Shown here: positions 1 through 64,000 of the stretch, one piece after another
How the letters are laid out: each line of letters opens with the position of its first letter
Position numbering within the stretch: position 1 is the first letter of the stretch
Assembly (NCBI GenBank): GCA_016125225.1
Contig: WGME01000018.1
Location: 248,001 to 312,000, forward strand
Length of the DNA stretch: 64,000 bases
From: a bacterium
Lineage (GTDB): Bacteria; Planctomycetota; Planctomycetia; Planctomycetales; Planctomycetaceae
Direction of reading: 5' to 3'
Position numbers and translations under genes: made by a program
The notes under the pieces: generated by a model
Databases searched by the model: none
What the model was told of the DNA's origin: nothing
What the model saw: the letters and a program-made list of their open reading frames with translations, nothing else

Positions 1-640
1 AAACGGGTTCTCCCACCGTCTTGCCAACCGGCAGGCTTTCCCCGGTGAAAGCACTTTCATCGACCGCCGACTGTCCCGCAACCACTCGGCCATCGACAGG
101 AATTCGCTCTCCCGGCCGCACCAGGAGTTCATCGTTCACGCGGACGTCAGCGATCGGAATGTCGCGTTCATGTCCTGCGTCACTCAGATGAGCGATCGGC
201 GGCTGCAGGGCAAACGTTTCCTGAAAGGCTCTTCGTGCCCGATCGACCGTGAACCCCTCGAGAGATTCCCCGATGAGGCTGATGAGCACGACAATCGCCG
301 CCGTCTGATGTTCGCCCAACGCAATCGCCGCGAGACAAGCCACGCTGAGCGCGAGGTCGGCTCCAAAACGGCCGGAAGCAACGCCATCCAGCGTGTGATA
401 GAGAATCCGTGACCCACCGAGCAACGCCGCCGCCAGAGCCCAGCGATACCCCAGCGGCAACGACCAGCTCACCACGCGGTAGCCGTGCAACACATCAATG
501 AGCAAGAGTGCCGTTACAGCCAAAGTGAGGGCATAGAGCGGTGCACTGCGGTAATGAAACTCGCGACGGGCCAAGTCGGCGGCCTCCCGCGTGGGATCAG
601 ACCGCAGCAACTCGCACATCGATTCAGGAACGTAATGCAT
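1..640 (-). CDS. Heavy-metal-translocating P-type ATPase, N-terminal part (gene runs off the left edge)
   Basis: P1B-type ATPase that would export or import a soft metal ion across the inner membrane. Reading the minus strand from an ATG at 640 gives about 213 residues without a stop. Hydrophobic segments lie at roughly residues 34-50, 64-80 and 95-125, followed by the actuator domain with [15 protein letters not shown] and the TGES motif at residues 199-202, which is diagnostic of P-type ATPases. The phosphorylation (DKTGT) and nucleotide domains lie outside the window. No CxxC heavy-metal-associated domain precedes the first helix; the N-terminus is only about 30 residues, so metal specificity cannot be read. 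The frame stays open upstream of 640, so the start could be further out. The family call is secure, the substrate is not. Confidence 0.85.
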
Positions 641-777
641 TCGAAGACAACAACCTTCGCCACCAACTGCCGCAGCAGGCAGAGATTCCCCCTGCGGACC
701 AACTCTACTGTAAACCCCTGCTCCCCCCGCGTGCCAGTGGGGAGTTTTGCAGGTGGACGGCAGTTGAATGCATCCCG

Positions 778-810
778 TCTTAGCCGCCGGTGAGTCACCG
801 GCGGTCGAAT
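778..810 (+). repeat. REP-like palindromic element, copy 1
   Basis: The element starts TCTTAGCC and contains a perfect 10-bp inverted repeat, CCGCCGGTGA (784-793) and TCACCGGCGG (795-804), around a single central G. It ends TCGAATG. The reverse complement of copy 2 (831-865) has the same TCTTAGCC head, a 10-bp palindrome with one central base, and a CAATG-like tail, so the two are related elements in opposite orientation. Confidence 0.7.
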
Positions 811-830
811 GCTCTGCTTGGCATCGGTGA

Positions 831-865
831 TTCATTGCCCCCCGGTCAATGACCGGGGGCTAAGA
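831..865 (-). repeat. REP-like palindromic element, copy 2 (inverted)
   Basis: A perfect 10-bp inverted repeat, CCCCCGGTCA (839-848) and TGACCGGGGG (850-859), surrounds a central A. Read on the minus strand the element begins TCTTAGCC like copy 1 and ends GCAATG. The stems differ between copies but each is self-complementary, as expected when structure rather than sequence is conserved. The head-to-head pair spans about 88 bp, similar to the BIME arrangement of enterobacterial REP elements. Confidence 0.7.
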
Positions 866-981
866 CTCTGGAATTCCGGCATGAGGCCATTTTTTGTTGA
901 TAGAGTACCGGAACTGGCGTTTATCATGGTTAGCGCCAGCGCTATTCCCATCGTTTCAACTCCACTTCCGGGTGCTTTGCC

Positions 982-2367
982 ATGGTCCGTTATCTGACTA
1001 CCATTGCGGCCTGTCTGCTGATGAGCTCACTAGTCGCCGCGGCTGAGCCGGCGAAGTGGCAGTCGGTCGTGAAGGAAATTGACCCAGGGCGTGATGCCGT
1101 CGCGGGAACGTGGCAGGTGACCGACGGCGGACTGCAGGTGAATGCCGTAAGCGGAGCCCGACTGGCATTGCCGGTGACGGCTCCAGCAGAGTACGACCTG
1201 AAGGTGGACTTCACTCGTCACACCGGGGTCCATTCGGTGGGACTGGTCATCGTTCAGGGAGGACATCAAGTTGCATTCGAAGTTGATGCCTGGGGGGGCC
1301 ATCTCGCCGGGTTTCAGGATATCGGCGGACAAACGATTCAAACGAACGTGTCCCGCAAGAACGACATCTCGCTGGAAAACGGCCGCCGATACACTCTCAC
1401 GGTGGAAGTCCGGAAGAATCAATTGCGTGGGTTGCTTGAAGATCGTGAAATCAGTCTTGTGAAGACCGATGGTCATGATCTGTCATTATCGAATCTGTGG
1501 ACCATGCGATCGCCCCAACAAGTCGGCCTCCTCGCTTGGGACAGTGAAACGACATTTCATACCGTCGAAATGCGGACTCCGATGGGAACACCGATCGCCA
1601 TCGCGGCCCGGTCGCTTCCAGACACTCGCCCCACTCCGACCTCACCCAGGCCGATGCCAAACCCCGCTCCGGCGGTCAATGGAAATGCTCGCGGCAAACG
1701 CGTGCTGATCGTGGTGGCCAACTATCACTTCTTCTATCGGGAATATGGCGAACCACGTGAAGAACTGGAGCGGGCTGGAATTCGCGTGACGGTGGCTGCG
1801 GGTCGACGGGGAATATGCCGTCCGCATGATGGCTCCGGTCAGGGTCCCGATGGTGGCAACGTCACGGCGGAGGTCGCACTCACCGATGTCAATGCCGATG
1901 ATTACGACGCAATTCTGTTCTCCGGCGGTTGGGGAGCCTCGGCATATCAGTACGCTTTCACGGGGCGGTATCTGGACCCCGGTTACAACGGCGACCGGGC
2001 TGTGAAGGCCGAAGTCAATCGGGTCATCAACGACTTTCACAAGCAGGACAAGTACGTCTGCGCTTTGTGCAATGGTGTCTCGGTGTTGGCTTGGGCGCGG
2101 GTGAATGGCAAAAGCCCGCTCGATGGCAAGCGAGTTTGTGCCCCGGTCCGTGAAGCCCCCGCCGGATTTTATGATGGACAACGGGCCCAGCCGAGTTGCC
2201 GCTGGCATCCCGAACGGAATGGGGCGATTCTGTCGCCGCCCGGTGCCATTGGCCGCCCCGATACCGAAGCCGATGACGTGCTGGTCGATGGCCGCATCAT
2301 CACCGGCGAGAACGATCCGTCAGCCCGCGAAATGGGCCGCCGCATCGTGCAGGTGCTGTCGAACTGA
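982..2367 (+). CDS. Secreted DJ-1/PfpI-family protein with N-terminal lectin-like domain
   Basis: A 461-residue exported protein. A signal peptide covers about residues 1-22 (hydrophobic core LTTIAACLLMSSLVAAA). Residues about 25-195 look like a beta-sandwich of the LamG/DUF1080 kind, with the typical GRRYTLTVEVRKNQ and VGLLAWDSETTFH strand patterns. A Pro-rich linker (about 205-235) leads to a DJ-1/PfpI domain (about 238-460) with FSGGWG and a nucleophile elbow ALCNG whose cysteine is residue 363. Family members are glutamine-amidotransferase-like proteases, chaperones or glyoxalases; which activity applies cannot be read here. The carbohydrate-binding-like domain suggests a surface or periplasmic substrate. 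It lies 47 bp before the hydrolase gene at 2415 and is probably cotranscribed with it. Confidence 0.8.
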   Translation: MVRYLTTIAACLLMSSLVAAAEPAKWQSVVKEIDPGRDAVAGTWQVTDGGLQVNAVSGARLALPVTAPAEYDLKVDFTRHTGVHSVGLVIVQGGHQVAFEVDAWGGHLAGFQDIGGQTIQTNVSRKNDISLENGRRYTLTVEVRKNQLRGLLEDREISLVKTDGHDLSLSNLWTMRSPQQVGLLAWDSETTFHTVEMRTPMGTPIAIAARSLPDTRPTPTSPRPMPNPAPAVNGNARGKRVLIVVANYHFFYREYGEPREELERAGIRVTVAAGRRGICRPHDGSGQGPDGGNVTAEVALTDVNADDYDAILFSGGWGASAYQYAFTGRYLDPGYNGDRAVKAEVNRVINDFHKQDKYVCALCNGVSVLAWARVNGKSPLDGKRVCAPVREAPAGFYDGQRAQPSCRWHPERNGAILSPPGAIGRPDTEADDVLVDGRIITGENDPSAREMGRRIVQVLSN

Positions 2368-2414
2368 TATGCTGGCAAGCGGTCCATTCCCCTCATGTCG
2401 CGAGGAATCCGCTC

Positions 2415-3326
2415 ATGATTCGGCACCTGACTCTCTGCTTGGCAATTCTGACTTGTCTCACAGCGACGACTTACGCTCAACGGAACTATCCGCCCGAGTT
2501 GCCGGGTTCCCAGTCGTACATCTACAAGACGGTCGGCGATGTGAAGCTGCCGCTGTATGTCTACAGCCCGAAAGATCATCAGGCGACCGATCACACGCCG
2601 TGCATCGTCTTCTTCTTTGGCGGCGGTTGGGCGAATGGCTCGCCGCAGCAGTTCGAGCAGCAGTGCCAGTACCTGGCTTCCCGCGGAATGGTCGCGATTA
2701 CGGCCGACTACCGCGTTGCCAGTCGGCATGGCGTGAAAGCCGTTGACTGCGTGAAAGACGCCAAGTCGGCGATTCGCTGGGTCCGCGAACATGCCAGCGA
2801 ATTGGGCATCGATCCCGACAAAGTCGTCGCGAGCGGCGGTTCCGCTGGAGGACATCTCGCCGCCTGTGCCGGTGTGATCACTGAGTTCGATGAACCAACG
2901 GAATCTGCGAACATCAGTTCGCGGCCCAATGCAATGGTGCTGTTCAACCCGGCGGTCTCGTTCACCCCTCCCACCGATCCCGTCCGCAAGAAACAGGCGG
3001 AAGGACTGGCCAACCGGACCGGGGTGCCCCCCGAACAGATCTCACCGGCTCATCATGTGGTGAAGGATCTGCCCCCGACATTGATCCTCATCGGTTCCGA
3101 TGACTTCCTGATCGAAGGCAATCGCGAGTTCATCGCAAAGATGGAGGCGGCCGGGAACCGATGTGAACTTGATTTGTACGACGGTCGTTCGCATGGCTTC
3201 TTCAATTACGGCCGCGGCAACAACGCCGACTTCAAAGCAACCACTGCCAGCATGGATCGCTTTCTGACTTCGCTGGGATATCTGCAGGGCAAACCCACAG
3301 TCGACCAGTTCTTCTCGTCGCGATGA
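2415..3326 (+). CDS. Secreted alpha/beta-hydrolase (esterase/lipase, HSL/BD-FAE-like)
   Basis: A 303-residue exported alpha/beta-hydrolase. The signal peptide is residues 1-22 (LTLCLAILTCLTATTYAQ). The oxyanion-hole motif FFFGGGWANG lies near residue 58, the nucleophile elbow GGSAGGH near residue 141, the acid is probably the Asp of GSDDFLIEG, and the catalytic His sits in GRSHGFFNYG. This spacing matches planctomycete esterases often annotated as acetylxylan-esterase or endo-xylanase-like hydrolases. It probably de-esterifies polysaccharide or small esters in the periplasm. An ATG with GAGGAATCCGCTC upstream supports the start. The substrate is unknown. Confidence 0.85.
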   Translation: MIRHLTLCLAILTCLTATTYAQRNYPPELPGSQSYIYKTVGDVKLPLYVYSPKDHQATDHTPCIVFFFGGGWANGSPQQFEQQCQYLASRGMVAITADYRVASRHGVKAVDCVKDAKSAIRWVREHASELGIDPDKVVASGGSAGGHLAACAGVITEFDEPTESANISSRPNAMVLFNPAVSFTPPTDPVRKKQAEGLANRTGVPPEQISPAHHVVKDLPPTLILIGSDDFLIEGNREFIAKMEAAGNRCELDLYDGRSHGFFNYGRGNNADFKATTASMDRFLTSLGYLQGKPTVDQFFSSR

Positions 3327-3398
3327 CGTGATGCGACTGAGTAGCCGACATCACAAAATCTGAAACGGGATCACTCGCAACGGCTGCAGCAATCGCCG

Positions 3399-4523
3399 AT
3401 GATGTCTCCGCGCGCGGATCTTGTGGAGACGATGGTAATGACGATCTGGTCGTGGTCTGAATATCTGGCACCGATTCCCGCCCAAGCCCGGGTCACCTTG
3501 GGCGAGGGGCATACGCCGCTGGTCCGTTCCCGGCGGCTCGGCCCCAGTGTGGGACTCAAGAATCTCTATTTCAAAGTGGAAACCGGCAATCCGTCGGGGT
3601 CCTACAAGGACCGTTTTGCCGTGGTCGCCGTCAGTGACATGGTCGCCCAGGGGAAAGCCACGTGTATTGCGACCTCCAGCGGCAACACCGGAGCCGCACT
3701 CGCTGCTTACTGTGCGGTCGCGGGGATTGCCTGTGAAATCGCGATTGTTGAAGGTGCCCCGATTGGCAAGCTGCGACAGATGCTCGCCTATGGAGCCACG
3801 CTGTATCGCATTCAAGGTTTCGGCATCGACAGCGGTATTTCGAGGCGAGTTTTCGACTGCCTGAAAGCCCGTAGCGCCGAACCTAGCGCGAGTCTGCAGA
3901 TCAGCGCGTTTACGTATTCTCCCGTTGGTATGACCGGGGTGTACTCCCTCTCGTTCGAACTGGCGCAGCAGGCGATCACGGGGTGGGATCACGTCTTCTG
4001 TATGGCGGGGGGCGGCGGGTTGGTCTGGGCTGTCGCCAAGGGCTTCGAGATTCTGCAAACCGCTGGTCAACTCGAACGCATGCCGCTCGTGGAATGTGTG
4101 CAACCCTCAGGCAATAACACCATCGCCGGGCCACTGCGTGCTGGCAAGTCGACAGCCCAGGCGGTGGAATGTACGTCAAAAATCAGTGGCCTGCAGGTTC
4201 CGAACGTGATCGACGGGGACGGTGTCATTGCTGCATGTCATAAAAACGGTGGCACGGGACACGTGGTTGAAGACGAGTTCATCTGGCAGACACAACGGCG
4301 ACTGGCCCGCGAGGAAGGTATCTTCTCGGAACCAGCGGGAGCCACCGCGGTTGCGGGCTGCCTGCAAGCCGCGGCGAGAGGGGAACTCGATCCCGAAGCA
4401 GAAATCTGCTGCCTTGTGTCCGGGTCTGCGTTCAAAGATCCCGCATCGATGGAAGCCATGTCCGCTGATCGCGATTGTCCCCTCATCGATGTGGACGAAC
4501 TGGCCCGACGTCTCGGGACATAA
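3399..4523 (+). CDS. Threonine-synthase-like PLP-dependent enzyme
   Basis: A 374-residue fold-type II PLP enzyme. GEGHTPLV near the N-terminus, GNPSGSYKDR with the Schiff-base lysine, the phosphate-cradle SSGNTGAAL and a Gly-rich MAGGGGLVWAV loop give the threonine synthase / threonine dehydratase architecture. Threonine synthase converts O-phosphohomoserine to threonine, and GEGxTPL with GSxKDR is typical of that subgroup. The protein is cytoplasmic, with no signal peptide. It is somewhat short for classical ThrC, and no other threonine-pathway gene adjoins it, so a paralogue acting on another beta- or gamma-substituted amino acid is possible. In-frame ATGs at 3432 and 3438 are alternative starts because residues 1-14 are not conserved-looking. 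Confidence 0.75.
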   Translation: MMSPRADLVETMVMTIWSWSEYLAPIPAQARVTLGEGHTPLVRSRRLGPSVGLKNLYFKVETGNPSGSYKDRFAVVAVSDMVAQGKATCIATSSGNTGAALAAYCAVAGIACEIAIVEGAPIGKLRQMLAYGATLYRIQGFGIDSGISRRVFDCLKARSAEPSASLQISAFTYSPVGMTGVYSLSFELAQQAITGWDHVFCMAGGGGLVWAVAKGFEILQTAGQLERMPLVECVQPSGNNTIAGPLRAGKSTAQAVECTSKISGLQVPNVIDGDGVIAACHKNGGTGHVVEDEFIWQTQRRLAREEGIFSEPAGATAVAGCLQAAARGELDPEAEICCLVSGSAFKDPASMEAMSADRDCPLIDVDELARRLGT

Positions 4524-4685
4524 GACAATATTGTCCGCAGTCCTTGCTCTCCGGGAAGTCCATGTCCCCCGGATGCCTGACGGGTACGCTGGCATTTCTC
4601 TATGAGCCGCGGTTATACTCCCCGGATTCTGGCCCGGAGCGGGTTCAGCCGGGTGATGTCTCGAAATCGGAAGGTGCACCGCAGA

Positions 4686-5186
4686 ATGGCACGCAAAACT
4701 GCCAGCCGTATGGAGTTACGTCGACAAGCCGAGGCCGTGGAAGCCTCGGGAGGTGAAGCCGCCGCTCCAGCCACCGGGAAAGCCAAAAAGGCCACGGCGA
4801 CAAAAACCAAGCGGACCAAGGAAAAGCCGGTCGCCCGGAAGCGTCTGGTCTGGGTGCTCTACAACGGCAGCATGAAAGAAGAAGGCCGCTTCGCCTACGA
4901 TCAGCGGGCCGCTGCTGAAGAAAAGCTCGAATTGCTGCGGTCGAAATCAAAGAAACTCTACTTCATCCACCCGGTGAAAGAAGTCATTGGCGATCCGTCG
5001 CAGTCGACGGGACTTGCCGCCGCCGAAGCTGCCGCGAAACTCGCTGCCCTCGCGATTCCCGAAATTCCGGATGAACCGGAAGAACCTCTGCCGGATATCG
5101 AAGCAGAGTTTAGTGCCGAGTCGGATGACGATGACTCCGGAGACGATGATGGCGATGCCGACGAAGGCGACTCCGACGAGGAGTAA
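4686..5186 (+). CDS. Conserved hypothetical protein with basic N-terminus and acidic tail
   Basis: A 166-residue protein of unknown function. I chose the ATG at 4686 because GGAAGG sits 9-10 bases before it and residues MARKTASRMELRRQ look like a natural start; the frame is open to an ATG at 4602. Residues 1-55 are Lys/Arg/Ala-rich (KAKKATATKTKRTKEKP). A compact segment follows at about 58-105 (LVWVLYNGSMKEEGRFAY, then KLYFIHPVKEV). The last 30 residues are almost all Asp, Glu, Ser and Gly. The charge polarity suggests binding to nucleic acid or to another charged partner, which is an inference. The gene ends at a strong terminator (5219-5259), so it is transcribed separately from the next gene. 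Confidence 0.75.
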   Translation: MARKTASRMELRRQAEAVEASGGEAAAPATGKAKKATATKTKRTKEKPVARKRLVWVLYNGSMKEEGRFAYDQRAAAEEKLELLRSKSKKLYFIHPVKEVIGDPSQSTGLAAAEAAAKLAALAIPEIPDEPEEPLPDIEAEFSAESDDDDSGDDDGDADEGDSDEE

Positions 5187-5218
5187 TCGATCTAACGCCT
5201 TTCAAAATTGAAACATAC

Positions 5219-5259
5219 GGCCGCGACAGCCTATCTGACTGTCCCGGCCTTTTTCTTTT
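5219..5259 (+). terminator. Rho-independent terminator after the acidic-tail protein gene
   Basis: An 11-base-pair stem with one C-C mismatch pairs GGCCGCGACAG (5219-5229) with CTGTCCCGGCC (5239-5249) around a 9-base loop. It is followed directly by TTTTTCTTTT. This is a textbook intrinsic terminator, 33 bp after the stop codon. Confidence 0.9.
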
Positions 5260-5381
5260 GATGCTCCCGTGAGTTTGTTGAAATCGGTCTGGAGAAAAAC
5301 CATCGATTCTGCTTGAATCCCCACCCCGGAGCCGGAGCCGCTCCTGTCTGCCCAGTACGTTTGATCGCTGAGGGGCGTGTC

Positions 5382-6332
5382 ATGCAAGGATGCCGAGTTT
5401 CGTTGTTCACCGCCATGGTCTGGTTGTTGGCGGCAGTTTCTCCTCAAGCGGCCGAAGACACGGTCAAGCCGGTTGAAGTGACATCTCCCGGAAGCGAACC
5501 CCGGCAGGCGTTGCGATACCACTTTCAGGCCGGGCAGTTCTTGCACTACGAAGTGCTCAGCAAAATCTCAATGAAAAGCCAGTATCAACAGACTGTCGAA
5601 ACCGTTCGGAATGAAACGCAGTCGTGGAAACAGTTCCGCGTGATCACCGTCGACGATCAAGGCATGGCGTTATTGGAACCAGTTGTGGACCGTGCTTTGG
5701 CCACAATCCAATACAACGACGATTCCCCCATCAAATGGGACAGCCAGGAATCGATCGACAAAGACCCGAACCAAGTCCGCGATATCCGTCAGACAATTGG
5801 CAAGCCCATCACGCGGATTCAGGTCAATGCTCAAGGCCAGATTCAGAAAGTCACGCTGCTCGACGGAGCACCAGCGAAACTTGCGGGAGCCGATGCCAAA
5901 GACGCCCGACAGAACTTTCTGGTGACGATGCCCGTGGAACCGGTCGGCGTAGGAGCCACATGGAAAGAACAATTCTATGTGACTGTGACAGCGCAAGGCT
6001 TGCCACCTCAACGGGTGAGCCTGCAACGGCAGTATCAGCTCACAAAGCTCGACGGCAATGTGGCGACCATCTCACTGAAAACCCAGTTGTTGCAGGTGGT
6101 CAACAATCCACAGATTCATCTGCAACTGCTCAATATGACGCCCACGGGCGAAATTGAATTCGATCTCGCCAAAGGTCACCTGCTGTCGCAGCGCATCAGC
6201 GACAGTGATCAGATTGTGGGAGCTTTGGGTCCACAGTCGGTTGTGCAGAGCACGATGGATTTCGTCGAAAGCTGGCGTCCCAGCCCGGCAGGCATTCAAC
6301 CCGCTAAACTCGACACTTCGACGCAGCGGTAA
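5382..6332 (+). CDS. Exported hypothetical protein (DUF6263-like)
   Basis: A 316-residue exported protein. The frame opens at 5313, but the ATG at 5382 follows GAGGGGCG and starts a clean signal peptide (SLFTAMVWLLAAVSPQAA), so it is preferred. The mature part is mainly beta-strand, with YHFQAGQFLHYEVLSKISM near the start and alternating polar strands. This resembles planctomycete periplasmic proteins annotated DUF6263, although I cannot confirm the family. No catalytic motif is visible. It is convergent with the EF-hand gene at 6359-7168, 26 bp away. Confidence 0.7.
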   Translation: MQGCRVSLFTAMVWLLAAVSPQAAEDTVKPVEVTSPGSEPRQALRYHFQAGQFLHYEVLSKISMKSQYQQTVETVRNETQSWKQFRVITVDDQGMALLEPVVDRALATIQYNDDSPIKWDSQESIDKDPNQVRDIRQTIGKPITRIQVNAQGQIQKVTLLDGAPAKLAGADAKDARQNFLVTMPVEPVGVGATWKEQFYVTVTAQGLPPQRVSLQRQYQLTKLDGNVATISLKTQLLQVVNNPQIHLQLLNMTPTGEIEFDLAKGHLLSQRISDSDQIVGALGPQSVVQSTMDFVESWRPSPAGIQPAKLDTSTQR

Positions 6333-6358
6333 CGCGAGGTCCGTCAGCAACATCGCTG

Positions 6359-7168
6359 TCAGTTGCTCGCACTTTTGCCTTTGAGCACGAGGTACTGTGC
6401 GACGAACTGATCCTGCTTCATCGGGAGGGTGGGGGTGATCTTGCCCCGCTCGAACATGCTGCGAGTCCCCCGATTCTGGGACCATTCGTCCGTGGAGATT
6501 TCGCCGTTCTTGTCCTTGTCGACCAGGGAAAAGAAATACTTCGCCTGTCGGACTTCGGTGGAATCGCTTTCCGTAGGTGGAGCCACAGGGGACGCTGGTG
6601 ACGCGGGCTTCTCCGACGCCGCAACACTGGTGGGAGCCAGGGTCTGGGGCGTTGCCGTCACTGTCACCGCAGCGACATTGGAATCATTCAGTTCACGCGC
6701 GGTGAGAAAGCCGTCACCATTACGATCCAGCTGCAGAAACTCTGACAGCTTGGCACGTTCCCATTCGTACAGACCGATCTGGTTGTCGCCATTCTGATCG
6801 AACGGGGCGAACTTGGTGGGCAACCCCTGAACAACCTTGGGTTTGGGGGCAGGCCGACTTGATCCGCGCGAGCCACGGCTATCGCCCCCTCCACGGGATG
6901 AATTTTCCGACCGTTGCTGCATGCCTCGGATGAAGGCGTCACGGGACACTTCTCGGCTCGCGTCCAGACCTGCTTCTTTGAACCGTTCTTTCATTCGGTC
7001 ATCGAGCCGACTCAATTCTTCCCCCGCGATACGACCATCATTATCGCGATCAAGGTAACGGAAGAAACGTTCCTCACGACTTTCATTCTGTGCCCAGGCA
7101 GTCGACTTCACCTGCGCCACGCCCGTACCGATAAAGACTGCGCAGACTACCAAGTTTCGCCAGAGCAT
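6359..7168 (-). CDS. Exported EF-hand calcium-binding protein
   Basis: A 269-residue exported protein with a signal peptide (LVVCAVFIGTGVAQVKSTAWA) and four EF-hand-type loops: DRDNDGRIAGEE, DQNGDNQIGLYE, DRNGDGFLTARE and DKDKNGEISTDE. All keep the 1-3-5-12 acidic or oxygen ligands, so calcium binding is likely. Between the first and second loops is a Ser/Arg/Gly-rich linker (SSRGGGDSRGSRGSSR). Such proteins are abundant in planctomycetes, and their partners are mostly unknown. The gene is divergent from the secretin-like gene at 7438, sharing a 269-bp intergenic region, so a link to the secretion operon is conceivable but not shown. Confidence 0.85.
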   Translation of the reverse strand: MLWRNLVVCAVFIGTGVAQVKSTAWAQNESREERFFRYLDRDNDGRIAGEELSRLDDRMKERFKEAGLDASREVSRDAFIRGMQQRSENSSRGGGDSRGSRGSSRPAPKPKVVQGLPTKFAPFDQNGDNQIGLYEWERAKLSEFLQLDRNGDGFLTARELNDSNVAAVTVTATPQTLAPTSVAASEKPASPASPVAPPTESDSTEVRQAKYFFSLVDKDKNGEISTDEWSQNRGTRSMFERGKITPTLPMKQDQFVAQYLVLKGKSASN

Positions 7169-7437
7169 AGCCGCCCTTTCGTCGAACGGGTGGAAACGGG
7201 ACCGGTGTAATTAACCCCGGGAGCCGCTATTACAGATCGGTTATGCCAACCACGGACGAGAAAAACAATCGGTTGTGGTATGGAAGTCACAGAATCATCA
7301 GAAGTTGCAGCAGAATCAAGAACTCGCGAAACCGTAAGATCGGAATTGGGGTTGAACAGAGAGGGCCGAACGTCGTGGGGGAAATTTCGCACCACCCGGT
7401 AGCGACAAATCGACGTAAGGTACGATCGGATACAAAG

Positions 7438-10400
7438 ATGCGACAGGTTTCTCAAGTAGTTGGTGCCAGCATCCTTCTTCTTGCCATGTGCGCGGTGAAC
7501 GTGAACGCACAGCCACCGGGCGGATTTGGCGGCCGGGGTGGTCCGGGTGGATCGGGCGGATTTGGTGGGCCGGGAGGTGGTCGCGGAGGATTTGGGGGCC
7601 GAGGCGGATTCGGAGACCCTTCCAACTTCCTGTTCAATATCCGTGACGAAAACTTCCGTGGTCAATTGGAACTGAGCGACGGCCAGAACGAAGAACTCGA
7701 TGAGCTGCGGTCCGAAATCCAGAACTATTTCGGTGAACAATTCCGCAGTGGCATGCCGCCCAATCCGGAGGACATGCAGAAGCGGATGGCAGAATTTGAG
7801 TCGCGGGCTCTGAAGGTTCTCAACGACGATCAGCAGAAGATCTGGGAAAAGCGCAAAGCAGAAGTTGCCCAAGGGGGCAATGGCTCCGGCGATCGCAGCA
7901 GCTCTGCACCCTCCAGTGCTCCAGTTGCCACGACTCCCGTAAAGCGTGCTCCTCTACCCAACGAAGCCGCACCGGCAGGTGAGTCTGCCCAGGTCTCGTT
8001 CGGCCCTGCCACGACCGATCCTGCGGCTGGGGCTCGGGCCGACGCTGTCATGTCGTTCAATTTCCGCTATGCCCCTTGGGCCGATGTGCTGAAACTCTTC
8101 GCCGAAACAGCCGGACTGACACTCGATCTGAACGACACCCCCACCGGCACATTCAACTATTACGATGACGGCAGCTACACCGTCACCGAAGCCCTCGACA
8201 TTTTGAACGGGTACCTACTGCCCAAGGGTTACTGTCTGGTCCGCCGAGATCGGTTCCTTGTCTGCCTGAACATTGATGATCCGATTCCACCGAACATGAT
8301 CCCGGTGATTACGCCCGAGGAATTGCCCCATCGTGGCAAGAATGAACTGATCAGCCTGCTCATTCCGCTCGAAGATGTGGACGCCAAAGACGTCAGTGGT
8401 GAAGTGCAGCAGTTGCTGGGACCACAGGGGAAAGTCGCGGCCCTCGAAAAAACGAACTCGCTGTATGTGATGGATGTCGGCGCCAATGTCCGCCGTGTCT
8501 ATGACTTGCTGACCATCAGTGCGAACGTGATGTCGGGCGATACCGCGTTCAAATCCATTCCGCTGAAACACATCACCGCCGTCGATGCGGAACGGACAGT
8601 TCGCCGGTTGTTCGGGTTAAACCCGATGACCACAATCACCAGCAGCCCGACCACGCCGCAGTTCGGTGGGTTCAGCCCCTTCGGTGGCGGTGGCTTCGGT
8701 GGCCCGTTTGGTGGGGGCGGATTTGGTGGTCCCCCGGGATTCGGTGGATTCGACCGGGGGAGAGACAGTGGCAGCGGCAGTGACAGTCGCGATTCCCGCT
8801 CTTCGCGGTCATCGAGCACAAGCACCAGCAGTTCACAGCCCAAGTCTCCGTATGCTGACAAAATCTGGGTGACGGCCGATACCCGGACCAATCACCTGCT
8901 TATCACCGCACCGCCCCAATTGCTCCGCGTGGTCGAAAATGTAGTGACCTCGCTCGATACTGGGAAAGATGCTAACGGCAACGACATTATCAATTCGTCC
9001 GACCCGATCAGCATGAAGTCCTACACCGTGACCGGCAACAGCACCCAGATCGCGCAAACGCTGATGCTGTTGATGCCCGGCTTGTCGATCACCGATGACC
9101 CTACGTCCGGCCGCTTGTACATTCAGGCCACGGCGAAAGAGCATGAAGAGGTCAACAAGCAACTGCAGGAACTCAACGGGACCGGTAACAACTCCGTCGC
9201 CGTGCTGAACCTGTATCGCCTCGATCCGGTCGCGGCGGTCAACACACTCCGCAACCTGTTCATCAATGATGGTAGCCGAGCCCCCACCATCGAAGCCGAT
9301 TCCGCCGGCCGCCGCATCATGGTCCGGGGCACGCCTGACCAGGTATCGCAAGTGAAGGCGTTGCTGGCTGACCTGGGTGAACTGGGCGATGAAGGCACCG
9401 GCGAACCAACTCAACGCGGACCGATTCGTACCTACCCATTGGGTGGCCGCGACCCCTCGGAGTTTCTGCCGATCTTGCGGCAAATGTGGTCAGCCTCGGA
9501 ACCCAATCCAATCCGGATTGTGGTGCCGTCAGAAACCAGCCCGATCCGCGAACTGAAAGTGCCCTCCGATGCGCGGCTGGAAGAAACGTTGAAGCCGTCA
9601 GCGACTTCCCGCGGACGTGACACACGTTCTTCCGTGAATCCCATGCCGCTGGAGCAGCCGCAGACCCAATCGAAGCGGCCGGTCAGCTTCCGTTTTGCGG
9701 TTTCATCGACTTCGGATTTTCAGTCGACACCGATGGCTATGGAACAGGAATCGACCGAAATCTCGTCGAGCGAGCCGATGCAACCCGAGCCGGAGACCTT
9801 CGAAGATTTTCTGAAGTCGCTGGTGGAACCTTCCGCCCCCGCCGCAAAGCCGGCACAAGGTGAAATGGATGCACCGGGGAGCATGGAAGTCGAAACCCCC
9901 GTGGGCGTGACGGTCATCGGGAATGACCTAGTGCTGACCTCCGATGATGCTGCCGCTCTCGATCAGATGGAAGCCATGATCGAACAACTGGCCACCATGA
10001 TGCCGGTGAAGACCCGCTGGACCGTCTTCTACCTGCGATCGGCGGATGCCACTGAAACGGCTCAAATGCTCGAACGGCTCTTTCCGCAAAGTTCGGTGAC
10101 GACATCCACCCAGGCCAGCGACGGCATCCTCGGTTCCCTCGCGGGGGGATTGTCGACGCTGGGTCGTGGTATGATGTCTGCCACGGGCCTGAACACGCTC
10201 GGCGGCCAGACGTTGCGAATTGTGACCGATACCCGGGCCAATGCGTTGTTTGTGACCGGCCCGCACAACGTGGTCTCGGAAGTCGAGCAGATGCTGCGAT
10301 TGCTCGATGCCTCGGAACTCCCGTCATCACTCCGCGACCGCGTTCCCCGCAGCATTCCGGTGAATCATGCCGATGTCGATGAAGTGGCGGCCATCGTTCA

Positions 10401-11031
10401 GAACGTGTTTCAAGAGGAAATGAATCCCCCGGAGCAGGCGAACAACAATCGTCAGCAGCAACAACGCGGCGGCGGCTTCAACCCGCTCGCCATGATGATG
10501 GGAGCCGCTCAACAACCGACGCGCGGCCAACCCCGATTGTCGGTGGGTGTCGATCGCCAGACCAGCCATTTGATCGTTTCGTGCAATGACAGCCTGTTTC
10601 AGCAGGTTGAAGACCTGGTGAAGGACATCGATAACCGTGCTCAGGCCGCAACTCCGGTCGTGCGGATCATGCCCCTCACGACCGCCGACCCGGCGATTAT
10701 CTCGACCACCCTGTCATCGCTGATGCCCAAGGTGACGGTGAGTTCGACCCGCGGCAGCCGGCCTCAACCGTCGCAGCCAAGTTCGAATAACAGCAGCGGG
10801 AATTCCAGCCGGGGTGGCGACAACAATAACAGCGACCAGTCAAATCAGGCCGGGCAAGACTTCTTCCGCCAGATGATGGAAGAACGGGTGCGGCAACGCG
10901 GCGGAGATTCGGGGGGTGGCTTCGGCGGCCGGGGCGGCTTTGGTGGCAGTGGTTTCGGTGGACGCGGTAGTGGCGGTCCCGGAGGGGGCGGATTTGGTGG
11001 ACCGGGAGGATTTTCTCCAAGTCCGCGCTAA
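7438..11031 (+). CDS. Secretin N-domain stack protein (GspD-like) without a visible pore domain
   Basis: A 1197-residue exported protein heading the type II secretion-like operon. The frame opens at 7243, but the ATG at 7438 begins a signal peptide (MRQVSQVVGASILLLAM...NAQ). A Gly/Phe-rich segment (about 27-57) and a helical Spy-like segment (about 60-145) precede an STN/N0-like domain beginning near residue 203 (FNFRYAPWADVLKLFAE). About six or seven secretin N1-type modules follow, recognisable by phrases such as TLMLLMPGLSITDDP, AAVNTLRNLF, TAQMLERLFP and DEVAAIVQNVF. The C-terminus is a Gly-rich tail (GGFGGRGGFGG). I find no C-terminal secretin beta-barrel signature (no VPxLGxLPxxGxLF-like segment). 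It is probably a periplasmic ring or scaffold of the machine; whether it forms a channel is doubtful. Confidence 0.8.
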   Translation: MRQVSQVVGASILLLAMCAVNVNAQPPGGFGGRGGPGGSGGFGGPGGGRGGFGGRGGFGDPSNFLFNIRDENFRGQLELSDGQNEELDELRSEIQNYFGEQFRSGMPPNPEDMQKRMAEFESRALKVLNDDQQKIWEKRKAEVAQGGNGSGDRSSSAPSSAPVATTPVKRAPLPNEAAPAGESAQVSFGPATTDPAAGARADAVMSFNFRYAPWADVLKLFAETAGLTLDLNDTPTGTFNYYDDGSYTVTEALDILNGYLLPKGYCLVRRDRFLVCLNIDDPIPPNMIPVITPEELPHRGKNELISLLIPLEDVDAKDVSGEVQQLLGPQGKVAALEKTNSLYVMDVGANVRRVYDLLTISANVMSGDTAFKSIPLKHITAVDAERTVRRLFGLNPMTTITSSPTTPQFGGFSPFGGGGFGGPFGGGGFGGPPGFGGFDRGRDSGSGSDSRDSRSSRSSSTSTSSSQPKSPYADKIWVTADTRTNHLLITAPPQLLRVVENVVTSLDTGKDANGNDIINSSDPISMKSYTVTGNSTQIAQTLMLLMPGLSITDDPTSGRLYIQATAKEHEEVNKQLQELNGTGNNSVAVLNLYRLDPVAAVNTLRNLFINDGSRAPTIEADSAGRRIMVRGTPDQVSQVKALLADLGELGDEGTGEPTQRGPIRTYPLGGRDPSEFLPILRQMWSASEPNPIRIVVPSETSPIRELKVPSDARLEETLKPSATSRGRDTRSSVNPMPLEQPQTQSKRPVSFRFAVSSTSDFQSTPMAMEQESTEISSSEPMQPEPETFEDFLKSLVEPSAPAAKPAQGEMDAPGSMEVETPVGVTVIGNDLVLTSDDAAALDQMEAMIEQLATMMPVKTRWTVFYLRSADATETAQMLERLFPQSSVTTSTQASDGILGSLAGGLSTLGRGMMSATGLNTLGGQTLRIVTDTRANALFVTGPHNVVSEVEQMLRLLDASELPSSLRDRVPRSIPVNHADVDEVAAIVQNVFQEEMNPPEQANNNRQQQQRGGGFNPLAMMMGAAQQPTRGQPRLSVGVDRQTSHLIVSCNDSLFQQVEDLVKDIDNRAQAATPVVRIMPLTTADPAIISTTLSSLMPKVTVSSTRGSRPQPSQPSSNNSSGNSSRGGDNNNSDQSNQAGQDFFRQMMEERVRQRGGDSGGGFGGRGGFGGSGFGGRGSGGPGGGGFGGPGGFSPSPR

Positions 11032-11039
11032 CAACGGTT

Positions 11040-11080
11040 CCCGCGAGCGATAATCTAGACAAATCTCGGCAGCTCGCGGG
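11040..11080 (+). other. Stem-loop between the secretin-like gene and gspE
   Basis: CCCGCGAGC (11040-11048) pairs perfectly with GCTCGCGGG (11072-11080) across a 23-base loop. No T-run follows, so it is not a standard terminator. It could be an RNA processing or stability element that separates expression of the large secretin-like gene from gspE. Confidence 0.45.
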
Positions 11081-11157
11081 TCTACTGTGATGGTCCTCAC
11101 CTGTGGGGACAGAGCCCGGGCGGTCGAGGGCCGCGCTCTCTAAGGTCAGCATGTGTC

Positions 11158-12837
11158 ATGGATATTGGCAACGTTCTCGTTCGACATGGCGCCATTTCTC
11201 GCGAACAGTTGCAGACACTGCCAGCAGCGGGAACGACACGTATTGATCGGGCCCTGATCGACCGGGGACTGCTGACCGAAGAAGCAGCACTCCGGGCTTT
11301 CGCGGCAGAACTCGGCATGAAATATGTCGAGGTGAAGAAAGAGCAGATCGACCGCGAACTGCTCGTCCAGTTCCCGACAACCGCCGTCTTCAAGCATTCG
11401 ATCCTGCCGCTCAAACGCCGTAATGGCAGCGTGGTGGTCGCCTGCAGCGATCCCTTCAATCTCGAAGCTTTGGAAGAACTCTCCGCAGTCAGTGGGTTCC
11501 ACTTGGAACCGGTACTGGCGAACCGCCTCGAAGTCGTCGAAATGATCAAAGATCAGCTCGGCGTGGGGGGCGACACGCTCAACGAACTGGTCGCACAACG
11601 GGCCGCCGATGGCATTGAACTACTCGGCGACGAAATTCGTGACGATGGCGACATGGAGCAGATGGCCGAAGCGGCTTCGGTCATCAAGCTGGTCAACGAA
11701 TTGCTGGTGGAGGCCTGTGAACAGGGGGCCAGCGACGTTCACATCGAACCGCAGGAACGCGGCCTGATTATCCGCTACCGCGTCGATGGTGTATTGCGCG
11801 TGCAGCCGGTTCCCGAATCGATTTCCAGCTTCTTTGCAGCTATTGTGACGCGGCTGAAAATCATGTCGCACCTTAACATCGCAGAAAAACGAGTCCCGCA
11901 GGACGGCCGCATCAAGCTGAAGGTTTCCGGCCGCGAAATCGACGTGCGTGTGTCGATCATCCCCATGATCTACGGCGAAGGGGTGGTCCTGCGTCTGCTC
12001 GACAAAGGCCGCATGGTTTTCAATCTCGCCAACATGGGCATGCCTCCCGACCTGTCGAAAACCTTCAACGATCTCATCAGCCTGCCGCACGGTATCGTGC
12101 TGGTCACCGGGCCTACCGGCTCCGGAAAAAGTACCACGCTGTACAGCGCCTTGAGTGAAATCAAAGACCCGTCGATCAAGATCATCACGGTGGAAGACCC
12201 CGTGGAATATCAGATGGGGGGCATCAGCCAGATTCAGGTCCATTCGAAAGTCGGGCTGACTTTTGCCGCCGGTTTGCGGAGCATTTTGCGTCATGACCCT
12301 GATGTGATTCTGATCGGGGAAATTCGAGACGGTGAAACGGCCCAGAGCGCGATTCAGGCCTCGCTGACCGGACACCTCGTCTTCAGCACGCTCCACACGA
12401 ACGATGCCCCTGGCGCGTTTACACGTCTGGTCGATATGGGAGTCGAACCCTATCTGGTGGCGAGTACCGTGGAGGGGGTGTTGGCCCAACGATTGGTGCG
12501 TGTGCTGTGCAAGAAGTGTAAGCAGCCCTACACGCCGGAGCCGGGCAGTTTGCCGGAAGATTTTCCGATCCAGAATCCCGAGATGTTGTACCGTGCGGTG
12601 GGTTGCCGCGAATGCCGAGACACCGGCTATTCCGGTCGAAAGGCGATCTTCGAGTTGCTGCGGACCGACCACACCATCGGCAAGCTGTGCGTGGCCCGCG
12701 CAAGTACCGGCGAACTTCGCGAATACGCCCTGTCGCAAGGCATGAGCACCCTGCGACTCTCCGGCTTCTCGCGAGTCCTCGAAGGCCTCACCAGCCTGGA
12801 TGAAGTGCTACGAATTACCAAGATGGATGTCAGCTAG
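11158..12837 (+). CDS. gspE: Type II secretion / type IV pilus assembly ATPase (GspE/PilB family)
   Basis: A 559-residue cytoplasmic hexameric ATPase that powers pseudopilus assembly. An N-terminal MshEN/T2SSE_N domain spans about residues 35-150. The catalytic part has the Walker A motif GPTGSGKST (318-326), an Asp box (TVEDPVEYQ), the Walker B-like VILIGEIRD (about 383-391) and the His box ([12 protein letters not shown]). A zinc-binding tetracysteine (C451, C454, C483, C486) is intact, as in GspE and PilB. Length and motif order match functional family members. The start ATG is in the context CAGCATGTGTCATGG. It sits directly upstream of gspF in a colinear operon. Confidence 0.95.
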
Positions 12838-12858
12838 CGGAGTAAGATGTTAAGACCT

Positions 12859-12924
<66 letters not shown>

Positions 12925-12928
12925 ACTC

Positions 12929-14137
12929 ATGCCCGACTACTCCTACATCGCCCGTGAACTTTCTGGTCAGCAGACGGTGGGTGTGCTGACAGCAGGGACA
13001 GAGCGCGAAGCGATCGGGCAGTTGGCCGCACGCAATCTCTTTCCGCTCGAAATCAAAATCGCGGAAACGCACAAAGCGCAAGAGGCCAGCAAGAAGGGAC
13101 GGGTCGGCGGCCGGGTGCTGGCGGTGTTTTACACTCAGCTTTCCGATCTGCTGAAAGCCGGCGTGCCGTTGCTGCGTTCGCTGACCATTCTCGAAAAGCA
13201 AGCCCCGAATGCGACGTTGAAAGCCGTCGTCTCGGAAATCCGGGCCGATGTCGCCGATGGCACCCGGTTGGCGGAAGCGCTCCGCAAGCATCCGCAAATC
13301 TTTTCCGACCTAGTGATCAGCATGATTCGCGCCGGGGAAGAAGGGAGCTTCCTGGAAGATTCCTTAACCCGCATCGCCGACTTCACGGAACATCAGGAAG
13401 ACATGAAGGGCCGCGTGATCGGGGCGATGATTTACCCCGTGATTCTGCTGACCCTGGGCACCATCATCGTCACGGTGATGATGGTTAAATTCGTGCCGCA
13501 GTTCGAACCCACCTTTGCCGCCTTGCGTGATGCTGGGGAACTTCCCTGGGCGACGACGGCACTCGTCGGTTTCAGCGATCTCATTCGGTATTACGGTCTG
13601 TTCGTGCTCATCGGGCTGATTGCACTCGGTTATTTTTTGAATCGGTATCTCAAGTCCGATTCGGGCCGGTACAATTTTGACCGCGTGTGGTTAAAACTGT
13701 ATGGCGTTGGATCGGTCACGAAAACGCTGGGGATTGCCCGGTTTTGCCGTGTGCTGGGAACGCTGCTGCGGAACGGGGTGCCGTTGCTGGCCTCGTTACG
13801 GATCGCGAAAGATGCCGTCGGCAACCGCGTGCTGACCGAAGCGATTGCCGAAGCGGCCGAGCATGTTTCCTCGGGGAAATCTCTGGCCAGGCCGCTGGGT
13901 GACTGCAAGCATTTTCCGAATGATGTGATTGAAATGATCGCCGTCGGTGAAGAAGCCAACAACCTGGAGCAGGTGCTGATCAACGTGGCAGACAAAATGG
14001 AACGCACGACCAATCGTCAACTCGACTTGGTGGTCCGACTGTTGGAACCGGCGATGCTGGTGGTGATGGCGGGGGTGATTCTGTTCGTCGTCGTCGCGTT
14101 GATGCTCCCCATTTTGAAGACCTCACAAATCGCCTGA
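12929..14137 (+). CDS. gspF: Type II secretion / pilus inner-membrane platform protein (GspF/PilC family)
   Basis: A 402-residue polytopic inner-membrane protein that couples the ATPase to pseudopilin assembly. The N-terminal segment MPDYSYIARELSGQQ is typical. Two T2SSF four-helix domains are evident, one beginning FYTQLSDLLKAGVPLLRSL (about residue 70) and the second FCRVLGTLLRNGVPLLASL (about 272). Transmembrane helices lie near 170-190 (VILLTLGTIIVTVMMVKFV), 225-242 and 375-397. Length matches the family. Its start codon is preceded by the CAACCCT array instead of a normal ribosome-binding site, which may reduce or vary its translation relative to gspE and gspG. Confidence 0.95.
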   Translation: MPDYSYIARELSGQQTVGVLTAGTEREAIGQLAARNLFPLEIKIAETHKAQEASKKGRVGGRVLAVFYTQLSDLLKAGVPLLRSLTILEKQAPNATLKAVVSEIRADVADGTRLAEALRKHPQIFSDLVISMIRAGEEGSFLEDSLTRIADFTEHQEDMKGRVIGAMIYPVILLTLGTIIVTVMMVKFVPQFEPTFAALRDAGELPWATTALVGFSDLIRYYGLFVLIGLIALGYFLNRYLKSDSGRYNFDRVWLKLYGVGSVTKTLGIARFCRVLGTLLRNGVPLLASLRIAKDAVGNRVLTEAIAEAAEHVSSGKSLARPLGDCKHFPNDVIEMIAVGEEANNLEQVLINVADKMERTTNRQLDLVVRLLEPAMLVVMAGVILFVVVALMLPILKTSQIA

Positions 14138-14227
14138 TTTGGTTAAGATAGAGATCTCGCTGCCCTGTAAAATGAGGGAGCGACCGCACACACTGAATTT
14201 GCCCGAAGCTACGAAAAGGATGCCGTT

Positions 14228-14692
14228 ATGTTGTCTCGCCGAACCCCGTCCCGCCGCCGTCGTGCCGGTTTTACGCTCACCGAAGTTCTGCTGGTGCTCG
14301 CCATCATCGGCGTGATTGCCGCGATGGTCATTCCCAACCTGATTGGTTCGCAACAGAAGGCGAACGTGCAGGCCACCAAGAACAGCATCACGGCCTTTGA
14401 GAACATTGTGAAAAATTATGCGGTGGCGAATGCCGGGACCTTCCCTGAAGGTGGCCGTGACGAAGTCATCACCATGCTGCTGAATCCGCCGGTGGATGAG
14501 GACGGCAAAACCGTCGCCCCCTACATGGAACAATCGCCGAAAGACGCCTGGGGTCAGTCGCTGTACTACGAATATCCGACGAACAAAGTGCAGAATGGCA
14601 TCAAACCCGCCATCTGGTCTTCAGGACAGAACAAGCAAAATGAAGACGGCAACGGCGATGATGTGAACAACTGGCAGGACACCGGGAAATAG
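14228..14692 (+). CDS. gspG: Major pseudopilin (GspG-like)
   Basis: A 154-residue type II secretion major pseudopilin. The class III leader ends RRRRAG, and the mature protein would begin FTLTEVLLVLAIIGVI with Glu at position +5, the hallmark of pilins processed by prepilin peptidase. The C-terminal part (DAWGQSLYYEYPTN, then IWSSGQNKQNEDGNGDD) matches the GspG calcium-binding fold seen in members with DxWGxPYxY. An AAAAGGA ribosome-binding site lies 9 bases before the ATG. It is expected to polymerise into the periplasmic pseudopilus assembled by GspE and GspF. Confidence 0.93.
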   Translation: MLSRRTPSRRRRAGFTLTEVLLVLAIIGVIAAMVIPNLIGSQQKANVQATKNSITAFENIVKNYAVANAGTFPEGGRDEVITMLLNPPVDEDGKTVAPYMEQSPKDAWGQSLYYEYPTNKVQNGIKPAIWSSGQNKQNEDGNGDDVNNWQDTGK

Positions 14693-14752
14693 CCGAGTAC
14701 AATGAGCCCAGTCTGATGGACTGAAAGCCTTGCCCTCTCATGCCGCTATAAC

Positions 14753-15364
14753 ATGAGCCGTCCGAGTTGCCAGCGACGTCGCGGTTACACGCTGGTCGAG
14801 TTGTTACTCGCCCTGGCGCTGCTGGGGGTGTTGGCGAGCGTGACCGTGCCTTCGGCGATGCGGCTCTTCTTCCGGTCGCAATTGACCGGGGCCATGGAAG
14901 ACGTGCGGGCTCAACTGGCCGGCACGCGCGTTCGGGCGATTGAATCGGGGCTGGTGTACCAGTTTCGCTTCGAACCCGAGGGACGGTACTACATGAGCGT
15001 ACCGTTCGAGCGCGAAATTGAAGCCAGCGACCCGAACGCCACCGGCACCGGAGCCACCACCGGCATCGGCAAGTTCACCCGCTTTGCTGGCCAGCTACCG
15101 GACGGTTTTCGCTTCGTCGACTGCTGCTCCGGTTCGGGGGCGATTGGCGGGGAACTCGATGCCGCTGTCTTCGGCGAACTTCCCAATGCCGATGAACTCG
15201 CTAATGTCTCCTGGTCGCCTCCCATCCTGTTTTATGCGGATGGTTCCGCGGGAGATGCGGCGTTCGAACTGGTGGATGGCCAGGCCCAGTACGTGAAGCT
15301 GCAGGTTCGCGGCCTCACGGGGGCCACCTCGGTCAGCCTGATTCAAGACCGGGGGGGCTCATGA
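14753..15364 (+). CDS. Minor pseudopilin (GspH-like)
   Basis: A 203-residue prepilin with the cleavage motif RRG then YTLVELLLALALLGVLASV, with Glu at +5. The globular part is longer than that of the major pseudopilin and rich in beta-strand and Gly/Ala/Ser loops, as in GspH minor pseudopilins. Its stop overlaps the next start by four bases (ATGA at 15361-15364), implying translational coupling. The H assignment rests on operon position and length, as sequence identity among minor pseudopilins is low. Confidence 0.85.
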   Translation: MSRPSCQRRRGYTLVELLLALALLGVLASVTVPSAMRLFFRSQLTGAMEDVRAQLAGTRVRAIESGLVYQFRFEPEGRYYMSVPFEREIEASDPNATGTGATTGIGKFTRFAGQLPDGFRFVDCCSGSGAIGGELDAAVFGELPNADELANVSWSPPILFYADGSAGDAAFELVDGQAQYVKLQVRGLTGATSVSLIQDRGGS

Positions 15365-15828
15365 TCGCCATTCGATCTCCCCGACTAAGCTCGCGGCACA
15401 CCACCGGCTTCACGTTGCTGGAAGTGGTGCTGTCTCTCGCGATTTTCTTTACGTCCATGGCAGTGCTGTCGCAGATCAACTGGAATGCCACGCGGGCCTC
15501 GGTACAGGCTCAACTCACTACACAAGCCTTGCTCCGCTGCGAGGCCAAATTGCAGGAAATTGTCGCCGGTGCAGAACCCCTCAGCGATCAGCAGAATGTC
15601 CCATTCGATGACAACGCCGAATGGACCTGGTCGCTGCAGACAGCCCCCACGGTGATGCCAGAACTCCTGGTGATCCGCGTAACCGTCTCCCGAGTCTCAG
15701 ACAGCAGCCTGGGCAATGCCAGCGTCTCGCTGGAACGCTGGATGCGAGACCCTGAGGTGCTGATTGAAGCGGCTGAAGAACAGGCCGCCATTGAAGCCGA
15801 CCAGGCGAACAATGCGGGAGTCCCATGA
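15361..15828 (+). CDS. Minor pseudopilin (GspI-like)
   Basis: A 155-residue prepilin. The leader ends TTG and the mature N-terminus would be FTLLEVVLSLAIFFTSMAVL, with Glu at +5. The compact C-terminal domain (AQLTTQALLRCEAKLQEI) resembles GspI, which nucleates the pseudopilus tip with J and K. ATGA overlaps couple it to both neighbouring genes. The letter assignment follows the conserved H-I-J-K order. Confidence 0.85.
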   Translation: MIAIRSPRLSSRHTTGFTLLEVVLSLAIFFTSMAVLSQINWNATRASVQAQLTTQALLRCEAKLQEIVAGAEPLSDQQNVPFDDNAEWTWSLQTAPTVMPELLVIRVTVSRVSDSSLGNASVSLERWMRDPEVLIEAAEEQAAIEADQANNAGVP

Positions 15829-16703
15829 TGCGTCTCCTAAGGCTAAGCCGCTACCGCGTTTCGTATCCACGACAAAACCACAGTCGCCGGGGTTTGTCTC
15901 TGCTGGAAATGCTCCTCGCCGTCGGCCTGTCGCTGGTTTTATTGACCGGCATCTATACGGCACTCGATGTCTCGAACCGTCAGGCCACCGTCGGTAAAGC
16001 CGAGATGCAGCGGTTGCAACTCGCGCGGGCCATTTTGCGACGGATGGAAATGGATCTACGGGCGACCATGTTTGATGTCGATTCCGCGGTCAGCGATACA
16101 GGCACCGATGCGAACCTGAATGCCAACGTCACCACCATCGTCAGCGATACCGATAGTGATACCGAATGGACCGGCAGCCTGGGCATCCGTGGCAGCAGTA
16201 GCGAACTCTGGATCGATCTCTCGCATATCAGCCGCGAACTCGAATTCACGGCCGCCACAGCACAAAGCGATATGCAAACGGTCGCTTATTTCTTATCGAG
16301 CAACTCGTCCTCAAACGATTCCACGGGCCCCTATTCCGCTTATTCGATCTCAGAGAGTGACGATTCGACTTCCAGTTCGAACAGTCCGGGATTGGCCCGC
16401 AGTCAGGGGGAACGCTCGGTATTAAGAGCATTGAATGAGTCGAGCACCGGGAGTGTCCTGCCCGGCCCCACGCAAGTCCTTGCCCCCGAGGTCGATGCCC
16501 TGCAGTTCCGTTACTTCGATGGCCTCGCCTGGTACGAAGAGTGGGACAGTTCGACCATTGGAGATTTACCACGTGCCGTGGAAGTGATCATTGGCATCGA
16601 CAGCGGCGGCACCATGAAAACCAGTGTCAGTTCGCCCCGCAGCTTCCGGATGGTCGTCGCCATTCCTGCGAGTGATCCCCTCCTCGAAGAGGAGACCTAC
16701 TGA
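15825..16703 (+). CDS. Minor pseudopilin (GspJ-like)
   Basis: A 292-residue prepilin. The leader ends SRRG and the mature protein begins LSLLEMLLAVGLSLVLLTGI, keeping Glu at +5. Family traits are QRLQLARAILRRMEMDLRA after the helix and a C-terminal strand region (RYFDGLAWYEEWDSS) typical of GspJ. A Ser-rich disordered insert lies near residues 165-190. The gene overlaps GspI by four bases and the GspK-like gene by one (TGATG). Confidence 0.87.
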   Translation: MMRLLRLSRYRVSYPRQNHSRRGLSLLEMLLAVGLSLVLLTGIYTALDVSNRQATVGKAEMQRLQLARAILRRMEMDLRATMFDVDSAVSDTGTDANLNANVTTIVSDTDSDTEWTGSLGIRGSSSELWIDLSHISRELEFTAATAQSDMQTVAYFLSSNSSSNDSTGPYSAYSISESDDSTSSSNSPGLARSQGERSVLRALNESSTGSVLPGPTQVLAPEVDALQFRYFDGLAWYEEWDSSTIGDLPRAVEVIIGIDSGGTMKTSVSSPRSFRMVVAIPASDPLLEEETY

Positions 16704-18325
16704 TGCACGATCGCCAATCCCGTTTATCGAAACCCTCTCGTGCGAACTCACGGCGTGGCACCATACTGGTTGTGGTGCTGGTGGTTGTGGTGCTGCTCAC
16801 ATTGACGGCGGCCCACTATTCTTCCTGGGTGACCACCGAATACGAAGCCGCCGCCATCACCACGGCCGATGTGCAGGCCCGCATGCTGGCCGATTCCGGG
16901 GCGGACTATGTCGCGGCCTTGGTGGCGAATCGGGCTGACTCGCAATCGAACAATTTCCAGCACAATCCCGATCTGTTTCTGGGCATCAATGTGGTGGAAT
17001 CGCAGTTTGACCGTGCACGGGGCCGGTTCACCATTATCGCCCCCCTCGAACAGGATGAAACGGCCACGCACATCCGTTACGGTCTGATCGACGAGTCGGC
17101 GAAGCTGAATCTGAATCTGCTCGACCAGCTTGAGTTGGACGATGAGGATTCACGCAATCTGCTGATGGGTCTGCCCGGCATGACCGAGGACATTGCCGAC
17201 GCCATTCGCGACTGGGTCGATAGCGATGATACCTCGCGCGAATACGGAGCCGAATCGGAATACTACGAAACGCTGTCCCCTGCCTACTCCGCGAAGAACG
17301 GTCCGCTGGAAACCATCGATGAACTGCTGCTGGTGAAAGGGGTCACGCCCGAACTGCTCTATGGGGAAGACGCCAACCGGAACGGCCTGCTCGATCCGAA
17401 TGAAGATGATGGCGAAGCCTCGCCGCCGTATGACAATGCCGACGGCATCCTGCAGCATGGCTGGATCGGTTATCTCACGGTCTACAGCCGTGAAATCAAT
17501 CTTGCTTCCGATGGGTCCCCAAAAATCGATCTCAACAATGGCATTCTCACCGACCTGTACGATCAACTCGCCGAAGCCTTCGATGATGATGTCGCCGCGT
17601 TTGTGGTGGCCTATCGCATGAGTGGGCCGCTCGACCAAAACCCCAACCAACCGGCCCAACAAGCGGCAAACAACAATCAGCCCAATCCTGCAGCCCCCGG
17701 TGCGGGGGCCGTCACCCGGGGCAATCCACCGCAAGATCTTTCCGGCGGAGCCAAGTTCCAGATCGCATCGATCTTTGAACTCCTCGGCGAATTCTCCCGA
17801 ACGACACCAAAGTACGTTAACGGTGCGAATAACGCTCAATTGGATACTCCCTGGCCCAACAAGAATGATGTTGCCAAGATTCTCCCTGAACTTCTCGATA
17901 AGACGACGCTCTCTGCTGACCCCTATCTGGAAGGACGGATCAACATCAACCAGGCGCGACGCGAAGTGCTCGTGGGTCTCCCCAGCATGACCGAAGAGAT
18001 CGTCGATGCCATCCTTGCGTCCCAGCCGGTCGACCAGGATGGCCAACCTGTCACCGATGTCATCGAATCGCACAGCACGACCGGCTGGCTTTATACCGAG
18101 GGCTTGGTCAGCATCTGGACGATGCGGGAAATTGACCCGTTCATCACTGCTCACGGCGATGTTTATCGTGCTCAGATCCTCGGCTTCTTTGATGGCGGCG
18201 GCCCGGTCAGCCGTATTGAAGTCATCGTCGATGGCACCGAGATTCCGCCACGTGTGGTGTTCCACCGCGATCTGGATGCCCTAGGCCGGGGTTACTCCCG
18301 CCAGCAGATCTCCCCACAGCAATAG
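16703..18325 (+). CDS. Minor pseudopilin / tip protein (GspK-like)
   Basis: A 540-residue, unusually large pseudopilin. The leader ends SRRG, followed by TILVVVLVVVVLLTLTA; the +5 Glu of other pilins is absent, as is normal for GspK, which caps the pseudopilus tip. Helix-hairpin-helix-like segments are visible (LLMGLPGMTEDIADAIRDW and VLVGLPSMTEEIVDAIL), with an Asp/Asn-rich possible calcium site (EDANRNGLLDPNEDDGE). An Asn/Gln/Pro-rich linker occupies about residues 310-340. It is the last gene of the operon. No GspL, GspM or GspC gene follows. Confidence 0.87.
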   Translation: MHDRQSRLSKPSRANSRRGTILVVVLVVVVLLTLTAAHYSSWVTTEYEAAAITTADVQARMLADSGADYVAALVANRADSQSNNFQHNPDLFLGINVVESQFDRARGRFTIIAPLEQDETATHIRYGLIDESAKLNLNLLDQLELDDEDSRNLLMGLPGMTEDIADAIRDWVDSDDTSREYGAESEYYETLSPAYSAKNGPLETIDELLLVKGVTPELLYGEDANRNGLLDPNEDDGEASPPYDNADGILQHGWIGYLTVYSREINLASDGSPKIDLNNGILTDLYDQLAEAFDDDVAAFVVAYRMSGPLDQNPNQPAQQAANNNQPNPAAPGAGAVTRGNPPQDLSGGAKFQIASIFELLGEFSRTTPKYVNGANNAQLDTPWPNKNDVAKILPELLDKTTLSADPYLEGRININQARREVLVGLPSMTEEIVDAILASQPVDQDGQPVTDVIESHSTTGWLYTEGLVSIWTMREIDPFITAHGDVYRAQILGFFDGGGPVSRIEVIVDGTEIPPRVVFHRDLDALGRGYSRQQISPQQ

Positions 18326-18330
18326 CTACA

Positions 18331-18348
18331 GATCACTGCAGCGTGATC
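18331..18348. other. Small bidirectional hairpin between convergent genes
   Basis: GATCAC (18331-18336) pairs with GTGATC (18343-18348) around TGCAGC, between the stop codons of the GspK-like gene and the convergent L7/L12-like gene. It has no T-run on either strand, so termination activity is only possible. Confidence 0.3.
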
Positions 18349-18752
18349 CATGCGGTGAGGTACAGGATTCCGCTGAGGGGAATCACTATGGCCAGCAACA
18401 CACCAAAGCACCCGGCTTTGGGAAGGGTGATGCCGGCCTCTTTCGCCAGTTGATCGATGCCCGCGGCTGCCTCCGCCAGACCCACGCGTTCCCGCTCTCG
18501 ATAGCGCTTGATGGCCTGCAACCGCTGGCCCTGCCTGACCAGTTCCAGCAATTCCTCATCGCTGACTTCGGCCGAATTCCCAGCCGGTGCGGCCGCAGGA
18601 AGCTGTCCGGTCGCCAGCGTCTGCTCGAGTTCTTCCACGAAGTTCTTGGCATCCAGCAGGCTGGCTCCCGTTGCTTCCCGGTAAACCTTGATCGCCTCGA
18701 TCTTGTTACCAGATTGCATCAGACGAGTGACTTGCTGTTGCCAGGATTCCAT
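18333..18752 (-). CDS. Membrane protein with two L7/L12 C-terminal-like repeats
   Basis: A 139-residue protein of unknown role. Two helical repeats resemble the C-terminal fold of ribosomal protein L7/L12: VTRLMQSGNKIEAIKVYREA (about residues 8-27, then SLLDAKNFVEEL) and LLELVRQGQRLQAIKRYRER (about 68-87, then GLAEAAAGIDQL). The GxKIxAIKxYRExTG signature is clear in the first. A C-terminal transmembrane helix (about 112-135, FGVLLAIVIPLSGILYLTA) anchors it, probably with the repeats in the cytoplasm. The ribosome-binding site GAGAGGAG is well placed. It is adjacent to the AroDE-like gene on the same strand and could be cotranscribed. Confidence 0.75.
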   Translation of the reverse strand: MESWQQQVTRLMQSGNKIEAIKVYREATGASLLDAKNFVEELEQTLATGQLPAAAPAGNSAEVSDEELLELVRQGQRLQAIKRYRERERVGLAEAAAGIDQLAKEAGITLPKAGCFGVLLAIVIPLSGILYLTAWITLQ

Positions 18753-18791
18753 GCCTGTGGCTCCTCTCGCAGAGTGAACGAAACGCTGAGA

Positions 18792-20252
18792 TTATCCCGC
18801 AAGACCGGCCGCGAAGGCTTCCGGGGGAAGTTCCTTGCCCGTCAACGATTTGAAAATCTGCGTGACATATTCAGCAAAGATGTCGGATGGTTCGACGACT
18901 TTGCAACCCCGTTCGCGGGCTTCGGAGATCAACGGTGACTCAGCCGGCGGGTCGGTGAGATCCATGAAGGCCATGCCGGGCCGCAAGACCGACGGGTTGA
19001 TCGGCGTTTTCCGCGACGCATGATCGAAGTTCCGCACCGTGGTGATCACGCAATCAACCAGGGTTTCATACAGTTTGCCCAACGGGACGTAACGGCTACT
19101 TGTATGTTGGGCCGCCTGCTGGGCCTGCGAATCTTCGGCCGCACATAGGCTGACCAGTCCGGCCCGCTTCTGTACTCCTAATGCGAGGGCCTGAGACAGC
19201 CCCCCGGCTCCGAGAACCATCACGTTTCGCCGTTCCAGAGGACGATCTTCGGCCGTTTGCTTGCCGAGTTTGGTTTCCAGCGCCTTGAGGGCAATGCGGC
19301 CCATAAGGTTATAAGCCTGCCAACCATCGGGTTGTTTCAGGAACAGGTCGGCATATTGCGCCTGCCGCGTGCCTTCATCCATGTGCTGGGCCAAGCGCAG
19401 CAACAACTGGCCATAAGCCGGCATGGCCAGTAACGCGGGGACCTTCAGGATGTCGAGCATCTTGGCGAGTTGCTCGGGGTTCTTGACGTCGAACGGCAGA
19501 CACCGCGTGTTCATGTCGAGTTGATCGAACGCCGCATTCAGCACTTTACAGGTGGCTAGCGACATTTCGCTGAAGCCGCACACTCCGATGAATCGCGTCT
19601 TGCCACTCACTTGCCGCCAGCGATACAGATCATCGAGATCGCCCACCGTCGGTTGTCCCGGGAAGGCTTCCATCCCTTTTTCCAAAGCGGCATAAATCCA
19701 CGGCGATCCGTATTTCCGCCCTAACAGTGAAAACGTTAAGCCGCAGCGTCCCAATCCCAGACCGACCACCGGCAGCGACCGCTTCTGACTCACCGCCGCC
19801 AGCAACGGCCAAGCCGCTTCCAGCGTTTGAGTCGGCCAAGTGAACTTGATGACATCGGCCTTCGCTGCGACTGCCTCATCAAAGATCGGTTCGATATCGT
19901 TGCCCAGCGGACGATCGAGGCTGGTATAGCTGATGACGCGCTGCACTTTGCCAAACCGTGGAATCTTGTGGGCGGTTTCAGCGTCTAACTCGACATAGGC
20001 CGGTCCCGCCAGAATGGCCTGCCTCAGCAGCATCAACCGCTCGTCTTCCGTCCCCTGGAACTGCCCCCCTTCCGACTGCCGCCGGCAGGAGACGAGAATC
20101 GGTTTCTTGGCCCCGTCGAGCAGATCTTTGACGTCGGGCTCTTTCAGCAACCGATCGAGGCAGACTTCCACGATGTCGCACTGCCGGGCCGCATTCAAAA
20201 TGTCGACCTTGGCCAACTGTCGGGATTCCGGCGTGACGGAGATACAGATCAT
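18792..20252 (-). CDS. AroD-AroE fusion-like protein, catalytic residues largely lost
   Basis: A 486-residue protein with the layout of the bifunctional type I 3-dehydroquinate dehydratase / shikimate dehydrogenase found in planctomycetes and plants. In the dehydratase half (1-215) the Schiff-base Lys136 (DVIKF) is present. The catalytic His position is Thr110 (ISYTS), the EvRlD Arg is Cys31 and the SR motif Arg is Ser175. In the dehydrogenase half (219-486) the SxS motif reads SLAT (231-234), the catalytic Lys of NVTIPxK is Tyr280, and the NTDG Asp is Met (NLMG). The Rossmann loop LGAGGLSQAL is intact. It is recognisable as a homologue but unlikely to perform the normal shikimate reactions; a regulatory or altered activity is possible. 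Confidence 0.75.
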   Translation of the reverse strand: MICISVTPESRQLAKVDILNAARQCDIVEVCLDRLLKEPDVKDLLDGAKKPILVSCRRQSEGGQFQGTEDERLMLLRQAILAGPAYVELDAETAHKIPRFGKVQRVISYTSLDRPLGNDIEPIFDEAVAAKADVIKFTWPTQTLEAAWPLLAAVSQKRSLPVVGLGLGRCGLTFSLLGRKYGSPWIYAALEKGMEAFPGQPTVGDLDDLYRWRQVSGKTRFIGVCGFSEMSLATCKVLNAAFDQLDMNTRCLPFDVKNPEQLAKMLDILKVPALLAMPAYGQLLLRLAQHMDEGTRQAQYADLFLKQPDGWQAYNLMGRIALKALETKLGKQTAEDRPLERRNVMVLGAGGLSQALALGVQKRAGLVSLCAAEDSQAQQAAQHTSSRYVPLGKLYETLVDCVITTVRNFDHASRKTPINPSVLRPGMAFMDLTDPPAESPLISEARERGCKVVEPSDIFAEYVTQIFKSLTGKELPPEAFAAGLAG

Positions 20253-20750
20253 AAATGGCAGGCCTTACCCAGAAGAAAGGTGCGGAGCCCTTACGGACGG
20301 CTGAGACTGCGAGCGACGGTCGATGCGAACGAAATGGTCAGTCCGACGCGGCCAGGGGAAGCGGCAGGACAGTGTGCGTTCAGTATGCCACCCGCTTCCA
20401 CGAAACGCTATCCCTGCAGGGTTCGCTGACCGAGTCCACAGTTGGCGGGTCGAGCACATCGGCCAGCAGCGGACTTTTTCAAATTCTTGCAGAAAGCCCG
20501 AGAGCAGGCTTGAGAACCGAGAGCCGGAGGATTAAACTAGAACTGAATTGACACTGAGTCTCAATCTCAACGCTAGCCAGCCACCGCCCGCTCGCCCTCC
20601 GAGATGGACTTCACAGATTCGCCGAAACCTCTGTTTCTCAAACAGGTAACTGCAATCTCAGAAGGACAGTCCGTGGTCCCCGACCGCCGCCGAACGTCGA
20701 TCACCAACCCTCGGCGGCGGCGTGGGATCTCTCCCGGAAGGAATGCAACG
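20253..20750. other. Divergent intergenic region containing a Fur-box-like palindrome
   Basis: About 500 bp between the AroDE-like gene (minus) and the TPR gene (plus). An open frame beginning with ATG at 20604 is continuous with the TPR gene and would add 49 Arg-rich residues, but it lacks a ribosome-binding site, so I treat it as leader. The only specific site is the palindrome at 20547-20565. Confidence 0.5.
20547..20565. promoter_or_regulatory. Fur-box-like 19-bp palindrome, copy A (one mismatch)
   Basis: The 19-mer ATTGACACTGAGTCTCAAT differs by one base (C at 20552 instead of G) from the perfect palindrome at 29795-29813. It lies 39 bp upstream of the first ATG and 186 bp upstream of the preferred GTG start of the TPR gene. 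Its 9-1-9 architecture with TGAG..CTCA half-sites resembles the TGAGAAT-n-ATTCTCA form of Fur boxes. Confidence 0.55.
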
Positions 20751-21503
20751 GTGGAACGACTCTCTGAAACCGCTCCCGCGGAACTTTGCCTGGCGGCTGG
20801 CCAGTTCGAAGCGGCTGCCCTTGCGGCAGAACAATCGCTCGCGCTCGATCCCGATGACGGACGGGCTTGGGAAGTGAAAGGATTGGTCGCGGCTTGGAAG
20901 CAGGATTCGGCCACAGCCCGACATTGCCTCGAATGTGCCCAGATGCTGGTCCCCCTCCGACCAGCCGCCGCCATCGCTTTGGCCGATCTGTATCACGAAG
21001 AAGATCGCCAGTTCGCAATGCGGCTCTACTTACAAGCGGTCAACCATCCTCGGGCAGATCACAGCTTGAAACTGGCGGCTGCCGCCGGGCTCGATCGTCT
21101 TGATTGGCCCCATTTGGCGGTTCGCATCTGCCGTCAGATCATTCTGCAGGAGACCGAATTCGCCCAGGGCTACTTTGATTTGAGCTACTATCTCGGCCGG
21201 ACAGGGGCTCCCGATCATATTGTCGAAACCCTCGCTCGACGGGCCATTCAACTGGAACCCCGGCGAAACCAGTTCCGGATTGGTCTCGCGGGATTTCTGG
21301 TACACCGGCAACGTCCGAGTGATGCCCATGCCCTGGTCATGCACCTGACGAATGCCGACCTGAAAGAGATCCGTTGCCAGTGTTGTCTGCAGCGATTGCT
21401 CCAGGTCTACGAATCGGTCGACGATGCTTCCCGTATTGCCTGGTGTCGCGATCGGCTCGCAACGATCGACACCCCGCAATCACCATCCGAACGGGAGGAC
21501 TAA
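20751..21503 (+). CDS. Tetratricopeptide-repeat protein
   Basis: A 250-residue, probably cytoplasmic TPR protein. I chose the GTG at 20751 because GGAAGGA lies 8 bases upstream and the first TPR starts immediately (LCLAAGQFEAAALAAEQSLALDPDDGRAW). Further helical pairs follow (LLVAW..., FDLSYYLGRTGAPDHIVETLARRAIQLEP in abbreviated form), with a Cys-rich C-terminal section (CQCCLQRLLQ). It is probably a scaffold. It forms a tight operon with a small membrane protein (3 bp gap) and an FHA-domain protein, suggesting a phosphothreonine-dependent or membrane-linked complex. Confidence 0.75.
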   Translation: MERLSETAPAELCLAAGQFEAAALAAEQSLALDPDDGRAWEVKGLVAAWKQDSATARHCLECAQMLVPLRPAAAIALADLYHEEDRQFAMRLYLQAVNHPRADHSLKLAAAAGLDRLDWPHLAVRICRQIILQETEFAQGYFDLSYYLGRTGAPDHIVETLARRAIQLEPRRNQFRIGLAGFLVHRQRPSDAHALVMHLTNADLKEIRCQCCLQRLLQVYESVDDASRIAWCRDRLATIDTPQSPSERED

Positions 21504-21506
21504 ACC

Positions 21507-21743
21507 ATGTCCTGGTGGATGATTCACTTACTCGGTTTTGGCTGTGCGTTCGGCATGGTGTCGCTCTTGATCGCGGCGGATTATGGCTTTCGCTGGCTTG
21601 AGCGGCGCTGGCATCGCCGATCCGTCGCTCTGCGGGATTTAACCTTGAATGACCAGCGGCATCGGACCCCGCAAAAGGTCGTCCAGTCTCCCGTGATGTG
21701 TCGTCATCTGATGGCGACACGGGAGGTTTGGCATGCCCGTTGA
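21507..21743 (+). CDS. Small single-helix membrane protein
   Basis: A 78-residue hypothetical protein. A GGAGG ribosome-binding site 9 bases before the ATG, a start 3 bp after the TPR stop and an 11-bp overlap with the FHA gene support a real gene despite its size. Residues 4-26 (WMIHLLGFGCAFGMVSLLIA) form one transmembrane helix. The rest is a basic tail (FRWLERRWHRRSVALRDL), so it is probably oriented with the tail in the cytoplasm. It may tether the TPR or FHA partner to the membrane; that is an inference from operon context. Confidence 0.7.
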   Translation: MSWWMIHLLGFGCAFGMVSLLIAADYGFRWLERRWHRRSVALRDLTLNDQRHRTPQKVVQSPVMCRHLMATREVWHAR

Positions 21744-22134
21744 AACGACTCCCGCAACTCGGTTGCGTCTTGTCGAAGTCTTAGATGGCCCTCTGCGAGG
21801 GATGCAATATGTCTGGACGGGGTCGCGCATGATCATCGGCCGCGAGCAGGATTGCCAGGTGAAACTGCAAGACGCTGCGGTCAGTCGGCATCATTGCGTG
21901 CTCCTGCAAGATGACTATGCCGTCCGCGTGCGGGACTTGGGGAGTCGCAATGGGACCTTCCTGCAAGGGAAACGCGTCAGCGGCGAACAGATTTTGCTGT
22001 CCGGCGATGTGCTCACCATCGGTCAGACCCAACTGAAGTTTCAGGAAGAGGCCCAGGGAACAACGGCGTCTCATCAACCGACAGCCGTTGATGTCTCGAC
22101 AACCAGAACTCGTACAGCTCAGATTTTGATGTGA
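21733..22134 (+). CDS. FHA-domain protein
   Basis: A 133-residue protein that is essentially one forkhead-associated domain, a phosphothreonine-binding beta-sandwich. The signature is complete: MIIGREQDCQV (GR loop), AAVSRHHC (S-R-H phosphopeptide loop), DLGSRNGTFLQGKRV (N-G-T). A GGGAGG ribosome-binding site within the preceding gene lies 7 bases before the ATG. A C-terminal Thr/Ser-rich tail (about 110-133) could itself be phosphorylated by Ser/Thr kinases, which are common in planctomycetes. No kinase or phosphatase gene is present in the window. Confidence 0.9.
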   Translation: MPVETTPATRLRLVEVLDGPLRGMQYVWTGSRMIIGREQDCQVKLQDAAVSRHHCVLLQDDYAVRVRDLGSRNGTFLQGKRVSGEQILLSGDVLTIGQTQLKFQEEAQGTTASHQPTAVDVSTTRTRTAQILM

Positions 22135-22285
22135 TGTGTGAATGACTGCCGGAAGATCGTGTGGATCGCTCCGGCTGAATTAGAAAAGCAGCGACGTTTT
22201 CGTTCCCTTTCGCCAGCCCAGACGCCAGCTCTTGGCCCGGAACGTCGCAAGATTGGTCTTTAGAATACTGCGAAAGGGAAATGCC

Positions 22286-23176
22286 ATGTCTCGCCGAGAG
22301 AAGTCTCACCCCAAGGGTTTCACCCTGATCGAATTGCTGGTGGTGATTGCGATCATCGCCATCTTGATTGCCTTGCTGTTGCCTGCTGTGCAACAGGCGC
22401 GGGAATCGGCCCGCCGCACCCAATGCAACAACAATCTGAAACAGATTGGCCTCGCGATCCATAACTATCACGATACCTTCGGTGGCTTTCCCCGGGGGGA
22501 ACTCGATGGGACCTATGGCAAGCTGAGCATGTTCGTGGGCATTCTGCCGTACATGGACCAGTCGAACATGTACAATTTGTACGACTTCAACAAAGGCAAC
22601 GCCGACGCTGCCAATATGCAGGTGGTCTCGCAGGTGATTCCTGCGTATCTGTGTCCTTCGGCGGTAATCCGTCGGCAAGTGCCCATCGCCGGTTGCGATT
22701 CCAACAACCGAGCTCCGGGAACTTACGCGGGCTGCTCCGGTTCTCTTGACCCTTATGGAACCTTTGCCGCAGGGAATCCCAACAACGGGTTGATCGTGAA
22801 CGGCGGCAGCGGCTTCATCCGGATGCGTGACATCACCGACGGTAGCTCAAACACGTTTATCGTGGGTGAATCGGCCTGGAACTTCCCGGACTATCTGTTT
22901 ACCTCTGGGACGTGCAACGGACAGGTGCGTTGGGGCTTCACTTACTGGGCCTCGCCTTACCCGCTCTCAACCATGTTTACCACCATGGCCCCGTTCAATC
23001 CGAAGCGCATGGATGGTGACAGCACCCGGCTGTCGCACTTCCGGAGCGATCACACTGGCGGTGCATTTTTTATGTTCAGCGACGGTCACGCCAAGTTCGT
23101 CAGCGAGAACACTGACCAGAGTGTACTGAATGCCGCCGGGACTCGCGGTGGTGGCGAAGTGCTGAGCGAGATCTGA
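22286..23176 (+). CDS. DUF1559 pilin-like secreted protein (1)
   Basis: A 296-residue planctomycete DUF1559 protein. The ATG at 22286 follows GAAAGGGAA; the frame opens upstream at 22232. The N-terminus KG then [20 protein letters not shown] is a type IV pilin-like class III leader with Glu at +5. It is followed by [16 protein letters not shown] and the DUF1559 core ([19 protein letters not shown]). The C-terminal signature is [18 protein letters not shown]. It is likely processed and assembled or anchored by a pilus/T2SS-like machine such as that at 7.4-18.3 kb. A paired lipoprotein gene follows at 23321. Confidence 0.92.
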
Positions 23177-23320
23177 TCGTACTCCTGCGGCAGCGGCTCA
23201 TATGGGCCGCATCGCCGCCGACTTCTGCGGGCAGGAACGGAGGCCTGCCCTCTGGCGTGTTTCCATCAAACGAAGGACAGGGCCAGTCTTTCCTGATGAC
23301 TTTTGATAAGGTCGATTCTG

Positions 23321-23782
23321 ATGTGCTATCGATTCTGTCAATGGGCTGTATTCGTCGGATCGCTGTGTCTGATCGGTTGTGGTCGGGGCGAAATCGAACG
23401 CTTTCCCATCGCCGGGGCAGTGCAGTTGGATGGTCGGCCGTTGAAGGCGGGCCGCATCGTTTTCACACCGATTGAATCCACGAAAGGTCCGGCAGCCTCG
23501 GGAGGCGTGATCGATGGGTTCTTTGAAATTCCAAAGATGGCCGGTGCGGTCCCTGGAGAATATCGCGTCGAGATTGAAGGTCAGTTGGACCTGGGCTTTC
23601 CCATCGATGATGACGTCGCTTTCTCGCAGAACTGGGGAGCCAAGCCGTTGCCGCCCAATCCCGTTCCGAAGAAATACAATCGGGAGTCGGAGTTGAAGGC
23701 GACCGTGACGACCGACCCCGTTTCCAATCGTTTTGATTTCGATCTGCGTTCGAACGCCGACACCCGTACGGCGAATAAATAG
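23321..23782 (+). CDS. Lipoprotein with transthyretin/carboxypeptidase-regulatory-like fold
   Basis: A 153-residue putative lipoprotein. The ATG at 23321 gives a signal sequence ending in the lipobox LIGC (VGSLCLIGCGRGE). The mature domain begins PIAGAVQLDGRPLKAGRIVFTP, the typical start of planctomycete carboxypeptidase-regulatory-like domains that accompany DUF1559 genes, and ends with a beta-rich segment (FDFDLRSNAD). Its role is unknown; repeated pairing suggests it stabilises or anchors the DUF1559 partner. A paralogous pair occurs at 56658/57829. Confidence 0.8.
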   Translation: MCYRFCQWAVFVGSLCLIGCGRGEIERFPIAGAVQLDGRPLKAGRIVFTPIESTKGPAASGGVIDGFFEIPKMAGAVPGEYRVEIEGQLDLGFPIDDDVAFSQNWGAKPLPPNPVPKKYNRESELKATVTTDPVSNRFDFDLRSNADTRTANK

Positions 23783-23806
23783 CCCCGACCGTTTCCTCAA
23801 GGAATT

Positions 23807-24577
23807 ATGATGGTGAAGTGCACAGTTTTGAAAAGTCTCGCTGGCTGGGCGGCATCGACAGCCTTGCTGCTGTCTTGTGCGGCTGCTTTGCATGCCGCGG
23901 AACCGACCGCTCCGGAACAGATGTTGGCGGCGAACAAAGGTCGGGCCGTCTGGAAGCAATTCCCCGGTTTCGAAGCCGATATTCGGGCCAGCCAGGGGAA
24001 ATCGGTCGTGGCTGGTAAGTTGCATGTTTCCGCCGATGGCAGCCTGAAGTTCCAGTTGCCTGAAGGCACGGAAGCACCGGAATGGCTGACCCGTTCGCTC
24101 GATTCGCTGATTGGCCATCGCCTTTCCGACAGCGAAGCCATTGTCGATGTCGAGTATGCCGACGATGACGCCGGGCATCCGTTTGGGCGGCTGATCCGTT
24201 CGAAGGATGGCCACGATCACAGCCTGTGGCGGGTCCAGGGCGACGTGCTGACCGAAGTCCACCGCTTTAACGACAAGACGCACTTCGTGATCAGCGTGGC
24301 CGATGTGGCACGGACTGCGGAAGGCCAGCATCTGCCGCAAGACTTCACCGTTGATACGTGGGACCGCGCGACGGGCCGCCTCATCAAGAGCCGTCAGGTC
24401 CACACGACGTGGAACCGAGTCGATGGTATCGATCTGCCGAAAAGCTGGTGGGCGGTGGTGAATTCCGACGGCGAACAGCGGAGTGTCGAATCGATCGAGC
24501 TTTCGAATCTGCGACTGCTGACCCCGGCCACCACAGCCGTTCCGACTGAAGAAAAGGCCACGATTTCCGCACGGTAA
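23807..24577 (+). CDS. Exported DUF3386-family protein
   Basis: A 256-residue exported protein. The signal peptide is about residues 1-30 (LAGWAASTALLLSCAAALHA). The rest shows DUF3386 traits known from cyanobacteria and planctomycetes: GRAVWKQFPGFEADI near the start, LPQDFTVDTWDRATGRL and WNRVDGIDLPKSWW in the C-terminal half, ending ELSNLRLL. No catalytic function is assigned to the family. The gene is 24 bp after the lipoprotein stop and 94 bp before the DUF4198-kelch gene, so the four genes from 22286 probably form one transcription unit. Confidence 0.8.
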   Translation: MMVKCTVLKSLAGWAASTALLLSCAAALHAAEPTAPEQMLAANKGRAVWKQFPGFEADIRASQGKSVVAGKLHVSADGSLKFQLPEGTEAPEWLTRSLDSLIGHRLSDSEAIVDVEYADDDAGHPFGRLIRSKDGHDHSLWRVQGDVLTEVHRFNDKTHFVISVADVARTAEGQHLPQDFTVDTWDRATGRLIKSRQVHTTWNRVDGIDLPKSWWAVVNSDGEQRSVESIELSNLRLLTPATTAVPTEEKATISAR

Positions 24578-24671
24578 GGCTTTGTTGCCCCGTGCTTCCC
24601 GAACGAATATCCATTAATCTTAACAGGCGAGCTTGGTGACGGGCCGCCTCCCGCATCTCAGGAGATTTCGA

Positions 24672-26297
24672 ATGCTGCGAACGTTTCAGGGGCTGTTGAC
24701 GGCCCTGGTGATGAGTCTGACGCCGTTATTGGCCCAGGCTCACTTCGTGTGGATCGTCGCGGGACCCACCAGTCCCGATGGTCAGGTGCATGTCTACTTC
24801 AGCGAAGAAGCGGCGCCCGACAAGCCGGAACTGCTGAGCCGCGTGGCGACAGCCAAGCTGTTTCAATCTGCCGCTGGTGAACTTACGGAGCTGCCGCTGA
24901 TCCGTGCGACTGACTCGCTGGCCGCCACACCGTCTGGCACTGGTCCGAAGGCGTTTTTCCTGAGCCATACCTACGGCGTGATCTCCCGTGGTGAGGAAAC
25001 GTTCCAACTGCGATACTACGCCAAGAGCTACGACAAAACCGATCCGCGCGTGTGGACCGCCGTGGCTCAACCGACCGCCCTGCCCTTCGAAATCACCCCA
25101 CGAATGGCTGGCGATGAAGTGCAGTTCGAAGTGACGTGGCAAGGCAAGCCCGCTGCGGATATCGCCTTGACCATTGAAGCGGAGGGCATCGACAACATCG
25201 AAGGGACCACCAGCGAACGGGGTGTCTTCTCGACTAAGTTGCCCGCCGGCAAGACCATTTCCATCCGAGCCAAGCACACCGAGAACACGGCCGGTGAGCA
25301 AGACGGAAAAGCCTTTGCCTCGGTCCGACATTACGCTACGTTGTCGCTGGTGATTCCCGCGGAAGTGGTGCAGGCGACTTTGCCGAACCTCGATCCCCCG
25401 GTGACCAGTTTCGGTGCCGCCATCGCCGGTGACTATGTTTACGTCTCGGGTGGCCATCTGGGGGCCGCCCATCATTATTCGACCGAAGGTCAATCGGCCC
25501 GGTTTGCCCGACTGAATCTTAAGACGCCCACCGCCTGGGAAAACCTGGCCGATGTGCCGAAGCGTACGGGTCTGGCGATGGTGCCTTACCAGGGCAAAGT
25601 GATCCGCATCGGTGGCTTTGAAGCCCGCAACAAAGAAGGCGACAAGGAAGAACTCGTCTCGATGGCCGATGTCGCCAGCTACGATCCCGCCACCAACACC
25701 TGGACCGAACTCACTTCGCTGCCCCAGGGCCGCTCGTCACACGATGCCGTGGTGATTGGCGACTCGCTGTATGTGGTGGGGGGCTGGTACATGAACCGCG
25801 AAGCCGAAACGGTCTGGCATGACAATGCCCTCGTCGCCGATCTCAAGCAGCAACCGATCGTGTGGCAGCCGGTGCCGCAACCGTTCCATCGCCGAGCCGT
25901 TTCAGCGGCGGAATGGCATGGTCAACTGGTGGTGCTCGGCGGCATGCAGGAAAAGGGCGGCCCGACCAAGATCACCGCCTTCTACAACCCGCAAACCAAA
26001 ACCTGGACCGATGGCCCCGAACTGCAGGGCAACAACATGGATGGCTTCGGCTCGTCGGCCTTTGCCATCGGCGACACGCTCTACGTCAGCACGATGTCGG
26101 GCAAACTGCAACGCCTGTCACAAGATGGCAAGCGGTTCGACAGCATTGCCCAGCTGCAACATCCCCGGTTCTTTCATCGCATGTTGCCCACCGCTCAGGG
26201 ACAACTCCTGTTTGTCGGCGGAGCCAGCATGCAAACCGGCAAAGTGGCTGAACTGGAACTGTTCAACCCGACGGAACTGTTGACGGCGGAAAAGTAA
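24672..26297 (+). CDS. Exported DUF4198-like / kelch-repeat fusion protein
   Basis: A 541-residue exported protein. AGGAGA lies 7 bases before the ATG at 24672; an upstream TTG is less likely. The signal peptide ends QAHF, and AHFVWI is typical of DUF4198 proteins, whose relatives include nickel-uptake-associated periplasmic proteins. Residues about 20-240 form this domain with a Ca-beta-like section (GKPAADIALTIEAEG). From about 255 on there are five to six kelch blades (GAAIAGDYVYVSGGHLG, GLAMVPYQGKVIRIGG, HDAVVIGDSLYVVGGW, WHGQLVVLGGMQEKGG, SSAFAIGDTLYVSTM, HRMLPTAQGQLLFVGG). It is probably a periplasmic binding or scaffolding protein. It ends at a strong terminator. Confidence 0.8.
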   Translation: MLRTFQGLLTALVMSLTPLLAQAHFVWIVAGPTSPDGQVHVYFSEEAAPDKPELLSRVATAKLFQSAAGELTELPLIRATDSLAATPSGTGPKAFFLSHTYGVISRGEETFQLRYYAKSYDKTDPRVWTAVAQPTALPFEITPRMAGDEVQFEVTWQGKPAADIALTIEAEGIDNIEGTTSERGVFSTKLPAGKTISIRAKHTENTAGEQDGKAFASVRHYATLSLVIPAEVVQATLPNLDPPVTSFGAAIAGDYVYVSGGHLGAAHHYSTEGQSARFARLNLKTPTAWENLADVPKRTGLAMVPYQGKVIRIGGFEARNKEGDKEELVSMADVASYDPATNTWTELTSLPQGRSSHDAVVIGDSLYVVGGWYMNREAETVWHDNALVADLKQQPIVWQPVPQPFHRRAVSAAEWHGQLVVLGGMQEKGGPTKITAFYNPQTKTWTDGPELQGNNMDGFGSSAFAIGDTLYVSTMSGKLQRLSQDGKRFDSIAQLQHPRFFHRMLPTAQGQLLFVGGASMQTGKVAELELFNPTELLTAEK

Positions 26298-26331
26298 ACC
26301 GTCGACGGGAACTACGACTGTCGAGAACCTG

Positions 26332-26377
26332 CCGCGTGCTGTCGGTGATGCAAATCACTGACGGCATGCGGTTTTTT
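26332..26377 (+). terminator. Rho-independent terminator after the kelch gene
   Basis: An 18-base stem, CCGCGTGCTGTCGGTGAT (26332-26349) with ATCACTGACGGCATGCGG (26354-26371), has two or three internal mismatches and a 4-base loop. TTTTTT follows at 26372-26377. It closes the DUF1559-lipoprotein-DUF3386-kelch unit. Confidence 0.9.
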
Positions 26378-26420
26378 GTTACGTCTCGTGATCGAACGAT
26401 CTACCGATCATGAAAAACAT

Positions 26421-28199
26421 TCAATCGCTGATCGGCACCAAAGGTCCGTCTTCGATCCAAATCAACTGGGATGCGACCGCAATTGACCCACGGGTTTCCG
26501 GTTCCCGACCCGGCCAATGCACAGTGACCGAATCAACGTGGTCGGCAGCACCGACCGGTACGATCAGCCGCACATCGTGAGCCGATTGAAAACTGTCACC
26601 GGCGGGACAACGGAGTGTCAGTCGTTGACCGGCGATGACGACATCAACCCGGGCCCCCAGTGGCTGGCGGGCCGAACGGGTTCCAACAAGTTTCAAAACC
26701 AAACTTCTCCCCGAGCGTTCGCTGTCGTTGCGCAATACGGCTGTCGGCTCCACCAGATGCGTGACCACTAAGTCGGCGTCGCCATCGTTGTCGAGATCCC
26801 CGACCGCTGCCCCCCGGCCAATCCATTTCTGTTGAAAGTAGTCCCCCGCCGCCGAGGTGCCATCCTGAAACTTTTGCCCCTGATCGTTCCGCAGCAGAAA
26901 CGGTCGCATGGCAAACTCATAACTGAGGCCGAGCGATGTCAGATCCCACACATGCCCGTTGGTGACAAACAGGTCGGGCTGCTGATCGAGATCGAAATCG
27001 GCGAAGACGGTGCCAAACCCCAGCCCCGGTCGCGTGATTGCATCCAGACCGAGATCGGCATTCCTGGCGAGAAACCCGGCCGGTCCCAGGTTCTCGTAGA
27101 GATCGTTCGGCTCATTTTGAAAGTTCGTCACAAACAGATCGAAGCGGCTGTCGCCGTTGTAATCTCCACAGGCGATACCCATGCCACTGCGGGCACGGCC
27201 ATCGGCCCCCACGGCTGCTCCGCGTGACAGGGCGTTCTCTTCGAATCGCAGGTCGCCGAGGTTCTGCCAGAGCAGGTTTTCAGTGGTATCGCAGGCGACA
27301 TAGAGATCGAGCCGATCGTCGCCATCGAAATCTGCGATCGAGACACCAAGGCCTTTCCCGGCCACCGCAGTGATCCCCGCAGGCTGACTGACATTCTCAA
27401 ACCCGCCATTCGCCAGATTCTGATATAGCAGATCGGCCTGACCGGTCCGCCCAATCGGTCCGCAGGAAATCTTCACGGGGGGCGTTTGCTGCGTAAAACA
27501 GGGGGGATCTGTGGGAGCATAGTCGACATAGTTGACGACGTATAAATCGAGTGCCGCATCGCCATTCAGGTCAGCAAACGCCGCACTGGTCGCCCAGAGT
27601 CGCTGGTCTGCAGAGGTTTCAAGCACGACTTCCACAAAGGTGCCATCTCCCTGATTGTGCCACAGATGGTTCGACTGATAGCCCGTCAGAAAGAGGTCGT
27701 CGAAGCCATCGTTGTCGTAATCGCCTACGGCACAGCCCATGCCGTAACCCGTCACCGCGACCCGGGCAGCCTGAGCGTTATTCGCGTACCTCAGCAGACC
27801 GGTGCTGCGGTAGAGGGCATGCGTGGCCGTTTTCGACGGACGGTCGTAGTTGGAACCGTTGGGCAAAAACAGATCGAGGCGGCCATCGGCATCGTAATCG
27901 ATCAACCCGCATCCGCCGCCATTCTGTTCGGTCATGAAGTGTTCGGGGCTGGGATTGCCGTAATACATGAAATCGACACCGCTGGCTGCCGCCACGTTTT
28001 CAAAGCGGATGGGAGACGCCGGGGGAGCAACCGGGGCTGTCAGGGTGATCTTGGGTGCTGATGTGACAGGCTGCGAAGGAGACAAGGCGGAACCGGCGTT
28101 CTGTTCCGGACGACAACCGCCGATTAGTGCGAGACAGGCAATGGTGGCATTAATGACTGGCGGCTGAACCCAGCGGTTCCACATCACAGTGAATCTCAT
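26421..28199 (-). CDS. FG-GAP/VCBS-repeat lipoprotein with ASPIC/UnbV domain (CRTAC1-like)
   Basis: A 592-residue outer-surface or periplasmic lipoprotein. I prefer the ATG at 28199 over a GTG at 28331 because it begins a lipoprotein signal (IACLALIGGC) and avoids overlapping the upstream gene. A beta-propeller of FG-GAP repeats with calcium-binding DxDxDG loops follows (DYDADGRLDLFL, DYDNDGFDDLFL, DLNGDAALDLYV, DFDGDDRLDLYV, DYNGDSRFDLFV, DLDNDGDADLVV). The C-terminus (RSLVLKLVGTRSARQPLG, then SVTVHWPGREPE) is the ASPIC/UnbV domain. It pairs with the TPR lipoprotein gene upstream on the same strand (22 bp apart). Confidence 0.88.
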   Translation of the reverse strand: MRFTVMWNRWVQPPVINATIACLALIGGCRPEQNAGSALSPSQPVTSAPKITLTAPVAPPASPIRFENVAAASGVDFMYYGNPSPEHFMTEQNGGGCGLIDYDADGRLDLFLPNGSNYDRPSKTATHALYRSTGLLRYANNAQAARVAVTGYGMGCAVGDYDNDGFDDLFLTGYQSNHLWHNQGDGTFVEVVLETSADQRLWATSAAFADLNGDAALDLYVVNYVDYAPTDPPCFTQQTPPVKISCGPIGRTGQADLLYQNLANGGFENVSQPAGITAVAGKGLGVSIADFDGDDRLDLYVACDTTENLLWQNLGDLRFEENALSRGAAVGADGRARSGMGIACGDYNGDSRFDLFVTNFQNEPNDLYENLGPAGFLARNADLGLDAITRPGLGFGTVFADFDLDQQPDLFVTNGHVWDLTSLGLSYEFAMRPFLLRNDQGQKFQDGTSAAGDYFQQKWIGRGAAVGDLDNDGDADLVVTHLVEPTAVLRNDSERSGRSLVLKLVGTRSARQPLGARVDVVIAGQRLTLRCPAGDSFQSAHDVRLIVPVGAADHVDSVTVHWPGREPETRGSIAVASQLIWIEDGPLVPISD

Positions 28200-28221
28200 T
28201 TCCAGTCGAGTGTTCGACAAA

Positions 28222-29292
28222 TCATTGATGCAGCGCAGCGGTGCCCGATCGTAGACGTTTTCCAAGTGTCCTCCAGCCTTTCGCCAGCCAGGTTTGGCCT
28301 CGAAATTCGCACCGTTGGGCGACTTCCTCACAAACGGCAGGCGTGGGAGTCGTCACGGCTCCGCTCAGCACCAACTCGTTCAACGCCATCTGATTTTCTT
28401 CCAGTTCGTGGGCCGATTTGAAAGCTGCTGCTGCTTCTTCCGCGCGGCCCATTTGCTGAAAGATGGCTCCTATTTGCTGCACGTAGGCGATGTCCCAGGA
28501 ACGCAATTTTTGTGCATGCTGCAGACAGCCCAACGCCACTGCCCAGTCTTTTTGCGACATCGCCAGTTGAGCCTGAATGGCCCACCAGCGGTCATTTTGC
28601 TCACACGGAGAGACCGGTGCCAGCGGCGTTCCCCAGGGAGCCAGCAAGTCTTTCACGGTGGAAAACTGTGTTTGTTCCAACAGGAACTCGGCCACCGTCA
28701 AACGGGTTTCAAGATTGGAGGGAGCCAATTCCAAAGCGGCATTGAAGTTCTCGCGGGCCCGGTCCAGATGGCCGATCTGCCAGTGGGCATAACCCAACGC
28801 GACCAACACCCGCCATTGCCCCGGATACTGTTGCTCGATGCCTTCCAGATAGGGCAACCCCTCCTGCGGCACCGGCGGACGGAACTCCGTCATCAGGGCA
28901 TGCATCAGGTAGGCATGCTCGCCGGGATGCTCTTCGACCCCTTCCCGGGCGAGGCGTTCAACATCCCGCAAACGGAACTGGTTGAAATAGAGCCACCGCA
29001 ACTCATCATGAGCCACCTGCGACTCGGGATGTTCCTGCAGATAGCCCAGTAACTGCTCCTCGGCGGCGGCCAACTCCCCGGCATCAAGTGCGGCGAGAGC
29101 TTGAGCGAGTCGATCACCCGGTGTCTGTGCCGATTTCGACTCGCAACCGGCAGTGAGACCAGCACCGAGCAGTATTAGCCCGATCCAAGAGAACAATCGG
29201 TCCAGACCAGAACCCTCGCCACGGAAGGGAATTTCACAGGGGACCACTGCCGCCGCGTTCCCGCTCCAGCAATTCCATGCGGCCGCAAACAA
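28222..29292 (-). CDS. TPR lipoprotein
   Basis: Up to 356 residues. The outermost start is a TTG at 29292; a GTG at 29247 or a start just before the hydrophobic stretch is as likely, since no Shine-Dalgarno sequence decides. LILLGAGLTAGC is a lipobox with the Cys about residue 50 of the long form. TPR units follow: LAALDAGELAAAEEQLLGYL, then LVALGYAHWQIGHLDRAREN, then QIGAIFQQMGRAEEAAAAFK. It is probably a periplasmic scaffold partnered with the FG-GAP/UnbV lipoprotein encoded next. Confidence 0.78.
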   Translation of the reverse strand: MFAAAWNCWSGNAAAVVPCEIPFRGEGSGLDRLFSWIGLILLGAGLTAGCESKSAQTPGDRLAQALAALDAGELAAAEEQLLGYLQEHPESQVAHDELRWLYFNQFRLRDVERLAREGVEEHPGEHAYLMHALMTEFRPPVPQEGLPYLEGIEQQYPGQWRVLVALGYAHWQIGHLDRARENFNAALELAPSNLETRLTVAEFLLEQTQFSTVKDLLAPWGTPLAPVSPCEQNDRWWAIQAQLAMSQKDWAVALGCLQHAQKLRSWDIAYVQQIGAIFQQMGRAEEAAAAFKSAHELEENQMALNELVLSGAVTTPTPAVCEEVAQRCEFRGQTWLAKGWRTLGKRLRSGTAALHQ

Positions 29293-29468
29293 AGCTGGCG
29301 ATCCCCCGAGAACCCGGAACGGCTCTCATTTCACGATTCATTGAAACCCCGCGCGCCGGGTTCCATCAGCATACGGCAGGAGGACGGGACTTGCGAAGGC
29401 ATACAGAGGGATTGTGTGCTACAGAGCCGCGGCACCCAGCACCCATCCGCCAACCTCTAATCGCGGGT

Positions 29469-29768
29469 TCAGGCAAACCCGAACGCGGGGACCAGCGATT
29501 CCGTGGCGGCACGCTCGGCGGCGGCTTCGGCCAGGAACCGTTTGATATGCCGATGGCAGGCAGTGCATCCGCCCCCGGCACCGCAGGCCTTGGTCACCTG
29601 GCGGACGGATGTCAGATCCTGAGCCGCGATTTCCTCGCGAATTTCCTCAGCCGTGACGCCGAGGCAATGACACGTGGGGCGCGTGCTGCTGGCTTGAGTC
29701 AGCAGACTCGACTCTGTCGATGCCGTACAACAAGAGGTTCTCGTCAGCATGGGCAGGACCCGCAACAT
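29469..29768 (-). CDS. Bfd-like [2Fe-2S] protein (bacterioferritin-associated ferredoxin family)
   Basis: A 99-residue protein. Residues about 33-80 match the BFD-type [2Fe-2S] domain: TCHCLGVTAEEIREEI supplies the CxC pair and GGGCTACHRHIKRFL the CxxC pair, with the expected ~33-residue gap. An extra Cys precedes (KACGAGGG). Bfd donates electrons to bacterioferritin to release stored iron; similar domains also occur in nitrite reductases and as standalone ferredoxins. An ATG at 29750 is an alternative start. The perfect 19-bp palindrome 27 bp upstream (29795-29813) fits iron-dependent repression, as for bfd elsewhere. No bacterioferritin gene adjoins. Confidence 0.82.
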   Translation of the reverse strand: MLRVLPMLTRTSCCTASTESSLLTQASSTRPTCHCLGVTAEEIREEIAAQDLTSVRQVTKACGAGGGCTACHRHIKRFLAEAAAERAATESLVPAFGFA

Positions 29769-29794
29769 TCGGGCGACGAATCGGGCAGGTATTT

Positions 29795-29813
29795 ATTGAG
29801 ACTGAGTCTCAAT
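29795..29813. promoter_or_regulatory. Fur-box-like 19-bp perfect palindrome, copy B
   Basis: ATTGAGACTGAGTCTCAAT is a perfect 9-1-9 inverted repeat, 27 bp before the Bfd-like start codon and 134 bp before the divergent hydrolase start. Its core TGAGACT-G-AGTCTCA fits the 7-1-7 Fur-box layout and differs from TGAGAAT-n-ATTCTCA by one base pair per half. A near-identical copy is at 20547-20565. Confidence 0.7.
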
Positions 29814-29947
29814 CGCGATGTAAGTATATCGTCCTGGTCCCACAGATTCCAAGCCCCTAGTCTTGATTTTCTCAACTTTCCTCCGCAGTCTGGCTTAGCA
29901 AAAACCCTCCGCCCCCGATGCCGAGATCGTCCCCACCGGAGCCTGCT

Positions 29948-32095
29948 ATGTATCACCGGACGTATTCCATTACCCTCCTGGCAGTTACGGCTTTCATCCT
30001 ACAGGGATTCTTGGCGCCCGTCCGGGCCGATGGGCCGGCCGATAATTCCGTCGAAAATGTTCGCCGGGTTCCCAAACTGGGGGTGGAAGTGCCGGAAGCC
30101 GATCGGATCGAATTGGAAGCCGGTCTGCAAGTTCTGCAGGAGTTGATGCAACAACCTCTGCCTGGCGCGGGGATGGAGCGTTACTGGACCGACGTGGAAA
30201 TCTTCCATCGAGCGGTCGACCAAGCTCTCAAGCATCAAGAATTTTTTGATGCCAAGGAAATCCCGGTCGCCAAGAAACTCCTCGCCCTGGGCAAAGATCG
30301 GGCGGAGCAACTCATCGTGGGGAATCCGGCCTGGATTCGTCAAACCGGCCTCGTGGTTCGCGGTTATCGATCAAAGATTGATAACACGGTTCAACCTTAC
30401 GGCCTGATCGTTCCGGACGATTACGACTTCAATATCAAGCCGGATGATCAGCAACTTCCTCTCGGCGTTATCAGGACAAGAGCACCGAGTCGCCAGCCCA
30501 TGGGACCGCGCCATCGGCTTGACCTCTGGTTCCATGGCCGAGGCGAGACATTGAGCGAGGTGAATTTCATTAACCAGCGGTTGAGCAACCGCGGTGAATT
30601 CACGCCGCCGGGCACGATCGTGCTGCATCCGTATGGCCGGTACTGCAATGCCAACAAGTTCGCAGGGGAGATCGATACTTTTGAAGCGTTGGCGCATGCC
30701 AAGCAAAATTACCGGATAGATGATCAGCACATCGCCGTGCGCGGGTTTTCGATGGGCGGAGCGGCCTGCTGGCAGTTTGCGGTTCATTACCCGGGAAAAT
30801 GGTTCGCCGCCAATCCCGGTGCCGGTTTCTCGGAGACGCCCGATTTCCTGAAGGTCTTCCAGAAGGAAACGCTGGCCCCAACCTGGTACGAGGAAAAGCT
30901 CTGGCGGATGTATGACTGCACGGACTACGCTGCCAATCTGGCGTTTCTCCCCACGGTCGCCTACAGCGGCGAAATCGACAGCCAGAAGCAGGCCGCCGAC
31001 ATCATGGAAGTGGCCTTGAAAGCTGAAGGCCTGCCGCTGCTGCACATCATCGGTCCGATGACGGCACACAAGATTCATCCCGATTCCAAGATTGAAATCG
31101 AAAAGACCTTGAGTCAGTGGGAACGGCTCGGACCTCCTTATCAACTCAAGTCACCGTTGCCTTTTGTGGATGGCTGGGAAACGATCGATCAATTCGTCAC
31201 CTACACATTGCGTTACAACCAATCGCGTTTCATCACTGCGCAGGCGTTGGAAGAACATTGGGAACCCGCGCGGATCGTGGTGCAACGGCATCTCGAAACC
31301 GATGCCCCGTCGTACAGGGTCACAACACACAATGTGCGGGCGTTCGCGTTGGACCTGAACCGCATGCTCGGCGGGAATGCCTTCAACACGTTGAACCGCG
31401 GTTTGAATCTGGAGATCGATGGGCAACGTCTGCCACTGCGAGGAGGCGGCAACCCGCAGGGTTTCGAATACATTAAGACCGAACAAGGCTGGATCTCGGG
31501 AAGACCAGAAACCAAGGGCCTCGCCAAACGGCATGGTCTGCAGGGGCCCATTGATGATGCCTTCATGGAGTCATACATCTTCGTGAAGCCGACAAGTACC
31601 GGATTGTCTCCCGAAATCGATGCCTGGGTGACCGCGGAATTCGAACATGCCGTGGAACATTGGCGACGGCACTTCCGCGGCGATGCCCGCATCAAACTTG
31701 ATACGGAAATCACCAAGGAGGACATGCAGTCGGCGAATATCGTGCTGTGGGGCGATCCGAAGTCCAACGAAACACTCCGTTTCATTCAGGATCAACTGCC
31801 GATCCGCTGGAATCTGGATGACCAGAAACTGCTCGTGGGAGCCACGGAGTATGACGCCGCCACGCATCTGCCGCTGATGATCTTCCCGAATCCGCTGGCC
31901 CCGAATCATTATGTTGTTCTCAACAGCAGCTTCACTTTTCGGGAATATGATTACCTGAACAATGCCCGGCAATCCCCGAAGCTCCCCGACTGGGCGATCA
32001 TTGATGTGCGGACACCGGCCAACAGCCGCTATCCTGGCAATGTGGTCGATGCCAATTTTTTCGATGAAACCTGGCAACTGAAACCCGCCCAGTAA
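29948..32095 (+). CDS. Secreted prolyl-oligopeptidase-like alpha/beta hydrolase
   Basis: A 715-residue exported protein. The ATG at 29948 follows CCGGAGCC and starts the signal peptide (ITLLAVTAFILQGFLAPVRA). The alpha/beta-hydrolase core lies in the N-terminal half (about 150-400): HRLDLWFHGRGETLSE carries the oxyanion-hole region, HIAVRGFSMGGAACWQ the nucleophile elbow GFSMGG, and GPMTAHKIHPDS the probable catalytic His. The C-terminal 300 residues have no motif I recognise (...WRRHFRGDARIKLDTEITK). This layout matches planctomycete hydrolases annotated as prolyl oligopeptidase family; the substrate is unknown and could be a peptide or ester. Confidence 0.78.
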   Translation: MYHRTYSITLLAVTAFILQGFLAPVRADGPADNSVENVRRVPKLGVEVPEADRIELEAGLQVLQELMQQPLPGAGMERYWTDVEIFHRAVDQALKHQEFFDAKEIPVAKKLLALGKDRAEQLIVGNPAWIRQTGLVVRGYRSKIDNTVQPYGLIVPDDYDFNIKPDDQQLPLGVIRTRAPSRQPMGPRHRLDLWFHGRGETLSEVNFINQRLSNRGEFTPPGTIVLHPYGRYCNANKFAGEIDTFEALAHAKQNYRIDDQHIAVRGFSMGGAACWQFAVHYPGKWFAANPGAGFSETPDFLKVFQKETLAPTWYEEKLWRMYDCTDYAANLAFLPTVAYSGEIDSQKQAADIMEVALKAEGLPLLHIIGPMTAHKIHPDSKIEIEKTLSQWERLGPPYQLKSPLPFVDGWETIDQFVTYTLRYNQSRFITAQALEEHWEPARIVVQRHLETDAPSYRVTTHNVRAFALDLNRMLGGNAFNTLNRGLNLEIDGQRLPLRGGGNPQGFEYIKTEQGWISGRPETKGLAKRHGLQGPIDDAFMESYIFVKPTSTGLSPEIDAWVTAEFEHAVEHWRRHFRGDARIKLDTEITKEDMQSANIVLWGDPKSNETLRFIQDQLPIRWNLDDQKLLVGATEYDAATHLPLMIFPNPLAPNHYVVLNSSFTFREYDYLNNARQSPKLPDWAIIDVRTPANSRYPGNVVDANFFDETWQLKPAQ

Positions 32096-32155
32096 CCCAC
32101 ACTTAGCCGCAAGGCAACGCCGAGCGCTGGTCCATCTGAAGACAGTGGTATTTCA

Positions 32156-34450
32156 ATGCAACGGCGCGGTTGGCTGGCAGCGATCTGGGTGTGGGGATTC
32201 CTGGCGGTCTTCATTTGCCAGCCGTTGCCGAACGCGGGCATTCCACATCGGTACGACATTCTGCCGCTGCTACCCTTTGCAGTGATGGATGCCATTGATC
32301 CGCCGGTGGAGTTGAGCAGTCCGCCGCGTGGCTTGGAATATCTGCCGGAGCGATTGCCCCTGTTCGGAATCGCTGCGGTGATTGGTTTGGCAGCCTGGTC
32401 TGCGGGGCGATGGTTCCTGCAATTGGCCCCCACGTTGAATCTCTCCACCGCAGAGCGGAATTACTTTGCGGTGCTGATCGGCCTCGGCTTAGTCTCCCTG
32501 TTGACGCTGGGCCTCGGATTACTGGGATGGTTATCGCCCGTGGTCTTCTGGGGGTGTCATCTGGCCTTGATCATATCGGCCGCGCTCCGCTACCGCGTCG
32601 CGACTAATACGCATGGGACATCGTCTGTAACGCATCCCATCACGCGGCAAGATTTGTGGTGGTTGCCGATCGCCTTGCCGTTCCTCATCGGCATGTGTCT
32701 GGGCAGTTTGTCCCCTTCCACCGATTTTGATGTCAACGAGTATCACCTCGGCGGACCGAAGGAATGGTATCTCGCCGGGCAGATCGGGTTCCTGGAACAC
32801 GATATCTACACCAGCTTTCCGTTTCTGACGGAGATGCTGCTGCTGGATGGCATGGTGCTCTACGGCGATTGGTACTGGGGGGCGCTCGCGGGGCAAGCGG
32901 CTGTGATGCTGTTTACGCCGGTGACCGCGTGCGGAATCTGGCTCTGCGGTCGCCGGTGGTTCTCAAACACCGCAGGTGCGATTGCGGCGATCGTTTATCT
33001 CTCGACGCCCTGGGTCTTCCGCATGTCGATCATTCCTCTGGCGGAAGGGGGCCTCGCTTCGTATGTCTTCGGTTCGACGTTCGCCGCACTCCTGGCGTTT
33101 GAGCAGTTTCGCCGCTGGACGATGGCGGAATCGCGAACCTTGATGCAGCCGGTCTGGTTGACCGGGGTGTGTGCCGGTGGGGCCATGGCCTGCAAGTACA
33201 CCGGACTGGTGCTGGCGGTCGGTCCGTGGATGGCGTTGCTATCGCTGGTGGCTGCGATCCGGGCCAAGCGGGTCTGGCTGGCGGCGGCTCCCGAACAAAG
33301 ACCGCCCCGCTATGTTCCCCGCATGCGGCTGCAAACTGTGGCGGTGCTGCTACTCGGAGTCTGCGTGCTGATTGGCCCGTGGCTGCTCAAGAATCTCGTC
33401 GAGACCGGCAACCCGGTTTATCCGCTGGGATACTCAGTGTTCGGCGGACGCGATCTCGATGATGAACTCGCCGCCAAATGGAAGCACGGCCATGCCCGGC
33501 CGAATGCGGGCTCGGTCTTCGGTGAAGCCCGCGATCTTGTGATGAAAGCCTTCGATGTCGCTGCCGTCAACGATTGGCAAAGCCCGCTCATCTTTGCACT
33601 CGCACCGCTGGCCTTGCTGATCCCTCGTTCGTCACCGAACTTCTGGCGCGTCATACTACTGTCGGCGGTGACCTTCTGGATGTTTCTCGCTTGGTGGTTA
33701 TTCACGCATCATCTCGACCGCTTCTGGATACCTTTGATTCCGACGGGGGCCTTACTCGCGGGAATCGGTGTCGCACAATTCCCCCATCAGCCACTACGGG
33801 GAATAATTGGCGGGGGACTGACAGTGGGGCTGCTGTTCAATCTTGGCTTCGTGTCGACAGGATTGGTGGGATACAACGCCGGATTGACAAAACTGTCGGC
33901 GGCGAGCGAATTAGCGACTCGCACAAGCGGCCCCGAAATCGCCTGGCTCAACGCAGCAATTCAAGAAGGCGAGTTGCCCCCCGACACCAAAGTGCTGTGC
34001 GTGGGTGATGCAGAACTCTTCCACGCCCGCTTTCCTTATGTCTACAACACCGTCTTTGATCGTTCGATCTTCGAAGAGTGGTGCGGCGTACCGGACTTTA
34101 CCACTCATGGGGACCGGGCACTCAAATCGGCTGCGGACATCCGCAAAATTCTCCGCGAGCACGGCATCACCCATGTCTATGTGAGCTGGAGCGAGATTCT
34201 GCGATACCGCCAACCCTACAGCTATGGCTACTCCGACTTCGTGCACCCCCTGCGGTTCGACGAGTTGGTCGCCGACGGGGTGCTGGGGCGGCCGTTGACT
34301 TTGCCAGCCGGAATGGGCCGCCAGCTGATCACCGAACCCGAAAATGACACCGCGAAGCTGGCACGTGCGTGGGCGCCGGAACTCATCATTCGCAGTGGAT
34401 CAGATTCGGTGCTGATCACCGGGCAAATCTATCCGGTGCTGTCCGATTGA
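32156..34450 (+). CDS. Polytopic membrane protein, GT-C glycosyltransferase-like (PMT/ArnT type)
   Basis: A 764-residue integral membrane protein with about 12-13 hydrophobic helices across residues 5-580 and a soluble C-terminal domain (about 590-764). The first lumenal segment has STDFDVNEYHLGGPKEWYL, which fits the acidic first-loop motif of GT-C enzymes using lipid-phosphate sugar donors, followed by a helix-rich region with CAGGAMACKYTGLVLAVG, similar to the conserved GxxxGLAxxxKxxG segment of the family. It would add a sugar to a lipid or protein on the periplasmic side. Donor and acceptor are unknown. It lies 60 bp after the hydrolase gene, on the same strand. Confidence 0.75.
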   Translation: MQRRGWLAAIWVWGFLAVFICQPLPNAGIPHRYDILPLLPFAVMDAIDPPVELSSPPRGLEYLPERLPLFGIAAVIGLAAWSAGRWFLQLAPTLNLSTAERNYFAVLIGLGLVSLLTLGLGLLGWLSPVVFWGCHLALIISAALRYRVATNTHGTSSVTHPITRQDLWWLPIALPFLIGMCLGSLSPSTDFDVNEYHLGGPKEWYLAGQIGFLEHDIYTSFPFLTEMLLLDGMVLYGDWYWGALAGQAAVMLFTPVTACGIWLCGRRWFSNTAGAIAAIVYLSTPWVFRMSIIPLAEGGLASYVFGSTFAALLAFEQFRRWTMAESRTLMQPVWLTGVCAGGAMACKYTGLVLAVGPWMALLSLVAAIRAKRVWLAAAPEQRPPRYVPRMRLQTVAVLLLGVCVLIGPWLLKNLVETGNPVYPLGYSVFGGRDLDDELAAKWKHGHARPNAGSVFGEARDLVMKAFDVAAVNDWQSPLIFALAPLALLIPRSSPNFWRVILLSAVTFWMFLAWWLFTHHLDRFWIPLIPTGALLAGIGVAQFPHQPLRGIIGGGLTVGLLFNLGFVSTGLVGYNAGLTKLSAASELATRTSGPEIAWLNAAIQEGELPPDTKVLCVGDAELFHARFPYVYNTVFDRSIFEEWCGVPDFTTHGDRALKSAADIRKILREHGITHVYVSWSEILRYRQPYSYGYSDFVHPLRFDELVADGVLGRPLTLPAGMGRQLITEPENDTAKLARAWAPELIIRSGSDSVLITGQIYPVLSD

Positions 34451-34527
34451 CGGCGAACACCTGCTGCGACATAGTGAACTAACAACAGTAGAGCGGCTCG
34501 GCCCCACCCTCGATTCCGGAACCGATC

Positions 34528-35094
34528 ATGGCGAAGTGTGCAGCCTGCGGGACAATGATTCTGTTTGGCGGGGAGACGCAGAACGGCCGTCGGTATTGCA
34601 ACTCGAAGTGTCTGCAGAACGACCATCTCCAAAACGTGGTCGACCAACTCCCCCCGGAACTGCTCGAAGCGGCGGTCGCGGAATTTCATCAGAGCGAATG
34701 CCCGCAATGTGGCGGGGAAGGGCCGATCGATATCCACACTTCTCACCGTGCCTGGTCGGCCGTGGTGATGACGACCTGGAGCAGCCATCCCGTCCTCTGC
34801 TGCCGCTCCTGTGCCTTCAACAATAAGCTGAAGTCGATCGCGTTTACGGGCGTCCTTGGTTGGTGGGGCTTTCCGTGGGGATTCATTGCCACGCCGATTC
34901 AGGTCTCCCGCAACATCTTTGGTTTCTTTTCCGGACCAGACCCCGACAACCCCTCCGTCGAGCTGCAAGACCATGTGGCTCAGAACCTGGCCTTACAGAT
35001 GCAGCGAGCCGCCAAGGATCGCAAATTGGCGAAAGCCGTGGAACCGGTCTTCGATGAAGCGGACGAAGACTATGACGATGAGGCCGTGGAGTAG
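34528..35094 (+). CDS. Zinc-ribbon protein of unknown function
   Basis: A 188-residue protein. The N-terminus MAKCAACGTMILFGG, then RRYCNSKC, forms a four-Cys zinc ribbon. A second cluster follows (CPQCGGEGPIDIHTSH, then LCCRSCAFNNK). Between about residues 105 and 135 a hydrophobic segment (AFTGVLGWWGFPWGFIATPI) may dip into the membrane, and the C-terminus is acidic (DEADEDYDDEAVE). Comparable proteins in planctomycetes and other bacteria are annotated only as hypothetical. It may be a membrane-associated metal or thiol sensor; nothing in the context settles this. Confidence 0.75.
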   Translation: MAKCAACGTMILFGGETQNGRRYCNSKCLQNDHLQNVVDQLPPELLEAAVAEFHQSECPQCGGEGPIDIHTSHRAWSAVVMTTWSSHPVLCCRSCAFNNKLKSIAFTGVLGWWGFPWGFIATPIQVSRNIFGFFSGPDPDNPSVELQDHVAQNLALQMQRAAKDRKLAKAVEPVFDEADEDYDDEAVE

Positions 35095-35286
35095 TCACGT
35101 GAGCGGAAAATACTGAACAGCGTATGATGGCCGGTACGCCTGTCGCTAACGTAAGTTGACCGTGGTTCCTGGTCAATCCTACGATAGGGGTTAGGAAACT
35201 TACGAGGCAAGGACGCCAGCAGTCTTATCATCTTGCGGCTCACCACGCGTTCTCATTCGCGGGCCAGCCAATGGAAAGGGATGACC

Positions 35287-35865
35287 ATGACCTTGTCTTT
35301 GCGTTCGTGCCTGGCCGTGCTGGCTGTTGGGGTCTTGAGTGTGGCCACTCAACAGACCGTCTCCGCGGCGGGACCGGTGCTTGATCAAGCGATTCAACAG
35401 CAGATGTCTGCCCAACTGGGCACGGCGGCCGCGGGCTTCCATCACCACGGAGTCTACGGATACTACGGCGGATATCGCGGCTTTGGCTATGGTTATGCGC
35501 GGCCACATCTTTACGTCGGTTACCGTGGGTTGCCCTACAACTACGGCTGGAACACCTACCGCCCCTACTACTACAGCGGCTATGCCCGTCCGGCCTATTA
35601 CTCGCCGTACCGGTATGTCGGCGGGTACTACGGTCCGAGCTATGGGGCGTACTACTCGAGCTATCAGCCTTACAGCTACAACTATCGACCGTATGTGGCC
35701 AGCCCGTACGTGGGCGGTTACTACAGCAGCAGCTATTACGGACCGATGCCCTACCGGCCGTACTACACCTACCCGCAAGGTTATGCCCGTTACGGGTACT
35801 ACCGCAATCCGAGCTATTACAACTTCGCCTACCCCAATCGCGGGTCGGTGATTTACTCGTTCTGA
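35287..35865 (+). CDS. Secreted Tyr/Gly/Pro-rich low-complexity protein
   Basis: A 192-residue exported protein. The ATG at 35287 follows GGAAAGGG by 7 bases; ATG 35281 is too close to it. The signal peptide is LRSCLAVLAVGVLSVATQQTVSA. After a short polar stretch (GPVLDQAIQQQMSAQLG) the chain is dominated by Tyr, Gly, Pro and Ser in repeats like YYGGYRGFGYGYARP and SYYGPMPYRPYYT. Such aromatic-rich secreted proteins are plausible cell-wall or matrix components able to cross-link through tyrosine. No domain is recognised. It is convergent with the DUF1559/TM gene, 10 bp away. Confidence 0.75.
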   Translation: MTLSLRSCLAVLAVGVLSVATQQTVSAAGPVLDQAIQQQMSAQLGTAAAGFHHHGVYGYYGGYRGFGYGYARPHLYVGYRGLPYNYGWNTYRPYYYSGYARPAYYSPYRYVGGYYGPSYGAYYSSYQPYSYNYRPYVASPYVGGYYSSSYYGPMPYRPYYTYPQGYARYGYYRNPSYYNFAYPNRGSVIYSF

Positions 35866-35875
35866 TCGTGAGGCT

Positions 35876-37210
35876 TCAGCGATTATCCCCGGCATCGCGC
35901 GTGTTCAAGCGCTTCAGCACGTCGATGTCGGTCTGATTGCTGAAAAACCTGACGCTGCCATCGGCCATCAATGCCAAGGCTCCCGTGCCCGCGGCGTTCC
36001 CGAACCCGCGGGTATCTTTGTTGATGCCTTTGGTCACGGTGCGATAGTTTTCCGGATCACCCCACGGGGCATAGCCGCCAGGAACTTCGCCGACAATCCA
36101 GGTATTCGCCAGACCATCGAGCACTTCCTGTGATCGAATCGGTCGGCGGTGATCGAAAATGCCGGCGGGAACTTCTTCGCCTTGAGCCGACACAATGGTC
36201 CCTCCCACCCCGGCAAAATGGGAGACTGCAAAACCACCGGCGACTTTGCGACGGTCACCCCCGGACGCGTAGAACTCCACCACGTCGGTCCCCAAAGCCG
36301 GGCGGTTGACCGGGTCGTCATAAGGGATGTCGAGCGAAATCTGCTGATAGAGTTCCGTGTGATTGATGTAGGGCAGCAGGTGCGTCAGCCAACCATGTCC
36401 TCCGCGTTTCTGTCCCGTAGGTAAGGTGATGGACGTGCCCCCCTGAGGATAGCTGCCATGCTCAGCGAGGTACGCCTGCAAACCGCCGCCGAGCGTTTCC
36501 AGATGGCGTTGCGTCATCTGGACCGACTGACGACCGCGGACCACATTCCCCCAGGGGGCAAAGAGGAACGGCCCGAGCAGCAGGGCCATCAACCCGGTGA
36601 CCATGCCGCACGCCGAACGGTATCGAATGGTGGGGGTCACCCGCGATTGCGACCAGGCCGCATAGCCGATGGCAAGGGCCGCAAACCCGGTCATGGCCGA
36701 TGGGAGCGAGGCCACCACGCCGGGCCAGAAGGCCATCGCCGACAGCGGCAGCGACAGCAACCCCATCCCCAACGCCCAAAGATCGAGCGGCTGTGCCCGG
36801 GTTGCTGAATGGGATCGCAGGGACGGGTTATCGAAATAGACGAGCGTGGTGTCATCGAGATCGACGGGAGCGACCAGATCCTCTGTCGGAGTATTCTCCA
36901 GCGGTTCGGTTTCGGTCGCAGGATCAGGGCTGGCAGATTCTTCGACATGCGGTCGTGAAGCGGACCGCATCACTTCCCATAAACTCTTGCGGCCTTCTGG
37001 GGAAGTTTCGCTGTCATAGGACTCGGTATCAGGAACCGGTAGTTCTTCTGAGCTTTCGTGCTGCGACAAGTCACCGTCATCGACAGGAACTGCGGATTGT
37101 GTCACTGCCGTGGATTCCGGCCGCTGCATCAGCGACCACAGTCCTCGCAAGCGAGTCGGGGGCGAAGCGTCGGGGGTGGTGTCACCACTGTCCGATTCGT
37201 CGGTCGACAT
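35876..37210 (-). CDS. Membrane-anchored DUF1559-domain protein without pilin leader
   Basis: A 444-residue protein. Residues 1-140 are acidic and disordered, with two related motifs (RLRGLWSLMQRPE near 22 and GRKSLWEVMRSAS near 77). Residues about 145-225 hold two to three transmembrane helices (LWALGMGLLSLPLSAMAFWPG, TGFAALAIGYAAW, MVTGLMALLLGPFLFAPWG). From 230 on is a DUF1559-like domain (RHLETLGGGLQAYLAEHGSYP, NTWIVGEVPGGYAPWGDP, LALMADGSVRFFSNQ), here fixed to the membrane by internal helices rather than a class III leader. It lies 36 bp downstream of the ABC-2 permease gene and is probably cotranscribed. Confidence 0.8.
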   Translation of the reverse strand: MSTDESDSGDTTPDASPPTRLRGLWSLMQRPESTAVTQSAVPVDDGDLSQHESSEELPVPDTESYDSETSPEGRKSLWEVMRSASRPHVEESASPDPATETEPLENTPTEDLVAPVDLDDTTLVYFDNPSLRSHSATRAQPLDLWALGMGLLSLPLSAMAFWPGVVASLPSAMTGFAALAIGYAAWSQSRVTPTIRYRSACGMVTGLMALLLGPFLFAPWGNVVRGRQSVQMTQRHLETLGGGLQAYLAEHGSYPQGGTSITLPTGQKRGGHGWLTHLLPYINHTELYQQISLDIPYDDPVNRPALGTDVVEFYASGGDRRKVAGGFAVSHFAGVGGTIVSAQGEEVPAGIFDHRRPIRSQEVLDGLANTWIVGEVPGGYAPWGDPENYRTVTKGINKDTRGFGNAAGTGALALMADGSVRFFSNQTDIDVLKRLNTRDAGDNR

Positions 37211-37246
37211 CGGGCCGCGATTCTTATCCGAAGGGAAGTCGCTCCA

Positions 37247-38986
37247 TCAGCCGCGATCGAGGGTCGAACGCCCCAAGGCCACATCGAATTCGCTCACTGC
37301 GGGCACCATCATCGCCACGGCGGTAAATCCATAAGCCGCACAAATGAAGAGGCACACGCCCAGCGTTTGACCCAGCAGGAAACTGGTGATGGCATAGAAC
37401 GTACAGAAGGGCAGAATGGCTGCCGCGAGCGTGAGAGCGGGCGACGGATTGCGATGGGTCAAGGTGGCCCACAAGCCAATGCTGCCACCGAGAATGAAAA
37501 CCAGGAAGCTCGGCAGTTGCACCGCGAAACTGGCCCGGGCCTGCACGATCAACAACATGCAGATGAAGATTCCTACGAAGAGGAAGAACATGGTCGCCAG
37601 ACTGTTCGCAATCGCCTGACGGGAACTGCCGTAGGTCAAACCGAAGTGCAGACCCAGCATCGCGGCGAAGGCGACCAATACCACCAAAGCCGCCGTGATG
37701 TAACACGCATTTTCCACGCTCACACGGCCGAGACACGCTTGCCAGATGAGAAAGGCCAACGGGGCGGCCAGCACTTCTTTCGTATTGTAAAAGATGCCGC
37801 CCAGCTTGCCGTACACGAACTCTTTCGCGGAGAGTTCCGTCACCAGCAGCAGTTCCAGAGTGGCAGCATCGCGCTCGCTCGTCAGCGAAGTCACCGCCTG
37901 CGTATTGACCAGCATCAAGGCCAACAGACTCAGACCCAACAGGGCAAATCCAGCGGGTGGAATCATGCCCAGCACCAGATCGGCATCGACGGGAACATCG
38001 GCCACCACGTAGAACGCCAAGGCCGCCATCACCAGATAGGCCAGCTTGATGAGGGCCACTTTGCGGCCATAACCCCGCGTACACATTTCCCGCCAGATGA
38101 CGGGGTTTTCCCAGACGGTGCGGGCCGACCGCGTCCGTTCGGTTTCGCCTTCGTCTTCTTTCTTGGCTTCGGTCAGCGTCCGCGATGGATTCCACAACCG
38201 CAGTTGCACGATGTTCGCCGTGATCAAAGCGACCGCGACCGCCGCCAAGCCGAGGCTGCTGAACACCGCCCGCCGACTGTAATCGGGAACATTGAACGGA
38301 TCGAGAACGGTCAACACCGCCCGGAAAGGATCGAGGGCCGCCAGCGGTTGAGCCGCGGGTACGACGGCGACCACCCCTTCAATCACGGCAAGAAACAGGA
38401 CCACGCCGATGAGGGAAATTGCGAGCGTCTGAAAGGTCTTTTCGCGCCAGTAAGCGACCAGTGTTCCCCAGGCTCCACAGGCGAGTGCCGTCGACAAGGA
38501 GATCGCCATAATACAGGCGATCTGTGTGAGTGAGACGCCCCCCAGCCAATACAGAAACGTAAACGCGGGAACAGAAACGCCGATCAAAACCGTGGGCAAC
38601 AGCAAGCTGGCGAACAGCTTGCCGAGGACCAGTTCGCGATCCCGCAGATCGGTCACCAGCAGCATCAACAGCGTCCGGCGATCTTTTTCCTGGGCTATAT
38701 TCCCGGCGGCAAAGAGCACCGAAAAGAAGGCCACCAGCGTGAGCTGCACCAGCGAAAAAATCTGGAAGACAAGTTCACCAAAGCGGGCGATGTCGGCCAG
38801 ATTCCGCACCTGCTGCCAGCCGAACATCACCTGGGCCGTAGTGTACATCAGCACAAAGAGCGTACCCAGATACCCCGAACGCAGCAGAAAATGCTTAAAC
38901 TGCCGCGGTGCAGTGAGCGCTTCTCGAACAAACAACGGACCAGCGAACACGGGGAGATCCCACGAAAAGTGACCGGAAATCGGCAC
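37247..38986 (-). CDS. ABC-2 type transporter permease (two fused halves)
   Basis: A 579-residue integral membrane protein with about 12 hydrophobic helices. Two ABC-2 halves are visible: each contains a Glu-Arg-Asp / Glu-Lys-Asp 'EKDRRTLLMLLVTDL' type coupling segment (first near residue 100, second SERDAATLELLLVTELS near 370) followed by GKL helices. In family members this segment contacts the ATPase. No ABC ATPase gene is adjacent, so a partner must be encoded elsewhere. The substrate could be a lipid, polymer or drug. It may share a transcript with the DUF1559/TM gene downstream. Confidence 0.85.
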   Translation of the reverse strand: MPISGHFSWDLPVFAGPLFVREALTAPRQFKHFLLRSGYLGTLFVLMYTTAQVMFGWQQVRNLADIARFGELVFQIFSLVQLTLVAFFSVLFAAGNIAQEKDRRTLLMLLVTDLRDRELVLGKLFASLLLPTVLIGVSVPAFTFLYWLGGVSLTQIACIMAISLSTALACGAWGTLVAYWREKTFQTLAISLIGVVLFLAVIEGVVAVVPAAQPLAALDPFRAVLTVLDPFNVPDYSRRAVFSSLGLAAVAVALITANIVQLRLWNPSRTLTEAKKEDEGETERTRSARTVWENPVIWREMCTRGYGRKVALIKLAYLVMAALAFYVVADVPVDADLVLGMIPPAGFALLGLSLLALMLVNTQAVTSLTSERDAATLELLLVTELSAKEFVYGKLGGIFYNTKEVLAAPLAFLIWQACLGRVSVENACYITAALVVLVAFAAMLGLHFGLTYGSSRQAIANSLATMFFLFVGIFICMLLIVQARASFAVQLPSFLVFILGGSIGLWATLTHRNPSPALTLAAAILPFCTFYAITSFLLGQTLGVCLFICAAYGFTAVAMMVPAVSEFDVALGRSTLDRG

Positions 38987-39086
38987 GTAGTATACCTCTA
39001 CGCCCTAACCCGGCACTATGCTGGGCCGCTCACAAATTCGCCGCTCTCATCGGGATTTCACGGTCGCCGCGACATAACCCGCGCGC

Positions 39087-41936
39087 CTATTTCGTGGTCC
39101 CGGCGACTTGTGGCGTCCCCCGGATATGCAGGGGAATCGCCGACGACGCCGGATTCCCCTGCCCCTGACCGACCGCATTGATCCAGCGGGTCGATTCCGG
39201 CACCCAGGGACGAGCGGTCAGGAAGATTTGCCGTTCCGTTTCGCCCTTGCGGACCAGCACGCCGGACAGGCCAATGTTATCGACGATCACGCCGTGGGGC
39301 AGGTTGTCGATATCGAACTTGATATCGCCATCGTAGCCATTCCGTTCCACGCGAATCATAGCGGTGATGGTGGTCCCCGGCGTTAGCACCAGCCCCCCAT
39401 CCGCCGCTGTGGTTGTGAGAGAATCGGGCAGCAGGGTGACACGCACGGTCCCCGGCTTTTCGAGGTTGACCTCGCCAAAGTTACCGAGGGACTTCGGTTC
39501 GGTTTCCGCATCCACAATCATCGTGGCAGTTGTCGTTCCCACAGCCACGTCATGATGAACCGAGCGACCGAGCAATCCGGTCGCGGTGATGGTGACCGCA
39601 TCCCAAGCCTCTTTGGAAGCGGGTTCCGCATCGACAGCGGCGGTAAGCACGCTGAAGGCTTCGAGTTGGCTCGCTTCAATCACCGTGGGACTCGCCACAT
39701 GATATCCCGGTGGGAGGTTCTCTATGTCAATCCGGATCGGAGCATTAAAGTTGTCGATGCGGTCGACATAGAACTTCAGCCGCTGTCCCCCGCCGGCGGG
39801 CACCTTCAGGTTCTTCGTATCGATCACCACATTGAAGTCGGGCTTGGGCGGGCGGATCGTGAGTTGATAGGTGTAGTTGTCGCCAGTAAAGCCCCGGGCA
39901 TCACTGACACGCACCAGATAGTCGCCATCCATCGGGGCGGTAAACGTTAACCGTGAATCGCTGCCGATTTCCCGTTCGCTGTCATCATCATTGACGTAAT
40001 TGAGCGGAAAGACCGGCAAGCCATTATCAATCAGCGTAGTATCGGCCGGGTAGGCTTCGACAATGTAGACCGGTTCGTCCTTGGCATGGGTGATCGCCGT
40101 GGTATCGAAATAAGGCCGACGTTTGCCCCGGTTGTCATAGAAGTCGTAACCCGAATCGGGGCCGCGCGGAGCCCGATGAAACTTGCCGATCTCTCCGTTC
40201 ATATACAGATACTGGTCGAGGTCCATCTCTTCCCAATACTCGACACGCACCTGCAAGGTACTGGAGTCAATGGGACGGAACGTGATCCAGGAATCACGCA
40301 CGGCCTGCAGCAACGCCCGACGCACCGGCTGACCATCGGCATGCAGAATTTCGAGCTTGGTATCAGCCGCCGATTTGTTGCGGGCGGCGTTGGTTTCCAG
40401 TACCCAGGTCTCACCCGCTTGTGCGTGGAATCGATACAAGTCGGCGTCGGCATCACCGCCGGGCGACAGGAATTTGCCCGTCAATTGGGCCGGCAAGGTC
40501 ACGGGCATCGCGGTCGACGGTTCATCGTTCGGTTCCACCTCAGCGACATCCATCGCCAGAGGCAAATCAATTGAAGGTTGAGCATCGAGACTCTCCGATA
40601 ACGGTTTCAGTTCCGTCATACTGTCGGCCCATTTGGGATTCACCTCGTAGTTTTGCAGCGAGCCATCCATGCGGCCCACAAACAACCGGCGACTATCGGG
40701 ACTGAAAGCGACTGCGGCGGGCCAATCGGTTTGACGCTCCAGCAACGCCACCTGCGTGAAGGTCTTCGTTTCCCAAACCTTGATGCGTCGTTCTTCGGAA
40801 CAACTTACCAATAGTCGACCATCCGGCGAGAAGAGCACCTTCAGGATGGGTGCTTCATGAGCAAAGCGGGCATACAGAATGGGGTTGGTCCCTTCTTTGG
40901 CCGTGGGACTCAGTTCCCAGACCCGGACGCGGCAATCGACGCCACCTGCGGCGACATACTTGCCATCGGGGCTGAGGCTGACGCTGTACTGTTCCTTGGC
41001 TGGCTGCGAGAACGTATCGAGCCGTTGCCCGGTGGCGACATCCCACAACTTCACGGTGCGGTCGCCACTCGCCGTCGCCAGAAGCTGACTGTTCGGATGA
41101 AACCCGAGGGCATAAACCGCGTCGTTATGCCCCGTGATGGTCGCCAGGGGTTCGCCGGTCTCTGCGTTCCAGGTACGGGAATCGCGGTCATAACTCGAAG
41201 TGGCGATCGTTTTCCCATCAGGACTGACCGCCGCGGCATACAGCGCATCACGATGCCCGACCAGCACCAGCCGACGAGTCCAATCACCGGTCTGCCACAG
41301 CGTGGCTTCTCCCGACAAGCCCGGTTCACCGGCGGCGACAATTAACTGCTCACCATCTGCCGAGAAGCGAACATCGTCAATCGGCCCGGTATGACCGGTG
41401 AGTTGCTGGACCGGTTGTTGATCGGCAAGCGTGACGATTTCCACGACATTCGGCCGGGCAATCGCCAACCAGCGGCCCTTTGGGTCAGCACTCAACGCGG
41501 TGACCGGTTCACGAACCTTGGCGGTCGGTGCAATGTGCGGCGTCACCAAGCCGACGGCAGATAACCCACCCGCCGGCGGCTTGGCACCAGCATCAATCCA
41601 GGCCTTGATGACCGCCAGTTCTTCTGGCTTCGGTTGCGGCTGATCTTCCGGCGGCATCTGCGGATCGGCCTGACCGGAAATCACCTTCCACAAGCGGCTC
41701 TCCGCCGACTTGCCCCCAATCAGAATGGCCCCCTCATCGCCCCCTTTGAGCGTGCGGGCGAAGTCTTCCAGAATCAGCCCGGCTTCCGCATCGCGACTGT
41801 TATGACACCCATTGCAATACTTCCGAAACACCGGCAGCACGGCGGTATTGAAGTCCGGAGCCTCGGCGGCAATTCCCAGACACTGCGTGGCAGCCGACGT
41901 CAGCAAACAGATCAACCCGATGCAAAAGCGACGCAT
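39087..41936 (-). CDS. Exported planctomycete cytochrome c / WD40-repeat protein
   Basis: A 949-residue exported protein. The ATG at 41936 (GAAAGAAG upstream) starts a signal peptide (RRFCIGLICLLTSAATQCLG). A c-type heme motif CNGCH with distal Met in PQMPPED lies within about residues 35-110 (planctomycete cytochrome c domain). Seven WD40 blades follow (about 140-450), for example VDDVRFSADGEQLIV-like and LATASGDRTVKLWDVATG. Two pre-peptidase-C-like beta domains make up the rest (about 470-600 and 650-760, such as DYLVRVSDARGFTGDN). It is the last gene of the DUF1501 operon. It is probably part of a large periplasmic complex of unknown electron donor. Confidence 0.88.
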   Translation of the reverse strand: MRRFCIGLICLLTSAATQCLGIAAEAPDFNTAVLPVFRKYCNGCHNSRDAEAGLILEDFARTLKGGDEGAILIGGKSAESRLWKVISGQADPQMPPEDQPQPKPEELAVIKAWIDAGAKPPAGGLSAVGLVTPHIAPTAKVREPVTALSADPKGRWLAIARPNVVEIVTLADQQPVQQLTGHTGPIDDVRFSADGEQLIVAAGEPGLSGEATLWQTGDWTRRLVLVGHRDALYAAAVSPDGKTIATSSYDRDSRTWNAETGEPLATITGHNDAVYALGFHPNSQLLATASGDRTVKLWDVATGQRLDTFSQPAKEQYSVSLSPDGKYVAAGGVDCRVRVWELSPTAKEGTNPILYARFAHEAPILKVLFSPDGRLLVSCSEERRIKVWETKTFTQVALLERQTDWPAAVAFSPDSRRLFVGRMDGSLQNYEVNPKWADSMTELKPLSESLDAQPSIDLPLAMDVAEVEPNDEPSTAMPVTLPAQLTGKFLSPGGDADADLYRFHAQAGETWVLETNAARNKSAADTKLEILHADGQPVRRALLQAVRDSWITFRPIDSSTLQVRVEYWEEMDLDQYLYMNGEIGKFHRAPRGPDSGYDFYDNRGKRRPYFDTTAITHAKDEPVYIVEAYPADTTLIDNGLPVFPLNYVNDDDSEREIGSDSRLTFTAPMDGDYLVRVSDARGFTGDNYTYQLTIRPPKPDFNVVIDTKNLKVPAGGGQRLKFYVDRIDNFNAPIRIDIENLPPGYHVASPTVIEASQLEAFSVLTAAVDAEPASKEAWDAVTITATGLLGRSVHHDVAVGTTTATMIVDAETEPKSLGNFGEVNLEKPGTVRVTLLPDSLTTTAADGGLVLTPGTTITAMIRVERNGYDGDIKFDIDNLPHGVIVDNIGLSGVLVRKGETERQIFLTARPWVPESTRWINAVGQGQGNPASSAIPLHIRGTPQVAGTTK

Positions 41937-41991
41937 GCTTGTTCTTCTTTCGTGAGCGATCAGCATGGAACACGTCATGACCATCACTCGA

Positions 41992-44421
41992 TCAATGCTG
42001 GAATAGGAACTCCCGTGAAGTCACGACACTCCAGAGCAGGTCTTCATAGGCGGCCCGCAGGTCTTCTGCCGGGGTGTTGACCACGAGATCGAGCACGGCC
42101 TGCCGTTCCTGTTCGGACGGTGCCCGGCTGAACGCCGTCAGGAATAACTCATCTGCAACCTGCGTGGCGGGTGTCTTGTCATTGATCCAACTTGCGATGC
42201 GACCTTCCTTGGCTTCCAGCTTTTCCAGCAACGTGGTGCCATTTGCGAGGTGCAGCACCTGCGTCATGCTGGGCTCATCACTCCGTTCGCAGGTACAGGT
42301 CAGAATCCGTTCCGGCCGACCAAAGGTGTCCAGAAAATAGGACGCCAGGCTGGTATCACGAACCTGCAACGCTCGTGTCCCTGCAGGGTAATCTTTGAAC
42401 GCCGTCGGCACCGACGTGACATCGGCGATGGCATCGAGCAGGACTTCGGCTTTCAACCGCCGGGGATAGAAATGGGCATAGTACCGTTCATCGGCCGCAT
42501 TCTCGGCGAGAGTCTCGCTGGATCGTTGATACGTCTCCGAAGAAAGAATCAACCGCATGAGCGATTTGAGATCGTACTTCTGATGGACGAGTTCCCGGGC
42601 GAGCGCGGCCATCAGGTCGGCATTGCTCGGCGGGTTGGTGAGCCGCAGATCATCGACCTTTTCGACGATGCCGACCCCCATGAAGTTGGCCCATACGCGA
42701 TTCACAATGGCCCGACTGAAGTAAGGATTCTCAGGAGCGGTCAGCCAATCGGCGAGGGCCTCACGACGATCACCCGTACTATCGAATGCGACCGCTGCAG
42801 CATCGAGCGGTTTCGGAGGTTGCGGCCGTCCGACACGTGGTTGAATCACCTCGCCGGTCTCCGCGAGAAAGACCGTGCGGTTGCCATCGCCATTACGGAA
42901 ATCGCCCCCCCAACCTTTGCCACGCACGCGGGCAAACAAACTCGCCATACCGTAGTAATCGTCGTTGGTCCATTTCTCCAGCGGATGATCATGGCAGCGG
43001 GCACAATTGATCGACATGCCGAGGAAGGCCATCGAGACCGTTTCCGACATGTCCTGCGGGTCTTGATGCAGGGCGTAAAAATTGGCGGCTCCGTTCTCGA
43101 CCGTGCTCCCTTTGGCCAGCACCACTTCACGGGCAAACTGATCCCACGGGACATTCTGCTGTACCCGCTCACGAATCCATTTCGAGAAGGCATCCAGGGC
43201 AGCGGGCCGCAAGCGGTCGCCACTCAGCAACAGTAAGTCAGACCATTGATAGGTCCAGTAGTCGACGAACTCGGGACGCGAGAGCAATTCCTCGATCAGC
43301 TTTTCCCGTTTGAGCGGGTCGGTATCCTCCAGGAACTTCTGCGTCTCGGCGAGTGTGGGCAGCATGCCGATGGTGTCGAGATGAGCCCGCCGCAGGAATT
43401 CCCCATCCGTGCACCGCGGCGAAGGAGGCACATTGAGGGCTTCCAGCTTGGCCAGCACCAGATCATCGATCACGTTCTGCCGTGGTGCTGCAGTGAAAGT
43501 ATCGGCCGGTAACACATACGAATACGGAGCGGTGACCGTCGCCGTGACATTCTGTGCGAGATACCACGCCACGATGGCCCCTTCACCATGTCCGGTGACC
43601 GACACCAGGCCCTGATCATCGACACTCGCCACGCTGTGATTGGTCGAGGAATACTTGGCCCAACGCGTGACGTCTTCCTGATGGCCGTCGCTGAAGTGAG
43701 CCCGCACGATCATCTGCTGCTGAATGCCGGGGATTAGTCGTGTCGTCGGGGGCAAAATCTCCAGTTGGGTGATGCGGGCGTCATCGGCCGACGGTCCCGG
43801 TTGACCCTGGGCGATCCACTCCGCAATCACGCGATATTCGAGGGAATCTTCCGTAAAACGCAGGCCCCCTTTGTGCGGAATCGCCTGCGTCGGCTTGGTG
43901 AGCATCAGGCTCCGGCCGGGATCATGGGGCACGATGCGGCGGCCGCGAGCCTGCCGGGTGAGAATGTTGTAATCGCCTTCGGGATCGTAGCCCCGGAGTG
44001 ACAAACGGAAGCCGTTCTTCCCGGCAGCGGCTCCGTGACAGGCCCCCATGTTGCACCCGGTTTTCGACAACACCGACTGCACCTGATTGCGGAAGTTCCA
44101 CACATGCGGATCAGCGAAGTGCTCCACCGTGACGGGAATCGTCGCCGAATTACTTCCCGCACTGACAGTAATGGTGGTGGTCCCATTGGACCGGGGCACG
44201 ATCACCCCCTGCTCCACGCTGGCAACGGCTGGTGACGACGATTCAAACCGCAGGTCGTTCGTGATCTGCCGCCCGATGCGGCCATTCTCGGCTGCCTGCA
44301 CCAGCACACGCTGCCGCGCCTCCGGCCCGGTGAGCTGAACGGAGCCAGGAAAAACAGCGATCTCCGCAGCGAAAGAGGGACAACAGCTTAGTCCAATGAT
44401 GAATCCACAGAGTTGCTTCAC
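41992..44421 (-). CDS. Exported DUF1549/DUF1553 protein with Big2 and heme c motifs
   Basis: An 809-residue exported planctomycete protein. The GTG at 44421 is preferred: GAGGA lies 7 bases upstream and it begins the signal peptide KQLCGFIIGLSCCPSFAA; the frame is open to 44556. In order: a Big2-like Ig domain (about 25-110), CNMGACHG (a CX4CH variant), a planctomycete cytochrome-like section (GFRLSLRGYDPEGDY), another Ig-like repeat, DUF1549 with the CxxCH motif CARCHDHPLEKW, and DUF1553 (RAIVNRVWANFMGVGI, TLRILTCTCERSD region). Members are often next to DUF1501 genes, as here, and are thought to act together in the periplasm; the reaction is unknown. Confidence 0.9.
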   Translation of the reverse strand: MKQLCGFIIGLSCCPSFAAEIAVFPGSVQLTGPEARQRVLVQAAENGRIGRQITNDLRFESSSPAVASVEQGVIVPRSNGTTTITVSAGSNSATIPVTVEHFADPHVWNFRNQVQSVLSKTGCNMGACHGAAAGKNGFRLSLRGYDPEGDYNILTRQARGRRIVPHDPGRSLMLTKPTQAIPHKGGLRFTEDSLEYRVIAEWIAQGQPGPSADDARITQLEILPPTTRLIPGIQQQMIVRAHFSDGHQEDVTRWAKYSSTNHSVASVDDQGLVSVTGHGEGAIVAWYLAQNVTATVTAPYSYVLPADTFTAAPRQNVIDDLVLAKLEALNVPPSPRCTDGEFLRRAHLDTIGMLPTLAETQKFLEDTDPLKREKLIEELLSRPEFVDYWTYQWSDLLLLSGDRLRPAALDAFSKWIRERVQQNVPWDQFAREVVLAKGSTVENGAANFYALHQDPQDMSETVSMAFLGMSINCARCHDHPLEKWTNDDYYGMASLFARVRGKGWGGDFRNGDGNRTVFLAETGEVIQPRVGRPQPPKPLDAAAVAFDSTGDRREALADWLTAPENPYFSRAIVNRVWANFMGVGIVEKVDDLRLTNPPSNADLMAALARELVHQKYDLKSLMRLILSSETYQRSSETLAENAADERYYAHFYPRRLKAEVLLDAIADVTSVPTAFKDYPAGTRALQVRDTSLASYFLDTFGRPERILTCTCERSDEPSMTQVLHLANGTTLLEKLEAKEGRIASWINDKTPATQVADELFLTAFSRAPSEQERQAVLDLVVNTPAEDLRAAYEDLLWSVVTSREFLFQH

Positions 44422-44491
44422 AAGTCTGTCCTCAAGCAGCCGTTTCAACGTCAATATAATCACAAAGCGGAAAGTAGGATGGGACATTGCA

Positions 44492-44941
44492 TTAGTTACG
44501 AACCAAAACAAAACTCGTTGAGTATCGCGGCTCTGATTGCCACATGAATTCTCCATTTGTTATAACGATTCGCCCACCATCAGGACTAACATCGATATTG
44601 AATTCTCTTATACGCAGCGATTTAACCTCAGGAACGCCTAGTCCCGATTTTTGCGACGCAATCAAGCATGTCCCTGACCTGCCCCTACCCATAAACCCCA
44701 TCGATCCAACTGTTGACGCATAGATTCCCGTGCGGTTTTCATAGATGGAGACTGTGTAGCTCCGGCCTGAAACATCTAATGTCTTTCTACAGAGTTCTCC
44801 AGACCGTATCACTAACAAAAAAGAAGCACCAACAATGCAAATCACAAAGATTGCTAGACACAAAGGCCGCATTAACGACGAGACTAATTCCGGAAAAAGT
44901 TTTGGCTGATCACTATGACTGCCATTGAGCACGACTTTCAT
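44492..44941 (-). CDS. Small single-helix membrane protein inserted in the DUF1501 operon
   Basis: A 149-residue hypothetical protein. Its ATG lies 9 bp after the DUF1501 stop codon (TGAGGCCTCATAATG), which also supplies a GAGG ribosome-binding site, so coupling is likely. A helix at about residues 29-48 (LCLAIFVICIVGASFLLVI) precedes a soluble part with alternating strands (RSYTVSIYENRTGIYASTV, IDVSPDGGRIVITNGEFMW), possibly a beta-propeller blade or small beta-sandwich. The sequence looks more A/T-rich than its neighbours, and the family is unknown. It may be a recent insertion between the operon partners. Confidence 0.65.
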   Translation of the reverse strand: MKVVLNGSHSDQPKLFPELVSSLMRPLCLAIFVICIVGASFLLVIRSGELCRKTLDVSGRSYTVSIYENRTGIYASTVGSMGFMGRGRSGTCLIASQKSGLGVPEVKSLRIREFNIDVSPDGGRIVITNGEFMWQSEPRYSTSFVLVRN

Positions 44942-44950
44942 TATGAGGCC

Positions 44951-46345
44951 TCATGAGGCAAACAACTCCGTAATCGGTTTTGTGCCGAAGTCGACTAATG
45001 GGAAGGGGCGGCCGGCGGGGCCGGGGAGGTGCTGCTCGATGTCGAAGCCCAGGCTGTGGAAGACCGTGGCGACGAGTTCCGCAGCGCCGACCGGGCGTTC
45101 GGCAGGGAAGCCTCCGGTTGGATCACTGCGGCCGATCACGCGCCCCCCTTGCACGCCGCCCCCGGCGAAATAGCTCGTCCAGCATTGCGGCCAGTGATCA
45201 CGCCCCCCCGCCGGATTCACCCGCGGCGTGCGACCGAATTCCGCGACGTTGCAAACCAGCGTGTTGCCGAGCAGGCCGCGCTCGTGCAGATCTTCAATCA
45301 AGGCCGAGTACGCCTGGTCATACATCGGCGCGACGATGTTCTTCATCCCCTCGATCGAGGTGAAGGGCAAGGTGCCGTGAATGTCCCAGGTCACTTCGTT
45401 AAAGACCGTGAGAAAGGTGTTGATGGTGACGAACCGCACGCCGGCTTCGATTAAACGCCGGGCCAGCAGGCAGCATTGACCAAACCGCGTCATGCCATAA
45501 CGCTCGCGGACCGCTTGAGGTTCCTTGCTTAGCTCGAAGGCTTCGCGAGCCTGCGTGCTGGTCATCATGCGGAAGGCGGACTGAAAACCGCTATCGAGCA
45601 AGGTCGCGTTTTCACTGCGCTCGAACGCATCGACCGTGGAGTCAACGACATCACGCAACTTCCGACGTCGCTCCAGCCGGGCTTCACCAATCTGCTTCGG
45701 CGGCAGCAAATCGGGCACCACGAAGTCGGGTTTTGAGGGATCGGCATTCAGCACAAACGGATCCTGCGCTTTGCCGAGGAAACCGCCCGCCTGACCATTG
45801 GGCAAGTTCCCGCCGCCGGACCCCATCAGTTCGGGCAACACGACAAAGGGCGGCAAGTCGGTGCGGCGACCCATCAGATAGCTCGCCACACTTCCGGCAT
45901 GCGGCGTGTTGACACCGCCGGTGAAGAACCGCCCGGTCTGCATCATCTGCCAACCAGCATCATGCACGGCGGGGGAACTGTGGTTGCAACTGCGGACCAG
46001 AGAGAACTTGTCGGCGATCGCGGCGTGCCGAGGCAGAATCTCACTGAGCTGAATGTCGCTCGACTTCGTATTGATCGCGGTGAAGGGGCCACGAATTTCC
46101 GCCGGGGCGTCGGGCTTCGGATCAAAGGTATCCAACTGACTCGGAGCACCGAGATTGAAAATCATGATCACCGAGCGATCATCCTGTCCCGGCTTTTGCC
46201 CCGTGGTCGTCGCGGCCTGGGCTTCCATACGGGCCAAGTCGGCGAGCGTGAATCCCATCGCCCCGAGGGTGCCAACCTGCATGAAGTCGCGACGGGTGAT
46301 ACCGTCACAGGTATGGGCCGTGCCTTGTCCGGTCAAGTTGAGCAT
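44951..46345 (-). CDS. DUF1501 protein with Tat-type signal
   Basis: A 464-residue exported planctomycete protein. The ATG at 46345 (AGGGGA 9 bases upstream) places a twin-arginine signal near the N-terminus (TRRDFMQVGTLGAMGF). The DUF1501 domain has FNLGAPSQLDTFDPKPDAP, the pair NHSSPAVHDAGW, and NVAEFGRTPRVNPAGGRDHWP, resembling the metal-site phrases of the sulfatase/alkaline phosphatase superfamily. It is probably a folded, Tat-exported metalloenzyme. It is the first gene of an operon with the small membrane protein, DUF1549 and cytochrome-WD40 genes, and is divergent from the PAS-AraC regulator. Confidence 0.9.
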   Translation of the reverse strand: MLNLTGQGTAHTCDGITRRDFMQVGTLGAMGFTLADLARMEAQAATTTGQKPGQDDRSVIMIFNLGAPSQLDTFDPKPDAPAEIRGPFTAINTKSSDIQLSEILPRHAAIADKFSLVRSCNHSSPAVHDAGWQMMQTGRFFTGGVNTPHAGSVASYLMGRRTDLPPFVVLPELMGSGGGNLPNGQAGGFLGKAQDPFVLNADPSKPDFVVPDLLPPKQIGEARLERRRKLRDVVDSTVDAFERSENATLLDSGFQSAFRMMTSTQAREAFELSKEPQAVRERYGMTRFGQCCLLARRLIEAGVRFVTINTFLTVFNEVTWDIHGTLPFTSIEGMKNIVAPMYDQAYSALIEDLHERGLLGNTLVCNVAEFGRTPRVNPAGGRDHWPQCWTSYFAGGGVQGGRVIGRSDPTGGFPAERPVGAAELVATVFHSLGFDIEQHLPGPAGRPFPLVDFGTKPITELFAS

Positions 46346-46534
46346 CGGTGACGTTCCCCTGAACTGGCAGCGATGGAACGGGCGGCTCCATCGAATTTGG
46401 TCGATCAACGAATTTCCCGCCGGTGACAAATGTCAATTCCAGCAGGGACATCTTCAGCCACAGTACCACAAATTACAACACCTGCGGACCGCACCGTCTT
46501 GTAGGATGTCCGCACGGTTTGGTATTTTTTGCGC
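46346..46534. promoter_or_regulatory. Divergent promoter region between DUF1501 operon and AraC gene
   Basis: This 189-bp region must hold the promoters for both directions. A pair of similar, imperfect motifs, GACCGCACCGTCTTGTA (46488-46504) and GTCCGCACGGTTTGGTA (46508-46524), is spaced 20 bp apart, about two helix turns, as direct-repeat AraC operators often are. Which regulator binds is not shown. No unambiguous -35/-10 was found. Confidence 0.35.
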
Positions 46535-47359
46535 ATGACGACGACGGATTACCATGCCGACCAGGCCGCGTTTTTGGCGCAATGGGCGAGCCCCACCGAG
46601 CTGCTGCAGCTGCTTGACTGCCTGCCCGAGGCCTACTTCTTCGCCAAAGACGCCCGCGGCCGCTTCATGCTGATGAACGAAGCCAATCTGCGGCTGCACG
46701 GTGTCGACACGATCGACGGCGTGCTCGGCAAAACCGACTTCGATTTTCACCCCCGTCATCTCGCCGAACAGTATGTTCGAGAAGACCGGCGAGTGATGGA
46801 CTCCGGCGTGCCCTTGCTCAACCAGGTCTGGCTGGTGGGAGATGCCTACGGCCAACTGCGGTGGTACATCTCCAGCAAAACTCCGCTCCGAGACCCGCAG
46901 GGCAAGATCGTCGGCATTGCGGGGATAATGCGCGACTTCAAACAGACGGAATCACTCATTCGGCCGTACCAGGAACTGGAGCAGGTACTGTCCTATGTTC
47001 TGGAGCACTATGCTGAACGCATCCGGGTGGAAGATCTCGCGGCGATGGCCCATCTTTCAGTTAGTCAATTCGACCGTAAGTTCAAACGGCTGCTACAGAT
47101 AACGCCACAGCAGTATCTGATGCGGGTGCGGATCAATGCGGCTTCACAAGCCCTGCTGCACACCGACCGATCGATCGCCACAATTGCTGACCAGGTTGGG
47201 TTTTACGACCAGAGCATCTTCACGAAGCAGTTCGTTCGGCATGTCGGCATGACCCCGCGAATTTTCCGCCGAACTTACACAGCCGACGCCCACCAGCACC
47301 GCCACAGCCCACCACGAGAGCCCGCCCTGGAAAAAGAAAAAGCTCAGGGAAGACCCTGA
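46535..47359 (+). CDS. AraC-family transcriptional regulator with N-terminal PAS domain
   Basis: A 274-residue regulator. The ATG at 46535 is chosen over a TTG six bases upstream. A PAS domain (about 22-130) shows LDCLPEAYFFAKDARGRFM and PLRDPQGKIVGIAGIMRDF, typical of PAS with its C-terminal PAC motif, and could sense a small molecule, redox state or light. The C-terminus has two helix-turn-helix motifs of the AraC/XylS type (RVEDLAAMAHLSVSQFDRKF and SIATIADQVGFYDQSIFTKQF). Divergent transcription from the DUF1501 operon suggests it regulates that operon. Its last codons contain the csrA terminator on the opposite strand. Confidence 0.9.
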   Translation: MTTTDYHADQAAFLAQWASPTELLQLLDCLPEAYFFAKDARGRFMLMNEANLRLHGVDTIDGVLGKTDFDFHPRHLAEQYVREDRRVMDSGVPLLNQVWLVGDAYGQLRWYISSKTPLRDPQGKIVGIAGIMRDFKQTESLIRPYQELEQVLSYVLEHYAERIRVEDLAAMAHLSVSQFDRKFKRLLQITPQQYLMRVRINAASQALLHTDRSIATIADQVGFYDQSIFTKQFVRHVGMTPRIFRRTYTADAHQHRHSPPREPALEKEKAQGRP

Positions 47360-47361
47360 GC
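47331..47361 (-). terminator. Rho-independent terminator for csrA, inside the 3' end of the AraC gene
   Basis: On the minus strand GCTCAGGG (47361-47354) pairs with CCCTGAGC (47349-47342) around a TCTT loop, followed by TTTTTCTTTTT (47341-47331). It lies 45 bases past the csrA stop. On the plus strand the same bases encode the last residues of the AraC protein (EKEKAQGRP), so the two genes share this DNA. Confidence 0.85.
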
Positions 47362-47405
47362 GCACACCCTGACGGATGCCAGAAAACCAGTGGCGAACGA
47401 GACGG

Positions 47406-47612
47406 TTAAACCGTCAGCTCGATCTGCGTGGTATCGCCGTTGTGCAGATCTTCCGGCGTGGAGGCTTGGCAGAGCTCCTCGCGGACGATGTTCATATCCC
47501 GCGGGGCATCGATCCCCAAACGCACGGTATTGGGACCGATTCGCACGATCGTCACCGTGACGTTCTCACCGATCAGAATCTTTTCGCCTGGCTTCCGTGA
47601 CAAGACCAACAT
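47406..47612 (-). CDS. csrA: Carbon storage regulator CsrA
   Basis: A 68-residue RNA-binding post-transcriptional regulator. The conserved start MLVLSRKPGEKILIGENVTV and RLGIDAPRDMNIVREEL (with the RNA-contacting Arg and VHREEI-like helix, here IVREEL) identify it without doubt. The ATG is at 47612 with AAAGGG 8 bases upstream; the longer frame to 47735 is not used. CsrA binds GGA motifs in leaders to repress or stabilise messages, and typically controls motility, carbon storage and secretion. It ends at the terminator at 47331-47361. Confidence 0.97.
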   Translation of the reverse strand: MLVLSRKPGEKILIGENVTVTIVRIGPNTVRLGIDAPRDMNIVREELCQASTPEDLHNGDTTQIELTV

Positions 47613-48197
47613 GATTTGACCCTTTCTGCGTGCCTGTTGCATCCCTGTGGCCACGCGATGCCGTTGCCGGAACGACCCACATTCCAGCGCATCGACATCG
47701 ACGGTCTCGGATCGAGGAGCGTCCTGAGAACTCACTTCGTTCGACAGTTTGACCTGCCCGCAAACCCATTGCGCAAATCAAAGTGTCATCAATCCGAAAC
47801 TGTGGCACAAAGATAACAACCGCTGCAGAAGAAAATCCAGCACGATTCCGAAATCGCCTCAAGAATCTTCAAACCGACACGCGCCGCAGCCGGCGGCGAC
47901 ACAACCCAGGCAAGAAAGCGTCGCAAATCCTTTTGCAAAAACCAGCTACAGCAAACAACACCCAACCACAAGAGCCACCCACACCCCAAAGTTGGTGTAA
48001 AACACAGGCAACCACTGCATAGAAACCAGGCACGCCGCCTGTGCGCGATTTTCAGGCAGATGCAAAATGGCAGAGCCGGATGGTCCAGGATTTCCTCGCT
48101 TGGGACGCCCAAACTCTCAGTGAGACTTGAATTTCCTGCGATTCCGGACGATTCTGCACAGTCGCGACTCTGGTCGAATCGCAGGAGTAAAGAGAAC
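47613..48197. other. Gene-less stretch between csrA and the oxidoreductase gene
   Basis: About 585 bp with no convincing gene. The section 47800-48000 is A/C-rich on the plus strand and poor in T, and the short open frames in it are Lys/Gln/Pro/Thr-rich without a ribosome-binding site. It presumably holds the csrA leader and promoter (minus strand) and the promoter of the gene at 48198. No terminator or riboswitch was recognised. Confidence 0.5.
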
Positions 48198-49271
48198 ATG
48201 GTGCGCATCGGGATCGTCGGCATTGGCTTCATGGGCTGGACCCATTTTGCGGCAGCGACCAAGCTGTCAGAGGCCGGGAAACCGACCGGCAGCAAGCTCA
48301 AGGGGGGAGCCGTCACCGCGATCTGCACCCGCAGTGCGGCGAAACTCTCAGGCGACTGGACATCCATCCAGGGAAACTTCGGTCCCCGCGCCCCGCAGCT
48401 CGATCTCTCGAAAATCAGCGCGTACGACAACCACAAAGACCTGATTGCTGACCCCGATATCGACCTGGTCGATGTCTGCCTGCCCAACGATCAGCACGAA
48501 GAGGTCGCCATCGCCGCTCTTCAGGCCGGGAAGCACGTGTTAGTCGAAAAGCCGATTTCGGTCGATCCGAAAGGGGCCGACCGGATGGTCGCGGCGGCGA
48601 AGAAGGCGGGCAAACTCCTGATGGTGGCCCATGTGCTGCCCTTCTTTCCGGAATTCCAATTCGCCTCGCAGATCATCCAGAGTCAGAAATACGGGAAACT
48701 GCTCGCGGCCCATTTCCGCCGGGTGATCTCGCCGCCCAAGTGGTCGGGTGATATGTCTGACTTCCGGAAGCTGGGGGGGTGGGGCATCGATCTGCACATT
48801 CACGACAACCATTTCATCCGCCTGGCCTGCGGGTTACCGGAGCAGGTGTCATCCCGCGGCCTGCTGCAGGAAGGCTTCGTGAACCATGTGCACACCCAAT
48901 ATGTCTATCCGAACGGTCCGACCGTGACCTCGGTCAGCGGCGGGATTTGTGCCCAGGGTTTGGCCTTCGCGCACGGCTATGAACTCTACTTTGAGAACGC
49001 GACGGTGATCTTCAGTGCCGGAACGGTCGGCGATGCCTGGTGTGTCGACCGCCCGCTGTCGGTCATTTCCAAGGGCAAGGTGACGCATCCGAAGCTCAAG
49101 GGGGGCAGCGAATGGTGTTCGGCTTTCACCAGCGAACTGCAGACCGCGGTCGACTCGGTGAAATCGGGCGAACCCGCCCCGCTGCTTTCCGGCGAATTGG
49201 CTCGCGATGCCCTGCAGATTTGCCATGCCGAAGCGAAGAGCATCGCCACGGGTAAGTCCGTCAAACTGTAA
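48198..49271 (+). CDS. Gfo/Idh/MocA-family oxidoreductase
   Basis: A 357-residue NAD(P)-dependent sugar or inositol dehydrogenase-like enzyme. The ATG at 48198 is preceded by AGGAG; the frame opens further upstream. The Rossmann loop GIVGIGFMGWTHF is at residues 4-16, the 'EKPIS' signature that ends the nucleotide-binding part lies near residue 118, and the C-terminal substrate domain has GGWGIDLHIHDNHFIRLACG with a catalytic-type D/H pair. Planctomycetes carry many paralogues; the substrate is unknown. No sugar-transport gene is near. Confidence 0.9.
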   Translation: MVRIGIVGIGFMGWTHFAAATKLSEAGKPTGSKLKGGAVTAICTRSAAKLSGDWTSIQGNFGPRAPQLDLSKISAYDNHKDLIADPDIDLVDVCLPNDQHEEVAIAALQAGKHVLVEKPISVDPKGADRMVAAAKKAGKLLMVAHVLPFFPEFQFASQIIQSQKYGKLLAAHFRRVISPPKWSGDMSDFRKLGGWGIDLHIHDNHFIRLACGLPEQVSSRGLLQEGFVNHVHTQYVYPNGPTVTSVSGGICAQGLAFAHGYELYFENATVIFSAGTVGDAWCVDRPLSVISKGKVTHPKLKGGSEWCSAFTSELQTAVDSVKSGEPAPLLSGELARDALQICHAEAKSIATGKSVKL

Positions 49272-49291
49272 GCTAGACGACAGAATTGAGA

Positions 49292-50011
49292 ATGGACAAG
49301 ACCCACATCCTCAACGAGATCCGGCGGCTTGCAGTCGAGAACGGAGACGCGCCTGTTGGTCGCGAACGATTCGAGCGAGAGACCGGGATTCGCGAGTCGG
49401 ACTGGTCTGGCAAATATTGGATTCGATGGAACGATGCGGTTCGAGAAGCTGGATACGAGCCCAATCAGTTAAATGCAGCACATGACGAAGAATTCATGCT
49501 CAGCGCGTACATCGGCTTAGTTCGGGAACTCGGGAAAGTACCCGTTCAAGCAGAACTCGAAATGAAGCGAAGGAACGACGCAAATTTTCCCAGTTCGAAA
49601 ACGTTCAGGCGATTCGGCGGAAAGAATGGGCTAATTTCTCACGCAGCCGGTTACTGTGAGCAGAATCAACTGCACGACGTACTAGATTTGTTAAGACCAG
49701 CACTTGAGCTTGCAACACGAACTACTCCTGACGAGCCTGAAGAAATCGAGCCTTCTCTGGGATACGTCTATTTGCTCCAGGCAGGCAAGTATTTCAAGAT
49801 CGGAAGAACCAACTCTCTCGGTCGTCGAGAATATGAGATTGGGCTACAGCTTCCCGAGAGGGCAAAAACTGTTCACGTAATAGAAACCGACGATCCTGTA
49901 GGGATTGAGTCTTATTGGCACAGGCGATTTGCTGAGTGCAGAAAAAATGGCGAATGGTTCGAATTAAAATCCACAGATGTAAAGGCGTTTAAGCGTCGGA
50001 AATATATGTAG
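49292..50011 (+). CDS. GIY-YIG nuclease-domain protein with HNH-associated repeats
   Basis: A 239-residue protein. The ATG at 49292 is used; a TTG lies six bases earlier. Two repeats of the homing-endonuclease-associated type cover about residues 1-105 (PVGRERFERETGIRESDW...WNDAVREAGYEPN, and GKVPVQAELEMKRRN...FRRFGGKNGLISHAAGY). The C-terminal domain (about 150-235) is a T5orf172/MUG113-type GIY-YIG nuclease: GYVYLLQAGKYFKIGRT, then EIGLQLPERAKTVHVIETDD and a conserved E/H region (GIESYWHRRFAECRKNGEWF). Composition is more A/T-rich than the neighbours, consistent with acquisition. It may cut DNA or act in defence; its target is unknown. Confidence 0.85.
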   Translation: MDKTHILNEIRRLAVENGDAPVGRERFERETGIRESDWSGKYWIRWNDAVREAGYEPNQLNAAHDEEFMLSAYIGLVRELGKVPVQAELEMKRRNDANFPSSKTFRRFGGKNGLISHAAGYCEQNQLHDVLDLLRPALELATRTTPDEPEEIEPSLGYVYLLQAGKYFKIGRTNSLGRREYEIGLQLPERAKTVHVIETDDPVGIESYWHRRFAECRKNGEWFELKSTDVKAFKRRKYM

Positions 50012-50135
50012 TTAGAAACGTTGCTTAACTTACCGTTAGGGCCGCGCATGAACGCATCGTGCTCTGGCCTAATTGAACTGCACTTTAAATTCGATCACTT
50101 AGCTCCCGAGTCTGCTGGAGTAGTCTGGGTCTCTG

Positions 50136-50975
50136 ATGCTGGAAAACTTGCCGGTTCGCACACTGCAGCATAAGGGACTGACGATTGAGGGGTACTCACG
50201 CGCCGCGGTCCAAAGTTACTGGCGCGTACCCGAATGGAAGCTGGGCTTTGACCTCGGTGGCAGCCCGTGGGACTTCATGGGGACGCCGACCATCTGCGTG
50301 ACGCACGCCCACCTCGACCATCTCGCGGCGCTACCAGTCTATGTGGCTCGCCGCCGCATGATGAAAATGGAACCGCCGACGATTTATCTCCCCGCGGAAA
50401 TCGTCGAATCGGTCGATCGCATGTTGAAGGCCTGGCAACGGCTCGATCGGGGTCGCATGGTCTGCCAGCTCATCGGCGTCGAACATGGCCAGGAGATCGA
50501 ACTCTCCCGCGAGCAGGTGATGACGGTCTTTTCGACCACGCATACGGTCCCTTCAGTGGGCTACGTCATCTGGCAGCGGAAACGCAAACTGAAACACGAG
50601 TACCGCGAACTCACCGGCGATCAGATTCGTGATATCCGCATGTCGGGTGTCGAGGTGACCGCCGAAATCCGCACGCCGATGCTGTGCTACACCGGCGACA
50701 CATCGCCCGCGGGGATCGATGGTTATCCGCCGGTTTTCGAGTCACAGATTCTCATCACCGAGCTGACGTTCTTCCGACCGGAACACCGCCGCGACAAGAT
50801 CCATAAGTTCGGGCATATGCACCTCGATGACTTCCTGGAGCGGGCCGACAAATTCCAGAACGAGCTGATCATCGCCATGCACTTCAGCACCCGGTACCAG
50901 ACGAATCAGATCGAAAAGGCCATCAAGAAGCGCTTGCCCGCCGGCTTGAAGGAACGCATGCTGTTGTGGGTGTGA
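50136..50975 (+). CDS. Metallo-beta-lactamase-fold hydrolase (RNase Z-like)
   Basis: A 279-residue cytoplasmic MBL-fold protein. The metal motif HAHLDH (in [10 protein letters not shown], near residue 53) is complete, followed by [15 protein letters not shown], an Asp in CYTGDTSP, and a C-terminal His region ([10 protein letters not shown]). TELTFF and [11 protein letters not shown] (a second His motif) match RNase Z and its relatives, which cut tRNA 3' ends or act as phosphodiesterases. The lack of the RNase Z exosite arm leaves the substrate open. The stop is followed by a degenerate heptamer array (50977-51011). Confidence 0.82.
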
Positions 50976-50976
50976 G

Positions 50977-51011
50977 GAGGGTTGAGAGTTGAGGGCTAAG
51001 GGCTGAGGGTT
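50977..51011 (-). repeat. Degenerate heptamer array related to the gspF upstream repeat
   Basis: Five tandem heptads read GAGGGTT, GAGAGTT, GAGGGCT, AAGGGCT, GAGGGTT. This is the reverse complement of the AACCCTC unit found eight times at 12869-12924, with some base changes. It lies just after the MBL hydrolase stop codon and 96 bp before the PmoA-like gene. Confidence 0.75.
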
Positions 51012-51106
51012 CAAAGCCGCCACCGCCGAGTGGTGGGTATTTCGTGTTCCTCATTTGGCACTCCACCCTCATCACTCGGCCATTCACTTAAACCTGGAAC
51101 CCATCC

Positions 51107-52018
51107 ATGCCTTACCATTTCCCACGCTGTCAGGCGGTTCCTGTGGCGGGTCATCAAGTGCAGTTCCTGGTGGATGGCGAAGAACGCACGCGGTGGCACT
51201 TCGGCAGCGACTATCCCCGGCCGTTTCTCTACCCGCTCATCGGGCCGAGTGGTCACACATTGACCCGGATCGGGCATCCTGGCGCACCGAATCACGATCA
51301 TCATCAATCGGTCTGGTTCGCCCATCACAAAGTCCTCGGCATCGACTTCTGGGGCAACACCAGTCCGGCGTGCATCCGCCAGAAGGAATGGCTGGCCTAC
51401 GAAGATGGCGATGACGAAGCCCGCATTGCCGTCCGCCTCGGCTGGTACGACGGCCACGACCCCAAAGAGTTGATGACACAAGATGTCGTGATCGCACTCC
51501 GACCGGGCGACGACCATGAAGCGTTCATCGAGATTCAGTCCATGCTGACGCCGACAGCGGCACAAATCGAACTCGAAAAGACCAACTTCGGCCTCCTCGC
51601 CGTGCGGGTTGCCAAGTCGATTTCCGCGTACTTTGGTGGCGGTCAACTGGTCGACAGTGAAGGCCGGGTCGGCGAACCTGCGATCTTCGGCCAGCAGGCG
51701 AAGTGGATGGACTATAGCGGCCCGATCGCCCCCGACGTCACCGAGGGAATCACGTTCTTCGATCACCCCACCAACCCCGGCCATCCGACGCACTGGCACG
51801 TCCGCGAAGACGGCTGGATGGGCGCCTCGCTCTGCTTCGCCGGTCCACGCCTCATCGAGAAGACCACCCCGCTGACACTGCGTTACCTCTTACATCTCCA
51901 TAACGGCGGCGCAGACAACGAGCGCTCCGCCGCCGTGTTCGAGACCTTCGCGAACCAACAGGCGTATGCCATCGAAAAAGCAACCGTGAAACACACGATG
52001 TATGCCATCCGCAGATGA
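51107..52018 (+). CDS. PmoA-like family protein (DUF6807)
   Basis: A 303-residue cytoplasmic protein. It shows the pattern of planctomycete proteins annotated 'PmoA family' (DUF6807; unrelated to the particulate methane monooxygenase subunit): RPFLYPLIGPSGHTLTRIG, GAPNHDHHQSVWFAHHKVLGID with a His-rich run, and DFWGNTSPACIRQKEW. The repeated His residues suggest metal binding, but no function is established. No signal peptide is present. The protein ends shortly before a 272-bp intergenic region. Confidence 0.82.
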   Translation: MPYHFPRCQAVPVAGHQVQFLVDGEERTRWHFGSDYPRPFLYPLIGPSGHTLTRIGHPGAPNHDHHQSVWFAHHKVLGIDFWGNTSPACIRQKEWLAYEDGDDEARIAVRLGWYDGHDPKELMTQDVVIALRPGDDHEAFIEIQSMLTPTAAQIELEKTNFGLLAVRVAKSISAYFGGGQLVDSEGRVGEPAIFGQQAKWMDYSGPIAPDVTEGITFFDHPTNPGHPTHWHVREDGWMGASLCFAGPRLIEKTTPLTLRYLLHLHNGGADNERSAAVFETFANQQAYAIEKATVKHTMYAIRR

Positions 52019-52290
52019 ACAGACTAGTGGGGGCATCAGACTTCTGGCTGGACAGAGGCATCGCCTCAAAAGCGTCTTCAGCCAAGGGACCGGGAATTCA
52101 TGCCGACTAATTTAGCATCCGTTTTCAAGGGCATCCACTCACGCGAAATGCCTTTGCCACACCTTGCAAGCTCCCTAGTCGCTCAGACTCACGACAAACT
52201 TAAGGGAGGCACCATTTGGACATCATACCTATCCAAACGCCGCCTGACAGTGCATCGACGAGACAAGTCTTTCCCCAAAGGCACCTGAAT

Positions 52291-53610
52291 CTAAGGCTCT
52301 TCGCGCAGACTATACGTACTTTTTACCATCACTCGGGAAGGAGGCGCCTGCTCAGGGATTGCAATCGACTTCATCTCATTACGAAACACCAGGGGAGTCA
52401 TTTCACCTTGTGATCTCAACTGGGCTCGCACTTTCTCGGGATTACCTAGATTTCGCATTTCAAGTTGTCGAGATTCCAAATAAGTCTGCTGGGTCGCTGT
52501 AGTGATCGCAGGCCACATCATACCCCACGAGTGCATCACATCCTTAGTGTCACGATCACCCGCCTCAATAGAGGAGATCAGAACACTAGAGAACCACCCT
52601 CCTCTGACCGGATCATAGAAACTATATTGTCCAGGTGAACATGACGTCGCATCAAACACACCCTCGCAACCAAGCAGCAACTCTTCTAATGGTGCCCATT
52701 CTTCTATCTGCACCTGCTTCACTTCCATATATCGTTTAACCGATGGCCTCAGCAAATCCTTATCGTTACAACAATCCGATATAAGAACGACAGCCCTAGG
52801 CTGCTTGGAAAGGAGCTTGCTCAAGAGCTGAGATCTAAGCTGATCTCCGTCACACAGCCTAAAGAAATGCCCGCCTCCAGAGTCGGACGACAACAGACTT
52901 TCATCGTATGATCCGTGGCCGAGATAGATCATGAAGATGGAATCCTGAGGCAACACAACCAAGCTATCAATCGCATCCCGAAAACCTTCGATTGAACATC
53001 GATTACCATCCAAGATGCAGATGGATGCGATTCGCGGTTTTGTGACACAAATATCAATCAATTCAGAGTAATCCCGGCGCGTACCGTCTACCATTTCACC
53101 TATTTTATTATCATTTGTTTGTGCGGCCAAGAGTATGTGGCAACTCGCGTTTCTCGACTCTTTTTTCGCAACCATAGTTGCAACTCGCATACGAAGTGGC
53201 TGAATTGACCACACATATTCAGTCTTGCTTTTTGGCTCTATCGCCTCTAGTTCCACTTCATTCCTGTATATTCGAGTCAACTCTAGAAAATGAGCGTGAG
53301 AATTAACTTGAATCTTGTTGAAAGATTTCACGATCATCCCAGGTGCGATTTTTAGATCTCTGTTTGAAACAGATTTTAATGATGCATTGGCTCCAGGCCC
53401 TGCGGGATCTACCGCCACAATCCGAACCAGCTTATCCCTACCTTCAGAACAGAATATCCCAATCCCGCTCGCTTGAATGAAATTGAGTCCATCAGTTGCA
53501 TCATCCATTCCCGCAGCGACATCACAAGGAGATGCTGACTGCTGTCCTAAGCAATGGCAAGGCCACACAGCGACAATGAATAGCGAAAAAATGCAGATGA
53601 ATCGCAGCAT
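52291..53610 (-). CDS. Secreted caspase-like protease with PDZ domain
   Basis: A 439-residue exported protein. A signal peptide (ICIFSLFIVAVWPCHCLG) is followed by a PDZ-like domain (about 47-120: GIGIFCSEGRDKLVRIVAV, KIAPGMIVKSFNKIQV). The C-terminal region (about 150-400) is a caspase/metacaspase p20-like domain: the His is H232 in YLGHGSYDE, and the Cys is C281 in ISDCCND, preceded by VVLISD as in orthocaspases. The usual 'SG' after the Cys is ND here. It is A/T-rich compared with neighbours. A secreted caspase with a PDZ domain suggests cleavage of extracellular or periplasmic substrates after Arg or Lys; specificity is inferred. Confidence 0.8.
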   Translation of the reverse strand: MLRFICIFSLFIVAVWPCHCLGQQSASPCDVAAGMDDATDGLNFIQASGIGIFCSEGRDKLVRIVAVDPAGPGANASLKSVSNRDLKIAPGMIVKSFNKIQVNSHAHFLELTRIYRNEVELEAIEPKSKTEYVWSIQPLRMRVATMVAKKESRNASCHILLAAQTNDNKIGEMVDGTRRDYSELIDICVTKPRIASICILDGNRCSIEGFRDAIDSLVVLPQDSIFMIYLGHGSYDESLLSSDSGGGHFFRLCDGDQLRSQLLSKLLSKQPRAVVLISDCCNDKDLLRPSVKRYMEVKQVQIEEWAPLEELLLGCEGVFDATSCSPGQYSFYDPVRGGWFSSVLISSIEAGDRDTKDVMHSWGMMWPAITTATQQTYLESRQLEMRNLGNPEKVRAQLRSQGEMTPLVFRNEMKSIAIPEQAPPSRVMVKSTYSLREEP

Positions 53611-54068
53611 GCCAAGTCTCCCACGAAGGCGCTTCAGACAGGAATTCCAAAATTATACCGCCGTGACAGAGTTTGTCACGAAAAAACAATTGGGTATTCA
53701 AGCGGCAAGCACGCGATAACTGGCAAGTGCTTTCATGTTCTGTTGATGCCCCGTATGCTTGTTCTGAGAGTCACGTCGGAATTTGATGCTGACCAAGCCA
53801 GATATCAATCTAACCGGATTGCAAAGCGACTAGATGTTGCACCGAACCTATCTGCAATGGATTTCTCCCGAAAGACTGCACATTATCGGAAGCATCAATA
53901 ACCGATGGAAGATTGCGTACTTTTCTGTAGATTAGCGTCGCATCATCTTGTGCATCCGGTATTCGACCATGTGTGGCTAGTTCGCCACATACGAGTTCTG
54001 GCATCCACATCTCCTGCTGTTATAATGCAGGTTGCATACTTCAACTCATCCCAAGCTTGCCACTGAAG
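53611..54068. other. Gene-less stretch between the caspase and A24-like genes
   Basis: About 458 bp, A/T-richer than average. It holds a weak minus-strand frame (53810-54004), listed separately. I see no terminator or clear promoter. Confidence 0.4.
53810..54004 (-). CDS. Possible small protein (weak)
   Basis: A 64-residue frame. GGAG lies six bases before the ATG at 54004, which is the main evidence. The peptide is polar (MPELVCGELATHGRIPDAQD) with no domain, transmembrane helix or signal. It occupies most of an otherwise gene-less interval. It could equally be non-coding. Confidence 0.25.
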   Translation of the reverse strand: MPELVCGELATHGRIPDAQDDATLIYRKVRNLPSVIDASDNVQSFGRNPLQIGSVQHLVALQSG

Positions 54069-54524
54069 ATGTCTTTGTCCCATGGGATAGCACTGAGTCT
54101 GGTGGCTGTAGCGGTGTTTATAGAGTGGATCACCGGGAAGATTCCGAACAAGCTATCGTTGGCGGGGGTTGCGGGTGGGCTGGTGATGGGGGCCGTCGAA
54201 CATCGGTTCCTGGACCACCTGCTGGGATTTCTCGTGGTGGCGATGATCGCCGTCGTGCTCTTTGTGTGGTCACTTTTTCCCGGGGGAGCCGCCAAATTGC
54301 AGATGGCGGTCGCCGCGCTCATTGGTCAGCGGGGCGGGTTAACCATTCTGGTAACGTTTCTCGCCGTTTACCTTTCGATCCGAGGGAGCGTGGCGATCCT
54401 GTCTCTGGTGTTCCCTCTCAAACAATCGGATCAAGAGACTCCGTTCCCCCGGTCGATGCCTTCCAGCCCGATCACGTTCATAGGACTCATTGTCTGGCAG
54501 GTCTCGCTGGTGATGTTCCCCTGA
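54069..54524 (+). CDS. A24 prepilin-peptidase-like membrane protein, catalytic aspartates lost
   Basis: A 151-residue polytopic protein shaped like the CpaA/TadV-type prepilin peptidase. The first catalytic Asp (normally D-x5-IPN) is Glu19 in EWITGKIPNKLSL. The GxGDxK motif reads PGGAAKL, with Ala74 in place of the second Asp. Four hydrophobic helices are visible (about 6-20, 32-44, 52-70, 90-112). The ATG at 54069 is chosen as the start of the first helix; the frame opens earlier at 53973. It probably cannot cut prepilins. It may bind or regulate them, or be a remnant. No functional prepilin peptidase was found in the window. Confidence 0.75.
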   Translation: MSLSHGIALSLVAVAVFIEWITGKIPNKLSLAGVAGGLVMGAVEHRFLDHLLGFLVVAMIAVVLFVWSLFPGGAAKLQMAVAALIGQRGGLTILVTFLAVYLSIRGSVAILSLVFPLKQSDQETPFPRSMPSSPITFIGLIVWQVSLVMFP

Positions 54525-54698
54525 CAATCGTTACGCGACAACCCTACCGGGTCTCCTGCTGACTTCTGAACGACGCGGGTTGGGCAAAAGTTCCTGGCTC
54601 CGAGGCTCTCCTAGTTATCCCATCGCTGGAAATGGCCCGGCGATTGCGTTCTCGGGTGCAACCACAGGACCGGTATTGATCAGAGTGGTTGCAAAATC

Positions 54699-56402
54699 AT
54701 GACTTACGTCAATTCCGTGGGAATTGACAGAGCAAGACCGTTAAATATCATGGACAATCCGTGGTATTTCAATCACAAGGCCACGATATTTCACGGAATC
54801 ACAAACGTGGATCGTCACAACCCATTGCTTCTCGATGTCTGGCGGGAGGCTTGCCGCCATATTGAAATTGTGGAATCGCTGGACCGGATTGTCACGTTGA
54901 TCGCCCGTGACCTCCCGGCGACGCAGATTCTGATTCGGGAACTTTCGATCGAGCGGCTGGCATTTGAAACGGTGGCTTCTGCCTCGTCGAATGCCACCCG
55001 ACCAGCTGCTGTGGAAAGCCATAGCCCGGTCCCCCAGCAAAACCTTGAAGGATTGCTGGAATGGATTCAACAGGGAGACGCGACCAAGGATTCTGCACAG
55101 ACACTGCGGTTGAGATTGCCCGGCTTGCTTCCCGGCCGAATGACGGGTGAACTTCTAGTTGGACCGATGGCAAGCGAACATGGGCATCGCGGGGCAGTCA
55201 TCGCCGTGGCTGATCCGACTCGCCCTTTTCAGGCAGAACATCTCTGGTTGTTCCGCGAGTTGCTGGAACCCTTCACGGTCGCTCTCGAAAATGATCGCCG
55301 TTTGCGGGAACTGGTGGTACTGCGCGAACGTGCTGAAGCGGAAAATCGCGCGTTGATGGCCAAGCTGGGGCGGTCTGAGGGTGCCGATCAGGTGGTGGGC
55401 GAGGAAAGTGGCCTGCGTCCGGTGATGGAACGCGTGCAGCGGGTCGCCAAGTCCGATGTGCCGGTGCTCATTCTCGGAGAAACCGGTTCGGGAAAGGAAG
55501 TGATTGCCCGGGCCATTCATCGGCAGTCGCGACGGGAAAATGGTCCGTTTGTCCGCGTCAACTGCGGTGCGATTCCTCCCGAGTTAATCGATTCCGAATT
55601 GTTCGGACATGAGAAGGGGAGTTTCACGGGGGCAGAAGGACGACGAAAAGGTTGGTTTGAGCGAGCGGACGGTGGCACGTTGTTTCTTGATGAGTGCGGT
55701 GAACTTCCGCCGGCGGTCCAGGTGCGGTTGCTTCGCGTTCTGCAGGACAGCTCTTTTGAGCGCGTGGGCGGGGAACAGTCGTTGCATGTGGATGTCCGTG
55801 TGATCGCCGCGACGCATCGCGATCTCAAAGCGATGGTCGCCGAACAGACCTTCCGTGAGGACTTGTGGTACCGACTGGCCGTCTTTCCGATACATCTGCC
55901 ACCTTTGCGAGAGCGTCTGGCTGATATTCCGGCCATGGCCCGGCACTTCGCCTTGCGGGCCGCTCACAAACTGGGACTGCGACCCTGCATGCCCACCGAA
56001 GACCAACTCACGCTGCTGATTCATTACCCCTGGCCGGGAAATGTACGTGAACTCGCCAGCGTGATGGATCGTGCGGCGATTCTCGGCGCGGGGGAAACCC
56101 TCGATGTCGCGGCGGCATTGGGAACCAGCCCCACCAAGCCACCGACAACGGATGCCCCCACTCGACCCGAGCCACGCCGTGCCGAGACAATTGTCACCCG
56201 CTTTCCGAGTCTGGATGAAGCCGCGGCGGCTCATATTGAATCGGCCCTGGTCTATACCAAAGGTCGCATTGAAGGACCGCATGGTGCCGCGCGTCTCTTG
56301 GGAATCAATCCGCACACCTTGCGTTCACGCATGCGCAAGCTCGACATCGACTGGCAGAAATTCCGTCTGCAAGAGAATGCAGAATCCGGCCGTGATATTT
56401 GA
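54699..56402 (+). CDS. Sigma-54-dependent transcriptional activator (GAF-AAA-Fis)
   Basis: A 567-residue bacterial enhancer-binding protein. A GAF-like sensor (about 40-210) precedes the AAA+ domain with Walker A LGETGSGKEV, the sigma-54 contact motif GSFTGA (a GAFTGA variant), Walker B GTLFLDECGEL, and sensor II (DLWYRLAVFPIHLPPLRERL). The C-terminal Fis-type helix-turn-helix (GAARLLGINPHTLRSRMRKL) binds enhancers. An ATG at 54750 is another possible start. It activates sigma-54 promoters; the nearest candidate is upstream of the DUF1559 gene (56570-56585). The signal it senses is unknown. Confidence 0.93.
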   Translation: MTYVNSVGIDRARPLNIMDNPWYFNHKATIFHGITNVDRHNPLLLDVWREACRHIEIVESLDRIVTLIARDLPATQILIRELSIERLAFETVASASSNATRPAAVESHSPVPQQNLEGLLEWIQQGDATKDSAQTLRLRLPGLLPGRMTGELLVGPMASEHGHRGAVIAVADPTRPFQAEHLWLFRELLEPFTVALENDRRLRELVVLRERAEAENRALMAKLGRSEGADQVVGEESGLRPVMERVQRVAKSDVPVLILGETGSGKEVIARAIHRQSRRENGPFVRVNCGAIPPELIDSELFGHEKGSFTGAEGRRKGWFERADGGTLFLDECGELPPAVQVRLLRVLQDSSFERVGGEQSLHVDVRVIAATHRDLKAMVAEQTFREDLWYRLAVFPIHLPPLRERLADIPAMARHFALRAAHKLGLRPCMPTEDQLTLLIHYPWPGNVRELASVMDRAAILGAGETLDVAAALGTSPTKPPTTDAPTRPEPRRAETIVTRFPSLDEAAAAHIESALVYTKGRIEGPHGAARLLGINPHTLRSRMRKLDIDWQKFRLQENAESGRDI

Positions 56403-56569
56403 TGGCCATGAGTGTTGATTTGATAGGAAACCCTAGGGCAGTTCACGGCTGTCATGACAACGACATGCGTGACGCCGTTGATTGTAAATTGGGACTACGT
56501 TTCTAAAACCACTGAAATCACAGCGATTTTCGATGATTGTCACGAACATACTCGAATAGCAATCGCGTC

Positions 56570-56585
56570 CGGCATAGGGGTTGCG
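56570..56585 (+). promoter_or_regulatory. Sigma-54 (-24/-12) promoter candidate for the DUF1559 gene
   Basis: CGGCATAGGGGTTGCG matches the consensus TGGCACG-N4-TTGCW: invariant GG (56571-56572) and GC (56583-56584) are 10 bases apart, as required, and TTGC is complete. The ATG at 56658 is 73 bp downstream of the -12 GC. The sigma-54 activator gene lies immediately upstream. A palindrome TGTCATGACA (56450-56459), about 110 bp further up, could be its enhancer site. Confidence 0.65.
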
Positions 56586-56657
56586 TTCCTTCCACAAACA
56601 TTGCCCACGGCATGAAGTCCACGGCAATGTCTTGTGTTATCCCCAAGGAACTGGCCC

Positions 56658-57704
<1,047 letters not shown>

Positions 57705-57731
57705 TCGGGTCCAGCAAGTCTCAAAAGTTAC

Positions 57732-57763
57732 GCAGTGGCCGTTCTTATTGGAATAGCCACTGC
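57732..57763 (+). other. Stem-loop between the DUF1559 and lipoprotein genes
   Basis: GCAGTGGC (57732-57739) pairs perfectly with GCCACTGC (57756-57763) across a 16-base loop, 27 bp after the DUF1559 stop. There is no T-run. It may stabilise the upstream message or lower downstream expression, as expected if the structural protein is needed in excess of its lipoprotein partner. Confidence 0.45.
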
Positions 57764-57828
57764 AAGCTCAACCAATAGAACGTCGCGAGTATCTGCACTC
57801 TTCGATCATTGCTGCTTCAGGTGAGAAC

Positions 57829-58266
57829 ATGAAAACATCCAAAATGACTTTCCGCTGGCTGATCTCATCCACCCTCGTAGCCCTTATTGGTTTGAGCGGC
57901 TGCAGTCAGCATAAAGGCCCCGAAGTCGCTGAAGTGACGGGGACTATTACCCTCGATGGCCAGCCGCTGACAGGCGTGAATATCCAATTCGTGCCGCAAG
58001 CCCCGGGGGGTTCCCCGTCATTCGGCGGCACCAACGAGGACGGGCAATATCGTTTGCTATTCAACAGCAAAACGGCCGGCGCCCTGCTCGGCACCCACCG
58101 CGTGGAGATCCTGGCACGAGACATCCCTCGCGACGAAAACGGAGATCTGCTGCTCTCTGTGATGCCGGTCAAAATCCCCCGGAGATATTCGCAACCGGGC
58201 GCGCTCACCGCCGACGTCCACAGCGGCCGCAATACCATCCGCTTCGATCTGCTTTCCAAGCCGTGA
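57829..58266 (+). CDS. Lipoprotein with carboxypeptidase-regulatory-like fold (2)
   Basis: A 145-residue lipoprotein. The signal sequence ends in the lipobox LSGC (STLVALIGLSGCSQ). The mature part begins VTGTITLDGQPLTGVNIQFVP, the transthyretin-like start seen also in the 23321 protein, and ends IRFDLLSKP. It is the second DUF1559-plus-lipoprotein pair of the window. It probably sits at the inner leaflet of the outer membrane or on the inner membrane; the role is unknown. Confidence 0.8.
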   Translation: MKTSKMTFRWLISSTLVALIGLSGCSQHKGPEVAEVTGTITLDGQPLTGVNIQFVPQAPGGSPSFGGTNEDGQYRLLFNSKTAGALLGTHRVEILARDIPRDENGDLLLSVMPVKIPRRYSQPGALTADVHSGRNTIRFDLLSKP

Positions 58267-58453
58267 GGCAGTTTGAGTGTTAAAGCGGCAAAGGGACTTA
58301 ACACTGTGGTAGCACAAGCATTGCCCATGGTGGGAAGGGGAATGGTGTAACCAAAACTTGGTAAATATTGTTCGATTCAGGCATTTCCTGATATCAATCG
58401 AACTCAGAAAGGTCTACCGTGAATCTTGCAGCGACCGTTTGACTTGGCATTTT

Positions 58454-58669
58454 ATGGCGACTCGTACTGAACAATCGGTTTTTGATGTGATCAATTCGCA
58501 AGGTAAGGCCGTCTCTGTTCAGGCAGTAAGGCTCATCTTTGAACTGGCCAATGGAAGGGAAGTCGCGAGCGCCTGGCGTTACACCACGAAAACTGGATTC
58601 CTTGTGGAATTCGATGAAGTCGAACTGGTCTACCGCGTCGTCAATACGGGTGAACTCCTCTGGCTCTAG
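58454..58669 (+). CDS. Small hypothetical protein
   Basis: A 71-residue frame starting with ATG at 58454; the frame opens with TTG at 58358. The peptide alternates strands (AVRLIFELANGREVASAWRY, FLVEFDEVELVYRVVNTGE) and could be a small beta-barrel or nucleic-acid-binding fold. No Shine-Dalgarno sequence is obvious, and no family is recognised. Regular codon use and the absence of a competing frame support it moderately. Confidence 0.45.
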   Translation: MATRTEQSVFDVINSQGKAVSVQAVRLIFELANGREVASAWRYTTKTGFLVEFDEVELVYRVVNTGELLWL

Positions 58670-58767
58670 GGGGCAATTCAGCGAGGGCGTCGATCACCGA
58701 AGTCCTCGGTTTGAGGTGTGAACTAGCAGGGCTTTCCGCTCAATCGGGGACTACACGCTACCCGTCG

Positions 58768-59193
58768 TCATATAAGAAGTTCCAATAATCCCGTCGGAAA
58801 CACCGGAAGTCCAGACTTCGCGACATCAGCGATCGTATACCAGCGGGCGTTCAGCTTCTCGCCGTTGCTTTCGGTAATCTCCACATCCTCTGCCTCATAC
58901 AAATGAGGGAAGGGGCACGGCGCATCGTAGATGAAGACCAGTTCGTGCTCCGGCCGTCCATTGAACTGAAAGACATTCTCCAGCATCCCGAGACGACGGG
59001 GGTTTTCGATCGGGATTCCCAGTTCCTCGAACAACTCCCGCCGGATGGCATCATCGATCATTTCGCCGAACTCAACACCACCACCCGGCGGCAGCAAAAA
59101 CGACCGACCATCATGAGGATCAGTCGCCCGAATCAGTAGCATGCGCTCGGCATACCACAACACGCACACAACTTTGGGGCGAATCGCACTCAT
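58768..59193 (-). CDS. Nudix hydrolase
   Basis: A 141-residue Nudix protein that hydrolyses nucleoside-diphosphate-linked compounds. The Nudix box is complete: GGGVEFGEMIDDAIRRELFE then ELG (pattern Gx5Ex7REUxEExGU), preceded by SFLLPPG. Length is typical. The substrate cannot be read; family members clean oxidised nucleotides or cut ADP-ribose or dinucleotide polyphosphates. It is a stand-alone gene. Confidence 0.93.
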   Translation of the reverse strand: MSAIRPKVVCVLWYAERMLLIRATDPHDGRSFLLPPGGGVEFGEMIDDAIRRELFEELGIPIENPRRLGMLENVFQFNGRPEHELVFIYDAPCPFPHLYEAEDVEITESNGEKLNARWYTIADVAKSGLPVFPTGLLELLI

Positions 59194-59353
59194 GGGTAGG
59201 TCGGCTGGGTGGCGGACGTTGATGGAATTACAGGCAGAGACACGACTGGCGAGACTGCAGCGTGGGAATCAAGCAACCTGCTCGTAATTATCCTGACCAC
59301 TGCGACTGGACAAGCCAACCGAGGAACCCGGAGCTCGCGCTTTAAATCTCCCT

Positions 59354-59731
59354 TCATCCGGGAATCACAATAACGGTATCGAAATCATCTGTGAATCCGG
59401 CCGCGTACAATCGATCTTCAAGCTGAAATCCCACAATAAAAACCAGATCGCCGCAACAGCCGGATACTTCGGTTTGATACAAGGCTGCGAACAACGCCGC
59501 CTTCGAACCCAAGGGGAGCTGAGCCCAAGAACCCTGTGAGTCTGCATCACTTGTGAATACCCCCCCCAACAGTAGTCCCCTGAAGTGGAACACATCGGAG
59601 TAATATTCATGACCTTCAGTTACTGAAACCGAATATGACTCTCCCCGAACACTCGCTTCAGTAGTATCTGCCATCCCAACGACGACACCCGTGGCAAGTA
59701 AAATCCCCATGAGAATACGAACCATCGACAT
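59354..59731 (-). CDS. Secreted hypothetical protein
   Basis: A 125-residue exported protein. The signal peptide is RILMGILLATGVVVGMADTTEA. The mature part (about 100 residues) is polar and beta-rich (ESYSVSVTEGHEYYSDVFHF) with a CC pair (SGCCGDLVFIV) that could be oxidised or bind metal. The family is unknown. An ATG at 59725 is an alternative start. Confidence 0.6.
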   Translation of the reverse strand: MSMVRILMGILLATGVVVGMADTTEASVRGESYSVSVTEGHEYYSDVFHFRGLLLGGVFTSDADSQGSWAQLPLGSKAALFAALYQTEVSGCCGDLVFIVGFQLEDRLYAAGFTDDFDTVIVIPG

Positions 59732-60216
59732 GTCTATTGAGCCTTAAGTCTGAGATGAAGCCGCAGAGAAGATCTGCACCAAACGAAAAAGCATTTTACG
59801 CAATGCATATTAGTGTGCAATTGGAAGTTCTACCTAATCCTACGGAAAATGTGCTGATACACCAATCAGGCTGATTCACATCGCAGACGCTCACACGCTG
59901 AGAGTAGGAGCGACTGAAATCAGATGGCAGCCATGATGCTCCAAGCCGCCCAGAGCGACCACCCCGAGACAACGAAGAACGCCACAGTCATTCCCGACAT
60001 CACCCAGCGTTTGCCTTCATTATTTGCAAGAGAAGCCTCGCAGTCACACCACTAGCTTGAGAAGAAAAATATAACGGTGCTCAGCAGATACAAAGAGATG
60101 AGACCGGTAATGGTCATGCTGCACTTCGGTCTGAGCCTGCCACTCGGCGGTGGCGGCTTTGTGGTCTTATGGGGATGGTGCTGCGTCCATATGCAGCGTT
60201 CGACTACGTCTCGCGG
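59732..60216. other. Interval with a split two-helix small gene and otherwise no genes
   Basis: About 485 bp between the secreted hypothetical and AhpD-like genes (both minus strand). The only coding-looking feature is the amber-interrupted frame at 59920-60117. The section 59740-59910 is A/T-rich with no recognised element. Confidence 0.4.
59920..60117 (-). pseudogene. Two-helix small membrane protein interrupted by an in-frame TAG
   Basis: A 66-codon frame reads 21 residues (MTITGLISLYLLSTVIFFFSS), then TAG, then 43 further residues in the same frame to a TGA. The part before the stop is one hydrophobic helix. The part after it has a polar bridge with a CDC motif (WCDCEASLANNEGKRW) and a second helix (MTVAFFVVSGWSLWAAW). 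Together they look like a normal small two-helix membrane protein with a single amber codon in the bridge. It is too short for usual gene finders. Chance cannot be excluded. Confidence 0.4.
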
Positions 60217-60786
<570 letters not shown>

Positions 60787-60969
60787 GGCGACACTTTTCC
60801 CCGGTGTAAGAGAGGTGCGCGAACTTGGTAGATCTTACAATAGACGACACGAAATCAGAATATCTCTGACTAGCCCGCAGCGCCGGCCAGGGGGAATTCG
60901 TATCGTCGATGACAAGACCCTTGCTGGCGCTGCGGGCTGGTTGACGAAAAAACAACAAGTAATTAAACA

Positions 60970-62268
60970 ATGCATGTCGCCATTGTGACCGCCGGTGGAG
61001 CGGGGATGTTTTGTGGATCGTGCCTGCACGACAATGCCTGGGCACGCGGCCTCAGGGAGGCCGGGGTCGATGTCACGTTGCTCCCCATGTACACGCCGAT
61101 TCGTGTCGATGATGAAGACCTCACATCGACACGGGTCTTCTATGGCGGCATCAATGTCTATCTCGATGTGCATGTCCCCGGCTGGCGATATCTGCCGAAG
61201 TGGATGACCCGCTGGGCCGATCGCCCGTCGCTGATCAACTGGGCGACCAAGTTCGGAGTGAGCAACGACGCCGCCGAGTTGGGGCAGATGACGGTGGCCA
61301 TGCTGCAGGGGCCAAAGGGTCCGCAGGCGCGCGAAGCGGACGAGTTGGTACAGTTTCTCGCCCGCGATCTGAAGCCGGACGTCATCATTTTCAGTAACGT
61401 GATGCTGGCCGCAGCGATCGAACCACTCAAAGCCGCGTTCTCGGGTCCGGTGTTGTGTTCGCTGCAAGGGGACGACATCTTTCTGGAGGGGCTGCGCGAT
61501 CCGTGGAAGTCGCAGGTGTTTGACCTGTTGCGGCCGATTGTCGCGAACATGGACGGCTTCCTCTTTCATAGCCGGTTCTATGCCGAGTTCATGGGAGAGT
61601 ACCTTGGTGTCCCCGCAGAGAAGCGGCACGAATTGCCGTTGGCGATCGATGTCCGCGGGCATCATGGAAAACCCCGGCCGAGATCTCAACCAGCGACGAT
61701 CGGGTATTTCGCGCGGCTCGCTCCGGAGAAAGGACTCAGAGAGTTGGTGCAGGCGGCGGTGCTGTTGAACAAGAAACGGCAGGATTTTCGGATCGTCGCC
61801 GGGGGATATGCTCCGCCACAGTTTCAACCCTATCAGAACCAGGTGCGGCAACTGGCCGAGCCACTGGGAGCGCGATTTGAGTGCGTCGGCAGTCCCGACA
61901 CATTAGAGGAGAAGACGTCGCTGTTCCAGACGTTCGACCTGCTCTCGGTACCGGCACCCTATCGGGAACCGAAGGGACTTTACATCCTGGAAGCCTGGGC
62001 GAACGGCGTTCCCGTGGTGCAGCCAGCACATGGGCACTTTCCAGAGATGGTCGAGGAACTCGGCGGCGGTTTCTGCGTGACGCCTGATAACTCGCAAGCG
62101 CTCGCCGATGGACTGGAACGACTGCTCGATGACGAAACGCTGCGGATGAGTTACGCCGAACAGGGTTGGCAAGGGGTGCGACAGCGTCACGACCTGCCCG
62201 CACTGGCAGCCCATAGCCAGTCTTTACTCGGGACATTGATCGCCGCCAACGGCAATAATCGCCGTTGA
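60970..62268 (+). CDS. Glycosyltransferase family 4 protein
   Basis: A 432-residue GT-B-fold glycosyltransferase. The N-terminal domain starts HVAIVTAGGAGMFCGSCLHDN, with the acceptor-side Gly-rich loop. The C-terminal GT4 domain has TIGYFARLAPEKGLRELVQA, then APYREPKGLYILEAWANGVPVVQP with the family E-x7-E motif (EPKGLYILE). Such enzymes transfer activated sugars in polysaccharide, glycolipid or glycogen synthesis. No cell-wall genes adjoin, so the pathway is unknown. Confidence 0.88.
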   Translation: MHVAIVTAGGAGMFCGSCLHDNAWARGLREAGVDVTLLPMYTPIRVDDEDLTSTRVFYGGINVYLDVHVPGWRYLPKWMTRWADRPSLINWATKFGVSNDAAELGQMTVAMLQGPKGPQAREADELVQFLARDLKPDVIIFSNVMLAAAIEPLKAAFSGPVLCSLQGDDIFLEGLRDPWKSQVFDLLRPIVANMDGFLFHSRFYAEFMGEYLGVPAEKRHELPLAIDVRGHHGKPRPRSQPATIGYFARLAPEKGLRELVQAAVLLNKKRQDFRIVAGGYAPPQFQPYQNQVRQLAEPLGARFECVGSPDTLEEKTSLFQTFDLLSVPAPYREPKGLYILEAWANGVPVVQPAHGHFPEMVEELGGGFCVTPDNSQALADGLERLLDDETLRMSYAEQGWQGVRQRHDLPALAAHSQSLLGTLIAANGNNRR

Positions 62269-62606
62269 TCAGTGGCAAAAGGATCATGACCACAGCGACT
62301 GCATCGGCTTTGGGTGCGACGGTGGGCGGCTCTATTCCTCATGTCCGGGCATCACGCAACATTCTATTTTCGAATGTGTTGCGTGAATTAATCGGGCAAG
62401 AAGCCGCATGGATTGTCTTGGCGCGGGGCTGAAACGCCGCCCCTACGACGAGTAAATCCGGAACAATCGCGAAACCCCGCAACTTCCGGATTATCGATAC
62501 AGTTTAACACGATCAGTGGCCGATACCATTCGCAGGTGCTCGGCTTTGCGCGGGCGCAGAGTCGGAATCGTTCCGAGATAACCGCGTCGATGGTCAGGGA
62601 ACGACA
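62269..62606. other. Gene-less stretch with one stem-loop before the BBP7 gene
   Basis: About 338 bp. TCACGCAACA (62352-62361) pairs with TGTTGCGTGA (62377-62386) across a loop that is itself partly palindromic. It may end transcription of the glycosyltransferase gene, though no T-run follows. A 47-residue plus-strand frame beginning at 62287 has no ribosome-binding site and is not called. Confidence 0.5.
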
Positions 62607-64000
62607 ATGCGGAAACGGCACTGGATTAAGAAGTTCCTCGGTGGTGCACTGCTGGCGGCTGCTCCCGCAGTCGGTCTTGCACAAGCTCCGGAAGGCAGTT
62701 GGGGTTCGCCAGCTACGGGTTATGCCCCGTATGTTGACCCTCAATCACCGCAAGCTGCGGCCTACGCTCCAACGTATGCCGGTTATCAGCAGGCGGGTTG
62801 GCCGGAAGGGGCTACGCAATGGCCTTATATTTCGCCTTACACGGCCCCGCCAGTTGATGAGCATACCTACCAGAATGGTTTCTGGTTCAATCGCCAGGTT
62901 CGCGACACTGGCCGCAAGTACTTCACGTACATGGCGGCGACGTTTAATACTTTTGCGGACCCGGACGATGTTGTGGTTGGGGATAACAATGCCCCGGGTT
63001 TTCTGGTGCTGCCCACCACGACAACTACCAACAACACCACAAATAATGCGGTGCTCCTTCCGGACGATATCGTCGCCCGTCATACGTGGGACGATGTTGA
63101 GAACCATCTCAGTGGTGGCGGATTCCGAGGGACTTTCGGCTGGATGAATCCGAATGACACCGGCGTCTTCATCACAGGATTCTGGGCTGAGGAAGGCTCC
63201 GCAGTCTACGACCCGCACAATCCGATTGGCGATCCATCACGCCCGGAAAGTACGTTGTCTGCACTGTATGGAGTCCCGCTGTTCGATGGCCAGGGTGAAA
63301 CCAGCCTGCCACTGCAACCCGGAGAAACAGAACCGGTTGTGGTTCCAGGCGGTGGCACGCAAGGCTACGACATGCAATACAAGCTGGCGTGGCAATCACA
63401 GGCCTACGGCATCGGCGGGGGCTTCATGGGCTCCTCGTTCTACAGCACTGATACCATCAAACTCCGACCAACCTTCGGACTCCGCTATTTGAACCTTCGG
63501 GAAAACGCGACGTTCGATGGTCAGAACAGCAACCTTGGGTATCTGGTATCCACAGGTGGTTCGGGAACCACGGGTGGCGGGAACAATGCTAATAACGGGA
63601 CACCACGTGGGCGTCCGGTTCCGGGATCCGTGGTCGGTGTCGGCTTGGTCGACCCACTGGTCTCCCATCTGCGATCGAACACGAAGTCGCAATTGGCAGG
63701 TCCGGAAATTGGCTTGGCCCTCGATCTTGGTGGCGACAAGTTCCTTATCCAGTTGCAATCAAAGTTGGGGATTCTCGCGAACCACTCCACCCGCGAAATC
63801 GACGGATTCGGAATTGGTCGGACACAAGTTCAGGTAGGTTCTCCTGCGATTGTACCGATCCCACTTGATCCGACCTTAACGTCGTTCCAACAACAGGAAT
63901 CGACGACCAGCGTCTCGCCAAGCTTTGAACAGTCGGTGATGGTCCGCATGCCGGTGCTGCAGTTCGTGCCGATCATTCGCAAGTCTCGGTTGTTCGAGAA
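62607..64000 (+). CDS. BBP7-family outer-membrane beta-barrel protein (partial at right edge)
   Basis: At least 464 residues without a stop, running off the window. AGGGA lies 7 bases before the ATG at 62607. The signal peptide is KKFLGGALLAAAPAVGLAQA. A Pro/Tyr/Gln-rich N-terminal segment (about 30-85) precedes the barrel, whose alternating strands include GGGFRGTFGWMNPNDTGVFI, FGLRYLNLRENATF and GPEIGLALDLGGDKFLIQLQ. This is the pattern of planctomycete BBP7 proteins, a lineage-specific outer-membrane barrel family of unknown transport role. An Asn/Thr-rich loop (about 138-147) is likely surface-exposed. Confidence 0.85.
   Translation, partial: MRKRHWIKKFLGGALLAAAPAVGLAQAPEGSWGSPATGYAPYVDPQSPQAAAYAPTYAGYQQAGWPEGATQWPYISPYTAPPVDEHTYQNGFWFNRQVRDTGRKYFTYMAATFNTFADPDDVVVGDNNAPGFLVLPTTTTTNNTTNNAVLLPDDIVARHTWDDVENHLSGGGFRGTFGWMNPNDTGVFITGFWAEEGSAVYDPHNPIGDPSRPESTLSALYGVPLFDGQGETSLPLQPGETEPVVVPGGGTQGYDMQYKLAWQSQAYGIGGGFMGSSFYSTDTIKLRPTFGLRYLNLRENATFDGQNSNLGYLVSTGGSGTTGGGNNANNGTPRGRPVPGSVVGVGLVDPLVSHLRSNTKSQLAGPEIGLALDLGGDKFLIQLQSKLGILANHSTREIDGFGIGRTQVQVGSPAIVPIPLDPTLTSFQQQESTTSVSPSFEQSVMVRMPVLQFVPIIRKSRLFE

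Follow-up and report, generated by a model that had tools for sequence, protein, structure and literature searches.

The window, a stretch of 64,000 nucleotides from a member of the Planctomycetaceae (assembly GCA_016125225.1, contig WGME01000018.1, positions 248,001 to 312,000), carries the type II secretion system (T2SS) operon gspE-K, headed by a gene for a GspD-like protein that lacks a pore domain. The open reading frame of this poreless gene has no internal stop and encodes 1197 amino acids. The features of the locus are given below with the method or profile match on which each assignment is based.

7438-11031, + strand: poreless GspD-like protein, 1197 aa, first gene of the T2SS operon (Pfam, AlphaFold2, pore HMM)
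7438-7509, + strand: probable signal peptide, residues 1-24, ending in NVNA before Q (by eye)
7627-7869, + strand: helical region, residues 64-144, LTxxQ-like by eye (AlphaFold2)
8050-8271, + strand: N0 domain, residues 205-278 (AlphaFold2, Foldseek)
8347-8526, + strand: N-module 1, residues 304-363 (N-module HMM, AlphaFold2)
8545-8955, + strand: N-module 2 with a long Gly-rich loop, residues 370-506 (N-module HMM, AlphaFold2)
9007-9174, + strand: N-module 3, residues 524-579 (N-module HMM, AlphaFold2)
9193-9372, + strand: N-module 4, residues 586-645 (N-module HMM, AlphaFold2)
9424-9999, + strand: N-module 5 with a long disordered insertion, residues 663-854 (AlphaFold2 alone; absent from the HMM stretches)
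10021-10311, + strand: N-module 6, residues 862-958 (Pfam, N-module HMM, AlphaFold2)
10345-10650, + strand: N-module 7, residues 970-1071 (N-module HMM, AlphaFold2)
10690-11028, + strand: half module and disordered Gly/Ser/Asn-rich tail at the place expected for the pore (N-module HMM, AlphaFold2, pore HMM)
11158-12837, + strand: gspE, ATPase (PF00437, E 1e-133; MshEN)
12929-14137, + strand: gspF, platform protein (PF00482, E 1e-61)
14228-14692, + strand: gspG, major pseudopilin (PF08334)
14753-15364, + strand: gspH-like minor pseudopilin (N_methyl only, plus position)
15361-15828, + strand: gspI-like minor pseudopilin (weak PF02501, E 0.024, plus position)
15825-16703, + strand: gspJ, minor pseudopilin (PF11612, E 9e-8)
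16703-18325, + strand: gspK, minor pseudopilin (PF21687, E 3e-18)

The T2SS components E, F, and G were thus found together with the minor pseudopilins, with H and I assigned from weak matches and position. An EF-hand protein is encoded divergently from the poreless gene (6359-7168, - strand), and EF-hand-like proteins, recognized by eye, hold the same divergent position in L013 and L014.

The N0 domain and N1-type ring modules typical of GspD were detected in the window protein by Pfam, AlphaFold2, and Foldseek. Secretin_N (PF03958) matched over six stretches (E 1e-53), and a locally built N-module HMM matched over seven, corresponding to modules 1-4, 6, and 7 and the half module. The AlphaFold2 model contained N0, seven complete beta-alpha-beta-beta-alpha modules, the half module, and a disordered end of 102 residues (1096-1197). 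The models are monomers of low global confidence, with a mean pLDDT of 55 and pTM of 0.28 for the full protein, modeled from a 7-sequence alignment, and a mean pLDDT of 69 and pTM of 0.37 for a second model of residues 200-661. The top Foldseek matches of the full model in the PDB were T2SS secretin N-domains, e.g., XcpQ N0-N2 (E 8.5e-11), and residues 200-661 matched PulD (E 8.8e-12); the TM-scores were low, probably because the geometry between modules is not fixed. The initial annotation had described a signal peptide, a Gly-rich stretch, an STN/N0-like domain, about six or seven N1-type modules, and a Gly-rich tail. All of these were recovered, the first two by eye and the tail as the disordered end of the AlphaFold2 model, and the helical LTxxQ-like region was placed between the Gly-rich stretch and N0.

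The C-terminal secretin barrel, which the same annotation had called missing, was indeed not found. No match to Secretin (PF00263) was obtained by Pfam at E ≤ 1, and the NCBIfam GspD model TIGR02517 scored 158 bits, below its equivalog cutoff of 351 bits. A pore HMM was built from the PF00263 matches of the window's genome and related genomes, with one row left out for a stop codon, and run with filters off. It did not match the window protein and gave no match below E 1e-3 (Z=1) in any of the 50 intact poreless rows, which correspond to 38 unique proteins, as some loci hold the same gene twice; all of the pore-bearing positive controls (31/31) were matched. The C-terminal region was modeled as the half module and disorder with no barrel, and a hidden or divergent pore in the last 300 residues was ruled out by Pfam, AlphaFold2, and the pore HMM together. 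Homologues from six named contigs were 35-49% identical to the window protein with N0 and modules conserved, the nearest named relatives being Schlesneria MAGs (44-49%).

The possibility raised by the initial annotation that the machine uses a separate pore held in part. A pore-bearing GspD is encoded on another contig of the window's genome (L063:6923-11167), and this 1414-aa protein is a full GspD, not a pore-only one, comprising N0 and N-modules as well as the pore. Nine PF00263 matches were present in the genome; besides the full GspD, they comprise Tad-like secretins, one giant that combines TPR and secretin, a secretin of phage type, and short or weak matches. The search for an unlinked pore-only secretin returned the short matches L069 (323 aa) and L070 (299 aa), which have no T2SS genes nearby and were rejected, leaving the full GspD as the probable partner. 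L064 and L066 were rejected as partners as well, as they look like Tad secretins by their T2SS-T3SS_pil_N domain, also shared by L065, and by their TadE- or CpaE-like neighbors, recognized by eye.

Three further loci of the same genome were recorded. L072:9022-12186 (C37) encodes an orphan poreless paralog of 1054 aa with N0, five N-module stretches, and no adjoining T2SS genes, the N0 of which groups with one N0 of genome G012 (L177). L068:9545-12335 (C6) holds a 495-aa secretin gene overlapping a gene for a Zot/pI-type phage-assembly ATPase, an arrangement that resembles paired genes of filamentous phages, here within the genome of a planctomycete. L067:9534-14624 (C16) encodes a protein of 1696 aa in which TPR-like repeats and an STN-like stretch are combined with half of a secretin domain, the C-terminal one.

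L-like and M-like genes were found on a third contig (L144:8467-9978 and L144:10035-11807) through their relatedness to operon genes of relatives. Pfam matched the L-like protein weakly (PilM_2, E 1e-5; T2SSL, E 0.01), and GspM was not matched in the M-like protein, which has Ig-like (He_PIG) stretches, as does the M protein of L104; in place of GspC, this M-like protein of the window's genome could serve as the docking site of N0. Directly 3' of the pore GspD gene lies a gene for a lipoprotein-like protein (L063:11231-12103), an arrangement shared by most genomes. This protein is a possible pilotin, and the two such genes scanned gave no Pfam match.

In relatives, the parts scattered in the window's genome were found in one operon. 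Within the window's family, f1, the order poreless gene-E-F-G-H-I-J-K-L-M-pore GspD-lipoprotein lies on one contig in four genomes (G004, G015, G023, and G025), and G011 and G024 share this order, their first gene being truncated by the end of the contig. Some small pseudopilin genes were missed in relatives because the antisense frame was longer and the ORF caller was mechanical. The gspE gene follows within 2.5 kb downstream on the same strand in 22 of 36 unique intact poreless genes, a set from which two of the 38 were excluded for too little downstream sequence; the remaining 14 belong to non-f1 genomes or to genomes and MAGs with the poreless gene apart from gspE. In f4 (G044) and f6 (G041), the poreless gene comes after M, and G044 has the order M-poreless gene-pore GspD-lipoprotein with a gap of 187 bp between the two secretin genes. 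The placement of the poreless gene "at the secretin position" in the initial annotation therefore needs correction, since it starts the operon and the pore GspD gene ends it in most of f1, and the two adjoin in f4.

Known from family f3 only, a fusion joins both proteins in a single ORF that spans 2137-2328 aa and combines 11-12 N-modules with a pore (G038, G043, G047, G053, and G056). The poreless HMM matched the fused ORF at about residues 50-950 and the pore-GspD HMM at about 1080-2160, with one N0 in all. In L115, the first half matched the poreless HMM in one piece with 439 bits, and Pfam detected 10 Secretin_N stretches and one Secretin. The second half matches the pore-GspD HMM from position ~356-399 to the end (main piece, 490-815 bits), and this late start indicates that the second N0 is missing. 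The fused ORF comes after K-L-M in G043, G053, and G056 and after K and L in G038; in G047, no K, L, or M adjoins it. A second system in f4 has one-piece proteins of 3240 and 3269 aa that combine 30 modules with a single N0 and the pore.

The N0 domain was present in all unique intact poreless proteins (38/38). Intact unfused long pore GspDs numbered 23, i.e., the 24 unique intact unfused pore-bearing rows minus L163, a short second-system secretin of 882 aa. N0 was found in 15 of them, all from f1, and was absent from eight, namely, G036 (f1) and all seven from f4-f7. It follows for f4-f7 that a complete secretin arises only from the poreless and pore proteins as a pair. Among the 16 intact long pore GspDs of f1, 15 carry an N0 themselves, so that in this family the pore GspD might function unaided. 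In the N0 tree (76 sequences, 77 columns, with few resolved forks), the N0s of the f1 pore GspDs clustered in a starred group of their own (99/99), which excludes those of the poreless and the fused proteins.

Co-occurrence with the pseudopilin GspK was analyzed in 59 relatives with the window's GspK protein as the query, since PF03934 misses even this protein. GspK was present in 50 relatives, all of which matched P0001 at E ≤ 1e-17, and in the nine others, the P0001 match was absent or reached only E ≥ 7e-7. The nine comprise G002 (64% complete), G039, and seven genomes of f2, and as seven of nine belong to one family, the independent events are few and the co-occurrence tracks lineage. The P0001 match in G012 (79% complete) was the paralog class rather than the operon protein, and in f3 it was mostly the fused protein. 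GspC (PF11356) was detected in none of the 59 relatives nor in the window's genome, and the Escherichia coli and Caulobacter controls were positive.

The N-module array is much longer in some f1 relatives, where the N-module HMM counted 27 modules in G030, 31 in G025 (L119), 32 in G020, and 43 in G022, the last in a gene cut by the contig end. These giant poreless arrays lie at L119:6742-14553, L120:5771-13843, L121:2048-9406, and L122:8502-17663. Pfam detected 24 Secretin_N stretches in the G025 poreless protein and 25 in the G044 one-piece protein. Modules within one giant protein shared a median identity of 23-27%, and near-identical pairs (93-100%) occurred in three of the four giants (G025, G020, and G022; L119, L120, and L122), which points to recent tandem duplication.

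Taken together, we favor, with a probability of roughly 0.6, the reading that the T2SS secretin comes in two pieces and that the window protein, as one of them, forms the stack of rings on the inner-membrane side of an elongated conduit. As the poreless and pore genes stand side by side or are fused in relatives, the two products probably make up one extra-long tube across the envelope. The poreless protein would be exported to the periplasm, where N0 and the seven N-modules would oligomerize into a ring stack on the side of the machine that faces the inner membrane. We infer that the N-rings of the separately encoded full GspD, the bearer of the outer-membrane pore, would prolong this stack, perhaps with the assistance of the lipoprotein encoded by the adjoining gene, and that the GspE-K pseudopilus would operate within the lengthened conduit. 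The separate pore and the periplasmic tube, offered as alternatives in the initial annotation, probably hold together. The tube is strongly but indirectly backed by operon order, the fusions, and the division of N0 and pore in f4-f7; its rings, their stacking, and the link to an enlarged periplasm are putative. Against the two-piece reading, the pore GspD and L/M genes of the window's genome lie on other contigs, no GspC was detected by PF11356 through which N0 could meet the inner membrane, and the presence of N0 on both f1 proteins is the chief weakness of the tube for the window itself.

The poreless protein could instead be a connector or gate that replaces GspC, bridges components of the inner membrane and the full GspD's N0, and selects substrates. 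The lack of GspC by PF11356 across all relatives with positive controls, the N0 kept by the pore GspD of the window's family, and operon membership are consistent with such a role, which we nevertheless regard as rather unlikely. The poreless protein carries whole ring modules, no obvious membrane anchor besides the signal peptide was seen by eye, the f3 fusion sets the poreless part in line with the pore GspD, and in f4-f7 the poreless protein carries the sole N0 of the pair.

A role outside secretion, e.g., as an envelope scaffold or matrix protein merely located in the operon, would fit the long Gly-rich loops, the orphan paralog L072 without T2SS neighbors, and the genomes with the poreless gene apart from gspE. 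It is improbable in view of the operon, the adjacency to the pore GspD gene, the fusion, and the co-occurrence with GspK. We give even less credence to mixed rings, in which poreless and pore proteins of the same domain family would stand side by side and the former would tune pore size or gating, as the fusion is end to end, N0 and pore are divided between the two in f4-f7, and array lengths vary freely, up to 31 modules in the G025 poreless protein (L119). Decay or truncation of a secretin gene, or an artifact of the assembly, to which the C-terminal end inside a module in the AlphaFold2 model might point, is refuted by the 38 unique intact poreless proteins including the window's, none with a pore, and by the homologues of 35-49% identity that keep N0 and modules, and its likelihood is close to nil.

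Secretins are treated as single proteins, with ring stack and pore together. The window protein resembles the T2SS secretin GspD (PulD/XcpQ/EpsD) in its N0 and N-module folds and its E-to-K operon partners, but it lacks PF00263, has seven complete N-modules instead of three, and is accompanied by a second, pore-bearing GspD elsewhere in the genome. A split secretin has a precedent in the mitochondrial miT2SS, where separate GspDN1-3 proteins and a truncated GspD are described in the available text, with GspD and GspDN1 linked by yeast two-hybrid (PMC8134430). Compared by domain content, both systems place secretin N-modules and pore on different polypeptides; the miT2SS has single or half modules and a bare pore (PMC8134430), whereas the window protein is an array of N0 and seven modules from a bacterial system, the partner of which retains its own N-array. 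A lengthened N-ring stack is also found in PilQ of Thermus thermophilus, with six stacked N-rings that, in the accessible part of the report, span most of the wide periplasm according to its authors; PilQ differs as one polypeptide with its pore, fewer rings, and a function in the type IV pilus and DNA uptake (PMC5745081). The Tad alignment protein RcpC, as excerpted, is likewise a separate periplasmic conduit, dodecameric and docking on the secretin, yet anchored in the inner membrane, the likeness being one of description only (PMC12307814). Separated from the pore domain, the N-domain of XcpQ still forms a hexamer of dimers by self-assembly, according to the portion of the paper available (PMC5646246).

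In the titles and opening abstract lines of the papers listed by searches of the open-access literature, neither a split or poreless secretin in planctomycetes nor a poreless partner with N0 and seven to 43 modules beside a full GspD was described. To our knowledge, the molecular parts of the enlarged planctomycete periplasm and of the crateriform pits are not known. With a rise of ~3 nm per secretin ring, the conduit would gain ~20 nm from seven additional rings and >100 nm from 40. We suggest, with low confidence, that planctomycete T2SS secretins are adjustable in length, such that tandem N-modules on the poreless partner (seven here and 27-43 in relatives) yield trans-periplasmic tubes of some 14 to 40+ rings that join both membranes across the enlarged periplasm and could underlie the crateriform pits of Planctopirus limnophila. 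For this species, ~104 crateriform complexes per cell are described in the available text, and some of them, if not all, are tied to the inner membrane and keep it near the wall (PMC5394234); that they contain the poreless/pore T2SS machine is a guess. A secretin split common to several planctomycete families, with independent tandem growth of the poreless part, would give a natural series for relating ring number to envelope width, and the poreless/pore T2SS pair is a concrete candidate part for the enlarged periplasm and the crateriform pits.

Follow-up and report, generated by a model that had tools for sequence, protein, structure and literature searches.

The two halves of the AroDE-like protein P0001 have diverged in opposite directions, the dehydroquinase-type barrel being frozen and the shikimate-dehydrogenase-type half relaxed; this opposition is what is new here. 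P0001 is a non-canonical paralogue of 486 amino acids, encoded from an ATG start without an internal stop at positions 18792..20252 on the minus strand of the window, by which we mean the whole 64,000-nucleotide stretch of Planctomycetaceae DNA that was analysed. The barrel half, residues 1-212 (19617..20252, minus strand), is supported by a PF01487 match, the structural model, and the identity comparison. Residues 213-486 (18795..19616, minus strand) form the dehydrogenase-type half, from which the active-site and NADP residues have gone together with the constraint on the pocket. The altered protein belongs to an ancient clade and is not a decaying duplicate.

The initial annotation described an AroD-AroE fusion, and this description held: the open reading frame has exactly the limits given above, residues 3-210 matched PF01487 over the cut-off in a family profile search (E=2.3e-37), and residues 3-480 were aligned by phmmer with the Arabidopsis DHQ-SDH 2gpt (E=2.7e-32). 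A structure prediction built from a 35-sequence alignment gave a mean pLDDT of 92.3 and a pTM of 0.89, and the model matched Arabidopsis DHQ-SDH crystal structures (2o7q) with a TM of 0.84 across both domains. Given the alignment over the whole length and this model match, the two-domain architecture and both folds are kept. P0001 thus shows both the profile and the barrel fold of a type I dehydroquinase; against the aroD equivalog model TIGR01093 it scored 67 bits, below the cut-off of 139.3. P0001 shares with the plant DHQ-SDH and planctomycete AroDE enzymes both domains, their order, and the Schiff-base Lys, but it lacks their catalytic His, both substrate Arg, the Lys/Asp dyad, the SxS motif, and the NADP Arg, and it falls in a separate clade.

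Individual residues were read from an alignment of P0001 with 11 canonical planctomycete AroDE proteins; the position numbers of the Salmonella enzyme (Arg48, His143, Lys170, Arg213, Glu46, and Arg82) are the established ones. All three substitutions that had been proposed for the dehydratase half were borne out. Cys31 (20160..20162, minus strand) replaces the EvRlD Arg (Arg48) and is Cys in 81 of 109 sequences. Thr110 (19923..19925, minus strand) stands in place of the catalytic His (His143; Arabidopsis His214), where the canonical proteins have SYH or SHH; this column is Thr in 90/109 and Ala in 11/109, and across the altered clade it varies among Thr, Ala, Ser, Asn, Val, and Arg. Ser175 (19728..19730, minus strand), found in 101/109, replaces the Arg of the SR motif, which binds the substrate carboxylate (Arg213; Arabidopsis Arg279). 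The Schiff-base Lys136 (Lys170; 19845..19847, minus strand), also claimed to be kept, was present in all 108 altered members. A dehydroquinase would need both this His and the Arg that binds the carboxylate; with the two gone, the barrel is almost certainly not a working dehydroquinase. It retains Glu29, Arg57, Glu61, Lys136, and Gln200 of the 11 canonical proteins; Glu29 and Arg57, like Lys136, occur in 108/108 members of the altered clade, and an acid at position 61 (86 in Salmonella numbering) is usually retained. Reading the barrel as a dead scaffold is disfavoured by the invariance of the Lys, Glu46, and Arg82, which such a scaffold would have no need to keep. Ten further residues are nearly invariant in the altered clade and mostly absent from the canonical proteins, namely Ser10, Arg11, Asp17, Asn20, Ser55, Glu88, Trp148, Trp185, Glu191, and Gly193.

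The SxS, IPHK, and NTD motifs, which are present in the canonical planctomycete AroDE proteins, are absent from the dehydrogenase half of P0001. The altered SxS motif and the replacement of the catalytic Asp of NTD by Met317 (19302..19304, minus strand; NLMG) agreed with what had been claimed. The loss of the catalytic Lys was likewise correct, but its position was one residue off: Tyr280-Gly281 (19410..19415, minus strand) lies where the canonical proteins carry the His-Lys of IPHK, and the Lys column corresponds to Gly281 instead of Tyr280. The surrounding segment, LAMPAYGQLL, is loosely aligned and contains no Lys. With Gly281 and Met317 at its two positions, the Lys/Asp dyad of shikimate dehydrogenases is missing. 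The nucleotide loop had been called intact. The Gly-rich turn GAGG (348-351; 19200..19211, minus strand) of the dinucleotide fold is there in P0001, but the Arg of the subsequent NADP motif (NRT/SRT) is lost and the second and third Gly of GxGG are retained in only about 70% of the altered clade; the statement is therefore limited to the Gly-rich turn of P0001 itself. PF08501 (Shikimate_dh_N) matched 0 of 35 altered members as against 11 of 11 canonical proteins, and PF01487 matched all 35 altered members.

All four catalytic residues were missing in 106 of 108 altered members, and the recurrence of the same losses in these related proteins excluded chance or alignment error as their cause. 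Weak yet genuine dehydroquinase or dehydrogenase activity, with other residues compensating and P0001 serving in effect as a spare AroDE, could draw on the retained Lys136, Glu29, Arg57, and the usual acid at 61. We consider it very improbable, as the catalytic His, the substrate Arg, and the dehydrogenase dyad are all absent in those 106 proteins, the dehydrogenase pocket is unconstrained, and these genomes also carry a canonical AroDE.

The opposite constraint on the two halves was seen when altered and canonical copies from the same genomes were compared. In 28 genome pairs, which were drawn from eight genomes and are not independent, barrel identity was higher for the altered paralogue than for the canonical copy in 23 pairs, whereas identity of the dehydrogenase half was lower for the altered paralogue in all 28. 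Over 20 dehydrogenase-pocket positions, picked from canonical invariants, the entropy was 2.16 bits in the altered proteins versus 0.18 in the canonical ones. Conservation within the barrel showed no significant bias towards the C-terminal ends of the strands, where the pocket lies (p=0.24). Close pairs of altered genes gave dN/dS values mostly of 0.02-0.09, with the barrel mostly lower and usually at 0.05 or less, so that the suggested check across species revealed strong purifying selection. Pairs of the L026/L048 type, whose dN/dS is close to 1, were excluded as only 36-53% identical; at that distance synonymous change has probably reached saturation and is skewed by base composition.

The genome that contains the window (6.35 Mb, 100% complete) has three AroDE-like genes. 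The second complete aroDE that the initial annotation had proposed to look for was found at G000:C41:318134-319567. It is canonical, with every motif that the alignment showed to be lacking in P0001 (SYH/SHH, SxS, IPHK, and NTD), and it gives the only Shikimate_dh_N match in the genome. No type II dehydroquinase was found in this genome, and aroB and aroC are each present once; thus, the canonical AroDE copy most likely serves the shikimate pathway. The third AroDE-like gene (L031 5125-6639; G000:C41:95145-96638) also lacks the catalytic residues, having Asn110 and Gly175, and forms a long branch nested within the altered clade.

The altered AroDE was detected in 35 of 37 sampled Planctomycetaceae genomes, as a rule alongside the canonical copy; the two genomes without it were G018 (88% complete) and G023. 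In a phylum-wide sample, every further Planctomycetaceae genome had an altered copy, and the 13 matches from other planctomycete families whose motifs were read were all canonical. Carriers include relatives of Schlesneria, Gimesia, Thalassoglobus, and Planctomicrobium, and divergent altered members occur in two genomes from other families of the class (G039 and G053). In a quick tree of 78 rows, with no root inferred, the altered proteins formed one clade (SH-aLRT 100) apart from one unrelated case in another planctomycete family, f38. There, AroDE has been duplicated (L184 and L188 of G250; L185 of G282) and each copy lacks the motifs of a different activity: one keeps the dehydratase motifs and has a shortened dehydrogenase half; in the other, IPHK and NTD remain but the catalytic His is replaced by Tyr and the EvRlD Arg by Leu. 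From its motifs, the f38 pair looks like a division of labour, independent of the P0001 clade.

A duplicate decaying towards loss might be read from the two genomes of 37 that lack the altered copy and from the G015 copy (L030), which has an in-frame stop (TGA) and may be shortened. This is hardly credible, being contradicted by the low dN/dS values and by retention throughout the whole family. The co-occurrence of both copies in nearly every sampled Planctomycetaceae genome, together with the entire two-domain architecture of P0001, would also suit a protein that assists the canonical AroDE in a regulatory or structural way, for example by pairing with the working enzyme as a heterodimer and so tuning or stabilising it. 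Such a partner is improbable, although less so than decay: the two genes lie close together in only one genome (G027), other planctomycete families manage without the altered copy, and the barrel retains residues for chemistry that a scaffold does not need.

Repurposing of the barrel would account for these patterns. An ancient duplicate of the bifunctional AroDE would have been turned to a new use in, or close to, the common ancestor of the Planctomycetaceae. Having lost the catalytic His and both substrate-binding Arg, its barrel would no longer dehydrate dehydroquinate; with the Schiff-base Lys, Glu46, Arg82, usually the acid at 86, and invariant residues of its own, it would most likely bind covalently, or transform, a different carbonyl compound without a ring carboxylate through Lys136. 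The dehydrogenase half, minus its substrate, dyad, and NADP-phosphate residues, may act as a scaffold or lid. We give about an even chance to a barrel repurposed for another carbonyl ligand via Lys136 with the dehydrogenase half as scaffold; the loss of both activities, the use of Lys136, and the nature of the ligand are what we infer from the sequences. More tentatively, and with somewhat less than an even chance, the barrel may be a new Schiff-base lyase or aldolase acting family-wide on a carbonyl metabolite, its proton-shuttling His and carboxylate Arg lost and the rest frozen. Three observations speak against repurposing of the barrel for another carbonyl ligand: its constraint is not significantly gathered around the pocket, the His column is variable, so no replacement base is evident, and no conserved pathway neighbour hints at a substrate. 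The same data can also be accounted for by binding alone, and we lean slightly towards catalysis over pure sensing. The view of P0001 as a pseudoenzyme with a non-canonical role was supported, with one refinement: the halves are unlike, and only the dehydrogenase half looks dead, while the barrel looks repurposed.

Sensing has a fungal model. The repressors QutR of A. nidulans, TanX, and GaaX are built from AROM-derived dehydroquinase and dehydrogenase domains, and it is a working hypothesis that they are inactive but bind the inducer (PMC10512348). P0001 has the same two domains, which in the fungal proteins are regarded as catalytically inactive and put to a new use (PMC10512348), and its two halves lack catalytic residues as well, so that a dead barrel could bind dehydroquinate or a related metabolite and control a transcription factor or an enzyme. 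Such a ligand-sensing regulator is possible but rather unlikely. The fungal repressors carry a shikimate kinase domain ahead of the other two and have a partner activator, and neither was seen for P0001, in which PF01487 is the only Pfam domain and the open reading frame starts at the barrel. No DNA-binding domain was found in P0001 and no conserved regulator adjoins it, and the loss of both substrate-binding Arg argues against dehydroquinate itself as the ligand. We assumed that P0001 originated independently of the fungal repressors.

The repurposed barrel can also be set beside two other cases. The plant enzyme residues His214, Arg279, Lys385, and Asp423 are named in PMC7752791, and in plant quinate dehydrogenases His214Phe and Arg279Gln accompany the loss of dehydratase activity (PMC7752791). 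In P0001 the same His and Arg of the dehydratase are replaced as well; however, the dehydrogenase half of the plant proteins is still active, whereas in the P0001 clade it is the unconstrained one. In Candida albicans Aro1, active-site substitutions inactivate the type I dehydroquinase domain and leave the fold intact (PMC9074039). Aro1 has a single dead domain in a working enzyme, for which a type II dehydroquinase compensates, whereas P0001 is changed in both halves and a separate canonical copy is intact. QutR, the plant quinate dehydrogenases, and Aro1 are precedents that place P0001 in a known kind of case, in which shikimate-enzyme domains are put to new use once catalytic residues have been lost; a literature search for papers on AroDE paralogues in planctomycetes found none.

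An operon with a pathway gene was rejected, since no gene within 6-10 kb recurs as a neighbour throughout the family. At 21 of 109 loci, a count that includes repeats of the same genome, the gene directly upstream has the same orientation and encodes a CehA/McbA-type metallohydrolase of about 800 amino acids with a signal-like N-terminus (for example L086 3436-5868, L068 9772-12171, and L049 1582-4152); this protein has no Pfam model and one in NCBIfam. The linkage is scattered over several branches, including the earliest-branching family member (L049), suggesting that it is old and has since been lost. However, the metallohydrolase has no match at E <= 1e-60 in the window's genome, so it does not explain P0001, and it also occurs in families without the altered AroDE; functional dependence of P0001 on it is accordingly not claimed. 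In several Schlesneria-group genomes (L072 7455-8348; L073-L076 and L088), a PfkB-type sugar kinase gene lies 3 to 154 bases downstream and is probably on one transcript with the altered AroDE; as a pathway partner it was set aside as lineage-specific. Within the window, the gene 39 bases downstream of P0001 (18333..18752, minus strand) encodes a small protein that combines a domain resembling the C-terminal one of ribosomal L7/L12 with a hydrophobic tail; a genome of the same genus has a homologue at the corresponding site (L071). Beyond it, 12929-18325 (plus strand) carries a GspF-like gene and several genes for proteins with prepilin-type leaders, convergent with the P0001 gene; judged from the translations, this run resembles a cluster for type II secretion or pseudopilins.

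P0001 is one bifunctional protein whose halves have taken opposite paths, one frozen and one relaxed. A family-wide relative of a core biosynthetic enzyme, strictly maintained with a rewired active site, implies a function common to almost all Planctomycetaceae. Automatic annotation will assign it the function of a bifunctional shikimate enzyme or of a dehydroquinase. Such a label is almost certainly mistaken and would spoil metabolic models and essential-gene comparisons.
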